Positions 1 to 47,280 of a stretch of DNA of 47,280 nucleotides are shown in pieces. A program made the translations under genes and the position numbers. The stretch spans positions 1-47,280 of the forward strand of contig DASSKL010000038.1 in assembly GCA_035690485.1 (NCBI GenBank), read 5' to 3'. How positions within the stretch are numbered: the stretch's first letter is position 1; each line of letters starts with the position of its first letter. The DNA comes from Mycobacteriales bacterium. GTDB lineage: Bacteria; Actinomycetota; Actinomycetes; JAFAQI01; DASSKL01. The notes under the pieces are model-generated. The model had not been told where the DNA came from and ran no database searches. It was given only the letters and a program-made list of their open reading frames with translations.

Positions 1-1839
1 GCCGACGCGGCCGCAGACGACGACAACGCCGAGCCCGGCGCCGCGACCCGGTCGGACTCCGAAGGCGGCAAGGCCAAGGGCTCGTCCAGGCGGACCTCCC
101 GGAAGGGCTCCTCCACCAAGGGCGCCGGACCCGAGGACTCCGAGGCTGCCGACGGCGCCGACGCCGAGCACGCCGACGGCGAGGGTGGTGACGCCGAGTC
201 CGGCCACGCCGACTCGGATGCCGCCGACTCCGAGTCCGGCAAGTCCTCATCCCGCCGGCGCCGCCGTCGTCGTCGCCGCTCCGGATCCTCCGACGGCAGC
301 GGTGACGACGATCCCGCCGACACCGTCGTGCACGTCCGGGAGAGCCGCTCCGGCGGGTCCGAATCGTCCAACGTGCAGGGCGTCAAGGGCTCCACCCGGC
401 TGGAGGCCAAGCGGCAGCGGCGTCGCGAGGGACGCGAGTCCAGCCGCCGCCCGCCCGTGCTCAGCGAGGCTGAGTTCCTCGCTCGGCGCGAGTCGGTCGA
501 GCGGGTCATGGCCGTGCGCCAGGGCAAGGACCGCACCCAGATAGCCGTGCTCGAGGACGGCGTGCTCGTCGAGCACTACATCACCCGCTCCGAGCACACG
601 TCCTACGTCGGCAACGTCTACCTCGGCCGCATGCAGAACGTGCTGCCCAGCATGGAGGCCGCCTTCGTCGACATCGGCAAGGGTCGCAACGGCGTGCTCT
701 ACGCCGGCGAGGTCAACTACGACGCGAGCCAGCTCGACGGCCGGCCCCCGCGCATCGAGCAGGCGCTCAAGTCCGGGCAGTCCGTGCTCGTCCAGGTCAC
801 CAAGGACCCGATCGCGCACAAGGGCGCGCGGCTCACCAGCCAGATCAGCATCCCCGGCCGCTACGTCGTCCTCGTCCCCGAGGGGCACAGCACCGGCATC
901 AGCCGCAAGCTGCCCGACAAGGAGCGCACCCGGCTCAAGAACATCCTCAAGCGCCTCACCCCCGAGGACGCCGGCCTCATCGTGCGTACGGCGGCCGAAG
1001 GGGCCAGCGAGGAGCAGCTCGAGCGTGATGTTGCCCGGCTCCAGGCCCAGTGGGAGGACATCCAGCGCAAGTCGCAGACAGCGAGCGCCCCGTCGCTGGT
1101 CTACGGCGAGCCCGACCTCGTCGTGCGCGTCATCCGCGACATCTTCAACGAGGACTTCTCCTCCCTCGTCGTCCAGGGTGACGACGAGTGGGACATGGTC
1201 GAGCCCTACATCGCCCATGTCGCGCCCGACCTGCGCGAGCGGGTCAGCAGGTGGGTCGAGCCCGGCGACGCCTTCGCGCACTACCGCATCGACGAGCAGC
1301 TCGCCAAGGCGCTCGACCGCAAGGTCTGGCTGCCCAGCGGTGGGTCGCTGGTCATCGACCGCACCGAGGCGATGACCGTCGTCGACGTCAACACCGGCAA
1401 GTTCACCGGCTCCGGCGGCAACCTCGAGGAGACCGTCACCCGCAACAACCTCGAGGCGGCCGAGGAGATCGTCCGCCAGCTGCGGCTGCGCGACGTCGGC
1501 GGCATCATCGTGATCGACTTCATCGACATGGTGCTCGAGAGCAACCGCGAGCTGGTGCTGCGCCGGCTCGTCGAGTGCCTCGGCCGTGACCGCACCAAGC
1601 ACCAGGTCGCCGAGGTCACCTCGCTCGGGCTGGTCCAGATGACGCGCAAGCGCATCGGCCAGGGGCTGCTCGACGCCTTCAGCCAGACCTGCCCCGAGTG
1701 CAACGGGCGCGGGGTGAAGGTCGTCGTCGACCCGTTCGAGCCGGCACCGACGCACGCGCACGCCTCGACCGCGCACGCGGCGCCCGCGGGGGACGAGGGT
1801 GAGCCGGCCGAGGCACATCCGGAGCCCGCCAGCGCCTGA
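1..1839 (+). CDS. rne: Ribonuclease E/G (5' end outside window)
   Basis: Endoribonuclease for mRNA turnover and rRNA/tRNA processing. The frame is open from base 1, so the start lies upstream. The first ~110 codons are low-complexity, rich in Asp, Glu, Ser, Gly and Arg with a run of nine Arg (about 262-288), like the disordered N-terminal extension of actinobacterial RNase E. An S1-type RNA-binding segment (SYVGNVYLGR, from about 601) follows. The DNase-I-like catalytic part has the metal-binding aspartates in VVDVNTG (about 1378-1398) and IDFIDM (about 1513-1530), and the Zn-link is CPEC (1690-1701). The tail is short and His/Ala/Glu-rich. RNase G would lack the long N-terminal extension, so RNase E is preferred. 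L21 and L27 genes follow, as is common in Actinobacteria. Confidence 0.95.
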   Translation, partial: ADAAADDDNAEPGAATRSDSEGGKAKGSSRRTSRKGSSTKGAGPEDSEAADGADAEHADGEGGDAESGHADSDAADSESGKSSSRRRRRRRRRSGSSDGSGDDDPADTVVHVRESRSGGSESSNVQGVKGSTRLEAKRQRRREGRESSRRPPVLSEAEFLARRESVERVMAVRQGKDRTQIAVLEDGVLVEHYITRSEHTSYVGNVYLGRMQNVLPSMEAAFVDIGKGRNGVLYAGEVNYDASQLDGRPPRIEQALKSGQSVLVQVTKDPIAHKGARLTSQISIPGRYVVLVPEGHSTGISRKLPDKERTRLKNILKRLTPEDAGLIVRTAAEGASEEQLERDVARLQAQWEDIQRKSQTASAPSLVYGEPDLVVRVIRDIFNEDFSSLVVQGDDEWDMVEPYIAHVAPDLRERVSRWVEPGDAFAHYRIDEQLAKALDRKVWLPSGGSLVIDRTEAMTVVDVNTGKFTGSGGNLEETVTRNNLEAAEEIVRQLRLRDVGGIIVIDFIDMVLESNRELVLRRLVECLGRDRTKHQVAEVTSLGLVQMTRKRIGQGLLDAFSQTCPECNGRGVKVVVDPFEPAPTHAHASTAHAAPAGDEGEPAEAHPEPASA

Positions 1840-1981
1840 CCGCGTCCGCGGCGCGGAAACGGTCGAAACAACGACATCCGGACGACCTGGCATGACCTGC
1901 GGTGACGGGGGTAGCGTCGGCTCAGGCTCAGTCACGAGCCTCCGCCGACTGCTCCGTTTCAGAGTCTTTGGAGGCGTCCTC

Positions 1982-2266
1982 ATGGTGGCGTCCCGCCCAT
2001 TTCTTGAGCCGATCGATGACGAGGTCGTGCGCCGGATGACCCGCCGGCTGCTCGCCGACTACGCGGACCGGCTTCCTGACACCACGATCTGGCGTTGTGT
2101 CGACGCGGCGCGCCGCGCCGTGCGCTACTTCGGTGAAGACCCCCAGGACCTGCCGCGAGTCCTCGAACGGATCGCCCGCGCCGACCTCGACCAGATCGCC
2201 AACGGCCGTGACTCCGGGGCCCGCATCTTCGGCGTGCACCGGCCCACGCATCCCGCCGACGGTTAG
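1982..2266 (+). CDS. Small helical protein of unknown function
   Basis: A 94-residue protein I do not recognise with certainty. The ATG at 1982 is chosen because TGGAGG lies at 1969-1974, seven bases upstream. The sequence is almost all predicted helix: an Arg-rich helix ([18 protein letters not shown]), a second ([17 protein letters not shown]) and a third ([19 protein letters not shown]). This resembles the small three-helix-bundle proteins common in Actinobacteria, but that is inference. It has no signal peptide or membrane segment. It lies in the same direction as rne after a 142-base gap and ends just before a hairpin and the rplU promoter, so it is probably a separate unit or the tail of the rne transcript. 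Confidence 0.7.
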
Positions 2267-2272
2267 CCGGCC

Positions 2273-2309
2273 GGCCGAGCCCCAGGGGGGCGCTGGGCCG
2301 GGCCTCTTT
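2273..2309 (+). terminator. Hairpin with short T tract before rplU
   Basis: GGCC and CCCAG (2273-2285) can pair with CTGGG and GGCC (2293-2304), with a small internal loop. CTCTTT follows. This fits an intrinsic terminator for the upstream small gene. The T tract merges with the -35 box of the rplU promoter. Confidence 0.45.
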
Positions 2310-2337
2310 GACCCACGGGCCGGGCACTCCGTATCCT
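2308..2337 (+). promoter_or_regulatory. Sigma-70-type promoter of rplU-rpmA
   Basis: TTGACC at 2308-2313 and TATCCT at 2332-2337 are 18 bases apart, a good match to a housekeeping actinobacterial promoter. Transcription would start near 2344, giving an untranslated leader of about 90 bases before rplU. The rpsT promoter on the other strand (36987-37016) has the same -10 hexamer and spacing. Confidence 0.65.
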
Positions 2338-2433
2338 GAACGCCGGCGCGTCCGAGCGGTCAAGAGACGTGCTGGCTCTCGCACGCCCGGCTTGCGCGGG
2401 GTCCGACCATCAGCACGTCAGGAGCGTCTGTCG

Positions 2434-2748
2434 ATGTACGCGATCGTCCGCAGCGGCGGGCGCCAGCACAAGGTCGCTGTCGGCGACGTCCTCGAGGTCA
2501 ACAAGCTCGAGGGCGGGGTCGGCGCTTCGCTGACGCTGCCCGCCGTGCTGCTCGTCGACGGCGAGAGCGTCACCCACGACGCGGGCAAGCTCGCGGGCGT
2601 GCGGGTGACCGCCGAGGTCGTCGAGCACACCAAGGGCCCCAAGATCCGCATGCACCTGTACAAGAACAAGTCCGGATACCACCGGCGCCTGGGCCACCGT
2701 CAGTCGCTCACCCGCGTCAAGGTCACCGGCATCGAGACCGGGAAGTAG
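2434..2748 (+). CDS. rplU: 50S ribosomal protein L21
   Basis: Structural protein of the large ribosomal subunit that binds 23S rRNA. The 104-residue product has the usual L21 length. It begins [19 protein letters not shown] and ends with the basic, conserved [15 protein letters not shown] region and a KVTGI tail. The ATG at 2434 is chosen over an upstream in-frame ATG because AGGAG at 2420-2424 sits nine bases before it and because the family starts at this point. It is co-transcribed with rpmA seven bases downstream. Confidence 0.97.
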
Positions 2749-2755
2749 CACCGAG

Positions 2756-3013
2756 ATGGCACACAAGAAGGGCGCCTCGTCCAGCCGCAACGGCCGCGAC
2801 TCCAACGCGCAGCGGCTCGGCGTCAAGCGCTTCGGCGGTCAGGCGGTCAACGCCGGCGAGATCCTCGTGCGCCAGCGCGGCACGCACTTCCACCCGGGCT
2901 GGCACGTCGGCCGCGGCGGCGACGACACGCTGTTCGCGCTCGTCGCCGGCACCGTGCAGTTCGGCAACCGCCGCGGCCGCCGAGTGGTCAGCATCGCCCC
3001 GAGCGACTCCTGA
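2756..3013 (+). CDS. rpmA: 50S ribosomal protein L27
   Basis: Large-subunit ribosomal protein whose N-terminal tail reaches the peptidyl transferase centre. The 85 residues begin [16 protein letters not shown], without the cleavable N-terminal extension seen in Firmicutes, and contain the conserved GVKRFGGQ and GTHFHPG blocks. The start lies seven bases after the rplU stop, and GGGAAG at 2740-2745 is the only Shine-Dalgarno-like sequence, reading over the end of rplU. The order rplU-rpmA-obg is conserved in most bacteria. Confidence 0.97.
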
Positions 3014-3035
3014 CCCATTCGCTGAGTCGGTCCGC

Positions 3036-4481
3036 GTGAGCGGCCGGGGCGCGGAGTTCGTCGACCGCGTCGTCCTCCACGTCAGCGCGGGCAGCGGCGG
3101 CCACGGCTGCGCCTCGATCCATCGCGAGAAGTTCAAGCCGCTGGGGGGCCCCGACGGCGGCAACGGCGGCCGGGGCGGCGACGTCGTGCTCCTCGTCGAC
3201 CCCGGCGTGACCACGCTGCTCGACTATCACCGCCACCCGCATCAGCGCGCCGGCAACGGCAAGCCCGGCCAGGGGAGCATGCGGCACGGCGCGAACGGCG
3301 GCGACCTCGTGCTGTCCGTGCCCTCGGGCACCGTCGTCCGCGACGCCGAGACAGGTGCCGAGATCGTCGACCTGGTCGGCGCCGGGACCCGCTACGTCGT
3401 CGGCGAGGGGGGCCGGGGCGGTCTCGGCAACGCGGCCCTCGCCTCCCCGCGGCGAAAGGCCCCCGGCTTCGCCCTTCTCGGCGAGCCCGGTGAGGTGCGC
3501 GACGTCGTCCTCGAGCTCAAGACCGTCGCCGACGTCGCGCTCGTCGGCTTCCCCAACGCCGGCAAGTCGTCGCTGATCGCGACCCTGTCGGCGGCCAAAC
3601 CGAAGATCGCGGACTACCCGTTCACCACGCTCACCCCCAACCTCGGAGTGGTGGAGGCCGGCGACACCGTCTACACCGTCGCCGACGTACCCGGCCTGGT
3701 GCCCGGCGCCAGCGCCGGCAAGGGGCTGGGCCTGGAGTTCCTGCGCCACGTCGAGCGTTGCGCCGTGCTCGTGCACGTCATCGACGCCGCCACCCTCGAG
3801 CCCGGGCGCGACCCGCTCAGCGACCTCGACACGATCGAGGCGGAGCTCACCGCCTACGGCGGGCTGGCCGAGCGGCCACGGCTGGTGGCGATCAACAAGA
3901 TCGACGTACCGGACGCCCGCGATCTCGCCGACCTCGTCCTGCCGATGCTCGCCGAGCGCGGCCTGCCCGCCTACCCGGTGTCGGCGGCGACCCGCGAGGG
4001 CCTGCAGGAGCTGCGTTTCGCGATGGCCGAGCAGGTCGCCGCTGCCCGCGCCGCCGAGCCGGAGCCCGAGGCGACCCGCATCGTGCTGCGCCCGCGGGCG
4101 GTTGACGAGAAGGAGTTCGCAGTCGACGTCGAGGAGGACGGCTTCCGGGTGCGCGGGCGCAAGCCCGAGCGCTGGGTGCGCCAGACCGACTTCACCAACG
4201 ACGAGGCCGTCGGCTATCTCGCCGACCGGCTCGCCCGTCTCGGCGTCGAGGACGCGCTGGCCGACGCGGGAGCCGAGCGCGGGGCCGCCGTCACGATCGG
4301 CGACGTGACCTTCGACTGGGAGCCGACGCTGCGAGCCGGCGCCGGCGTGCCCTACGGCGTCCGCGGTGCCGACGAACGCCTCGACGCCTCCGACCGGGTG
4401 CCGGCCGCGGTACGCCGCGAGCTCAAGCGGGCCCGGCGCCGCCGCGAGGACGACGAGGACGACGACGGGGAGGAGCCGTGA
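3036..4481 (+). CDS. obgE: GTPase Obg (ribosome assembly / stress)
   Basis: Large GTPase acting in 50S subunit assembly and in growth and stress control. The 481 residues hold three parts. A glycine-rich Obg domain (about 1-165) includes [13 protein letters not shown]. The G domain has G1 GFPNAGKSS (171-179), G3 DVPG (217-220) and G4 NKID (287-290). A C-terminal OCT domain follows (about 350-435). The tail is charged, ending in a run of Arg then Asp/Glu, as in other actinobacterial Obg proteins. The start is GTG at 3036, 22 bases after rpmA. The stop overlaps the GTG of proB. Confidence 0.97.
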
Positions 4482-5593
4482 GGGACGCGGTCGCTGGCGC
4501 GCAGCGGATCGTCGTCAAGATCGGCTCGTCGTCGCTGACCTCGGTCGATGCCGGCGTCGACGCGGCTCAGGTCGACCTGCTGGTGGATGCGCTCGCCGCC
4601 TGCCGCGCGGCCGGTCGCGAGGTCGTGCTGGTCTCCTCCGGTGCCATCGCCGCCGGGCTCGCACCGCTCGGGCTGCACGCCCGGCCCCGCGACCTTGCCA
4701 CCCTGCAGGCCGCCGCGAGCGTCGGCCAGGGGCTGCTCGTCGCCTGCTACACCGAGGCGTTCGCCCGGCACGACCTGACGGTCGGGCAGGTGCTGCTGAC
4801 CGCCGACGACGTCGTACGCCGCAGCCACTACCGCAACGCGCAGCGCACGCTGTCGCGGCTGCTCGGCCTTGGGGTGGTGGTCGTCGTCAACGAGAACGAC
4901 ACCGTCGCCACCGAGGAGATCCGGTTCGGCGACAACGACCGGTTGGCCGCGCTGGTCGCCCACCTCGTGCGGGCCGACGTGCTCGTGCTGCTCTCCGACG
5001 TCGACGGGCTCTACGACGGCAACCCGCGCCGGCCCGGCGCCCGCAAGATCGACGAGGTTCGCGGGCCGGCCGATCTGGCCGGCGTCTCCCTGGGCCGGCG
5101 CGGCGCGGCCGGCGTGGGCACCGGCGGCATGGTCACCAAGGTCGAAGCGGCCGGCATCGCCGCGGCGTCCGGCATCCCGGTGCTGCTCGCCGCCGCGACC
5201 GACGTGCAGGCCGCTCTCGGCGGAGCCGAGGTCGGCACGGTGTTCCACCCGACCGGCCGCCGGACGTCGTCGCGGCTGCTCTGGCTCGCCCATGCCAGCA
5301 CGCCCCGCGGGAGCCTGCGGCTCGATGCCGGCGCCGTGGCGGCGGTCGTGCAGCGGCGCCTGTCGCTGCTGCCCGCGGGGGTCGTCGCCGTCGACGGTGA
5401 CTTCGCCGCCGGTGACCCGGTCGACCTGGTCGACGAGACCGGCCGGGCGGTGGCCCGCGGGCTGGTCAACTACGACGCGAGCGAGCTACCCGCCCTCCTG
5501 GGACGCTCCACCCGGGAGCTGGCCGCCGAGCGGGGCCCGGCGTACGAGCGTGAGGTCGTCCACCGCGACGACATCGTGCTGCTGCGCCGCTGA
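4478..5593 (+). CDS. proB: Glutamate 5-kinase
   Basis: First step of proline synthesis: phosphorylates glutamate to gamma-glutamyl phosphate. The 371 residues comprise an amino-acid kinase domain (KIGSSSLT near the N-terminus, [14 protein letters not shown]) and a C-terminal PUA domain (about 275-365), the full-length form. The start is a GTG in a GTGA overlap with the obg stop, so translation is probably coupled. The partner gene proA is downstream but separated by a gene on the opposite strand. The last 108 bases are also read by that opposite-strand gene. Confidence 0.96.
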
Positions 5594-6184
5594 GCTGATC
5601 GCCCGGCGGGCCAGCAAGAGGCTGACCGCGCCCGCAGCCGCGAACAGCGGCAACCCCATGCCGAGCTTCGCCGCCGCCAGCCAACCGACCTGGCTGTGCA
5701 CGTAGAGCCACCCCTGGACGGTCGCCCGGGCGGCGAAGACCGCCACCCAGAGCAGTGAGGCGAGGGTGGCGGCCCGCCGGACCGGTGGCATGTGCTGCCA
5801 GTCGGTGCAGCGGTCGTCGAGCGCGGCGAAGACGTAGCCCACGAAGGGGCGTCCGACGAGCACGGACACGGCCGCCATCGCCGCGTAGGCGGCGTTGAGC
5901 AGGATGCCCGGCAGGAAGAACCCCTGGGCGCTGCCGGTGCGGGCCGCGACCGCGGCCGCCACCGCCACCGCGCCGAACCCGCCGATCGCCTGCCGCAACG
6001 GCTGCCGGCGGGCAAGCCGCAGCACCATGATCAGGACACCCGTGACCACCGCCGCGATCAGGCCGGCCCGCAGACCGCCGACGCTGTTGGCCGCGACGAA
6101 GACCACGGTCGGCGCGGCGCTGTCGATGACCCCGCGGACACCGCCGACGGCCTCGGCGAGTGTCTGCGGCTGCTGCGGGCGCAT
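5486..6184 (-). CDS. DUF3159 family membrane protein
   Basis: A 232-residue integral membrane protein of the actinobacterial DUF3159 family; its function is unknown. The opening helix-turn region ([21 protein letters not shown]) is the family hallmark. It is followed by about five hydrophobic segments ([78 protein letters not shown]). The last ~36 residues lie beyond the membrane region and are encoded antisense to the 3' end of proB. The start is ATG at 6184, facing away from proA. The gene interrupts the usual proB-proA pair. Confidence 0.85.
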
Positions 6185-6229
6185 CGGTCCAGTCTGCCCG
6201 CCGCGGGCCGCATCGGGGCGTGCGCTCGC

Positions 6230-6235
6230 TAACCT
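6230..6235 (+). promoter_or_regulatory. -10 box for a probably leaderless proA transcript
   Basis: TAACCT lies exactly seven bases before the proA ATG at 6243, and there is no Shine-Dalgarno sequence. This is the spacing expected when transcription starts at the A of the start codon. No convincing -35 box is seen. Confidence 0.5.
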
Positions 6236-6242
6236 TGTGCAC

Positions 6243-7505
6243 ATGAGCGAGGGGACCGCGCAGCAGTTCGCGGAGGTCGCGCATCGCGCCCGCGAAGCGG
6301 CGGTCGACCTCGCCCAGATGTCGCGAGCGCAGAAGGACGCCGCGCTGCACGCGCTGGCCGACGCGCTGGTGGCGGGCAGCGCCGACATCGTCGCGGCCAA
6401 CGCGACCGACGTCGAGCGGGCTCGTGCCGACGGCACGTCGGCATCGGTCGTCGACCGGCTGGGGCTTGACGGCGACCGGATCGCGGCCATGGCTGACGGG
6501 CTGCGCCAGGTGGCCACGCTGCCCGACCCGGTCGGCGAGGTCGTCCGCGGCTCCACTCTCGCCAACGGCCTGGAGCTGCGGCAGGTCCGCGTGCCGATGG
6601 GCGTCGTCGGGATCATCTACGAGGCACGTCCCAACGTGACCGTCGACGCCGCCGGGCTGTGCATCAAGAGCGGCAACGCCGTGCTGCTGCGGGGCTCCTC
6701 GTCGGCCCGGGCCAGCAACGCCGCCCTGGTCGACGTGCTCTCGACCGCCGGGGTCGCGGCCGGCCTGCCGGCCGCCGCCGTACAGCTGGTGCCCGGCATC
6801 GACCACGAGTCGGCCAAGCACCTGATGCGCGCCCGCGGCCTCGTCGACGTGCTGATCCCGCGCGGTGGCGCCGGCCTGATCCGCAGCGTCGTCGAGGAGT
6901 CGACCGTGCCGGTCATCGAGACCGGCGTCGGCAACTGCCACGTCTACGTCGACGCCGACGCCGACCTCGACATGGCCGTCACCCTGACCGTCAACTCGAA
7001 GGTCCAGCGCTGCAGCGTCTGCAACGCCGCCGAGACCCTGCTCGTGCACCGCGCCGTCGCCGAGGCGTTCCTGCCGAAGGTGCTGCCCGCGCTGCACGAC
7101 GCGGGCGTGACCGTCCACGGCGACCAGACCGTTCTTGCCTACGACGACACCGCGGTGCCGGCCACCGACGAGGACTGGGCCCAGGAGTACCTCTCGCTGG
7201 ACCTGGCCGTCGGCGTGGTCGACTCGCTCGACGATGCGGTGGCCCACATCCGGCGCTGGGGCAGCCAGCACACCGAGTCGATCATCACCCGGTCGCAGTC
7301 CGCCGCGCGCCGGTTCGTCGCGACCGTCGACTCCGCCGCGGTGATGGTCAACGCGTCGACGCGGTTCACCGACGGCGAGCAGTTCGGCTTCGGCGCCGAG
7401 ATCGGCATCTCGACTCAGAAGCTGCACGCCCGCGGGCCGATGGCCCTGCCCGAGCTCACGACGACCAAGTGGGTCGTCACCGGCGACGGTCACATCCGCG
7501 AGTAG
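6243..7505 (+). CDS. proA: Gamma-glutamyl phosphate reductase
   Basis: Second step of proline synthesis: NADPH-dependent reduction of gamma-glutamyl phosphate to glutamate semialdehyde. The 420 residues match the family length and aldehyde dehydrogenase-like fold: [14 protein letters not shown] for cofactor binding, LLRGSSSA, and the active-site cysteine in [10 protein letters not shown] (Cys260). A second Cys three residues earlier (QRCSVCN) replaces the Pro found in Escherichia coli. The C-terminal [11 protein letters not shown] block is present. The ATG at 6243 is supported by the -10 box seven bases upstream. Upstream in-frame codons run into the neighbouring minus-strand gene. Confidence 0.97.
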
Positions 7506-7522
7506 CCGGGGCTCGGCGTCGG

Positions 7523-7551
7523 GTGACGGCCGCCGGTCGAACGAATAGAAT
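7523..7551 (+). promoter_or_regulatory. Promoter of the moxR-VWA pair
   Basis: GTGACG (7523-7528) and TAGAAT (7546-7551) are separated by 17 bases, a good housekeeping-type arrangement. The predicted start near 7558 gives a leader of about 57 bases with GGAAGG before the moxR ATG. Confidence 0.55.
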
Positions 7552-7614
7552 GTGGTTCGGTATCCGCTGTCCGCCGGGCAGCGTCCGGCTGGCCGACGGA
7601 AGGCTGCTGCTGTC

Positions 7615-8490
7615 ATGACTTCGACGCTCGTCCCCGTGTACGGCTCGCCGAGCGACGTGCACGAGCGGCTCGCGCAGGTGGGCTACCTCGCCGACGACGC
7701 GATCGCGACGACCGTGTTCCTCGCCGACCGCCTCGGCAAGCCCCTGCTGGTCGAGGGTCCGGCCGGTGTCGGCAAGACCGAGCTCGCCAAGGCGATCGCC
7801 GAGTCGACCGGCTCCGGGCTCATCCGCCTGCAGTGCTACGAGGGCCTCGACGAGGCGCGCGCGCTCTACGAGTGGAACTACAAGAAGCAGCTGCTGCGCA
7901 TCCAGGCGGCCGGCTCCGACGCGAAGTGGGAAGAGACCCACGACGACATCTTCAACGAGGAGTTCCTCCTCTCGCGGCCGCTGCTCACCGCGATCCGCCA
8001 GGACCGGCCGACCGTGCTGCTCATCGACGAGACCGACAAGTCCGACGTCGAGGTCGAGGGGCTGCTCCTCGAGGTGCTCTCCGACTTCCAGGTCACGATC
8101 CCCGAGCTCGGCACCATCGAGGCATCGCGCCGCCCGATCGTCGTGCTGACCTCCAACGCGACCCGTGAGCTGTCCGAGGCGCTCAAGCGCCGCTGCCTCT
8201 ACCTGCACCTCGACTACCCGTCGGCCGAGCGGGAGAAGGCGATCGTCCTCGCCCGGGTGCCCGAGGTCGCCGCCTCGCTGGCCGACCAGCTCGTGCAGAC
8301 CGTGCGCGCGCTGCGCTCGCTGGAGCTGAAGAAGTCGCCGAGCATCGCGGAGACGATCGACTGGGCGCGTACCCTCGTCGCGCTCGGCCTCGACACCCTC
8401 GACGAGGCGGCGGTCAACAGCACGCTCGGTGTCGTGCTCAAGCACGCCTCCGACCAGGCGCGCGCCGCCGACCAGCTCAAGCTCAGCTGA
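7615..8490 (+). CDS. MoxR-type AAA+ ATPase
   Basis: A 291-residue AAA+ ATPase of the MoxR/CoxD type, thought to act as a chaperone with a VWA partner to insert metals or remodel complexes. Walker A is GPAGVGKTE (48-56), Walker B is LLIDETDK, and sensor 1 lies in VLTSNATREL. The insertion helix and lid region are present. The ATG at 7615 is chosen because GGAAGG (7598-7603) precedes it and an upstream ATG lies on the -10 box. The VWA gene follows after only four bases, so the two are one operon. The client is not encoded nearby. Confidence 0.9.
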   Translation: MTSTLVPVYGSPSDVHERLAQVGYLADDAIATTVFLADRLGKPLLVEGPAGVGKTELAKAIAESTGSGLIRLQCYEGLDEARALYEWNYKKQLLRIQAAGSDAKWEETHDDIFNEEFLLSRPLLTAIRQDRPTVLLIDETDKSDVEVEGLLLEVLSDFQVTIPELGTIEASRRPIVVLTSNATRELSEALKRRCLYLHLDYPSAEREKAIVLARVPEVAASLADQLVQTVRALRSLELKKSPSIAETIDWARTLVALGLDTLDEAAVNSTLGVVLKHASDQARAADQLKLS

Positions 8491-8494
8491 CGCC

Positions 8495-9892
8495 GTGACG
8501 GGCGGACTGATCGACCGTCAGGTCGGCTTCGTCGGCGCACTGCGCGAGGCCGGTCTGCCGGTCTCGCTGGCCGAGTCGCTCGACGGCGTGCGGGCGATGG
8601 GCGCGATCGAGCTGCTCGACCGCGAGCAGCTGCGCGCCGCCTATGCGGCGACGCTGGTGAAGCGGCCGGCGCACCGGGTGACGTTCGACGCGCTGTTCGA
8701 CCTGTGGTTCCCGCCCGCGTGGGGGGACTCGGTCGACGTCGACGAGCACATCGAGGAGGCGCTCGAGGACATCGACCCCGACGACGCCGGGGCGATGCGC
8801 GACCTGCTGCGCAGCCGGCTGCTCGACCTGCTGCTCGAGGGTGACGACGCCAAGCTGCGCCGGTTCGCCCGCGAGGTCGTCGGTCGCATCGGCCGGGCCG
8901 ACTCCGCGCCCGGGCGCCAGTCGTGGTTCGCCTACCGGGTGCTGCGTCAGCTCAACCCGCAGACGCTCATGGCCGCGCTGCTCGAAGAGGTGCTGCAGGG
9001 CGAGGAGCGTGGCGGGCTCGCGGAGAAGGTCGCCCGCCAGTCGCTCGCCGAGCGCATCAAGGCGTTCGAGAGCTACGTCGAGGCGGAGGTGCGCCGGCGG
9101 CTTGCGGAGGAGAAGGGCGTCGAGCAGGTCTCCAGGACCGCCGTCAAGCCGCTGGTCGAGACGGTCGACTTCCTGCGCGCCTCCCGTGACGATCTCGCCC
9201 AGCTGCGCCGCGAGGTCTACCCGCTCGCCCGCCGGCTCGCGACCCGGCTCACTGCCAAGCGGCGGCTCGGTCGCTCCGGACGCCTGGACTTCCGGCGTAC
9301 GGTCCGCGCCTCGCTGTCGACCGGCGGCGTGCCGATCGAGACCAAGCACAAGCCGCACAAGCCGCACAAGCCCGAACTGGTCGTGCTCTGCGACGTCAGC
9401 GGGTCGGTGACGGCGTTCGCGCACTTCACGCTGCTGCTGTCCTACGCGCTGCGCGAGCAGTTCTCCAAGGTGCGGGCGTTCGCTTTCATCGATACGACCG
9501 ACGAGGTCACGAAGTACTTCGAGCCGGGCAAGGACGTCGCCGACGCGATGACGTCGATGGCCAACGAGGCCGACCTCGTGTGGTTCGACGGGCACAGCGA
9601 CTACGGGCACGCATTCGAGATCTTCGCGGAGAAGTGGCCCGACGCGGTGACCCCGCGCACGTCGCTGCTGGTCCTCGGTGACGCCCGGAGCAACTACCGG
9701 CAGCTCGCGCTGCCGACCGTGCGCTCGCTCGTGCACCACGCGCGGCACGCCTACTGGCTCAACCCCGAGCCTCGGCAGTACTGGGGGAGCGGTGACTCGG
9801 CCGCCACGCAGTACGCCCAGGTGATGCCGATGGTGGAGTGCCGCAACTCCGTTCAGCTCCAGGACTTCGTCGAGGCGCTGCTCCCGACCTGA
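8495..9892 (+). CDS. VWA domain protein (CoxE-like)
   Basis: A 465-residue partner of the preceding MoxR ATPase. The N-terminal two thirds are helical and charged. The C-terminal VWA domain has the MIDAS motif DVSGSV (Asp300, Ser302, Ser304), so it should bind a divalent metal. A short basic linker with three tandem His-Lys-Pro units (about 9346-9369) joins the parts. The start is GTG at 8495, four bases after the moxR stop. There is no signal peptide or membrane segment, so it acts in the cytoplasm. It resembles CoxE of the carbon monoxide dehydrogenase locus, but no such enzyme genes are here. Confidence 0.85.
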   Translation: MTGGLIDRQVGFVGALREAGLPVSLAESLDGVRAMGAIELLDREQLRAAYAATLVKRPAHRVTFDALFDLWFPPAWGDSVDVDEHIEEALEDIDPDDAGAMRDLLRSRLLDLLLEGDDAKLRRFAREVVGRIGRADSAPGRQSWFAYRVLRQLNPQTLMAALLEEVLQGEERGGLAEKVARQSLAERIKAFESYVEAEVRRRLAEEKGVEQVSRTAVKPLVETVDFLRASRDDLAQLRREVYPLARRLATRLTAKRRLGRSGRLDFRRTVRASLSTGGVPIETKHKPHKPHKPELVVLCDVSGSVTAFAHFTLLLSYALREQFSKVRAFAFIDTTDEVTKYFEPGKDVADAMTSMANEADLVWFDGHSDYGHAFEIFAEKWPDAVTPRTSLLVLGDARSNYRQLALPTVRSLVHHARHAYWLNPEPRQYWGSGDSAATQYAQVMPMVECRNSVQLQDFVEALLPT

Positions 9893-9899
9893 CCCGCGG

Positions 9900-11129
9900 T
9901 CACTTCGAGCCCAGCAGTCCGGTCACGACACTGATCGCGCTGCCGACGAGGCCGCCGGTCGTGGTCGTGACGGCCGTGGTCGGTGACGGGCTGGGCGCCG
10001 GCGACGGGTTCGAGGCCGGTGCCGGTCCGGCCGACGTGGCCGGAGCGGGCTGTGCCGCCGGCACGGCGCCGGCGAGGAACGCGCTGTTCGCGGTGTTCCA
10101 GTGCGCGGCGAGCCAGCTGCCCGCGGCCGGCTTCGTCGAGAAGTAGTCGTCGTGGCGGCAGTCGTAGCGCCACTGGTGAGAGCTGCTGCACACGACCTGT
10201 TGCCTTGCCCCGGTGCCGTCGTCGTAGCACATGATGTCGGCACCGTCGGTGCAGTGGGCGGCCTTCGTCGCGTGAGGCGCGTCGGGCTGTACGCCGCCCA
10301 GCATGTGCATGAGCTCGTGACCCTCGCCGTAGTCCCAGCAGGAGCGGTCGACGCGCGCGTAGGACGGGTAGGCGCCGTTGTTGTCGTTGTCCTGCGTCGG
10401 CTTGGAGTCGACGTAGACCGTGGCCTGGCCGCAGATGACGTCGTCGTCCATCCAGACGAGGTACTTGCGGTTGGGCTGGTCCAGGCCCGCGTCCGAGAGC
10501 GCCTTGATGAAGTTGGTCATGTTCTGCGCCGCAGTCGGGGACACCGCGATCTGGCCGACCAGCAGGTGGCAGCCCGGTGAACCGTTGTCGGTGACCCAGC
10601 GCACGTGCCGGCTCCCGCCGGTCTCCGCGGCGCTCTCGTTGATCTCGTTGTCCACCGCCGCCGCCCACTGCTGGATCGAGCCGGCGTAGGTGCCGAACCG
10701 GTTCGGACTGCCTTGCACGTAGGCGTAGTAGGCGATGACCCGCGGCCCGTCGTGACCGTTGCCGTAGCAGCCGATCGAGCCGCCTGCGGGCGGGTGGCCG
10801 CTGCCGGAGCCGGACGCGCTCAGCTCAGCCTTCGGGTCGGCTCCGTGGCTGCAGAGGTCGGGAGCACCGGCGATGAGAGGTGCGCAGGTCAGACCCTGCA
10901 CGAGCTCGCCGACCACGTCGGCCGCCTGGCCCACCAGTGCCGACGGCGAGACGGGCGCGGTGCGCGCCACGGTGCCGGCAGCAGCACCCGCGTTGCGCGG
11001 CGCGGTGGTGACGGCCGTGACGGCGGCGGCCGGCCGGTCGGGCAGCTTCTCCTGCGCCATCGCCGTCGCCCCGACGGCGAGCGCCAACGATGTCGCGGCG
11101 AGCCCTGCCCCGATGATCCGGACGCCCAT
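9900..11129 (-). CDS. Secreted metzincin-like zinc metalloprotease (putative)
   Basis: A 409-residue exported protein. Residues 1-25 form a signal peptide (positively charged start, hydrophobic core, ATAMA cleavage region). The central domain holds the zinc motif HELMHMLG (His271, Glu272, His275, Gly278) and, downstream, a Met in DIMCYDD (Met300) that looks like the metzincin Met-turn. The usual third ligand position is Gln281; His286 or His292 may replace it. Many Cys suggest disulfides. The C-terminus is Pro/Ala/Ser/Thr-rich with a hydrophobic last stretch. AAGGGG precedes the ATG. The gene converges on the VWA gene and is divergent from nadD. The substrate is unknown. Confidence 0.75.
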   Translation of the reverse strand: MGVRIIGAGLAATSLALAVGATAMAQEKLPDRPAAAVTAVTTAPRNAGAAAGTVARTAPVSPSALVGQAADVVGELVQGLTCAPLIAGAPDLCSHGADPKAELSASGSGSGHPPAGGSIGCYGNGHDGPRVIAYYAYVQGSPNRFGTYAGSIQQWAAAVDNEINESAAETGGSRHVRWVTDNGSPGCHLLVGQIAVSPTAAQNMTNFIKALSDAGLDQPNRKYLVWMDDDVICGQATVYVDSKPTQDNDNNGAYPSYARVDRSCWDYGEGHELMHMLGGVQPDAPHATKAAHCTDGADIMCYDDGTGARQQVVCSSSHQWRYDCRHDDYFSTKPAAGSWLAAHWNTANSAFLAGAVPAAQPAPATSAGPAPASNPSPAPSPSPTTAVTTTTGGLVGSAISVVTGLLGSK

Positions 11130-11180
11130 GAGCCGAGGCCCCTTCCGCGTGTCTAGTGCTTGCGGATCAGGGATCGGGAC

Positions 11181-11232
11181 GTCCGAAAGGCCGTTGTTGG
11201 CCCGATCGGACTATTTCGGGCTAGTACGCCCG
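11181..11232. promoter_or_regulatory. Two inverted repeats between divergent genes
   Basis: The 168 bases between the minus-strand protease gene and nadD hold GTCCGA/TCGGAC arms (11181-11186 and 11206-11211) with inner GGCC pairs, and CGGGC/GCCCG arms (11217-11232) around TAGTAC. Either could be an operator or part of the promoter of the protease gene. No regulator is linked. Confidence 0.3.
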
Positions 11233-11285
11233 ACCGTGAGGGAAACGCGCAGAGCGTCCGGAGGGGCCGGGTCGCCGCTGCGCTC

Positions 11286-11291
11286 TAGGCT
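11286..11291 (+). promoter_or_regulatory. -10 box for leaderless nadD transcript
   Basis: TAGGCT is six bases before the GTG start of nadD at 11298, and no ribosome binding site is present. This supports that start and a leaderless message. Confidence 0.5.
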
Positions 11292-11297
11292 TGGCCG

Positions 11298-11897
11298 GTG
11301 AGCGGCACCCGCCGGCTGGGCGTGATGGGCGGCACGTTCGACCCCGTGCACCACGGCCACCTGGTGGCAGCTAGCGAGGTGGCGACGCTGTTCGACCTCG
11401 ACGAGGTCATCTTCGTCCCGACCGGCCAGCCGTGGCAGAAGTCCTCGTACGACGTGACGCCGGCCGAGGACCGCTACCTGATGACGGTCATCGCGACGGC
11501 GAGCAACCCGCGCTTCTCGGTCAGCCGGGTCGACGTCGACCGGCCCGGCCCGACCTACACCTACGGGACGCTGCGCGCACTCCATGAGCAGTACGGCGCC
11601 TCAGGAGAGCTGTTCTTCATCACGGGCGCCGACGCGTTGGCGCAGATCCTCGGGTGGCACCGCTCCGACGAGCTGTTCGACCTGGCCCACTTCATCGGCG
11701 TCACGCGACCCGGCCATCACCTGGCCGACCCCGGCCTGCCCGACGGTGGTGTGAGCCTCGTCGAGGTGCCGGCGCTCGCCATCAGCTCGACCGACATCCG
11801 GCGGCGGGTGGCCGAGGGGCACCCGATCTGGTACCTCGTGCCCGACGGCGTCGTGCAGTACATCCAGAAGCGGCACCTCTACCGCGCCGTCAGCTGA
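11298..11897 (+). CDS. nadD: Nicotinate-nucleotide adenylyltransferase
   Basis: Transfers AMP from ATP to nicotinate mononucleotide in NAD synthesis. The 199 residues have the nucleotidyltransferase signature [11 protein letters not shown] near the N-terminus and ISSTDIRRR near the C-terminus. [10 protein letters not shown] and FFITGADAL are family blocks. The start is GTG at 11298, supported by the -10 box six bases upstream. It heads the nadD, LytR-type, rsfS, phosphatase series also known from Streptomyces and mycobacteria. Confidence 0.96.
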
Positions 11898-11974
11898 GGA
11901 CTGCGCCGTCCGGGCGGCCCGGTGTCCGGCGACCGGCCCTACAGATCTGCGCCCGAACGGACGAGACACCTACG

Positions 11975-13225
11975 GTGCCCGTCCTGCAGCAGCCTCCCGG
12001 CGCGCCGGTCGTCATCGAGCCGCGGCTCAGCCGGCGTGCGCAGCGCGCCGCCGAACGTCGCCGGCAACGCCGCCAGCGCCGCATCCTCGCCGCCATCACG
12101 GCAGGTGTGGTCGCGCTCGCCGCGATCGTGCTCTTCGTCGTACGCGGGCATTCGTCGAGTCCGGACAAGTCCGTGGCAGCCGCCGGCGCCCGCACGCAGA
12201 GCACCTTGCTGCTCTCCCTGCGGGCGGGAGACGGCAGTGCCGCCGCGTCGGTGCTGCTCGCCGACGACCCGGCCCACCACCAGGGCGCCGAGGTCCTCGT
12301 GCCCGGCCGCGTCATCGTCGACGCGCCGGGTTACGGCAGTCACCCGTTCGCTCAGGTGCTCACCCTCCCCGGGGCCGGCTCGCTGTCCCGCGCCGCCCTG
12401 ACCGATCTGGTCGGCGTCACCGTCGACGGCTACTGGACGCTCGACCAGACGTCGTTCGGCCGGCTCGTCGACACCCTGGGCGGCATCGACGTCCGGGTCG
12501 ACCGTGACGTCGTACGCCGCACCGCGGGAGGTGGCGGCCAGGTGCTCGTCCCCGCCGGCCGGCAGCACCTCAACGGTGCGTCGGCCTGGGCCTACGCGAC
12601 GTACGTCGCCGCCGGCGAGGACCCCACCGCGCAGCTGCCCCGGGTGCAAACCGTGCTCGACGGTGTCCTCGCGAAGATGCCGCGGGACGAAGCGGCTGCG
12701 GGCCGGATCGTCGGTGCGTTCCGCGGCGCGACCGACCGGTCCACGAAGCAGCTCGCCCACCTGTTCGTCGGGCTCGCCACCGATGCTCGCGGCTCCGACC
12801 TGACCTACACCCAGCTTCCCGTGCTCGACGTGGACACCGGCGGGCCGCTGCCGACCTACCGGATCGACAGTGCCAAGGTGCAGCAGCTGGTGAAAACGTC
12901 GTTCGCCGGTTCGCAGGTGGCGGACGGCGACGGGGCCGGCCGCCGGGTGCTGGTCGAGAACGCCGTCGGCACGCCGGGCCTGGGCGCGTCGGTGCGCGAC
13001 CGCATCGTCAAGGCCGGCTACGTCTTCGTCTCCTCCAGCAACTTCCCGCCCTTCGGCCGCGCGCAGTCGCTGGTGCTGGTCTTCCAGGACACCCCCGGTG
13101 CCCAGGCGAAGGGCGCCGCGCTGGCGAAGGCGCTCGGACTGCCGGTCACCTCGGTGCGCTTCTCGCCGCGCGGCCAGTCGGTTGCCGACATCGTCGTGAT
13201 CCTCGGGCGCGACTACCGGTCGTGA
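11975..13225 (+). CDS. LCP family protein with LytR C-terminal domain
   Basis: A 416-residue membrane protein of the LytR-CpsA-Psr type, a family that attaches glycopolymers to peptidoglycan. A basic cytoplasmic segment (18-36) precedes one membrane helix (about 37-57). The extracellular LCP-like domain includes LTDLVGVTVDGYWTLDQ, LVDTLGGIDVRV and LNGASAWAYATY, with a degenerate phosphate-binding region, so activity is uncertain. A LytR C-terminal domain follows (about 325-413, VLVENAVGTPGLGASVRDRI). GTG at 11975 is the first good start after nadD. The stop overlaps a possible upstream rsfS start. Confidence 0.85.
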   Translation: MPVLQQPPGAPVVIEPRLSRRAQRAAERRRQRRQRRILAAITAGVVALAAIVLFVVRGHSSSPDKSVAAAGARTQSTLLLSLRAGDGSAAASVLLADDPAHHQGAEVLVPGRVIVDAPGYGSHPFAQVLTLPGAGSLSRAALTDLVGVTVDGYWTLDQTSFGRLVDTLGGIDVRVDRDVVRRTAGGGGQVLVPAGRQHLNGASAWAYATYVAAGEDPTAQLPRVQTVLDGVLAKMPRDEAAAGRIVGAFRGATDRSTKQLAHLFVGLATDARGSDLTYTQLPVLDVDTGGPLPTYRIDSAKVQQLVKTSFAGSQVADGDGAGRRVLVENAVGTPGLGASVRDRIVKAGYVFVSSSNFPPFGRAQSLVLVFQDTPGAQAKGAALAKALGLPVTSVRFSPRGQSVADIVVILGRDYRS

Positions 13226-13263
13226 CATCCTGGGCAGGTCCGATCCCTGCCCGAGAGAGTGCC

Positions 13264-13650
13264 GTGACTGCATCAGCCCGCGCGCTCGAGCTCGCCCAGG
13301 CGGCCGCCGCGGCAGCGGCCGACAAGCTGGCGACCGAGCTGCAGATCATCGACGTCAGCGAGCAGCTGGTCATCACGGACTGCTTCGTCCTCGCGGCGGC
13401 CGCCAACGACCGACAGGTCCGCGCCGTCGTCGACGCCATCGAGGAACGCATGCGCGACCTCGGCGCCAAGCCGGTGCGCCGCGAGGGGGAGCGCGAGGGC
13501 CGGTGGGTGCTGCTCGACTACGTCGACATCGTCGTGCACGTGCAGCACGCCGAGGAGCGCGACTACTACGCCCTCGAGCGGCTCTGGAAGGACTGCCCGA
13601 CGTTGCCGCTCCCCGAGGCGGCGCTGGCGCCGCGGCGTGACGCCTCCTGA
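13264..13650 (+). CDS. rsfS: Ribosomal silencing factor RsfS
   Basis: Binds ribosomal protein L14 and blocks subunit joining when nutrients are short. The 128 residues contain the conserved IIDVSEQLVITDCFVLA, VRREGEREGRWVLLDYVDIVVHV and RDYYALERLW blocks. GTG at 13264 is preferred because GAGAG lies just before it and the product then begins at the usual family position. An in-frame GTG at 13222 overlapping the previous stop would add 14 residues. The phosphatase gene overlaps the 3' end. Confidence 0.95.
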   Translation: MTASARALELAQAAAAAAADKLATELQIIDVSEQLVITDCFVLAAAANDRQVRAVVDAIEERMRDLGAKPVRREGEREGRWVLLDYVDIVVHVQHAEERDYYALERLWKDCPTLPLPEAALAPRRDAS

Positions 13651-14305
13651 GGCTCGGGTGGGCGACGGCCCACGCCGGCTGGTGCTGTGGCGGCACGGGC
13701 GTACGGCGTGGAACGAAGGCGGCCGGTTCCAGGGCCAGCTCGACCCGCCGCTCGACGACACCGGGTTGGTCCAGGCGCGCGACGCGGCGCCGATGCTCGC
13801 GAGCCTGCGTCCCGCGGTCCTGGTGAGCAGCGACCTGGTCCGGGCACGTGACACCGCGGCAGCGCTGGCCGCCCTGGTCGACGTGCCCGTGCAGGACTGC
13901 GCCGCACTGCGCGAGATGGATCTGGGGGAGTGGCAGGGGCTGACCCGCCGGGAGGCGCGCGAGCGGTTCCCCGAGGAGTACGCCGAGTGGCAGGTCGGCA
14001 AGGACGTCCGCCGCGGTGGTGGCGAGAACTACTCCGAGGTCGGCCGCCGGGCCGCCGACGCGCTGCTGGCCGCGCTGTCGGGCGTACCGCCGGGCGGCAC
14101 CCTGGTCGCGGTGTCGCACGGCGGCACGATCCGCTCGGCCATCGGCACGCTGCTCGACCTCGAGGTCGTGCTCTGGTGGCGGCTCGGACCGCTCGGAAAC
14201 GCACGCTGGTCGGTGCTCGTGGAGAACCGTCGCGGCTGGCAGCTGGAGGAGCACAACGCGGGCGGCCGGCCCGAGCGGGTGACCAGCGGCGACGACGCCC
14301 GCTAA
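13637..14305 (+). CDS. Histidine phosphatase (phosphoglycerate mutase family)
   Basis: A 222-residue phosphatase of the histidine acid phosphatase branch. The phosphohistidine motif is LWRHGRTAWN, with SSDLVRARDTA, LREMDLGEWQG and the second catalytic His in VSHGGTIRSA. Its place after nadD and rsfS matches mycobacterial GpgP, a glucosyl-3-phosphoglycerate phosphatase, so that activity is possible but not shown. The first start is GTG at 13637, overlapping rsfS by 14 bases. GTG at 13658, with TGAGG just upstream, is an equally plausible start. Confidence 0.88.
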   Translation: MTPPEARVGDGPRRLVLWRHGRTAWNEGGRFQGQLDPPLDDTGLVQARDAAPMLASLRPAVLVSSDLVRARDTAAALAALVDVPVQDCAALREMDLGEWQGLTRREARERFPEEYAEWQVGKDVRRGGGENYSEVGRRAADALLAALSGVPPGGTLVAVSHGGTIRSAIGTLLDLEVVLWWRLGPLGNARWSVLVENRRGWQLEEHNAGGRPERVTSGDDAR

Positions 14306-14318
14306 CGGTCCCCGTTGA

Positions 14319-14324
14319 TACACT
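14319..14324 (+). promoter_or_regulatory. -10 box of the tRNA-Ala gene
   Basis: TACACT lies 11 bases before the first tRNA base, which places initiation a few bases upstream of the mature 5' end. No good -35 box is seen. Confidence 0.4.
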
Positions 14325-14335
14325 GAGGCCGCCGC

Positions 14336-14408
14336 GGGGGTATAGCTCAGTTGGTAGAGCACTTGCTCGGCAGGCAAGGGGTCAGGGGTTCGAATCCCCT
14401 TACCTCCA
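14336..14408 (+). tRNA. tRNA-Ala (anticodon GGC)
   Basis: The 73 bases fold into a full cloverleaf. The acceptor stem is GGGGGTA with TACCTCC and includes the G3-T70 wobble pair that marks alanine tRNAs. The D arm is GCTC/GAGC, the anticodon stem CTTGC/GCAAG, the variable loop GGGTC and the T arm AGGGG/CCCCT with TTCGAAT. The anticodon loop TCGGCAG gives GGC. Its second base (position 33) is C, not the near-universal T. The 3' CCA is not encoded (CCG follows). Confidence 0.95.
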
Positions 14409-14422
14409 CCGCGACGTCATGG

Positions 14423-14453
14423 GGCGCAGTGGGACAGTAGAGCCCACTGCGCC
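14423..14453 (+). terminator. Perfect 11-bp hairpin after tRNA-Ala
   Basis: GGCGCAGTGGG (14423-14433) and CCCACTGCGCC (14443-14453) are exact reverse complements with a 9-base loop. There is no T tract, as is usual for terminators in very GC-rich genomes. Confidence 0.6.
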
Positions 14454-14491
14454 GCGTGCATTCCGGCGTTCTGACGACCGAGGAGACCCAG

Positions 14492-15988
14492 ATGGCTTCC
14501 GACCAGCACGTCGACGTCCTCATCGTCGGCGCCGGTCTGTCGGGCATCGGCGCCGCGTGCCGGCTGCAGATGGAGTGCCCGGGCAAGACGTTCACGATCC
14601 TCGAGGCGCGCGAGGCCATCGGCGGCACGTGGGACCTCTTCCGCTACCCGGGCATCCGATCCGACTCGGACATGTACACCCTGGGCTACGACTTCCGGCC
14701 GTGGACCGAGGCCAAGGCGATCGCCGACGGGCCGTCGATCCTCAACTACATTCGCGAGACCGCGAGAGACTACGGCGTCGACCGGCACATCCGGTTCAAC
14801 CACCGCGTGGTGCGAGCCGCCTGGTCGACCGACGACGCGGTCTGGACCGTCGAGTCGGAGCGCTCCGACACCGGCGAGACGGTGCGGTTCACCTGCGGCT
14901 TCCTGTTCATGTGCAGCGGTTACTACCGCTACGACCAGGGCTACCTGCCCGAGTTCCCGGGCGTGGAGCGGTTCGCCGGTCCGGTCGTGCACCCGCAGCA
15001 CTGGCCCGAGGACCTCGACTACGACGGCAAGCGCGTCGTCGTCGTCGGCAGCGGGGCGACAGCGGTCACGCTCGTGCCCGCGATGGCCGAGCGCGCGGCC
15101 CACGTGACGATGCTCCAGCGTTCCCCGACCTACGTCGTGTCGATGCCGGCGAAGGACCCCATCGCGACGCGGCTGCGCCGGTGGCTGCCGGAGATGCGCG
15201 CCTACCAGGCGGTGCGCTGGAAGAACGTGCTGCTGACGATGCTCAGCTACCAGCTGAGCCGCCGGGTGCCGCAGGTCGTGCGCGCCGGCATTCGCAAGGG
15301 CGTCGAGAAGCAGCTCGGTCCCGACTACGACATCGACACGCACTTCAACCCGCGCTACGACCCGTGGGACCAGCGCATGTGCCTGGTGCCCGACGGCGAC
15401 CTGTTCGCGGCCATCAGCAGCGGCCGCGCCTCGATCGTGACCGACACCATCGAGACCTTCGACGAGACCGGCATCCAGCTGACCTCCGGTGAGCGCCTCG
15501 AGGCCGACGTGGTCATCACCGCCACGGGGCTCAACATGCTCGCCCTCGGCGGCATGCAGATCAGCGTCGACGGCCGCGCGGTCGAGCTGCACGAGACCGT
15601 CGCCTACAAGGGGATGATGTTCAGCGGCATCCCGAACCTCGCCGCGGCCATGGGCTACACCAACGCCTCGTGGACACTGAAGTGCGACCTCGTGTGCGCC
15701 TACGTCTGCCGGCTGCTGGGCCGGATGGACGAGCTCGGCGTCCGGCAGGTCACGCCGCGCTGGCCGGGCGGCTCGCTGCCCGACAGCCCCTTCATCGACC
15801 TGACGTCCGGCTACGTCATGCGGTCGATCGACAAGTTCCCCAAGCAGGGGCGCCGGTCGCCGTGGCGGCTCTACCAGAACTACATCCGCGACATCGTGCT
15901 GCTCAAGCGCGCACCGCTCGACGACGGCGCCGTCGAGTTCTCCAACCCGGTGCCGGCCGGCCGCCCCGCCGAGCGCGTCGCCGTCTGA
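14492..15988 (+). CDS. Type I Baeyer-Villiger monooxygenase, EthA-like
   Basis: A 498-residue FAD/NADPH monooxygenase that inserts oxygen next to a carbonyl or oxidises sulfur. The FAD-binding GAGLSG is at 13-18, the Baeyer-Villiger fingerprint FAGPVVHPQHWP at 161-172 and the NADPH-binding GSGATA at 187-192. The family blocks GGTWDLFRYPGIRSDSDM and YTNASWTLK match mycobacterial EthA closely from memory. ATG at 14492 is chosen because GAGGAG (14480-14485) lies six bases upstream. The gene stands alone after the tRNA hairpin. The natural substrate is unknown. Confidence 0.9.
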   Translation: MASDQHVDVLIVGAGLSGIGAACRLQMECPGKTFTILEAREAIGGTWDLFRYPGIRSDSDMYTLGYDFRPWTEAKAIADGPSILNYIRETARDYGVDRHIRFNHRVVRAAWSTDDAVWTVESERSDTGETVRFTCGFLFMCSGYYRYDQGYLPEFPGVERFAGPVVHPQHWPEDLDYDGKRVVVVGSGATAVTLVPAMAERAAHVTMLQRSPTYVVSMPAKDPIATRLRRWLPEMRAYQAVRWKNVLLTMLSYQLSRRVPQVVRAGIRKGVEKQLGPDYDIDTHFNPRYDPWDQRMCLVPDGDLFAAISSGRASIVTDTIETFDETGIQLTSGERLEADVVITATGLNMLALGGMQISVDGRAVELHETVAYKGMMFSGIPNLAAAMGYTNASWTLKCDLVCAYVCRLLGRMDELGVRQVTPRWPGGSLPDSPFIDLTSGYVMRSIDKFPKQGRRSPWRLYQNYIRDIVLLKRAPLDDGAVEFSNPVPAGRPAERVAV

Positions 15989-16002
15989 CGCCCGCTGGCG
16001 CC

Positions 16003-16024
16003 GGGTCCGCCCCCGCGCGGGCCC
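16003..16024 (+). terminator. GC-rich hairpin after the monooxygenase gene
   Basis: GGGTCCGC (16003-16010) pairs with GCGGGCCC (16017-16024), eight pairs with one G-T wobble and a 6-base loop. There is no T tract, so this is only a possible terminator. Confidence 0.35.
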
Positions 16025-16048
16025 GTCGTCGGCGACACTGGTTGCACC

Positions 16049-16885
16049 ATGGCCCCACCGTCCAGCCACCGGCGGCGGCGCCGACGCCTGCGGCGTTTCG
16101 GCGTCACGCTGACCGTGCTCGCGATCGTCGCGGTGGGTGCGGTGGTCGTCTGGCATCGGGCGGGACCCGGCGCCACCGGCTGCACGGTGACCGCCGGCAC
16201 CGACCACTACGAGCTCGACACCGAGCAGGCCGCCAACGCGGCCACCGTCGCGGCGACGGCCGACCGGCTCGGCCTGCCGCACCACGCGGTGACGGTCGCT
16301 CTCGCCGCGGCCCTGCAGGAGTCGAAGCTGCGTAATCTGCCCTACGGCGACCGCGACTCCCTCGGGCTCTTCCAGCAACGGCCGTCGCAGGGCTGGGGCA
16401 CGCCGGCGCAGCTCATGGACCCGGCGTACGCCTCGGGTGCGTTCCTTCAGGGGCTGGAGAAGGTGCGCGGCTGGGAGACGATGTCGCTCGCCGACGCCGC
16501 GCAGTCGGTGCAGCGCAGCGCGTCGGCCGACGCCTACGCCGGCTGGGAGGACCAGGCCCGGGCGCTCGCTCGAGCGCTCACCGGAGAGGTCCCCGCTGCG
16601 CTCACCTGCCGCTTCGACAAGCCCGTGTCGACGGCGACGGCCGAGCACCTGCGCAACCGGATGCAGGTGGAGTTCGGCAGCGCGCTGCACAACGACGCCA
16701 GCCGCTGGACGGTCGCGACGTGGCTGGTCGCGCACTCCTACACCAGCGGCGTCACCGCGGTGACCTACGACGGCCAGACGTGGACCTACGCCAGCGGTGC
16801 GTGGAAGCACGGAGCAGGTGTCGACGGGGCCAGCCCCGACCGCGTGGCGGTGCGACTCGGCGACGCGACGACACTGCAGGTCTGA
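16049..16885 (+). CDS. Membrane-anchored lysozyme-like protein
   Basis: A 278-residue protein with an Arg-rich N-terminus (8-15), one membrane helix (about 17-35) and an extracytoplasmic domain. The block ALQESKLRNLPYGDRDSLGLFQQRPSQGWG (86-115) looks like the catalytic region of lysozyme or transglycosylase folds, with Glu90 as the likely acid. Such proteins are common in Actinobacteria and may cut peptidoglycan, but the activity is inferred. The ATG at 16049 follows GACACT by nine bases, so the message may have little or no leader. The kinase gene begins 31 bases after the stop. Confidence 0.72.
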   Translation: MAPPSSHRRRRRRLRRFGVTLTVLAIVAVGAVVVWHRAGPGATGCTVTAGTDHYELDTEQAANAATVAATADRLGLPHHAVTVALAAALQESKLRNLPYGDRDSLGLFQQRPSQGWGTPAQLMDPAYASGAFLQGLEKVRGWETMSLADAAQSVQRSASADAYAGWEDQARALARALTGEVPAALTCRFDKPVSTATAEHLRNRMQVEFGSALHNDASRWTVATWLVAHSYTSGVTAVTYDGQTWTYASGAWKHGAGVDGASPDRVAVRLGDATTLQV

Positions 16886-16916
16886 CCGGACGCGCGACGG
16901 TGTTCACTACGCAGGT

Positions 16917-17990
16917 GTGAGCGAGCATCTCGACGAAGCCGCGCCGGTCCGCACCGGTGACGACCTGGACTGGCCGCGCATCGAGTCCTACCTGCGCGAG
17001 CACCTCGAAGGCGCCGAGGGCGAGTTCACGGTGCTGCAGTTCCCGCACGGTGCGGCCAACCTGACCTACCTGCTGCGCTTCGGTGACCGCGAGTTCGTGC
17101 TGCGGCGACCGCCGTTCGGCGTCATCGCACCAGGCGCGCACGACATGCGGCGGGAGTTCCGGGTGCTGTCGCGGCTGTGGCGGGTCTTCGACCTCGCCCC
17201 CCGGGCCTACGTCTTCTGCGACGACCACGACGTCGCCGGTGCCGACTTCTTCGTCATGCAGCGCCGGGACGGCGTCGTCATTCGCGGCGTGCTGCCGCCG
17301 TCGATGGCCGGGCTGCCGGACGTAGGCCGGCGCATCGGCTTCGCTGTCGTCGAGGCGATGGCCGCGCTGCACCTCGTCGACCCGGCGGCGGCCGACCTGG
17401 CCGACCTCGGCCGGCCGGAGGGCTTCGTCGCCCGGCAGGTGTCCGGCTGGAAGAAGCGCTGGGACCTGGTTGCGGACGAGGCCAACACGCCGGTCATGAC
17501 CGAGGTGCACGAACGGCTCGAGCGCACGATGCCCCGACCGAGCCGCGCGTCGCTGGTGCACAACGACCTCAAGCTGGACAACTGCCAGTTCGACCCGGCC
17601 GACCCGGACCGGGTTGTGTCCATCTTCGACTGGGACATGACGACGGTCGGCGACCCGCTGGTCGACCTGGGCACCCTGCTCAACTACTGGCCCGACCCTG
17701 CCGACCCACCGCAGGCGGCGCGCGGCGCGCATCCCGGGGAGCGGCAGATGGGCCTCCCGTCACGTGCCGAGATCGTGCAGCGGTACGCCGAACGCACCGG
17801 CACTCCGGTCGAGTCGATCGGCTGGTACGAAGCCTTCGCGCAGTGGAAGACGGCCGTCGTCGTGCAGCAGCTCTACAACCGTTTCGCTCGGGGCGAGACG
17901 CAGGACACCCGCATGGCACACCAGGCCGACCGGGTCCCGGCGCTGGCGGCGGGAGCGCTGGAGCTGATCGAGGGGATTCCGGCGGGGTGA
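16917..17990 (+). CDS. APH-fold phosphotransferase family protein
   Basis: A 357-residue protein with the aminoglycoside/choline kinase fold. A nucleotide-binding N-lobe (FPHGAANLTYLLRFGDREFVLR) is followed by the catalytic loop HNDLKLDN (215-222) and the metal-binding DWD of IFDWDMTTVGDPLVDLG (238-240). It resembles the APH-like domain found with acyl-CoA dehydrogenases of the ACAD10/11 type, so a hydroxyacyl-CoA or similar substrate is more likely than an antibiotic; this is inference. The start is GTG at 16917. Its stop overlaps the start of the fatty-acid regulator gene, so the two are probably co-translated. Confidence 0.82.
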   Translation: MSEHLDEAAPVRTGDDLDWPRIESYLREHLEGAEGEFTVLQFPHGAANLTYLLRFGDREFVLRRPPFGVIAPGAHDMRREFRVLSRLWRVFDLAPRAYVFCDDHDVAGADFFVMQRRDGVVIRGVLPPSMAGLPDVGRRIGFAVVEAMAALHLVDPAAADLADLGRPEGFVARQVSGWKKRWDLVADEANTPVMTEVHERLERTMPRPSRASLVHNDLKLDNCQFDPADPDRVVSIFDWDMTTVGDPLVDLGTLLNYWPDPADPPQAARGAHPGERQMGLPSRAEIVQRYAERTGTPVESIGWYEAFAQWKTAVVVQQLYNRFARGETQDTRMAHQADRVPALAAGALELIEGIPAG

Positions 17991-19177
17991 CGCCCACGCC
18001 GGCGGGCAAGGCAGCGCAGCGCACCCATGCGCGGGCGGCGCGGCGGCTTCAGCGCGCCGCGGGCAGGCTTGCCACCACCGCCCTGGAGCGCATGGAGGCG
18101 ACGCTGCCGTGGTTCGCCGCGCTGCCGGCCGACCAGCGGTCGTGGGTCGGGCTCGTCGTGCAGTCGGGCCTGGCCGGCTTCGCCCGGTGGCTGCGTGAGC
18201 CGGAGAGCAGCGAGCGGGTGACACTCGACGTCTTCGCCACCGCGCCGCGGGAGATGGCCCGGCTGATCACGCTGCAGCAGACCGTCGAGCTCGTCCGCAT
18301 CGTCGTCGACATCGCGGAGGAGGCGGCGGCGGACCTGGCCGACCCCGGTGAGGAGGCGTGGCTGCGCGAGTCGACCCTGCGCTTCTCCCGGGAGATCGCG
18401 TTCGCCGCAGCCACGGTCTACGCCCGCGCCGCCGAGCAGCGCGGTGCGTGGGACGCCCGGCTCGAGGCCCTCGTCGTCGACGCGATCCTGCGCGGCGAAC
18501 CCGACGACACGTTGCTCTCCCGCGCCTCGGCCCTCGGCTGGGCCGACCCGCCCGCGGTCACCGTCGTCGCCGGCCGCTCGCCGCACGACGACCCCGAGGC
18601 GGTGGTCGAGGCGGTCCACCGCCGGGCAGCCGTCGAACGACTGCAGGTGCTCGCCGGGGTGCAGGGCACCCGGCTCGTCGTGGTGCTCGGCGGCGACGGC
18701 ACCCTCGACCGCGGGGTGCGCATCCTCGCCGACGCCTTCGGAGCCGGCCCGGTCGTCGTCGGGCCGACCGTCGGCTCGCTCTCAGGCGCATGGTCCTCCG
18801 CGCTCGAGGCGCTCGCCGCACTGCGCGCCGCGCCCGCGTGGCCCGCCGTACCCCGGCCGGTGCCGGCCGCGGCTTTGCTCCCCGAGCGAGCGCTCAACGG
18901 AGAGCCCGTCGCGCTGCAGGCCCTCGTCGACACCGTCTTCGCGCCGTTGCGCGACGCCGGCGGCTCGCTCCTCGAGACGGTCGAGGCCTATCTCGACTGC
19001 GGGGGGGCGGTCGAGGCGACCGCGCGCGCCCTCTACGTGCACGCCAACACCGTCCGCTACCGCCTGGGCCGTGTGGCCGACCTCTGTGGCCTTTCCCCAA
19101 ATGATCCACGGGACGGCTACGTGCTCCGCACCGCTATTACGGCAGGACGGCTACGCCCGGTCGAGGGCGCGTTGTAG
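17987..19177 (+). CDS. fasR: PucR-type regulator, FasR-like
   Basis: A 396-residue DNA-binding regulator. The C-terminus has the PucR-type helix-turn-helix (ALYVHANTVRYRLGRVADLCGLS), the middle a GGDEF-like/sensor region typical of the family, and the N-terminus an uncharacterised helical domain. Its position just before fabD matches FasR of Streptomyces, an activator of the fabD-H-acpP-F operon. The start is a GTG overlapping the stop of the kinase gene (GTGA). The stop lies inside a perfect inverted repeat that may be its own binding site. Confidence 0.85.
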   Translation: MTPTPAGKAAQRTHARAARRLQRAAGRLATTALERMEATLPWFAALPADQRSWVGLVVQSGLAGFARWLREPESSERVTLDVFATAPREMARLITLQQTVELVRIVVDIAEEAAADLADPGEEAWLRESTLRFSREIAFAAATVYARAAEQRGAWDARLEALVVDAILRGEPDDTLLSRASALGWADPPAVTVVAGRSPHDDPEAVVEAVHRRAAVERLQVLAGVQGTRLVVVLGGDGTLDRGVRILADAFGAGPVVVGPTVGSLSGAWSSALEALAALRAAPAWPAVPRPVPAAALLPERALNGEPVALQALVDTVFAPLRDAGGSLLETVEAYLDCGGAVEATARALYVHANTVRYRLGRVADLCGLSPNDPRDGYVLRTAITAGRLRPVEGAL

Positions 19178-19210
19178 GAACCCTACAAACGCGGGCACGA
19201 TATTTCGTGC
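19172..19210. promoter_or_regulatory. Tandem inverted repeats upstream of fabD
   Basis: TTGTAGG and CCTACAA (19172-19188) form a perfect 7-bp inverted repeat around AAC, covering the regulator's stop codon. Six bases later GCACGA and TCGTGC (19195-19210) form a second perfect 6-bp repeat around TATT. Both lie in the only gap in the fatty-acid cluster before fabD. They are candidate operators for the FasR-like protein and may include the fabD promoter (GATATT at 19199-19204). Confidence 0.55.
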
Positions 19211-19256
19211 GCGTCGTCCGACGACACCCGGCGCCCGGCCGGGCGAGGGTGGAGAC

Positions 19257-20429
19257 GTGCTCGCCCTCCTCGCCCCCGGCCAGGGGTCACAGACCCCCGG
19301 CTTCCTCGCTCCCTGGCTCGACCTGCCGGGTGTCGCCGACCGCGTGCGCTGGCACGGCACCGTGGCCGGTCGGGACCTGCTCACGGCCGGTGCCGACCCG
19401 GACTTCCCCGACGTCGTCGACACCGCCGTCGCCCAGCCCCTGATCGTCGCCGCGGGCCTCGCGACGGCACCGCTGCTCGGTGATCTGCCGATGGGCACCC
19501 CGGTGGCCGGCCACAGCGTCGGGGAGTTCACGGCGGCGGTCCTGGCCGGCGCGCTCGACCCGAGTGCGGGGCTCGCACTCGTCGGCGAGCGGGGCCGTGC
19601 CATGGCCGAGGCCTCTGCCCGCACCGACGGGGGGATGACGGCGATCCTCGGTGGCGACGCCGACGAGGTGGAGCGCGCGGTGAGCGCCGCCGGCTGCGTC
19701 GTCGCCAACCACAACGGCGCCGGGCAGGCCGTGGCGGCCGGGCCGCGCGCCGCGCTCGAGCGGCTCGCTGCGGCACCGCCCGCCGGGGCGCGGTTGCGAC
19801 CGCTGTCGGTCGCCGGCGCGTTCCACACGGAGCTCATGGCCGCCGCCCAGCGGGTGCTGGCCGACGTCGCGGCCGGCGTCTCCGCGAAGGACCCGCGGCT
19901 GCCGTTCGTGTCCAATGCCGACGGCGCGGTCGTCGACCGCGGCAGCGAGCTGGTGGCCCGGCTGGTGGCGCAGGTGAGCCGCCCGGTCCGCTGGGACAGC
20001 TGCATGCAGACCCTCGGTGCGATGGGCGTCACGGCCGTGATCGAGCTCCCGCCGGCGGGCACCCTGACCGGGCTGGTGCGCCGGGCGCTCCCCGGCGTAC
20101 GCACCGTCGCCCTTCGCGGACCGGACGACCTCGACGAGGCGCGCGCGCTGATCGCGGAGTTCGCCCACGTCGACGTGTCGCCGCTGCTGCCGTGGCGAGT
20201 GCTCGTGGCACCGGTCGGCGGCACGTTCCGCGCAGAGCCGGTGGTTCCCGGCGACAAGCTGCCGGAGGGCACCGAGGTCGGCCGGGTGGTGTCGCACCGC
20301 GACGAGACGGCCGTTCGCACGGCCCACGGCGGCGTGCTGGTGGAGTGGCTGGCGCAGGACGGCGACCCGGTCGCCCCGGGACAGGCGCTGGCCCGGCTGC
20401 ACCCCGAGACCGCGGACGTCGTGGCATGA
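19257..20429 (+). CDS. fabD: Malonyl-CoA:ACP transacylase with C-terminal biotinyl/lipoyl-like domain
   Basis: Moves malonyl from CoA to acyl carrier protein. The 390 residues are about 80 longer than usual FabD. The transacylase domain (1-300) has PGQGSQ (7-12), the nucleophile in GHSVGE (Ser87), Arg112 and the catalytic His in AFHTELM (His190). Residues ~313-383 look like a biotinyl/lipoyl-type barrel: LVAPVGGTF, then VRTAHGGVLVEWLAQDGDPVAPGQ and ALARLHP. The turn where biotin or lipoate is attached reads SHRDET and has no Lys. The start is GTG at 19257 after GGTGGAG. fabH overlaps the stop. Confidence 0.93.
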   Translation: MLALLAPGQGSQTPGFLAPWLDLPGVADRVRWHGTVAGRDLLTAGADPDFPDVVDTAVAQPLIVAAGLATAPLLGDLPMGTPVAGHSVGEFTAAVLAGALDPSAGLALVGERGRAMAEASARTDGGMTAILGGDADEVERAVSAAGCVVANHNGAGQAVAAGPRAALERLAAAPPAGARLRPLSVAGAFHTELMAAAQRVLADVAAGVSAKDPRLPFVSNADGAVVDRGSELVARLVAQVSRPVRWDSCMQTLGAMGVTAVIELPPAGTLTGLVRRALPGVRTVALRGPDDLDEARALIAEFAHVDVSPLLPWRVLVAPVGGTFRAEPVVPGDKLPEGTEVGRVVSHRDETAVRTAHGGVLVEWLAQDGDPVAPGQALARLHPETADVVA

Positions 20430-21379
20430 AGGCCCGCAGCGGCGCACCCGGCGCGCGCATCCTCGCGGTCGCCGATCACCGACCGGCGCGGTCGGTCAGC
20501 AACGACGACCTGTCGCAGGTCCTCGACACCTCGGACGAGTGGATCCGCGAACGCACCGGCATCGCCCATCGCGGTGTCGCCGACGCCGCGGAGAGCGTGG
20601 TGGCGATGGCGGCCGACGCCGCCGGCAAGGCGCTGGCGGCCGCCGGCGTCGACCCGGCGCAGGTAGACCTCGTCGTGCTCGCCAGCTGCACGATGCCGAC
20701 CCCGATCCCCGGTGGTGCGGCTCGGCTCGCGCGGCTCATCGGCGCCGGATCTCCGGGGGCCTACGACGTCAACGGCGCCTGCGCCGGCTTCTGCTACGGG
20801 CTGGCCGCCGCGGCTGACGCGGTGCGCGCGGGCAGCGCTCGCTACGTGGTCGTCGCCGGTGCGGAGCGGCTGTCCGACTGGCTCGACTGGACCGACCGGT
20901 CGACCGCGGTGATCTTCGGTGACGGGGCGGGTGCGGTCGTGGTCGGGCCCGCCGACGAGCCCGGTATCGGCCCGGTGGTCTGGGGCAGCGACGGCGACCG
21001 GCACGCGCTGATCCAGGTGCCGTCGGGCGGTCACCTCGAGATGGACGGTCCGGCGGTCTTCCGGTGGGCGACCACGTCGCTCGCCGCGATCGCGGAGCAG
21101 GCCTGCGACGCCGCGGGCATTGCGCCGAGCGATCTCGCGGCGTTCGTGCCGCACCAGGCCAACCTGCGCATCATCACCGCGGTGGTGCGCCGGCTCGCCA
21201 TTCCCGACGTCGTCATCGCCGACGACATCGTCTCGGCCGGCAACACGTCGTCGGCGTCGATCCCCATGGCGCTCACCGCGCTGCAGGCCGAAGGCCGGGT
21301 CGCCGGCGGCGACCTCGCGCTGCTGCTCGGCTTCGGCGCCGGCCTCACCTGGGCCGGCCAAGTCGTCCGCGTGCCCTGA
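20426..21379 (+). CDS. fabH: 3-oxoacyl-ACP synthase III
   Basis: Starts fatty acid chains by condensing an acyl-CoA with malonyl-ACP. The 317 residues carry the Cys-His-Asn triad: Cys119 in VNGACAGFCYG, His243 in VPHQANLRI and Asn273 in SAGNTSSAS. GDGAGAVVVG is also present. ATG at 20426 overlaps the fabD stop (ATGA), so translation is coupled. In Actinobacteria FabH often prefers branched primers, but the sequence does not settle this. Confidence 0.96.
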   Translation: MKARSGAPGARILAVADHRPARSVSNDDLSQVLDTSDEWIRERTGIAHRGVADAAESVVAMAADAAGKALAAAGVDPAQVDLVVLASCTMPTPIPGGAARLARLIGAGSPGAYDVNGACAGFCYGLAAAADAVRAGSARYVVVAGAERLSDWLDWTDRSTAVIFGDGAGAVVVGPADEPGIGPVVWGSDGDRHALIQVPSGGHLEMDGPAVFRWATTSLAAIAEQACDAAGIAPSDLAAFVPHQANLRIITAVVRRLAIPDVVIADDIVSAGNTSSASIPMALTALQAEGRVAGGDLALLLGFGAGLTWAGQVVRVP

Positions 21380-21415
21380 GCGGTCGCGGAACTTCCATCC
21401 ACTGAAGGAGAAAGC

Positions 21416-21664
21416 ATGTCCCAGCAGGAGATCCTCGACGCGCTCGCCGAGATCGTGCACGAGGTGACCGGCATCCCGATCCGTGAGGTCGAGCCGGGCA
21501 AGTCGTTCAGCAAGGACCTCGACATCGACTCGCTGTCGATGGTGGAGATCGCGACGGCGGCCGAGGACCGGTTCGGCGTGAGCATCCCCGACGAGTCGCT
21601 CGGCCAGCTGAAGACCGTCGCCGACGCCGTCGCCTACATCGAGAAGGCCGGCGTTCCGGCATGA
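21416..21664 (+). CDS. acpP: Acyl carrier protein
   Basis: Carries growing acyl chains on a 4'-phosphopantetheine arm. The 82-residue acidic protein has the attachment serine in DIDSLSMVE (Ser39). AAGGAG (21405-21410) five bases before the ATG is the strongest ribosome binding site in the cluster, matching the need for large amounts of ACP. It overlaps fabF by four bases. Confidence 0.97.
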   Translation: MSQQEILDALAEIVHEVTGIPIREVEPGKSFSKDLDIDSLSMVEIATAAEDRFGVSIPDESLGQLKTVADAVAYIEKAGVPA

Positions 21665-22887
21665 GTCGTGAGGTCGTCGTCACCGGCCTCGGCGCGGTGA
21701 CCCCGCTCGGCGGCGACATGACGTCGACCTGGTCGGCGCTGGTCGCCGGCACGTCCGGCGCCCGCCTGCTCGAGGACGACTGGGCGGCCGAGCTGCCGGT
21801 GCGCATCGCCGCACCGGCAGCGGTCGACCCCGCCGAGGTGCTCGACCGGGTCGAGGCGCGAACCCTCGACCGCGGGCAGCAGCTCGCGGTCGTGGCGGCC
21901 GGCGAGGCGTGGACCGACGCCGGCGCTCCCGACGTGGAGCCCGAACGCCTGGCCATCGTCATCGGCACCGGCATCGGCGGCGTCCTCACCACGCTCGCCG
22001 CCTACGACACGCTGAAGGAACGCGGCGCCCGCCGCGTCTCGCCGCACACCGTGCCGATGCTCATGCCCAACGGGCCGGCGGCCGCCGTGGGCCTGCGGCT
22101 CGGTGCGCGGGCCGGGGTGCACGCGCCGGTGTCGGCATGCGCGTCGGGCGCCGAAGCCGTCGCGCTGGCGCTCGACCTGGTCCGGTCCGGCCGCGCCGAC
22201 GTTGTCGTCTGCGGGGGCACGGAGGCGGCGATCCACCCGTTGCCGATCGCGGCGTTCGCCTCGATGCGGGCGCTCTCGACGCGGGAGTCCGAACCCGCGG
22301 CCGCCTCGCGGCCGTTCGACAAGGGCCGTGACGGCTTCGTCCTCGGAGAGGGCGCCGGGGTGCTCGTCGTCGAGTCGGCCGAGCACGCGGCTGCGCGCGG
22401 GCGGACGGCGTACGCCGTGCTCGCCGGAGCCGGCATCAGCGCCGACTCCCACCACGTCGCAGCACCGGAGCCGACGGGTGCGGGCGCGGCGCGTGCCATG
22501 CAGGGAGCGCTGCGCGACGCGGGGCTGGCACCCGAGGACGTGCGGCACGTGAACGCCCACGCGACCTCGACACCCGCCGGCGACGTGGCCGAGTCGTCGG
22601 CCATCCGCACGGCGTTCGGCCCCGCGGCCGGGCAGCTCGCCGTGACCGCCACCAAGTCCTGCACAGGCCACCTGCTCGGTGCCGCCGGCGCGGTCGAGGC
22701 GGCGCTCACCGTCCTGTCACTGCATCACCATCTGGTGCCGGCGGTGCGCAACCTCGACGACCCCGACGACGAGGTTCAGCTCGACGTCGTCCGCGTCGAC
22801 CCGCGGCCCCTCGCGCCGGGTGCGGCGCTGTCCAACTCGTTCGGCTTCGGCGGGCACAACGTGGCGCTCGCCTTCATGGAGGTCTGA
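21661..22887 (+). CDS. fabF: 3-oxoacyl-ACP synthase II
   Basis: Elongating condensing enzyme of type II fatty acid synthesis. The 408 residues have the Cys-His-His set: Cys160 in SACASGAEA, His300 in NAHATSTPAGD and His337 in KSCTGHLLGAAGA. The C-terminal NSFGFGGHNV is typical. It starts with ATG in an ATGA overlap with acpP and shares one base with the start of the carboxylase gene. Confidence 0.96.
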   Translation: MSREVVVTGLGAVTPLGGDMTSTWSALVAGTSGARLLEDDWAAELPVRIAAPAAVDPAEVLDRVEARTLDRGQQLAVVAAGEAWTDAGAPDVEPERLAIVIGTGIGGVLTTLAAYDTLKERGARRVSPHTVPMLMPNGPAAAVGLRLGARAGVHAPVSACASGAEAVALALDLVRSGRADVVVCGGTEAAIHPLPIAAFASMRALSTRESEPAAASRPFDKGRDGFVLGEGAGVLVVESAEHAAARGRTAYAVLAGAGISADSHHVAAPEPTGAGAARAMQGALRDAGLAPEDVRHVNAHATSTPAGDVAESSAIRTAFGPAAGQLAVTATKSCTGHLLGAAGAVEAALTVLSLHHHLVPAVRNLDDPDDEVQLDVVRVDPRPLAPGAALSNSFGFGGHNVALAFMEV

Positions 22888-24302
22888 TGACCCTGCTCAG
22901 CGACCACCCGCGCGCAGTCGAGCGTCAGGGTGTCGCCGACGAGCGCGACCCCCGGGTGCGCCTGGCGCGGCTCTTCGACGCCGACTCGCTCACCGTGCTG
23001 CGCGACGACACCGGTTGCGGTGTCGTCGCCGGCATCGGCGTGGTCGACGGGACAGAGGTCGTCGCGTTCGCCACCGACGCGTCGGTGCAGGGCGGGGCGA
23101 TGGGCGCCGAGGGCTGCGCGGCCATCGCGTCGGCCTACGACGTGGCGATCCGCGCCCGGGCGCCGATCGTCGGCATCTGGCACTCCGGCGGCGCCCGGCT
23201 GCGGGAGGGGGTGACCTCGCTCGACGGCGTCGGGCGGGTGTTCGCCGCGATGACCCGCGCCTCCGGCCGGGTGCCCCAGGTGTCGGTCGTGCTCGGCCCG
23301 GCCGCCGGGGGAGCGGCCTACGGTCCCGCGCTCACCGACGTCGTGGTGCTCGGACCGCAGGGCCGCATCTTCGTCACCGGTCCCGACGTCGTCCGCAGCG
23401 TCACCGGCGAGGACGTCGACATGGCGCGGCTCGGCGGTCCGGAGCCGCACGGCCGGCGCAGCGGCGTCGCCCATCTGGTCACCGACACCGACGACGCCGC
23501 CTTCGACGCGGCGCGGCAGGTGGTCACGTTGCTCGGAACGCCGCGGCGGGTCGGCCCGGCGAGCGACCGGCCCTTCGCGACGCTGCTGCCGGAGTCCGCG
23601 CGCCGCGCCTACGACGTGCACCCGCTCGTCGACGCGCTGCTCGACCTTCCCGGCGTGGAGTTGCACCCGCGCTGGGCGCCCAGCATCGTGACCACGCTCG
23701 GCCGGCTCGGCGGCGGCTCCGTCGGGGTGCTCGCCAACAACCCGCAGCGTCTCGGCGGCTGCCTCGACGCCGCGTCCGCGGAGAAGGCGGCCCGTTTCGT
23801 GCGGATGTGCGACGCGTTCGGCCTCCCGCTCGTCGTGCTCGTCGACGTACCCGGGTACCTGCCGGGCGTCGGGCAGGAGTGGGACGGGGTCGTACGCCGC
23901 GGGGCCAAGCTGCTCCACGCCTTCGCCGAGGCGCGGGTGCCGCGGGTCACGGTCATCACCCGTAAGGCTTACGGCGGCGCCTACATCGCCATGAACTCGC
24001 GGTCGCTCGGCGCCACGTCGGTGCTCGCCTGGCCCGACGCGCAGGTCGACGTGATGGGCGCGGTCGCCGCGGTGCGGGTGCTGCACCGGCGCAGGCTCGC
24101 CGAGGTCCCGGAGTCGCACCGCGCGGCACTGGAGGAAGAGCTCGCGATCGAGCACGTGCAGCTGTCCGGCGGGCTGGCGACTGCGGTGACCGAGGGGTCG
24201 GTCGACGCGGTCATCGAGCCCGACCGCACCCGCAGCGTCGTGGCATCCGCCATCGCGGCGGCACCCGCCGAACGCGGCCTGCACGGAAACATCCCGCTGT
24301 GA
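22887..24302 (+). CDS. accD: Acyl-CoA carboxylase beta (carboxyltransferase) subunit
   Basis: Carboxyltransferase subunit that moves CO2 from carboxybiotin to acetyl-CoA or propionyl-CoA. The 471 residues form two crotonase-like halves: an N-terminal half with IVGIWHSGGARLREGV and PAAGGAAYGPALTD, and a C-terminal half with LVDVPGYLPGVGQE and RKAYGGAYIAMNS. The length and position in a fatty-acid operon match mycobacterial AccD6. The biotin-carrying alpha subunit is not in the window. The start overlaps the fabF stop (TGATG), with GGAGG just upstream. Confidence 0.93.
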   Translation: MTLLSDHPRAVERQGVADERDPRVRLARLFDADSLTVLRDDTGCGVVAGIGVVDGTEVVAFATDASVQGGAMGAEGCAAIASAYDVAIRARAPIVGIWHSGGARLREGVTSLDGVGRVFAAMTRASGRVPQVSVVLGPAAGGAAYGPALTDVVVLGPQGRIFVTGPDVVRSVTGEDVDMARLGGPEPHGRRSGVAHLVTDTDDAAFDAARQVVTLLGTPRRVGPASDRPFATLLPESARRAYDVHPLVDALLDLPGVELHPRWAPSIVTTLGRLGGGSVGVLANNPQRLGGCLDAASAEKAARFVRMCDAFGLPLVVLVDVPGYLPGVGQEWDGVVRRGAKLLHAFAEARVPRVTVITRKAYGGAYIAMNSRSLGATSVLAWPDAQVDVMGAVAAVRVLHRRRLAEVPESHRAALEEELAIEHVQLSGGLATAVTEGSVDAVIEPDRTRSVVASAIAAAPAERGLHGNIPL

Positions 24303-25003
24303 GCAGGTCGGTCCTGGTCACCGGCGGCAGCCGGGGCATCGGTCTCGCCACCGCCCGGGCATTCGCCGCTCTCGGCGACAAGGTCGCGGTCGCGCACTGG
24401 TCGACCACGCCGCCGGACGGCTTCTACGCCGTGAAGTGCGACGTGAGGTCGACCGACAGCGTGCGTGAAGCCGTCGCGGGGGTCGTCGCGGAACAGGGTC
24501 CGGTGCAGGTGCTCGTCGCCGGCGCCGGGGTCACCCGCGACACCTTGCTCATGCGGATGGCGGATGACGCCTGGGCCGACGTGCTCGACGCCAACCTGTC
24601 CGGGGCCTGGAGGGTTGCCCGCGAGGTCGTCCCGGGGATGGTGCGCGCGCGGGGCGGCCGGCTGCTCTTCCTGTCGAGCGTCGTCGGCCTGCTCGGATCG
24701 GCGGGCCAGGCCAACTACGCCGCCTCCAAGGCGGGCCTGGTCGGGCTGGCGCGGTCCTTGGCCCGCGAGCTCGGGTCCCGCGGCATCACCTCGAACGTCG
24801 TGGCGCCCGGGTTCGTCGACACCGACATGACCGCGGTGCTCACCGACGAGCAGCGCGCCGACATCGTCGCCCGCACGCCCCTCGGCCGCACCGCACAGGC
24901 CGAGGAGGTCGCGGCCGTGCTGACGTTCCTCGCCAGCGACGCAGCGGCGTTCATCACCGGTGCGGTGGTGCCGGTCGACGGCGGACTCGGGATGGGGCAC
25001 TGA
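24299..25003 (+). CDS. fabG: 3-oxoacyl-ACP reductase
   Basis: NADPH-dependent reductase of the 3-keto group. The 234-residue short-chain dehydrogenase has TGGSRGIG (8-15) for cofactor binding, the NAG-like AGAGV block and the Ser127, Tyr140, Lys144 catalytic set. VAPGFVDTDM and GAVVPVDGGLGMGH are typical of FabG and MabA. The start is GTG in a GTGA overlap with the carboxylase gene. fabI begins two bases after the stop, as in the mycobacterial mabA-inhA pair. Confidence 0.95.
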   Translation: MSRSVLVTGGSRGIGLATARAFAALGDKVAVAHWSTTPPDGFYAVKCDVRSTDSVREAVAGVVAEQGPVQVLVAGAGVTRDTLLMRMADDAWADVLDANLSGAWRVAREVVPGMVRARGGRLLFLSSVVGLLGSAGQANYAASKAGLVGLARSLARELGSRGITSNVVAPGFVDTDMTAVLTDEQRADIVARTPLGRTAQAEEVAAVLTFLASDAAAFITGAVVPVDGGLGMGH

Positions 25004-25004
25004 C

Positions 25005-25772
25005 ATGGGCCTGCTGTCCGGCAAGTCGGTGCTCGTCACCGGCGTGCTGACCGACAAGTCGATCGCGTTCCGGGTGGCCGAGGTCGCCCAGCGCGAAGGT
25101 GCTGCGGTGGTGCTGACGGGTGTCGGGCGCAGCCTGTCGCTCACCCGGCGGATCGCCGGTCGGCTGCCGCGGCCGGCCCCCGTGGTCGCGCTCGACGTGA
25201 CCGATGAGGAGCAGCTCGCCGCGCTGCCCGTCGCGGTGCGCGAGCACGTCGACTCACTCGACGGTGTGCTGCACGCCATCGGTTTCGCGCCTCCGTCGGC
25301 ACTCGGCGGCGGCTTCATCGACGCGCCCTGGTCCGATGTCGCGACCGCGCTGCACGTGTCGACGTACTCCCTGGCCGCACTCACCAAGGCGGCGCTGCCG
25401 CTGATGCCGGGCGGGGGATCGGTCGTGGGGCTCGACTTCGACGCGACCGTGGCCTGGCCGGCGTACGACTGGATGGGTGTCGCCAAGGCGGGGCTGGAGT
25501 CCGCGACCCGCTATCTCGCCAGGGACCTGGGCTCGAGCGGCGTGCGGGTCAACCTGGTCGCGGCCGGACCGCTGCGCACGATGGCGGCGCGCAGCATCCC
25601 GGGCTTCGCCGACTTCGAGTCGGTCTGGAAGGACCGCGCGCCGCTCGGCTGGGACCTCGACGACGCCGAGCCGGTCGCCCGGGCGTGCGTGGCGTTGCTG
25701 TCGGACTGGTTCCCGGCGACGACGGGGTCCGTCGTCTACGTCGACGGAGGCGTGCACGCCGTCGGCTGCTAG
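25005..25772 (+). CDS. fabI: Enoyl-ACP reductase (FabI/InhA type)
   Basis: Last reduction of each elongation cycle, using NADH. The 255 residues start with GKSVLVTGVLTDKSIAFRVAEV, the typical FabI cofactor region (with a Thr-Asp-Lys-Ser-Ile segment). The catalytic pair is Tyr154 and Lys161 in AYDWMGVAKAGLES. DFDATVAWP resembles the InhA substrate loop. ATG at 25005 follows the fabG stop closely. This is the last gene of the fatty-acid cluster and ends before a convergent minus-strand gene. Confidence 0.95.
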   Translation: MGLLSGKSVLVTGVLTDKSIAFRVAEVAQREGAAVVLTGVGRSLSLTRRIAGRLPRPAPVVALDVTDEEQLAALPVAVREHVDSLDGVLHAIGFAPPSALGGGFIDAPWSDVATALHVSTYSLAALTKAALPLMPGGGSVVGLDFDATVAWPAYDWMGVAKAGLESATRYLARDLGSSGVRVNLVAAGPLRTMAARSIPGFADFESVWKDRAPLGWDLDDAEPVARACVALLSDWFPATTGSVVYVDGGVHAVGC

Positions 25773-25825
25773 CCGACCGCCTTCCTCGGGGTCCGCCGTC
25801 CGAGGCGCGCGCCCGTCATGATCGT

Positions 25826-25874
25826 GAGCCCGCCCTCCGTGCAACACGTCGTGCCGGCCACCCCGGGAGGGCTC
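25826..25874. terminator. Hairpin between convergent fabI and DUF2277 genes
   Basis: GAGCCC (25826-25831) pairs with GGGCTC (25869-25874), and three further C-G pairs follow after a one-base mismatch. The loop is long. It lies in the 106-base gap between two convergent genes and could end transcripts from both sides. Confidence 0.35.
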
Positions 25875-25878
25875 TGGA

Positions 25879-26094
25879 TCACCGGGCGCTGGCGCGGACG
25901 GTGAGGCCGGCGAGCAGCTCGGCGGTCACGTCGGCGATCCGGTCCACTGCCTGGTCGAAGGCCACGCGGTTGGCCGCGGCAGGCTGCCGCATCCCGGCCA
26001 CCTTGCGCACGTACTGCAGCGCGGCGGCGCGAATCTCCTCGTCGGTCACGGAGTCGGCGTACGGCGGGCGCAGCGTCTTGATGCTCCGGCACAT
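25879..26094 (-). CDS. DUF2277 domain protein
   Basis: A 71-residue protein of the DUF2277 family, recognised by its start MCRSIKTLR followed by EIRAAALQYVRKVAGM. It is a small helical cytoplasmic protein of unknown function found in many bacteria. A -10 box (TAGAGT) lies seven bases upstream of the ATG, so the message is probably leaderless and independent of the sirtuin gene, whose stop is only ten bases away. Confidence 0.85.
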   Translation of the reverse strand: MCRSIKTLRPPYADSVTDEEIRAAALQYVRKVAGMRQPAAANRVAFDQAVDRIADVTAELLAGLTVRASAR

Positions 26095-26101
26095 GCCGCG
26101 C

Positions 26102-26107
26102 ACTCTA
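26102..26107 (-). promoter_or_regulatory. -10 box for leaderless DUF2277 transcript
   Basis: On the minus strand TAGAGT is followed by seven bases and the ATG at 26094. It overlaps the last codon of the sirtuin gene. Confidence 0.5.
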
Positions 26108-26875
26108 GGACGGGGAGAGAGCGGCACGGACGACGTCGGGCAGCACCTCGCCGATCCGCGCGCGCAGCACGACCGTCGCCATCGCGTCGTAGGGGGTCGG
26201 GTCGGCGTTGAGGATGACGAGCCGGGCGCCGTGGCCGACCGCCACGTCACACAGTCCCGCCGCCGGGTGCACCTGCAGCGTGGAGCCGATCGCCAGCATC
26301 AGGTCGCAGTCGGCGGCCGCCTGCCAGGCGCGCTCCAGCACCTCGGGGTCGAGCGCCTGACCGAACGAGATCGTCGCCGACTTCAGGATGCCGCCACAGC
26401 GTTCGCAGGGGGGATCGGGGAGCTCGTCGCTGACCCGCTCGAGCGTCTCCGCCATCGGCGTCCGGTCGCCGCACGCCACGCACTGGGCGAACCACACGGT
26501 GCCGTGCAGCTCGATCACTCTCTCGGCGCTGGAGCCGGCGCGCTGATGCAGGCCGTCGACGTTCTGCGTGGCCACGGCGCGCAGCTTGCCGGCGCGCTCC
26601 AGGTCGACGAGGGCGTGGTGGCCGGAGTTGGGCTGGGCGGTCCAGGCGCCGTGCGACTTGCGGGCCTGCCAGGCCCGACGGCGTACGTCCGGGTCGGCCA
26701 GGTAGGTCTGCAGCGTCGCCTGCTTCTCGGCCGCGGGGTTGCGAGTCCACACGCCCTGGGGCCCCCGGAAGTCGGGGATGCCCGAGTCGGTGGAGATTCC
26801 GGCACCGGTCAGAGCCGCGATCTTCTCGGCGTCACGCAGCAGAGTGACCACGCGGTCGATGTCCGGCTGCGGCAT
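26105..26875 (-). CDS. Sir2-family NAD-dependent protein deacetylase (sirtuin)
   Basis: Removes acyl groups from lysine using NAD. The 256 residues have all sirtuin marks: GAGIST (24-29), PDFRG (34-38), TQNVDGLH (103-110), catalytic His124 in ELHGT, a zinc site of Cys132, Cys135, Cys157 and Cys160, and GSTLQVHPA. Its place after a fatty-acid cluster may be chance; sirtuins often control acyl-CoA synthetases. TACCGT six bases before the ATG suggests a leaderless message. Confidence 0.94.
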   Translation of the reverse strand: MPQPDIDRVVTLLRDAEKIAALTGAGISTDSGIPDFRGPQGVWTRNPAAEKQATLQTYLADPDVRRRAWQARKSHGAWTAQPNSGHHALVDLERAGKLRAVATQNVDGLHQRAGSSAERVIELHGTVWFAQCVACGDRTPMAETLERVSDELPDPPCERCGGILKSATISFGQALDPEVLERAWQAAADCDLMLAIGSTLQVHPAAGLCDVAVGHGARLVILNADPTPYDAMATVVLRARIGEVLPDVVRAALSPS

Positions 26876-26881
26876 GACGCC

Positions 26882-26887
26882 ACGGTA
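26882..26887 (-). promoter_or_regulatory. -10 box for leaderless sirtuin transcript
   Basis: On the minus strand TACCGT is followed by six bases and the ATG at 26875. No ribosome binding site is seen. Confidence 0.4.
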
Positions 26888-26897
26888 CGGGCGACTG

Positions 26898-28400
26898 CTA
26901 CTTGAAGACGAGGGCGCCGTCGTCGAGGTCGGCCGCCGGCAGCGCTTCCTTCTCGACGCCGTAGTCGTGCAGCAGCCGCCACGGGTCGCGGTCGCCCTGC
27001 TTCGGCATGAGATGCAGCGAGCGGGTCAGGTAGCCGGGGTTGAAGTTGTCGGGATCGACCCATGGCCCGAGCGGCATGCCCACCTCGTCGTCACGCAGCG
27101 CGGGGGTCACCATCGTCGCCCCGCGCTCCTCCATGTGCGCCAGCAGCTTGCAGACGAAGTCGCTGATGAGGTCGGCGCGCAACGTCCAGCTGGCGCGGAA
27201 GTAGCCGAAGACGTAGGCCAGGTTCGGTACGCCGGTGAACATGATTCCCCGGTAGGTGACCGTGTCCGCGAAGTCGAGCGGGCCGTCGTCGATGCGGAAG
27301 GCGATGCCCCCGAGCACGCTGAGGTCGAAGCCGGTCGCGGTGACGATGATGTCGGCCTCGAGCTCCTCCCCGGAGACCAGCCGGATGCCCGTCTCGGTGA
27401 ACGTCTCGATGTGGTCGGTGACCACCGACGCCTTGCCGGCGGTGACCGCGTGGAACAGGTCGCCACCGAGCAGCACGGCGATGCGCTGCTGCCACGGCCG
27501 GTAGCGCGGGTTGAAGTGCTTGTCGACGTCGAAGCCCTCGGGCAGCAACGGCCGGATCGTGTCGAGCAGGAACGTCCGCAGCACCTCGGGATCCTCGAAC
27601 GACATCTTCGTGACCGCGTCCTGGTCGTGCAGGATCTTGCGCCGCACGATCTCGTGCGTCCACTCGTCGGGGATGTCGAGCTCGCGCAGCGTCTCGGCCA
27701 GCTCGTTGACGTTGGGCCGCACGAAGAAGAACGTGGGGGAGCGCTGGAGCATCGTGACGTGCGCGGCTTCGTCTGCGATCGAGGGGATGAGCGTCGCCGC
27801 CGTTGCGCCGGAGCCGATGACGACGACTCGCTTGCCTGCGTAGTCGAGGTCATCCGGCCAGGTCTGCGGGTGCACGATCCGGCCACGGAAGCGGTCCATG
27901 CCGGGCCAGTCGGGCGTGTAGCCCTGCCGGTGCTCGTAGTAGCCCTGGCACATCCAGAGGAAGTTGCACGTGAACACCTGCAGCTCGTCGTCGTCGAGCC
28001 GCACGACCTCGACGGTCCACTGCCGCAGGTCGGTCGACCAGCTCGCCGAGACGATCCGGTGCCGGTAGCGGATGTGCCGGTCGAGGTGGTTCTCGTCGAT
28101 GACCTCGCCGAGGTAGTGCAGGATCTCGTCGGCGGTCGCGATCGGCGTGCCGCGCCAGGGCTTGAACCGGTAGCCGAAGGTGAACAGGTCGCTGTCGGAA
28201 CGCACCCCCGGGTAGCGATGCGTCCACCAGGTGCCGCCGTAGTGGTCCAGCGCGTCGAGGACCACGAAGCTCGTGCCCGGCCGCTGCTGCTGCAGGTGGT
28301 AGGCCGCGCCGATCCCGGAGATGCCGGCGCCGACGATGAGTACGTCGACGTGCTCGACGGCTACCTCGGCGCCCGCCGCCGCGGTCTGGCTGTTCGGCAT
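26898..28400 (-). CDS. Type I Baeyer-Villiger monooxygenase, second EthA-like copy
   Basis: A 500-residue FAD/NADPH monooxygenase, clearly related to the one at 14492. The FAD site GAGISG is at 24-29, the fingerprint FRGRIVHPQTWP at 171-182 and the NADPH site GSGATA at 197-202. The block GGTWWTHRYPGVRSDSDL replaces GGTWDLFRYPGIRSDSDM of the first copy. ATG at 28400 is supported by GGAGGG about eight bases upstream. A perfect palindrome lies about 60 bases upstream and may be an operator. The two copies probably differ in substrate, since the middle region (about 215-290) is the most divergent. Confidence 0.9.
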   Translation of the reverse strand: MPNSQTAAAGAEVAVEHVDVLIVGAGISGIGAAYHLQQQRPGTSFVVLDALDHYGGTWWTHRYPGVRSDSDLFTFGYRFKPWRGTPIATADEILHYLGEVIDENHLDRHIRYRHRIVSASWSTDLRQWTVEVVRLDDDELQVFTCNFLWMCQGYYEHRQGYTPDWPGMDRFRGRIVHPQTWPDDLDYAGKRVVVIGSGATAATLIPSIADEAAHVTMLQRSPTFFFVRPNVNELAETLRELDIPDEWTHEIVRRKILHDQDAVTKMSFEDPEVLRTFLLDTIRPLLPEGFDVDKHFNPRYRPWQQRIAVLLGGDLFHAVTAGKASVVTDHIETFTETGIRLVSGEELEADIIVTATGFDLSVLGGIAFRIDDGPLDFADTVTYRGIMFTGVPNLAYVFGYFRASWTLRADLISDFVCKLLAHMEERGATMVTPALRDDEVGMPLGPWVDPDNFNPGYLTRSLHLMPKQGDRDPWRLLHDYGVEKEALPAADLDDGALVFK

Positions 28401-28460
28401 GGCTTGGTCCCTCCGACGAGCGGTGAGGGCGCGGGATGCGCCCGCCACCGACGCGCGGTA

Positions 28461-28472
28461 ACGCGCGTTATC
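28461..28472. promoter_or_regulatory. 12-bp perfect palindrome upstream of the minus-strand monooxygenase
   Basis: TAACGCGCGTTA equals its own reverse complement. It lies 61 bases before the monooxygenase start in the gap to the next minus-strand gene. It looks like a TetR-family operator. EthA of mycobacteria is controlled by the TetR protein EthR, but no such regulator gene is in this window. Confidence 0.45.
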
Positions 28473-28521
28473 GAAGTATGCCCAGTCCGGTCCGGTCGAT
28501 GGAACTGTTTGCGGTTGCCGG

Positions 28522-28836
28522 TCAGTGGCGGGTTCGGCCTCGCCGCAGCGCGCTCAACCGGTCCGCACCCAACCGGTCCGCGGCCGCCGGCTCGTCGGGA
28601 TACGCGGTGAACGCGCCCCGCGGTACGCCGTACACGTCGAGATCGACGTCGCCGCCGAGCGACTCGTGCAGCTCGAGCAGCCGGCTCTGCAGCCGCGCCA
28701 CCTCGCCGGCGAGCTCACCCGGGGGAAGGTCGTCCCACAGCGCCTCGAGCGCCTGGTAGGCCGCGTGCACCCGGCTTCGGGTGCCGACCGGCAGCTCTTC
28801 GCGGACCAGCGGAAAGAACGCAGGCTCCTCGCGCAC
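28522..28836 (-). CDS. Small protein of unknown function
   Basis: A 104-residue protein I do not recognise. GTG at 28836 is chosen because a GGGGGAGGG tract lies about seven bases upstream. The N-terminus reads [16 protein letters not shown]. The middle ([17 protein letters not shown] and [20 protein letters not shown]) has two amphipathic helices that may form a helical hairpin. The C-terminus is Arg- and Asp-rich. It has no membrane segment. It is divergent from leuS and in line with the downstream monooxygenase. Confidence 0.65.
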
Positions 28837-28887
28837 GTTCCCGTCCCTCCCCCGTGCCGGGACGCGGTGTCGCGCTCCGTCTCTACA

Positions 28888-28906
28888 CGGTCGCAAAGCG
28901 CGACCG
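28888..28906. repeat. Inverted repeat in the gap before leuS
   Basis: CGGTCGC (28888-28894) and GCGACCG (28900-28906) are exact reverse complements around AAAGC. It lies between the divergent small gene and leuS and could be an operator or a leader hairpin. I see no T-box features. Confidence 0.35.
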
Positions 28907-28974
28907 GCCGGTCCAGAGAGGTTGCAGCGCCGCCGTACGCTGATCGGGACGAACGCAGCGAGCACGAGGACGCG

Positions 28975-31494
28975 ATGAGCCAGCCGATCACCACCGCAGA
29001 CGACGCCGTCGAGCCGGAGAGCTACGACCCGCACGGCATCGTCGACAAGTGGCTGCCCGTCTGGGACCGGCTGCGCGTCTACGAGGCGACCGGCGCCTTC
29101 CGCGCACCTGCGGACGACCGGCCCAAGGCCTACGTCGTCGACATGTTCCCGTATCCCTCGGGCGACCTGCACATGGGACACGCGGAGGCCTTCAGCATCG
29201 GCGACGCGATCGCGCGCTTCGAGATGATGCGCGGCCACAACGTGCTGCACCCGGTGGGCTGGGACTCCTTCGGCCTGCCCGCGGAGAACGCCGCCATCAA
29301 ACGCGGCCAGGACCCGCGCGACTGGACCTACAGCAACATCGACACGCAGGCCGAGTCGTTCCGCCGCTTCGGCATCTCCTTCGACTGGCGCACCCGGCTG
29401 CACACGTCCGACCCGGCCTACTACCGCTGGACGCAGTGGTTGTTCCTGCGCCTCTACGAGCGCGGGCTCGCCTATCGCAAGGCGGCGCCGGTCAACTGGT
29501 GCCCCACCGACCAGACCGTGCTGGCCAACGAGCAGGTGATCCAGGGCCGCTGCGAGCGCTGCGGCAGCGAGGTGACGAAGAAGAACCTGACGCAGTGGTT
29601 CTTCAAGATCACCGACTATGCCGAGCGCCTGCTCGACGACATGACGCTGCTCGAAGGCCGGTGGCCCGACCGCGTCCTGACGATGCAGCGCAACTGGATC
29701 GGCCGCTCGACCGGCGCGCACGTCGACTTCCGCATCGAGGGGCACGCCGAGCCGGTGCGGGTGTTCACCACCCGGCCCGACACGCTGTTCGGGGCGACGT
29801 TCTTCGTGGTCGCCGCCGATGCCCCGCTGGCGGCCGAGCTGGTGCATCTCGAGCACGAGCAGGCCTTCCACGCCTATCTCGACAAGGTGCGCGGCGCCAG
29901 CGAGATCGACCGGCTGTCGACGGACCGCCCGAAGACCGGCGTCTTCCTGGGTCGTTACGCCGTCAACCCCGTCAACGGCGAGCGGATCCCCGTCTACGCC
30001 GCCGACTACGTGCTCGCCGACTACGGCACCGGCGCGATCATGGCCGTGCCCGCGCACGACCAGCGCGACCTCGACTTCGCCAAGGCCTTCGACCTGCCGG
30101 TGCGGATGGTGGTCGACACCGGGGAGGCCGATCCCGCCCGGACCGGCGTCGCGACGATCGGTGACGGTACGGCGGTCAACTCCGGCCAGTACGACGGCCT
30201 GGCGACGGCAGAGGTCAAGCAGCGGATCGCCGCTGACCTCTCCCGTGACGGGCACGGCGAGTCGGCGATCACCTACCGCCTGCGCGACTGGCTGGTCTCC
30301 CGCCAGCGTTACTGGGGGCCGCCGATCCCGGTGGTGCACTGCCCGTCCTGCGGCGTCGTCCCGATCCCCGACGACCAGCTCCCGGTGGAGCTGCCGACGA
30401 CCGGCTACGACCTGCGGCCCGGAGGCGGGAAGTCGCCGCTCGAGACGGCCACCGACTGGGTGGCCGTCGACTGCCCGTCGTGCGGGGAGAGGGCTGCCCG
30501 CGACACCGACACGATGGACACGTTCGTCGACTCCTCCTGGTACTACCTGCGCTACCCCTCGGCCGACCGCGACGACGTCGTCTTCGATCCCGAGGCCACC
30601 CGGCGCTGGTTGCCCGTCGACTACTACGTCGGCGGCGTCGAGCACGCGATCCTGCACCTGCTCTACAGCCGTTTCGTCACGAAGTCGCTGCACGACATGG
30701 GCCTGCTCGACTTCGTCGAGCCCTTCCTGTCGCTGACCAACCAGGGTCAAGTGATCATGGAGGGGTCGGCGATGTCGAAGTCGAAGGGCAACCTCGTCGA
30801 CCTGCAGCAAGAGCTGGCGAAGTACGGCCCCGACGCCGTCCGCGTCACCATGCTGTTCGCCAGCCCGCCCGAGGACGACATCGACTGGGCCGACGTGTCG
30901 CCCACGGGATCGGTCAAGTGGCTGGCCCGCGTGTGGCGGGTCGCCGTCGACATCGAGGAGGCCGGCCTGGGCAGCGACCCGGCGACCGGTGAAGTCGGCC
31001 TGCGCACGTCGGTGCACCGTTGGATCGACGAGTGCACGACCTTGATGCAGCAGCGTCGGCTCAACGTCGTCGTGGCCCGGCTGATGGAGCTGACCAGCGC
31101 GCTGCGCAAGGCGGTCGACGGTGGCGCGTTGTCGACCCCGGCCGGTGCGGCGGCGTGCCGTGAGGGGGCCGAGGTGCTGGCTCGGATGCTGACGCCGTTC
31201 GCGCCGTTCACCGCGGAGGAGATCTGGTCGCGGCTGGGCAACGAGCCGTCGGTCGTGCGGGCCGGCTGGCCGGTGGCCGACCCGGCGCTCGTCCGTGAGG
31301 AGTCGGTCGTCTGCGTCGTGCAGGTCGCGGGCAAGGTCCGCGACCGGCTGGACGTGCCCGTCGACATCGACGAGGCCAGCCTGCGCGAGCTGGCGCTCGC
31401 CTCCGACGGCGTACGCCGTGCCCTCGGTGCCCGCACCGTCCGCACCGTGATCGTGCGCCCGCCGAGACTCGTCAACGTCGTGCCCGACAACTAA
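28975..31494 (+). CDS. leuS: Leucyl-tRNA synthetase
   Basis: Charges tRNA-Leu. The 839 residues have the class I HIGH motif as HMGH (66-69, in [12 protein letters not shown]), the editing domain with [12 protein letters not shown] and [16 protein letters not shown], and the signature loop MSKSKGN (from Met600). The Lys that normally opens KMSKS is Ala here (SAMSKS); the functionally key second Lys is kept. The protein is shorter than the ~950-residue form I recall for several Actinobacteria and is closer to the common bacterial size. ATG at 28975 follows GAGGA (28966-28970). Confidence 0.97.
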
Positions 31495-31497
31495 TCT
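31492..31497 (+). promoter_or_regulatory. -10 box for leaderless degV transcript
   Basis: TAATCT overlaps the leuS stop codon and is followed by six bases and the degV ATG at 31504. There is no ribosome binding site. Confidence 0.5.
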
Positions 31498-31503
31498 CCG
31501 GTT

Positions 31504-32373
31504 ATGTCCGGGACGCGTCGGGTCGCCGTCGTCACGGACTCGACCGCCTACCTGCCGGAAGGCATCGCGGAGAAGTACGACGTCCGCGTCATCCCCCTGC
31601 AGGTGGTCATCGGGGGGCGCGTCGGCGCCGAGGGTCTCGACGTGCACCCGGCCGACGTGGCCGAGGCGCTGCGCTCGCGGCGAGCACCGGTCAGCACCTC
31701 GCGGCCCTCGCCTGAGCAGTTCGCCCGTGCCTACGCGGATCTGGCCGCCGCCGGCTACGAGGCCGCGGTGTCCGTGCACCTGTCAGCCGCGCTCTCCGGC
31801 ACCGTCGACGCGGCACGGATGGCCGCCGCACACGCGCCGCTGCCCGTCCAGGTCCTCGACTCCCGGTCGACGGCGATGGGCCTCGGCTTCGCCGTTCTCG
31901 CCGCCGCCGAAGCTGCCGACTCCGGCGCCGACGCCGGCACCGTTGCGGGCGAAGCAGCCGCGGCCGCGGCCCGCACCGACACGTTGTTCTACGTCGACAC
32001 CCTGGAGCACCTGCGGCGGGGCGGCCGTATCGGCAGGGCCGCGGCGATGCTCGGGTCGGCGCTCGCGGTCAAGCCGATCCTGCACGTCGACGCAGGGGAG
32101 ATCGCGCCGCTCGAGAAGGTGCGCACGGCCAGTCGCGGCCTCACCCGCCTGCAGGAGCTCGTCGTCGACCGCGCCGGTGACTCCCTCGTCGACGTCGCCG
32201 TGCACCACCTCGCCGCTCCGGCGCGCGCGGACGTCCTCGTCGAGCGGATCCGGTCCGCCGTGCCGCGGCTGCGCCACCTCTACGTCGCCGAGGTCGGCGC
32301 GGCCATCGGGGCGCACGTCGGTCCGGGACTGCTCGCCGTCGTCGTGTCACGGGCGGCCGATCCACAGGGCTGA
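31504..32373 (+). CDS. DegV family fatty-acid-binding protein
   Basis: A 289-residue protein of the DegV/FakB fold, which binds a single fatty acid. The start VAVVTDSTAYLPEGIAEKYDVRVIPLQVVI and the SRPSPEQFARAY block are typical, and VHLSAALSGTVDAARMAA holds the lipid head-group site. In Gram-positive bacteria FakB proteins hand fatty acids to a FakA kinase; no fakA is nearby, so the role is inferred. The gene sits between leuS and comEA, a common actinobacterial order. Confidence 0.92.
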   Translation: MSGTRRVAVVTDSTAYLPEGIAEKYDVRVIPLQVVIGGRVGAEGLDVHPADVAEALRSRRAPVSTSRPSPEQFARAYADLAAAGYEAAVSVHLSAALSGTVDAARMAAAHAPLPVQVLDSRSTAMGLGFAVLAAAEAADSGADAGTVAGEAAAAAARTDTLFYVDTLEHLRRGGRIGRAAAMLGSALAVKPILHVDAGEIAPLEKVRTASRGLTRLQELVVDRAGDSLVDVAVHHLAAPARADVLVERIRSAVPRLRHLYVAEVGAAIGAHVGPGLLAVVVSRAADPQG

Positions 32374-32425
32374 CTGCTCGTCCCCAGATGGCCCGCCGGG
32401 GGCTGCCCGGACGACGCACCGTCTT

Positions 32426-32431
32426 TAGCGT
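32426..32431 (+). promoter_or_regulatory. Possible -10 box before comEA
   Basis: TAGCGT is eight bases before the comEA GTG at 32440. It would give an almost leaderless message. The match is weaker than those before degV and nadD. Confidence 0.35.
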
Positions 32432-32439
32432 CGGTCGGC

Positions 32440-33159
32440 GTGCTGCTCGACCGCCTCCAGCCGCGCCGGGTCTCCGACGACGACCGGCGGGCCGCGCTCG
32501 CGCGCCTGCGGGCGTTCGCCGCGGGTGAAGCGCAGCAACCGTCGGCAGGGCACCGATCAGAGGAGTCGGCGGCGGGCGTTCGCATCGACCCGGGCCGGCA
32601 CGGCCTGCTCGCGCTGATCGCCGTCGCGGTCGTCGCTGCACTCGCTGCCGGGGCTCTCTACCTGCGCGCCCGCCCGCAGCCGGTGGAGGTGCCGAGCCGG
32701 GTCGCCGCCGGGCAACCTCTCGTCTCCACCTCTCCCAGCGCTGCCGCCGAGGTGGTCGTCGACGTCGCAGGCAGGGTCGCGCATCCCGGTGTGGTCACGT
32801 TGCCGCTGGGCTCCCGCGTCGGTGACGCGCTGCGGGCGGCCGGCGGAGCGCTGCCCGGCGTGGACCTGTCGTCGCTGAACCTCGCGCGCAAGCTCGTCGA
32901 CGGGGAGCAGGTGCTGGTGGGGGTGGTGCCACCGCCCGGCGCGGTCGCCGGCGCGCCCGCCGGCGGTGGCCTGGTCAACCTCAACAGCGCGACCGCGGAG
33001 CAGCTCGAGTCGTTGCCCGGGGTCGGCCCGGTGCTGGCCCAGCGCATCGTCGACTGGCGGCAGACGCACGGCGGCTTCCGCAGCGTCGAGCAGCTGCGCG
33101 AGGTCAGCGGCATCGGCGCCGCGAAGTACGCCGATCTCAAGTCGAAGGTCACCGTGTGA
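32440..33159 (+). CDS. comEA: ComEA-like DNA-binding membrane protein
   Basis: A 239-residue protein with one membrane helix (about 55-76), a SLBB domain (VVVDVAGRVAHPGVVTLPLGSRVGDALRAAGG, about 105-155) and a C-terminal helix-hairpin-helix pair (VNLNSATAEQLESLPGVGPVLAQRIVDWR, then LREVSGIGAAKY) that binds DNA. In competent bacteria ComEA receives double-stranded DNA for uptake. The start is GTG at 32440. comEC overlaps the stop. Confidence 0.92.
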   Translation: MLLDRLQPRRVSDDDRRAALARLRAFAAGEAQQPSAGHRSEESAAGVRIDPGRHGLLALIAVAVVAALAAGALYLRARPQPVEVPSRVAAGQPLVSTSPSAAAEVVVDVAGRVAHPGVVTLPLGSRVGDALRAAGGALPGVDLSSLNLARKLVDGEQVLVGVVPPPGAVAGAPAGGGLVNLNSATAEQLESLPGVGPVLAQRIVDWRQTHGGFRSVEQLREVSGIGAAKYADLKSKVTV

Positions 33160-35450
33160 CCGGCGGCCCGGCCGACCTTCGCCTCGTCCTGCCGGCCGCA
33201 GCCGGCTGGGCGGCCGGCGCGGCGCTGCTGGGCGCGCCGGCGCGTGCCGGTCTGGGAGTGGCCGGAGTGCTCGGCCTCGTCGCACTCCTCACGGCCCGTC
33301 GCCCGGCGATCGCCGCGACGGTGGTGGCCGCGGCGGCCGTGGCGTTCGTCACCGCGCTGCACGCCGGTCAGGTCGCGGCCGGGCCACTGCCGGGGCTCGC
33401 TGGTCGAGGTGCTGTCGTCACCCTCGACCTCCGGATCACCGGCGACCCGGTGGTTCATGCCGGCCGGGTGTCGGGCTCGACGCTGTTCTCGCGGTCGGTC
33501 ACTGTGCCTGCGACCGCCGAGCGGGTCGAGGCCGGCGGCCGCACGGTGCGCATCCGCAGTCCGGTGCTGGTCATCGGTCGCGGCGACGGCTGGCGCACGC
33601 TCCTGCCCAGCCAGCGGCTGCGGGTGCAGGGGCGCGTGGCACCGCCGGATCGCGCCGGCGACCTCACGGCGGTCGTCCTCGCCGACGGCCCGCCCGACCG
33701 CGTGATGTCCCCGTCGGCGGTGCAGTCCGCCGCCGGCAGTGTCCGCGCCGGGCTGCGGGCCGCCGCGGGCGTGCTGCCGGCCGAGCCGCGGGGGCTGCTG
33801 CCGGGCCTGGTCGACGGCGACGTCTCCGGGATGCCGTCCGGGCTGGTCGACGACTTCCGCACGGCGGGCCTGACGCACTTGACCGCCGTGTCCGGTGCCA
33901 ACGTCGCGATCGTCCTCGCGGTAGTCCTCGGCCTCGCACGCCGGCTGCGGGTGCCCGCCCGCGTCGCACCGGTCGTGGGTCTGGTCGCCCTTGCCGGCTT
34001 CGTGGTCCTCGCCCGGCCGTCGCCCAGCGTGGTGCGGGCGGCCGCCATGGGCACCGTGGTCATCGTCGGCATGCTCGGTGGTCGCCGCGGCGTCTCGTTG
34101 GCGGCCCTGGGCGCAGCGGTGCTCGCGCTGCTTCTCATCAGTCCCTCGCTGGCCCGCTCGCCGGGCCTCGCGCTGTCGGTGCTCGCCACCGGTGCGCTGC
34201 TCGTTGTCGCGCCCCGCTGGGCTGCTGTGCTCGACCGGTGGCTGCCGCGCTGGCTGGCGGAGCCGGTCGCGATCGCCGCGGCCGCGCAGGTCTTCTGCGC
34301 CCCGGTGATCGCGGCGATCGGCGGCGACGTCAGCCTCGTCGCGGTGCCGGCCAACCTGCTGGCCGCGCCCGCGGTGGCACCGGCCACCGTCCTCGGCGTC
34401 GCCGCAGCCGTCATCGCACCCGTTCTGATGCCGGCGGCGCAGGCGCTCGCCTGGGTCGCGGGGTGGCCCACGCGATGGCTGGTCGTCGTCGCGCACGAGT
34501 CGGCGGCCGCTCCACATGCGACGTTCCCGTGGCCGGCCGGCTTGACCGGGGGTGCCGCGCTGGCGGTGGTGCTCGTCGCCGCCGTCGTGGTCGTCCGGCG
34601 GCGGGCGCCCCGTCGCTGGGGGAGCGCCGGCCTCGCCGGTGTCGTCGTGGCGGTCGTCGGCCTGCATGCCCTCGTGCCCGGCTGGCCGCCCTCCGGGTGG
34701 CTGTTCGTCGCCTGCGCGGTCGGGCAGGGTGACGCGCTCGTGCTGCGGGTGGCTCCGGGTACGGCCGTCGTCGTCGATGCGGGACCCGATCCGCGGGCGG
34801 TCGACCGGTGCCTGCGCGACCTCGGCGTACGCCGGGTTCCGCTCGTCCTGCTCAGCCATTTCCACGCCGACCACGTCGAGGGGCTGCCCGGGGTGCTGCG
34901 CCACCGCGCGGTCGGTGAGATCGAAGTCGGCCCGCTCGACGCGCCGGTCGACGAGCGTCGCCGGGTGCTCGGGTGGGCCGCCCGTGCGCGCGTGCCGATC
35001 CACGTCGCGCAGTCGGGCGAACGCCGTCGCGCCGGTGACCTCGAGTGGCAGGTCATCGCACCGCTGGTCGTCCTGCACGGCACGACCTCGGATCCGAACA
35101 ACGACTCGCTCGTGCTGCGTGTGGAGACCCGGGGCATCACCCTGCTGCTCACCGGTGACGTCGAACCCGAGGCGCAGCAGGCGCTGCTGGACCACGCGGC
35201 CGGCCTGCAGGCCGACGTCCTGAAGATCCCGCACCACGGATCGTCGCACCAGGATCCGGCGTTCCTCGACTCGGTCCGTGCAACGGTCGCGGTCGCCTCG
35301 GTCGGTACCGACAACCCGTACGGGCATCCCGCCCCGGCCACGCTGGACCGGCTGCGCCGCGACGGGGCACGCGTCTACCGGACAGACCGCGACGGCGACG
35401 TCGCGGTCTGCCGCCGCGACGGGAGGTTGGTGGTCGTGGCCCGCGGCTGA
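33156..35450 (+). CDS. comEC: ComEC/Rec2-type DNA uptake channel protein
   Basis: A 764-residue multi-pass membrane protein. The N-terminal part has membrane helices and an OB-like external domain. The competence domain follows (LTHLTAVSGANVAIVL, about 240 onward) with many helices. The C-terminal metallo-beta-lactamase-like domain keeps HFHADH (34858-34875), a zinc-binding nuclease-type motif, plus LTGDVEPEAQ and KIPHHGSSHQD. It would carry single-stranded DNA across the membrane. The start is a GTG in a GTGA overlap with comEA. Natural competence is not proved by these two genes alone. Confidence 0.93.
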   Translation: MTGGPADLRLVLPAAAGWAAGAALLGAPARAGLGVAGVLGLVALLTARRPAIAATVVAAAAVAFVTALHAGQVAAGPLPGLAGRGAVVTLDLRITGDPVVHAGRVSGSTLFSRSVTVPATAERVEAGGRTVRIRSPVLVIGRGDGWRTLLPSQRLRVQGRVAPPDRAGDLTAVVLADGPPDRVMSPSAVQSAAGSVRAGLRAAAGVLPAEPRGLLPGLVDGDVSGMPSGLVDDFRTAGLTHLTAVSGANVAIVLAVVLGLARRLRVPARVAPVVGLVALAGFVVLARPSPSVVRAAAMGTVVIVGMLGGRRGVSLAALGAAVLALLLISPSLARSPGLALSVLATGALLVVAPRWAAVLDRWLPRWLAEPVAIAAAAQVFCAPVIAAIGGDVSLVAVPANLLAAPAVAPATVLGVAAAVIAPVLMPAAQALAWVAGWPTRWLVVVAHESAAAPHATFPWPAGLTGGAALAVVLVAAVVVVRRRAPRRWGSAGLAGVVVAVVGLHALVPGWPPSGWLFVACAVGQGDALVLRVAPGTAVVVDAGPDPRAVDRCLRDLGVRRVPLVLLSHFHADHVEGLPGVLRHRAVGEIEVGPLDAPVDERRRVLGWAARARVPIHVAQSGERRRAGDLEWQVIAPLVVLHGTTSDPNNDSLVLRVETRGITLLLTGDVEPEAQQALLDHAAGLQADVLKIPHHGSSHQDPAFLDSVRATVAVASVGTDNPYGHPAPATLDRLRRDGARVYRTDRDGDVAVCRRDGRLVVVARG

Positions 35451-35476
35451 CGGTGGTGCGTGCGATCCTTGCCCGC

Positions 35477-36424
35477 GTGGCAGAGCCCGCGGTGACGCTG
35501 ATCACCGGCGACGAGGAGTTCCTCGCCGGCCGCGCCGTCGCCGCCCGCATCGCCGCCGCCGGTCCCGATGCCGAGGTCAGTGACCTCGCCGCGAGCGACG
35601 TGGAGCCGGGTTCGCTGGCCGAGCTGCTGTCTCCGTCGCTGTTCGGCGGTCCGCGGGTCGTGGTCATCCGTTCCACCCACGAGCTGGGCAAGGACGCCTG
35701 CGCCGCCCTCACCGCCTACGCCGGGGACCCCAGCGACGAGGTGGCCCTGGTGGTCGTACACCCCGGCGGCAGCCGCAACAAGGCCTTCGTCGACGCGCTG
35801 CGCGGGAGCGGCGCCGCGACCGTCGAGGTGGCGAAGCTGCGCTGGCCGGAGGAACGCGAGCGCTTCGTCGTCGCCGAGGTGGAGGCAGCCGGCGGGTCGA
35901 TCAGCCACGAAGCCGCCGCCGAGCTCGTCGCTGCGGTCGGCACCGAGCTGCGCGAGCTCGCGAGTGCGGCCGCCCAGCTGGTCGCCGACTGCGGTGGCAC
36001 CGTCGACGTCGACGTGGTGGCCCGCTACCACCGCGGCCGGGCCGAGGCGACCGGCTTCGTCGTCGCCGACAAGGCCGTCGAGGGCGACGCGGTCGGCGCG
36101 CTGGAGACGCTGCGCTGGGGGCTCGGGGTGGGCATGGCTCCGGTGCTCGTGACCAGTTCCCTCGCGGCCAACCTCCGGCTGGTCGCGGGCGTTGCCGCCG
36201 CCGGCCGCGCCTCACCGCAGAGCCTCGCCTCGAGCCTCGGCGCCGCTCCGTGGAAGGTGCGCAAGGCGCAGGGTTGGGCCCGCGGTTGGCGGCCCGAGGG
36301 GCTAGCCACCGCGGTGCGCGCGGTCGCCGACGCCGACGCGGCGGTCAAGGGCGGCGCCGCGGATCCGGCCTACGCGCTGGAGCGGCTGGTGCTCACCGTC
36401 GCCGGCGCACGGGGTCGCGGATGA
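35477..36424 (+). CDS. holA: DNA polymerase III delta subunit
   Basis: Clamp-loader subunit that opens the beta clamp. The product (315 residues from this start) opens with VTLITGDEEFLAGRAVAAR, the conserved HolA beginning, and has AKLRWPEERERFV and the C-terminal helical collar domain (APWKVRKAQGWARGW). GTG at 35477 is chosen because GATCCT lies seven bases upstream, like the leaderless starts elsewhere here. GTG at 35453, just after comEC, would add eight residues. The next small gene overlaps the stop. Confidence 0.9.
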   Translation: MAEPAVTLITGDEEFLAGRAVAARIAAAGPDAEVSDLAASDVEPGSLAELLSPSLFGGPRVVVIRSTHELGKDACAALTAYAGDPSDEVALVVVHPGGSRNKAFVDALRGSGAATVEVAKLRWPEERERFVVAEVEAAGGSISHEAAAELVAAVGTELRELASAAAQLVADCGGTVDVDVVARYHRGRAEATGFVVADKAVEGDAVGALETLRWGLGVGMAPVLVTSSLAANLRLVAGVAAAGRASPQSLASSLGAAPWKVRKAQGWARGWRPEGLATAVRAVADADAAVKGGAADPAYALERLVLTVAGARGRG

Positions 36425-36660
36425 GTCAGAAGCCGCCGATGTACTGGCGGGTCCTACGGCTGCGCCGCGTGCGACCCAACTCGTGGCAGCGGTTGATGCT
36501 CGTCGAGGGGTCGTTCGCCGCGGGTGTCGTGCTGGCGCTGTCCGGCGCGGCGAGCGGATGGGCCGTCGTCGTGCTGCCGTTCACCGTCGCGGTCGTCGTC
36601 AAGGGACACGACCTGCTGGCCGCACTCCTGCCGGCGCGGCAGGGTGGTGGGGAGAGCTAG
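36421..36660 (+). CDS. Small two-helix membrane protein
   Basis: A 79-residue protein of unknown function. The ATG overlaps the holA stop (ATGA). A basic N-terminus ([16 protein letters not shown]) is followed by two hydrophobic segments ([20 protein letters not shown] and [12 protein letters not shown]). It is probably an inner membrane protein with both ends in the cytoplasm. The stop codon shares a CTAG palindrome with the stop of rpsT on the other strand. Confidence 0.75.
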
Positions 36661-36917
36661 AGCGACGCGGCGCGCTTGGCGAGCGCCGACTTGCGGTTGG
36701 CGGCTTGATTCTTGTGGATGACGCCCTTGCTCGCGGCCTTGTCGAGCTCGCGGACGGCCGTCTTCAGGCGCTCGGTCGCCGTGGCGCTGTCGCCGGCATC
36801 GGCGGCCTCGTGGAACCGGCGGACGTAGGTCTTGACCTCGGACTTCACGGCCTTGTTGCGCTGCCGGCGCTGCTCGTTCTGCCGGTTGCGCTTGATCTGC
36901 GACTTGATGTTGGCCAC
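36657..36917 (-). CDS. rpsT: 30S ribosomal protein S20
   Basis: Small-subunit protein binding 16S rRNA. The 86 residues begin [15 protein letters not shown], with GTG as the first codon, and are rich in Lys and Arg in long helices ([33 protein letters not shown]). GTG at 36917 is the family start and has GAGGG upstream. Its own promoter lies at 36987-37016. It is convergent with holA and the small membrane gene. Confidence 0.97.
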
Positions 36918-36986
36918 GCGGAAACCCTCGGTATTCGTCGGATGAGTGGAAAGCACAGCGTGCACGATGCGCACGACACCGCGACG

Positions 36987-37016
36987 AGGATATCAGCGGC
37001 CGGGCCGGGCGACCAA
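36987..37016 (-). promoter_or_regulatory. Promoter of rpsT
   Basis: On the minus strand TTGGTC (37016-37011) and TATCCT (36992-36987) are 18 bases apart. The transcript would start near 36980, with a leader of about 60 bases. The -35 box lies just past the stop of the upstream kinase gene. Confidence 0.6.
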
Positions 37017-37018
37017 GG

Positions 37019-37975
37019 TCACCGCCAGCCGGTGCGCTCCGCCAACCACGCCCTCGTGATCTCGGCCTGCGCCGCTTGAAATGCTCGCACGGTCGGCAGA
37101 CCGGCAGGCGCCGGCAGCAACGACTGCCGGGTCAGATAGCCCGCGATCGCCGCGACGTAAGCCGTGATCGCCGCCGGATCGGCGGTCCGGGCCGCCGCAC
37201 TGCGCCCGAGCAGCTCCTCCGGCGGCGGGCCACCCTGCATCGCGACGCTCGGCGCGAACAGTGCCACGTCGATCCAGGCAGCCCCGACCGATGCGGCCGG
37301 CCAGTCGACCAGCCACACCCGCTCGCCGTCGAGCAGCAGGTTGTCGGCGCGGACGTCGTGGTGCAGCAGCGTGGTGCCGGCCGCAGCTGCCTCCCAGCCC
37401 GCCTCCAGCTCGGCGAGCGCGTCGAGATGGCGGCGCGACCAGTCGTCGAGACCGGCGGGTACGCCGCCTGCGGCCAACCGCCGCCAGCCGCTGAACGCCC
37501 GGCCCATCCGCTCTGCCAGCTCCGGAGCCTGCCGCCACGGCGACGGGGTCAGGTCGTCAGTCAGCCGGGCCAGCATCCGGAGCACCCGGTCCAGGTCACC
37601 CGCTGACCACGGCAGGCGCGGCTGCTCGCCGGCGACCGCCTCGAAGGCGAGGGCGACCCAGGTCCCGTCGTCGTAGACGCCGAGCAGGCGTGGCGCGGGC
37701 ACCGACGCCGGCAGCGCGGCGGCGGCCAACGCCTCGCGGCGATGCATCTCCGGGCTGACCGGGTTCGCGTCGCCCGACACCGCCTTGACGAACGCCGTCC
37801 GGCCGTCCGCGCACGCCACCACCGCGGCGACGCCGGGGGAGAACCCGCCGGCCCGCGTGCCGGCCGACACCACCGGTGACCCGAGCAGCTCGTCGACCCA
37901 GTCGTGGACCACCGGCGGCAGCGCGGAGTAGGGCGTGCGCACGCCCTCACCGGGTGGTCCGACTGTCGACACCAT
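37019..37975 (-). CDS. APH-fold phosphotransferase family protein
   Basis: A 318-residue kinase-like protein of the aminoglycoside phosphotransferase family. The N-lobe reads [24 protein letters not shown], the catalytic loop is HHDVRADN and the metal site lies in [10 protein letters not shown]. The substrate is unknown; the family includes antibiotic, choline and fructosamine kinases. It is not close to the APH-like gene at 16917. ATG at 37975 is chosen because an earlier in-frame ATG would run into lepA. GATGCT six bases upstream could be a -10 box. Confidence 0.82.
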
Positions 37976-38048
37976 CCGTCGAGCATCGGCGATCACGACG
38001 ATCAGCGGCAACCGGATTGCCCGAACCGCGTGGGACCATGGGCGGGTC

Positions 38049-39877
<1,829 letters not shown>

Positions 39878-39881
<4 letters not shown>

Positions 39882-40318
39882 GCGAGAGCGACCTCGTCGA
39901 GGCGGCCCGCGAGCTCGCCCGCGAACGGTTCGTGGCCGGCTGGCACTCGGTCGCCGCTGCCCTGCGTACGACGAGCGGGCGGGTCTTCACCGCGATCCAT
40001 CTCGACGCCAACGTCGGCCGGGTCTCGGTGTGCGCGGAGGCCATCGCGCTGGGCATGGCGGTGGCCGCGGGGGAACGCGACTACGAGGCCATCGTCGCGG
40101 TCCGCCACCCCAAGCCGCACGAGCCCGACCAGACCATCCAGATCGTCTCGCCCTGCGGCATGTGCCGGGAGATGCTCACCGACTACGCGCCCGACATCGT
40201 CGTGCTGCTGCCCGACGGCGACGGCGGCATCGCCCGGGCCACCGCGAAGGACCTGCTGCCGGTGAAGTACCGCCGCGACGCGGGCGCCGCCGCGGTCGCC
40301 CCGCCCTCGGCCACCTGA
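39878..40318 (+). CDS. Cytidine/blasticidin-S deaminase-like protein
   Basis: A 146-residue zinc deaminase fold protein. The zinc site is Cys52-Ala-Glu54 in SVCAEAIAL and Cys93/Cys96 in PCGMCREML, the usual CAE and PCxxC set with Glu as proton shuttle. It resembles cytidine deaminase and blasticidin-S deaminase; the real substrate is unknown. The GTG start overlaps the lepA stop (GTGA), so it is translated with lepA. The C-terminus is Ala-rich. Confidence 0.82.
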
Positions 40319-40320
40319 CC

Positions 40321-40326
40321 GACACT
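40321..40326 (+). promoter_or_regulatory. -10-like box before hemW
   Basis: GACACT lies six bases before the hemW GTG at 40333 and just after the stop of the deaminase-like gene. It suggests a leaderless hemW message in addition to read-through. Confidence 0.35.
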
Positions 40327-40332
40327 GGACGG

Positions 40333-41553
40333 GTGCCTTCGACGTTGCCCGACGGCGAGCCGGCGCCACTGGACGGCGCGCTCCCCGACGCCGCGCTCGC
40401 GGCGGCCGGCCGCCAGCCGTTCGGCGTCTACGTGCACGTGCCCTTCTGCGCGACCCGGTGCGGCTACTGCGACTTCAACACCTACACGGCCGCGGAGCTC
40501 GGCGGTGGCGTCTCGACCGACACCTACGCCGACATCGCGGTCGCCGAGATCCGCCTGGCGCGCCGCGCGCTCGGTGCGGCGGAAATGCCTGCCCGGACGG
40601 TGTTCTTCGGCGGCGGTACGCCGACGCTGCTCGCGCCCGCAGACATCGGCCGGCTGTTGCGTGCGGTCGCTGACGAGTTCGGGCTCGCCGCCGACGCAGA
40701 GGTGACGGTGGAGGCCAACCCGGAGTCGGTCGATGCGCGCTACCTCGCCGACCTGCGGGCGGCCGGCGCGAACCGGCTCAGCCTCGGCATGCAGTCGGCG
40801 CGCGCGCACGTGCTCGCGACCCTGGACCGCCGGCACACGCCGGGTCGCCCGCAGCAGTGCGTCGCCGACGCCCGGGCCGCCGGTTTCGCCCAGGTGAGCC
40901 TGGACCTCATCTACGGCACGCCGGGGGAGAGCGACGACGACTGGCGCGCGAGCCTCGACGCGGCACTGGGCTGTGAGGTGGATCACGTGTCGGCGTACGC
41001 CCTGATCGTCGAGGACGGCACGCGCCTCGCCGCCGATGTCCGCCGCGGCCGGCTGCCGGCGCCGGACGACGACGTGCTGGCCGATCGCTATCTCCTCGCC
41101 GACGAGGTCCTCAGCTCCGCGGGACTGCGCTGGTACGAGATCTCCAACTGGGCCCGCACGCCTGCGGCGAGGTCGCGGCACAACCTGGCCTACTGGTGCT
41201 CCCACGACTGGTGGGGGATCGGACCCGGAGCGCACAGCCACGTCGCGGGTGTCCGCTGGTGGAACGTCAAGCACCCGTCGGCCTACGCCGAGCGCCTCGC
41301 CGCCGGCCGCAGCCCGGCGCACGCCAGGGAGCTGCTGGACGACGAGACCCGGCGCTGGGAACGCGTGCTGCTCGGCGTCCGCCTGGTCGAGGGCGTGTCC
41401 CTCTCGGAGCTGACCGCGTCGGGGCGGCGGGCGGCGGAGCGCGCGGCGGGCGAGGGGCTGCTGGATCCGGCGTCGTACGCCGAAGGCCGAGCAGCGCTCA
41501 CGCTGCGTGGGCGGCTGCTGGGTGACGCCGTTGCCCGTGACCTCCTCGACTGA
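40333..41553 (+). CDS. hemW: HemW, radical-SAM heme chaperone
   Basis: Binds heme and hands it to respiratory enzymes; often misnamed coproporphyrinogen oxidase. The 406 residues have the radical-SAM cluster Cys39, Cys43 and Cys46 in PFCATRCGYCDF (CxxxCxxC, with the HemW-type Phe after CD). FFGGGTPTLL, VTVEANPE and RLSLGMQS are the radical-SAM barrel blocks. True HemN has a different Cys spacing and extra N-terminal region. The start is GTG at 40333. lepA and hemW are neighbours in many Actinobacteria. Confidence 0.94.
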   Translation: MPSTLPDGEPAPLDGALPDAALAAAGRQPFGVYVHVPFCATRCGYCDFNTYTAAELGGGVSTDTYADIAVAEIRLARRALGAAEMPARTVFFGGGTPTLLAPADIGRLLRAVADEFGLAADAEVTVEANPESVDARYLADLRAAGANRLSLGMQSARAHVLATLDRRHTPGRPQQCVADARAAGFAQVSLDLIYGTPGESDDDWRASLDAALGCEVDHVSAYALIVEDGTRLAADVRRGRLPAPDDDVLADRYLLADEVLSSAGLRWYEISNWARTPAARSRHNLAYWCSHDWWGIGPGAHSHVAGVRWWNVKHPSAYAERLAAGRSPAHARELLDDETRRWERVLLGVRLVEGVSLSELTASGRRAAERAAGEGLLDPASYAEGRAALTLRGRLLGDAVARDLLD

Positions 41554-41902
41554 CCGCTTTGCCCCGCCCCAGTAACTCTTTTTGACCGGCACCCGCGACC
41601 TTTTGCCGCCGAATCGGTTACTGAGAGCAGCAGGAATCGGCGGGGTGACCGTCGAAATACCAGGGTGAACGAGGCGAGGCAGCGCCCCAGGCGCACAGGT
41701 GTGACCCAGAGCACCACGGATCGTGACGAAAGATCGCGGCCGGGGTGTGTAGTTCGGGAGAAATCGGATAATTGAAGAGCGGATCGCAGCGCAACGTGAT
41801 GGCAGCGCAGGCTACCGATCGACCAGCCGGTTGTGAGGTCCTCGTCCCCCGCCGACTAGGCCACGCGCTCGATCCTGTCTCGACGAGGGAGGAGACCCCA
41901 GC
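41554..41902 (+). other. 349-base leader region of the LPFTG protein gene
   Basis: No gene is seen. CAGTAAC (41570-41576) and GTTACTG (41617-41623) are a 7-bp inverted pair 40 bases apart. GATAAT (41767-41772) is the best -10 candidate but has no clear -35. AGGGAGGAG ends about ten bases before the ATG at 41903. The region is less GC-rich than its neighbours. I could not match a known riboswitch. Confidence 0.45.
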
Positions 41903-43048
41903 ATGAGGAAAGCAGTGATCCTGGCCATGTCGGCCCCGCTCATCATCGGGCCGGCGTCGGCGGCACTGGCTGCCGTCGGGGGCACCGCCCCCGCAGCGCC
42001 GACGTCGCCGACCAATTCGCTCCAGCAGGCGGTCCAGCCGGCCGGCTCCACGGGCAGCACCGCGCCCAGCAGCACCACGAGCCAGCAGACCACGCAGAAC
42101 ACGACCACGCCGGCGCCGCCCGCGAGCTCCGAGGCCAAGCCGCTCGACGTGGCCGGCATCGTCTCGATCGGCCACACCAAGGCCGGCGCCGGCCCCAATG
42201 GCTCCAGCGCCACCGGCAACGCGATCGAGCTCGGCGGCCAGGTCGTCTCGGGCGGCACCGCCACGAGCGGCGGCAAGCAGGGCAGTGGTTCGCTCTTCGA
42301 CTCGAGCACCACGCCGCTCGCGCCGCTCGGCCTGATCCAGATCGCGCCGTGGACCGCGTCGGCCACGCAGACCGGCGACTCGAGCAGCGCCGACGCCACC
42401 GCATCGCTGGCGCACGTCGTTCTCGGTGGCGGGCAGGCGCCCGGCTTCGTCGACCTGCTGCTGTTCGGTTCGGAGTCGAAGGCCGCCTACAGCCCGGCCG
42501 AGGCGACGTCCAGTTCGGTGAGCGACGGCGTGCTGCTGCAGGTCGGCCAGACCGGTCAGCCGCCGGCTCTCACGGTGGACCTGCTGCACGCGGAGACCTC
42601 CTCCGACAAGAAGGGGAGCTCCTACCTCGCCTCGATCAACGGCAACGAGATCGGCAGCAGCGACCAGGTCAACGGCGCGTGCCAGATCCCGATCCCGTCG
42701 CTGCTCACCATCAACTGCCTGACGGCGACCGGCGGCACTGCCGGCCAGCTGGCCTCCTCGGCGGTAGGCACGGTCGACTTCGTGCCGAGCCAGCTGCCCG
42801 ACGCCACGGTCAGCGGCACGACCAGCCAGGCCAACACGGTCGCGGCGGTCACGCCGGCCGTGAGCGGTGAGGGGGTCGGCGCCGGCAGCAACGGTGGCAC
42901 CTCGGTCGAGGGCAACAAGACGGTGGCCGGCAGCGGCCTGCCGTTCACCGGCCTCAACGCCGGTGAGCTGGCCGCCCTGGGCGGCGCGCTTGCCGCGGGC
43001 GGCATGGTGGCCCTGAGCCTGGGCCGTCGCCGCCGCACGCAGGGCTGA
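41903..43048 (+). CDS. Secreted cell-wall protein with LPFTG sorting signal
   Basis: A 381-residue surface protein. Residues 1-23 form a signal peptide (MRKAVILAMSAPLIIGPASA). A Ser/Thr/Pro/Gln-rich stretch (about 28-80) follows, then a Gly/Ser/Thr-rich body with two Cys (VNGACQIPIPSLLTINC), perhaps a disulfide loop. The C-terminus is LPFTG (346-350), a hydrophobic helix and RRRR, the standard sortase anchor. No sortase is in the window. AGGGAGGAG precedes the ATG. I do not recognise the body; the lack of large aromatic content suggests a stalk or matrix protein. Confidence 0.85.
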   Translation: MRKAVILAMSAPLIIGPASAALAAVGGTAPAAPTSPTNSLQQAVQPAGSTGSTAPSSTTSQQTTQNTTTPAPPASSEAKPLDVAGIVSIGHTKAGAGPNGSSATGNAIELGGQVVSGGTATSGGKQGSGSLFDSSTTPLAPLGLIQIAPWTASATQTGDSSSADATASLAHVVLGGGQAPGFVDLLLFGSESKAAYSPAEATSSSVSDGVLLQVGQTGQPPALTVDLLHAETSSDKKGSSYLASINGNEIGSSDQVNGACQIPIPSLLTINCLTATGGTAGQLASSAVGTVDFVPSQLPDATVSGTTSQANTVAAVTPAVSGEGVGAGSNGGTSVEGNKTVAGSGLPFTGLNAGELAALGGALAAGGMVALSLGRRRRTQG

Positions 43049-43072
43049 TCTCAACCGGCAGCTAGACCGTAA

Positions 43073-43108
43073 GGACGGGTCCGTGACCTTCGGGTCGCGG
43101 GCCCGTTC
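43073..43108. terminator. Strong 16-bp hairpin with UUCG loop (bidirectional)
   Basis: Arms 43073-43088 and 43093-43108 pair over 16 positions, allowing G-T wobbles, around the extra-stable C(TTCG)G tetraloop. It sits in the 79-base gap between the convergent LPFTG and epoxide hydrolase genes, so it can end both transcripts. Confidence 0.8.
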
Positions 43109-43127
43109 TGCGTCCGCCGGCGCGGTC

Positions 43128-44063
43128 TTACAGGCCGGCGAGGAACCGCAGCAGCGCGGCGTTGACCTCGCGGGCTCGCTCCTGCTGCGTCCAGTGACCG
43201 CAGCCGTCGAACACCAGCGTCTCCCGCAGGTTCGGCACGAACAGCTGCAGGTTGTCGATGACGTTCTTCATGCCGGGAAAGGCGACTACGACGTCCTTGT
43301 CGCCCGCGCAGTACAGCGCCGGCGGCTGCACGACCGCGCCCTTCCACGCCCCGGTCAGGGCCCAGTTGCGGTCGATGTTGCGGTACCAGTTGAGGCCGCC
43401 GGTGAAGCCGGTGCGGCTGAACTCCCCGACGTAGAAGGCGATGTCGTCCTCGGTCAGCCAGTCGGGCAGCTGCGGCGGCACGTCGGCCTTGCGCAGGAAG
43501 CCGCCTCCCGCGGGGACGACCGGGTTGGCCCCGCCGTACAGCACCATCCGCAACGTCGTGTCGACGTCGGCCTCGAACTCCTTCTCCGCGACACCCGGCT
43601 CCTGGAAGTAGATCTGGTAGAAGCCGTCGCCGGTCTGCGCCCGGATCGACTCCAGCGGGGCAGTCGAGCCGCGCGGGGTGTAAGGCACCGACAACCCGAC
43701 CACGCCGCGGACCAGGTCGGGCCGCATCAGGGCGGTCTGCCAGGCGACGGGTGCGCCCCAGTCGTGACCGACGACCACGGCCGAGCTCTCGCCCAGCGCG
43801 TGGATCAGGCCGACGACGTCACCGACGAGGTGGTGAATCGTGTAGTCGTCGATGCGTTCCGGCTTGTCGGTCTGCCCGTAGCCCCGCTGGTCGGGCGCCA
43901 CCACGTGGTAGCCGGCGTCGGCGAGGGCGGCGATCTGGTGGCGCCAGGAGTACCACGACTCCGGCCAGCCGTGCAGCAGCAGCACGAGCGGTCCTTCGCC
44001 GCGTTCGGCAACGTGCATCCGGATGCCGTTGGTCTCGACGAACCGGTGCGCTACGTCGACCAT
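43128..44063 (-). CDS. Epoxide hydrolase (alpha/beta hydrolase fold)
   Basis: A 311-residue hydrolase that opens epoxides with water. The oxyanion motif HGWPESWYSW (31-40), the nucleophile in GHDWGAP (Asp101) and the final His in FDGCGHWTQQE match soluble epoxide hydrolases. The lid has tyrosines (QIYFQEPG, NWYRNID) that activate the epoxide. Mycobacterial EphA/EphB are the nearest type. ATG at 44063 follows GGGAGG. It is divergent from hrcA with 93 bases between starts. Confidence 0.9.
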   Translation of the reverse strand: MVDVAHRFVETNGIRMHVAERGEGPLVLLLHGWPESWYSWRHQIAALADAGYHVVAPDQRGYGQTDKPERIDDYTIHHLVGDVVGLIHALGESSAVVVGHDWGAPVAWQTALMRPDLVRGVVGLSVPYTPRGSTAPLESIRAQTGDGFYQIYFQEPGVAEKEFEADVDTTLRMVLYGGANPVVPAGGGFLRKADVPPQLPDWLTEDDIAFYVGEFSRTGFTGGLNWYRNIDRNWALTGAWKGAVVQPPALYCAGDKDVVVAFPGMKNVIDNLQLFVPNLRETLVFDGCGHWTQQERAREVNAALLRFLAGL

Positions 44064-44113
44064 CAGGTCCTCCCTTGCCGGTGCGGTCCCGGGACGATAT
44101 CGCCCCGCGCCGC

Positions 44114-44119
44114 TACACT
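44114..44119 (+). promoter_or_regulatory. -10 box of the hrcA promoter
   Basis: TACACT overlaps the first bases of the CIRCE operator, so HrcA bound there would block polymerase. No clear -35 is seen at the usual distance. Confidence 0.5.
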
Positions 44120-44144
44120 GGCACTCTGGTAGAGAGAGTGCCAG
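44118..44144. promoter_or_regulatory. CIRCE operator (HrcA-binding site)
   Basis: CTGGCACTC and GAGTGCCAG are perfect 9-bp arms separated by nine bases, the known CIRCE layout (consensus arm TTAGCACTC). It lies between the -10 box and the hrcA start and shares its last two bases with the AGGAGG ribosome binding site. HrcA therefore represses its own operon. Confidence 0.92.
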
Positions 44145-44156
44145 GAGGTGGACGCC

Positions 44157-45176
44157 GTGCTCGACGATCGCAAGCTCGACGTCCTCCGTGCCATCGTCGA
44201 GGACTACGTCTCGACGCAGGAGCCGGTCGGTTCCAAGGCACTGGTCGAGCGGCACAGCCTCGGAGTCTCGCCGGCAACGATCCGTAACGACATGGCCGCC
44301 CTCGAGGACGAGGGCTACATCGCGCAGCCGCACACCAGCGCGGGGCGGATCCCCACCGACAAGGGCTACCGGCTGTTCGTCGACCGGCTGTCCACGGTCA
44401 AGCCCCTGTCGCACGCCGAGCGCCGGGCGATCGAGCGCTTCCTCGACGGGGCCGTCGACCTCGACGACGTCGTACGCCGCACCGTGCGCCTGCTCGCCCA
44501 GCTGACCCGCCAGGTTGCGGTCGTGCAGTACCCCTCGCTGTCGCGGTCCTCGGTGCGCCACGTCGAGGTGGTGTCGCTGTCGTCGACGCGGCTGCTGCTG
44601 GTGCTCATCACCGACACCGGTCGGGTGGAGCAGCGCATGGTCGACCTGCCGGCCGCGCTGAGCGCCGACGAGCTGCACGACCTGCGCACGGCGGTCAACA
44701 GCCGGGTTGCCGGCAGCCTGCTCACCGAGGCGCCACCGCGGCTGGCCGACCTGCCCGACGCGTGTCCCGCGGAGCTGCAGGCCGTCTACGCCGCCGTCTC
44801 GTCGGTCATCCTCGAGACCCTCGTGGAGAAGCCGGAGGAGCGGGTCGTCCTCGCCGGCACCGCCAACCTGACTCGCTCGGTGACCGACTTCGCCGACTCG
44901 CTGCGTCCCGTCCTCGAGGCGCTCGAGGAGAACGTCGTGCTGCTGCGTCTGCTCGGTGAGGCCACCGACCCGTCGGCCATCAACGTGAGCATCGGCGGGG
45001 AGAACGCCTACGAGGGGCTGCGCTCGGCGGCGGTGGTGTCGACGGCATACGGCAGCGGGGAGCGGGCACTGGCGGGGTTGGGGGTGCTCGGCCCGACCCG
45101 CATGGACTACCCGGGCACCATGGGTGCGGTCCGAGCCGTCGCCCGTTACGTCGGCCAGATCCTGGCCGAGGGCTGA
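44157..45176 (+). CDS. hrcA: Heat-inducible transcription repressor HrcA
   Basis: Represses heat-shock genes through CIRCE. The 339 residues have an N-terminal winged helix ([23 protein letters not shown] and [30 protein letters not shown]), a central GAF-like domain and the C-terminal [23 protein letters not shown] block. GTG at 44157 is chosen because AGGAGG (44143-44148) lies eight bases upstream. An in-frame GTG at 44148 would begin on the ribosome binding site. It is the first gene of the hrcA-dnaJ-rsmE operon. Confidence 0.96.
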
Positions 45177-45199
45177 ACCACTATCCGATCAGAGGTCTG

Positions 45200-46333
45200 A
45201 TGCCGCGTCCCGACTACTACGCGATCCTCGGTGTGAGCCGCACCGCGTCCCCCGACGAGGTGAAGAAGGCCTACCGGAAGCTTGCGCGGCAGCACCACCC
45301 CGACGTCAACTCGTCGGACGACGCGGCGGAGCGGTTCAAGGAGATCAGCGCGGCCTACGACGTGCTGTCCGATCCGCAGAAGCGGGAGATCTACGACCTC
45401 GGGGGCGATCCGCTCGGCCCCTCCGGCGGTGCGGGCGCCGGCGGTTTCCAGGGCTTCGGCGGCCTCGGCGACATCATGGACGCGTTCTTCGGCACGGCCA
45501 CCGGTCAGCGCGGCCCGCGTTCGCGGGTGCGGCCCGGCGCCGACGCGCTGATCCGCATCGATCTCGACCTGGCGGAGACGGCGTTCGGCACCAGCCGCGA
45601 GATCACCGTCGACACCGCCGTCCTGTGTCCCACCTGCAGCGGCGCCGGCACCGCGCCGGGCACCCACCCGGAGACGTGCCGGACCTGCCACGGGCGCGGT
45701 GACATCCAGCAGGTGCAGCGGTCGTTCCTCGGCCAGGTCGTCACGACCCGCCCCTGCTACGACTGCGGCGGCACCGGGCAGCGCATCTCGCACCCGTGCC
45801 CGGAGTGCGCGGCCGACGGGCGCGTGCGCAGCCGGCGCACGCTGACCGTCAAGGTGCCGGCCGGTGTCGACAACGGCATGCGGCTGCGGCTGTCCGGCGA
45901 GGGCGAGGTCGGGTCCGGGGGCGGCCCGCCCGGCGACCTGTACGTCGAGATCCGTGAGCGCCAGCACCCCGTCTTCACCCGTGAGGGCGACGACCTGCAC
46001 TGCACGCTCACGTTGCCCATGACCGCCGCGGCGCTGGGCACCCAGGTCAAGCTCGAGACCCTCGACGGCGAGGAGAGCCTCGACATCCGACCGGGCACCC
46101 AACCCGGCACGGTGCTGACGTTGCGCGGGCGCGGGGTCACGCGGCTGTCGCGCAACGGCAGCCGCGGCGACCTGCACGCCCACATCGACGTGGCGGTGCC
46201 GACCAGGCTCGACGCCGAGCAGGAGGAGCTGCTGCGCACCCTGGCCCGGGTGCGCGGTGAGGAGCAGCCGGAGGCCATCGTGACCAGCAACGAGGGCGGC
46301 CTGTTCTCCAAGCTGCGCGACGCCTTCCGCTGA
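45200..46333 (+). CDS. dnaJ: Chaperone DnaJ (type I, hrcA-linked copy)
   Basis: Co-chaperone that delivers clients to DnaK and stimulates its ATPase. The 377 residues have the J domain with HPD (33-35), a Gly/Phe-rich linker (67-98), a zinc-finger region with CPTCSGAG (143), CRTCHGRG (160), CYDCGGTG (186) and CPECAADG (200), and the client-binding C-terminal domains. In the fourth motif Ala replaces the usual first Gly, but its cysteines are kept. This is the DnaJ2 type paired with hrcA in Streptomyces. ATG at 45200 lies 23 bases after hrcA. Confidence 0.96.
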
Positions 46334-46345
46334 GCGGACCCTGAC

Positions 46346-47059
46346 ATGACGCCGCCGGTTTTCTGGTCGGCCGCGCTGGGCGACGTCGGTGACACCGTGC
46401 TGCTCGACGGCGCCGAGGGGCACCACGCCTCCGCCGTACGCCGGCTGCGGCCGGGAGAGCGACTCGACCTGGCCGACGGGGCGGGTGAAGTCGCCGAGTG
46501 CGTCGTGGTCGAGGCCGGCCGTGATGCGCTGACCTGCCGGGTCGTCCGGCGCCGGTGCGTGCCGGCGCCTCAACCGCGGTTGGTCGTGGTGCAGGCACTG
46601 GCCAAGGGCGGCCGGGACGAGGATGCCGTCGAAGCGATGACCGAGGTAGGCGTAGACGCGTTCGTGCCTTGGGAGGCGGCGCGGTCGGTGGCCCGCTGGA
46701 AGCGCGACCGGTGGACGTCGGTCGCCCGCGAGGCGGGAAAGCAGTCGCGGCGGGCGTGGTTCCCGCAGGTGTCGCCGCCGGCCTCGACGGCACACGTCCG
46801 CGAGCTGCTGGCCGGTGCCGCGCTGGGTGTCGTGCTGCACGAGGGGGCGGCCGAGCCGCTGGTCTCACTGCTGCCGCCGACGACGGGCGACGTCGTGCTG
46901 GTCGTGGGGCCCGAGGGCGGCATCACCGATGAGGAGCTCGAGGCGTTCTCTCTGGCCGGTGCGCAGACCTGCCGGCTCGGTTCGACGGTGCTGCGCACGT
47001 CGACCGCAGGCGTCGCGGCCGCTGCGGTGCTCAACGCCCGCAGCGGCCGCTGGGCCTGA
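46346..47059 (+). CDS. rsmE: 16S rRNA (uracil-1498-N3)-methyltransferase
   Basis: Methylates U1498 of 16S rRNA using S-adenosylmethionine. The 237-residue protein has an N-terminal PUA-like domain (GHHASAVRRLRPGERLDLADG) and a SPOUT methyltransferase domain with the knot motifs VGPEGGITDEE and LGSTVLRTSTAG. It starts at ATG 46346, 12 bases after dnaJ, and is usually in this operon in Gram-positive bacteria. Its stop is one base from the convergent gene at the window's end. Confidence 0.96.
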   Translation: MTPPVFWSAALGDVGDTVLLDGAEGHHASAVRRLRPGERLDLADGAGEVAECVVVEAGRDALTCRVVRRRCVPAPQPRLVVVQALAKGGRDEDAVEAMTEVGVDAFVPWEAARSVARWKRDRWTSVAREAGKQSRRAWFPQVSPPASTAHVRELLAGAALGVVLHEGAAEPLVSLLPPTTGDVVLVVGPEGGITDEELEAFSLAGAQTCRLGSTVLRTSTAGVAAAAVLNARSGRWA

Positions 47060-47060
47060 C

Positions 47061-47280
47061 CTACCAGCTGGGGGACTGACCGACTGCCCGCAGCTGCACG
47101 GTCTGCCCGGTGACGATCTCCACGTCGCCGGTGCCGGTGCCGATGATGACCGCTCCGTTGGTGGCGTCCATCCCGGTCACGCTCGGCGTGCCCGGGATCG
47201 CGAACACGGGCGTGAAGCTCGTCGGCGTGCAGGACGCGACGCTGATGCCCTCGCCGTTCTGCGCGGCGACCAGCAACGTC
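47061..47280 (-). CDS. C-terminal part of an unrecognised protein (5' end outside window)
   Basis: The last 72 codons of a minus-strand gene, open to the window edge. The fragment has alternating short hydrophobic strands with Gly/Thr turns (GAVIIGTGTGDVEIVTGQTVQLRAV), as in beta-propeller or other all-beta proteins. It is too short to name. It converges on rsmE with a one-base gap. Confidence 0.6.
   Translation of the reverse strand, partial: TLLVAAQNGEGISVASCTPTSFTPVFAIPGTPSVTGMDATNGAVIIGTGTGDVEIVTGQTVQLRAVGQSPSW

Follow-up and report, generated by a model that had tools for sequence, protein, structure and literature searches.

The window analysed here, a 47,280-nucleotide stretch of contig DASSKL010000038.1 from a Mycobacteriales bacterium, carries a type II fatty acid synthesis (FAS-II) operon in the order fasR-fabD-fabH-acpP-fabF-accD-fabG-fabI. 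The fabD gene (19257–20429, + strand) starts at GTG and encodes a malonyl-CoA:ACP transacylase of 390 residues with an extra C-terminal domain; its stop codon overlaps the ATG of fabH at 20426. NCBIfam identifies, in each case above cut-off, fabH (20426–21379, +; beta-ketoacyl-ACP synthase 3/III), acpP (21416–21664, +; acyl carrier protein equivalog), fabF (21661–22887, +; beta-ketoacyl-ACP synthase II subfamily) and fabI (24996–25772, +; enoyl-ACP reductase FabI equivalog), and fabG (24299–25003, +) matches 3-oxoacyl-ACP reductase families. The accD gene (22887–24302, +) encodes a carboxyltransferase (CT) beta subunit of the AccD6 type: of the CT beta subunits, AccD6 is the one nearest to it, and its best PDB match is Mycobacterium tuberculosis AccD6 (4fb8, E 4.9e-179). 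Upstream of fabD lies a gene for a FasR-like regulator (17990–19177, +), an orthologue of which occupies the upstream position in nearly all compared loci; since it has no NCBIfam match, we take it to be FasR from its position and general knowledge. Judged from their translations only, a Sir2-type deacetylase-like ORF (26105–26875, −) is convergent with the end of the operon, and two similar flavin-dependent monooxygenase-like genes (14456–15988, +, and 26898–28448, −) flank the fab region.

The FabD catalytic domain, including its last helix (PDDLDEARALIAEF), is encoded by 19257–20162 (+), and ordinary FabD stops here. It is 54% identical to Streptomyces coelicolor FabD (1nm2) over 303 residues. 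The acyltransferase signature is complete (the Ser of GHSxG, the active-site Arg, the His of GAFHT and the Gln), with the catalytic GHSVGE, Arg, GAFHT and Gln kept in 19 of 19 aligned homologues. The protein misses the NCBIfam cut-offs of both the fabD equivalog (168 versus 261 bits needed) and malonate_mdcH (196 versus 298 bits needed). We rejected MdcH (malonate decarboxylase epsilon) as the identity: it is the top NCBIfam match yet is below its cut-off, and the operon is one for FAS-II. FabD is preferred because the operon context and the closest structures, which are FabDs, decide the matter.

Beyond a short linker (20172–20186, +; residues 307–311 when numbered from 19254), probably flexible with pLDDT below 50, a further domain of about 73–75 residues is encoded by 20193–20411 (+), starting at the Trp at 20193. 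A sequence-only reading of this DNA had proposed, from the residue pattern, that this tail is a barrel-sandwich hybrid, and structure prediction and profile comparison bear the proposal out. AlphaFold2 models the tail on its own as a beta domain (mean pLDDT 90.5) and the full-length FabD with a mean pLDDT of 92, with low confidence at the linker; blocks with pLDDT above 90 are found in the tail in both models. The pTM of the 391-residue FabD model is 0.77, and because this is the value for a fixed catalytic domain alone, the orientation of the tail is probably not fixed. In Foldseek searches the nearest solved structures to the tail are biotin carriers (5gua, TM 0.89 by target, 1.4 Å rmsd; 1bdo, 0.83). 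The tail family profile matches the biotin carrier 1o78 (1.3S transcarboxylase) with E = 2.4e-11, and hhalign aligns it with the genuine biotinyl and lipoyl domains encoded in the window's own genome at 98.0% (E 2.7e-13) over 65 gap-free columns. The single window protein is below the Pfam biotinyl/lipoyl gathering threshold (13.8 versus 22.1 bits), which a few homologues pass (L018, L021). Chance does not explain the tail: 26 of 40 relatives, spread over many families, have a recognisable version of it in which W, AP, G, E, GDP and GQ are invariant. The motifs, coordinates and reading frame given earlier were correct, as was the gene order, with fabD two genes upstream of acpP and four upstream of the carboxyltransferase. 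Elsewhere in the window's genome, a 1162-residue ORF (L006, G000:C76) encodes a single carboxylase chain in which a true biotinyl AMKM domain precedes a carboxyltransferase; it could be another source of malonyl-CoA.

The tail thus has the fold of a biotinyl/lipoyl carrier and lacks the modifiable hairpin Lys (in AMKM for biotin), having an Arg instead. In the gap-free profile alignment the hairpin SHRDE (20292–20306, +) stands opposite EAMKM, and Arg replaces the biotinyl Lys; its codon is CGC (20298–20300), and it is residue 348 counted from the GTG, or 349 in the alignment numbering starting at 19254. At this position 100 of 114 nonredundant tails have Arg and none (0/114) has Lys. The description of the tail as a pseudo-carrier without a modifiable Lys is therefore upheld, with the addition of the Arg at the aligned site and its conservation, both of which had been missed.

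Within the class Actinomycetes we surveyed 297 genomes, of which 271 have a clear FabD; the tail is present in 98 of these, about one third, which rejects its universality in the class. Among the carriers are Nocardioides, Kribbella, Jiangella, Phytoactinopolyspora, Frankiaceae MAGs, Nanopelagicales and some Streptomyces relatives (Streptantibioticus, Wenjunlia). FabD has no tail in core Streptomyces or in mycobacteria-like families, and tail-less FabDs stop just past the same last helix. Mapping of the tail state on a FabD+FabF tree gives 15 changes, at least 11 of them on well-supported branches, and tail sequences are 40–60% identical across families. In the sister family f2 the tail is decaying despite the retention of AccD6. 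In one FabD from the window's own order (L152, genome G006) the middle third of the tail is deleted, including the hairpin, and the related genomes G003 and G007 no longer have a tail, a decay in progress with AccD6 retained. Two peculiarities of the survey concern the records themselves. Seven MAGs titled Sphaerobacter, Rubrivirga or Bifidobacterium breve (L046, L069, L074, L096, L097, L102 and L104) have actinomycete-type fas clusters, and their titles look wrong; Kribbella jiaozuonensis has the same fas cluster at two loci on different scaffolds (L072 and L073), by duplication or as an assembly artefact.

Outside the class, the tail profile led to small genes next to fabD. In the rest of the phylum the Lys-less module takes one of two forms, a separate gene of about 100–140 codons placed between fabD and fabH or a fusion to FabD. 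The tail noted from the sequence is thus a real feature of FabD, though not one confined to it. In G477 and G487, for example, a gene for 111–131 residues starts at or overlaps the fabD stop, ahead of fabH, and in their class 11 of 11 matches lie between fabD and fabH. Iterated profiles recover the module in many families, and fabD is adjacent or fused to it in 47 of the 51 genomes whose neighbourhood was read (the exceptions being G324, G449, G547 and G555); fusions account for 12 of those 51, in families f58, f67, f76, f82 and f103. By hhalign the separate-module profile matches the FabD tail at 99.1% (E 1.9e-18), a stronger match than that of the tail to true biotinyl domains. In the window's genome the FabD tail is the only match to the separate-gene profile, and it fits the proposed position of the module, in fused form after the FabD catalytic domain and before fabH. 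Pfam and NCBIfam give weak biotin_lipoyl-like matches only for the separate modules, and no row of a 30-row alignment of the module has Lys at the aligned biotin site. In three genomes (G555, G547 and G449; loci L328, L350 and L326) a free-standing module lies next to accD or fabH with fabD not adjacent, and these neighbours may show the partner of the module directly.

Within the class, the tail is associated with AccD6. Among loci with enough sequence, accD follows fabF in 96 of 100 with the tail versus 25 of 65 without it; at the genome level, AccD6 is found in 89 of 98 with the tail versus 91 of 173 without. Inspection of 12 complete sets of tail-less genome sequence showed that just a paralogue of 44–47% identity is left. 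In five families (f27, f29, f34, f35 and f42) the tail-less members are also without AccD6, and nearly all of the tail-bearing members have it. Among 14 independent pairs on the tree that differ in accD, the tail differs in the same direction in about 7 and in the opposite direction in 0.4 (median p 0.016); the test in the other direction gives p 0.07. Some of the nine tail-bearing genomes without an AccD6 match are explained by contig ends, and the clear cases are G030, G134, G190 and G206. The hairpin Arg is absent from three of these (G134, G190 and G206) and from G098, whose AccD6 is not linked, and the tails of these four score 76–88 versus a median of 126 for linked tails; in G030 the tail is intact. 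The Arg is consequently lost in 4 of 5 tails without linked AccD6 and kept in 92 of 97 linked tails. Tail-less lineages, including f5 and f18, retain AccD6, which therefore does not depend on the tail.

A candidate contact site on the carboxyltransferase is the loop of AccD residues 177–191 (VDMARLGGPEPHGRR; 23415–23459, +), which is near-invariant only where FabD has a tail. In a comparison of AccD6 from 96 tail-bearing and 25 tail-less loci, the loop reads EPHGRRSG in 90 of the 96 tail-bearing loci, while the tail-less loci have many variants (SKKSG, STKSG, KKNSG, HKKSG); the contrast is also seen within family f26 (L189 versus L151, L197, L198 and L214). As a control, we counted columns whose conservation is 95% or more with the tail and 45% or less without it. 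AccD has 7 such columns, six of them in 177–191, the FabD catalytic domain has 1 and AcpP 1, while FabH, FabF and FasR have none that meet this contrast. The sole column of the FabD catalytic domain (window 19254–20120) that varies with the tail is Trp 33 (97% versus 32%), a residue that could contact the tail or its partner. In G098, the genome with unlinked AccD6 and a tail without the Arg, the AccD loop is altered too; recent tail losers (f2) still keep the loop. Since the tree offers only four well-supported independent pairs for the loop (p at least 0.125), the link between loop and tail is not significant in this test. The loop is not the oxyanion hole, an identity that we rejected: residues 182–183 of S. 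coelicolor PccB align with window AccD 141–142. It is absent from the contacts of the biotin carboxyl carrier protein (BCCP) hairpin in one propionyl-CoA carboxylase (PMC10148081), and it does not figure in the list of CoA contacts given for MccB (PMC5187497). In the propionyl-CoA carboxylase it is the C-terminal CT domain that the BCCP hairpin touches (PMC10148081), whereas loop 177–191 belongs to the N-terminal half of the CT; docking that simply copies BCCP is for this reason not supported.

Bacterial type II fatty acid synthesis is usually drawn as a set of free enzymes, and malonyl-CoA channelling in bacteria is an old question. We tentatively regard the tail as a non-catalytic docking module of FabD, with an acyl-CoA carboxylase as its likeliest partner in the Actinomycetes, a reading whose chances we put not far short of even; the carboxylase is chosen as partner because AccD6 comes and goes with the tail and its loop changes with the tail. 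The tail is one member of a family of lysine-less biotin-carrier-fold modules belonging to FabD; in other classes the module is mostly a small protein of its own, with its gene between fabD and fabH, and in the Actinomycetia, and independently elsewhere, it is fused to FabD via a short linker. Such a module would bear no cofactor, with Arg or another residue in place of the biotinyl Lys, and we infer that it docks the malonyl loader to its partners. In the Actinomycetes the partner would be an acyl-CoA carboxylase whose carboxyltransferase is the AccD6-type subunit encoded in this operon, and contact would be made through the Arg hairpin and AccD loop 177–191; malonyl-CoA would thus be made near FabD and may be channelled.

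Docking to the carboxylase had already been suggested from the sequence, and it is supported by the linkage and joint absence of tail and AccD6, the loss of the Arg in four of five unlinked tails and the AccD loop; against it stand the many genomes outside the class without fab-linked accD. These include families that have the module but whose fab cluster, as far as it is sequenced, contains no accD (f47, f52, f58, f67, f76, f82, f83, f88 and f103). In f67, f76, f82 and f103 the module is fused, its hairpin is shortened (VGEHEVRSPF) and the cluster has no strong accD match; f47, f83, f88 and others have a full-length hairpin without linked accD. We therefore rejected AccD as a universal partner of the module, unless it is encoded elsewhere in these genomes. 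Because the same domain occurs phylum-wide, often encoded by a small gene of its own next to fabD, the module looks like an overlooked, unnamed FAS-II component. Whether it is, throughout the Actinomycetota, a non-biotinylatable mimic of the biotin carrier that joins acetyl-CoA carboxylase to FabD and channels malonyl-CoA is a wider claim, and one that we find rather doubtful.

The clusters without linked accD, together with the placing of the separate gene between fabD and fabH in most sampled classes, would also suit an adaptor inside FAS-II that ties FabD to FabH or acyl-ACP and not to the carboxylase. We judge this unlikely, as the columns that vary with the tail in the Actinomycetes number seven in AccD against one in AcpP and none in FabH, and the tail and AccD6 are jointly absent in five families. 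A role for FabD itself, in stability, oligomerisation or as a lid on the active site, would agree with the repeated fusion to FabD and with the change of the Trp 33 column; it seems less probable still, given that the module is a separate protein elsewhere, that many FabDs function without it (1nm2, 2qc3), that the low-confidence linker and the pTM of the 391-residue model fit an unfixed orientation, and that the link to AccD would be left unexplained. That the tail is a functionless, degenerate leftover of a biotin carrier is very improbable. Its missing Lys, its repeated absence over the 15 changes on the tree and the partly deleted copy in L152 would be expected of such a remnant, but 40–60% identity with invariant residues is kept across families, and the Lys-less state is kept phylum-wide in one operon position. 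In a few of the free-standing copies (L264, L327) a Lys is found one or two positions away from the site, which would allow an active carrier with biotin on a nearby Lys or a modification at some other residue; with the AMKM motif missing and the aligned site free of Lys in all 114 tails and all 30 aligned modules, this reading is hardly credible.

Docking to the carboxylase, the reading we favour, bears on how malonyl-CoA reaches its use. A phylum-wide non-catalytic module on the malonyl loader, varying with the carboxyltransferase, suggests a physical link between the supply and the use of malonyl-CoA, of which the papers searched hold no description. Our literature search, most subscription papers lying outside it, returned no paper on the FabD tail or on a biotinyl-like gene between fabD and fabH. 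Neither FabD nor the biotin-carrier fold is new; a Lys-less version as a fixed companion of FAS-II does not appear in that literature. The 75-residue domain, one Arg and one AccD loop offer concrete objects on which channelling of malonyl-CoA can be tested.

Among known systems, the tail shares the barrel-sandwich fold of biotin carboxyl carrier domains (PF00364; 1o78; the Pyrococcus horikoshii BCCP 5gua/2d5d), and both have two VAP..G...G..V..G half-repeats, aligned over the 65 gap-free columns. Unlike these carriers, the tail lacks the biotinyl Lys and AMKM, has a conserved Arg and is attached to, or encoded beside, FabD. The barrel-sandwich domains of membrane-fusion proteins (HlyD/RND) resemble the tail in being unmodified and give weak sequence matches, but they are periplasmic adaptors of efflux pumps with an unrelated gene context. 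Ordinary FabDs (S. coelicolor 1nm2, M. tuberculosis 2qc3) are like the window FabD in their catalytic domain, with 47–54% identity and all catalytic residues; they differ in ending, without an extra domain, at about residue 303–317, where the window linker begins. AccD6 is a carboxylase subunit that supplies malonyl-CoA, and FabD is a core member of FAS-II complexes (PMC4949712); AccD6 belongs to the mycobacterial FAS-II locus according to a reference cited in PMC4949712. The AccD6 of that locus (4fb8) is the closest relative of the fas-linked carboxyltransferase of the window, but M. tuberculosis differs in that its FabD is tail-less and its AccD6 reads HHKKSG where tail-bearing species have HGRRSG.
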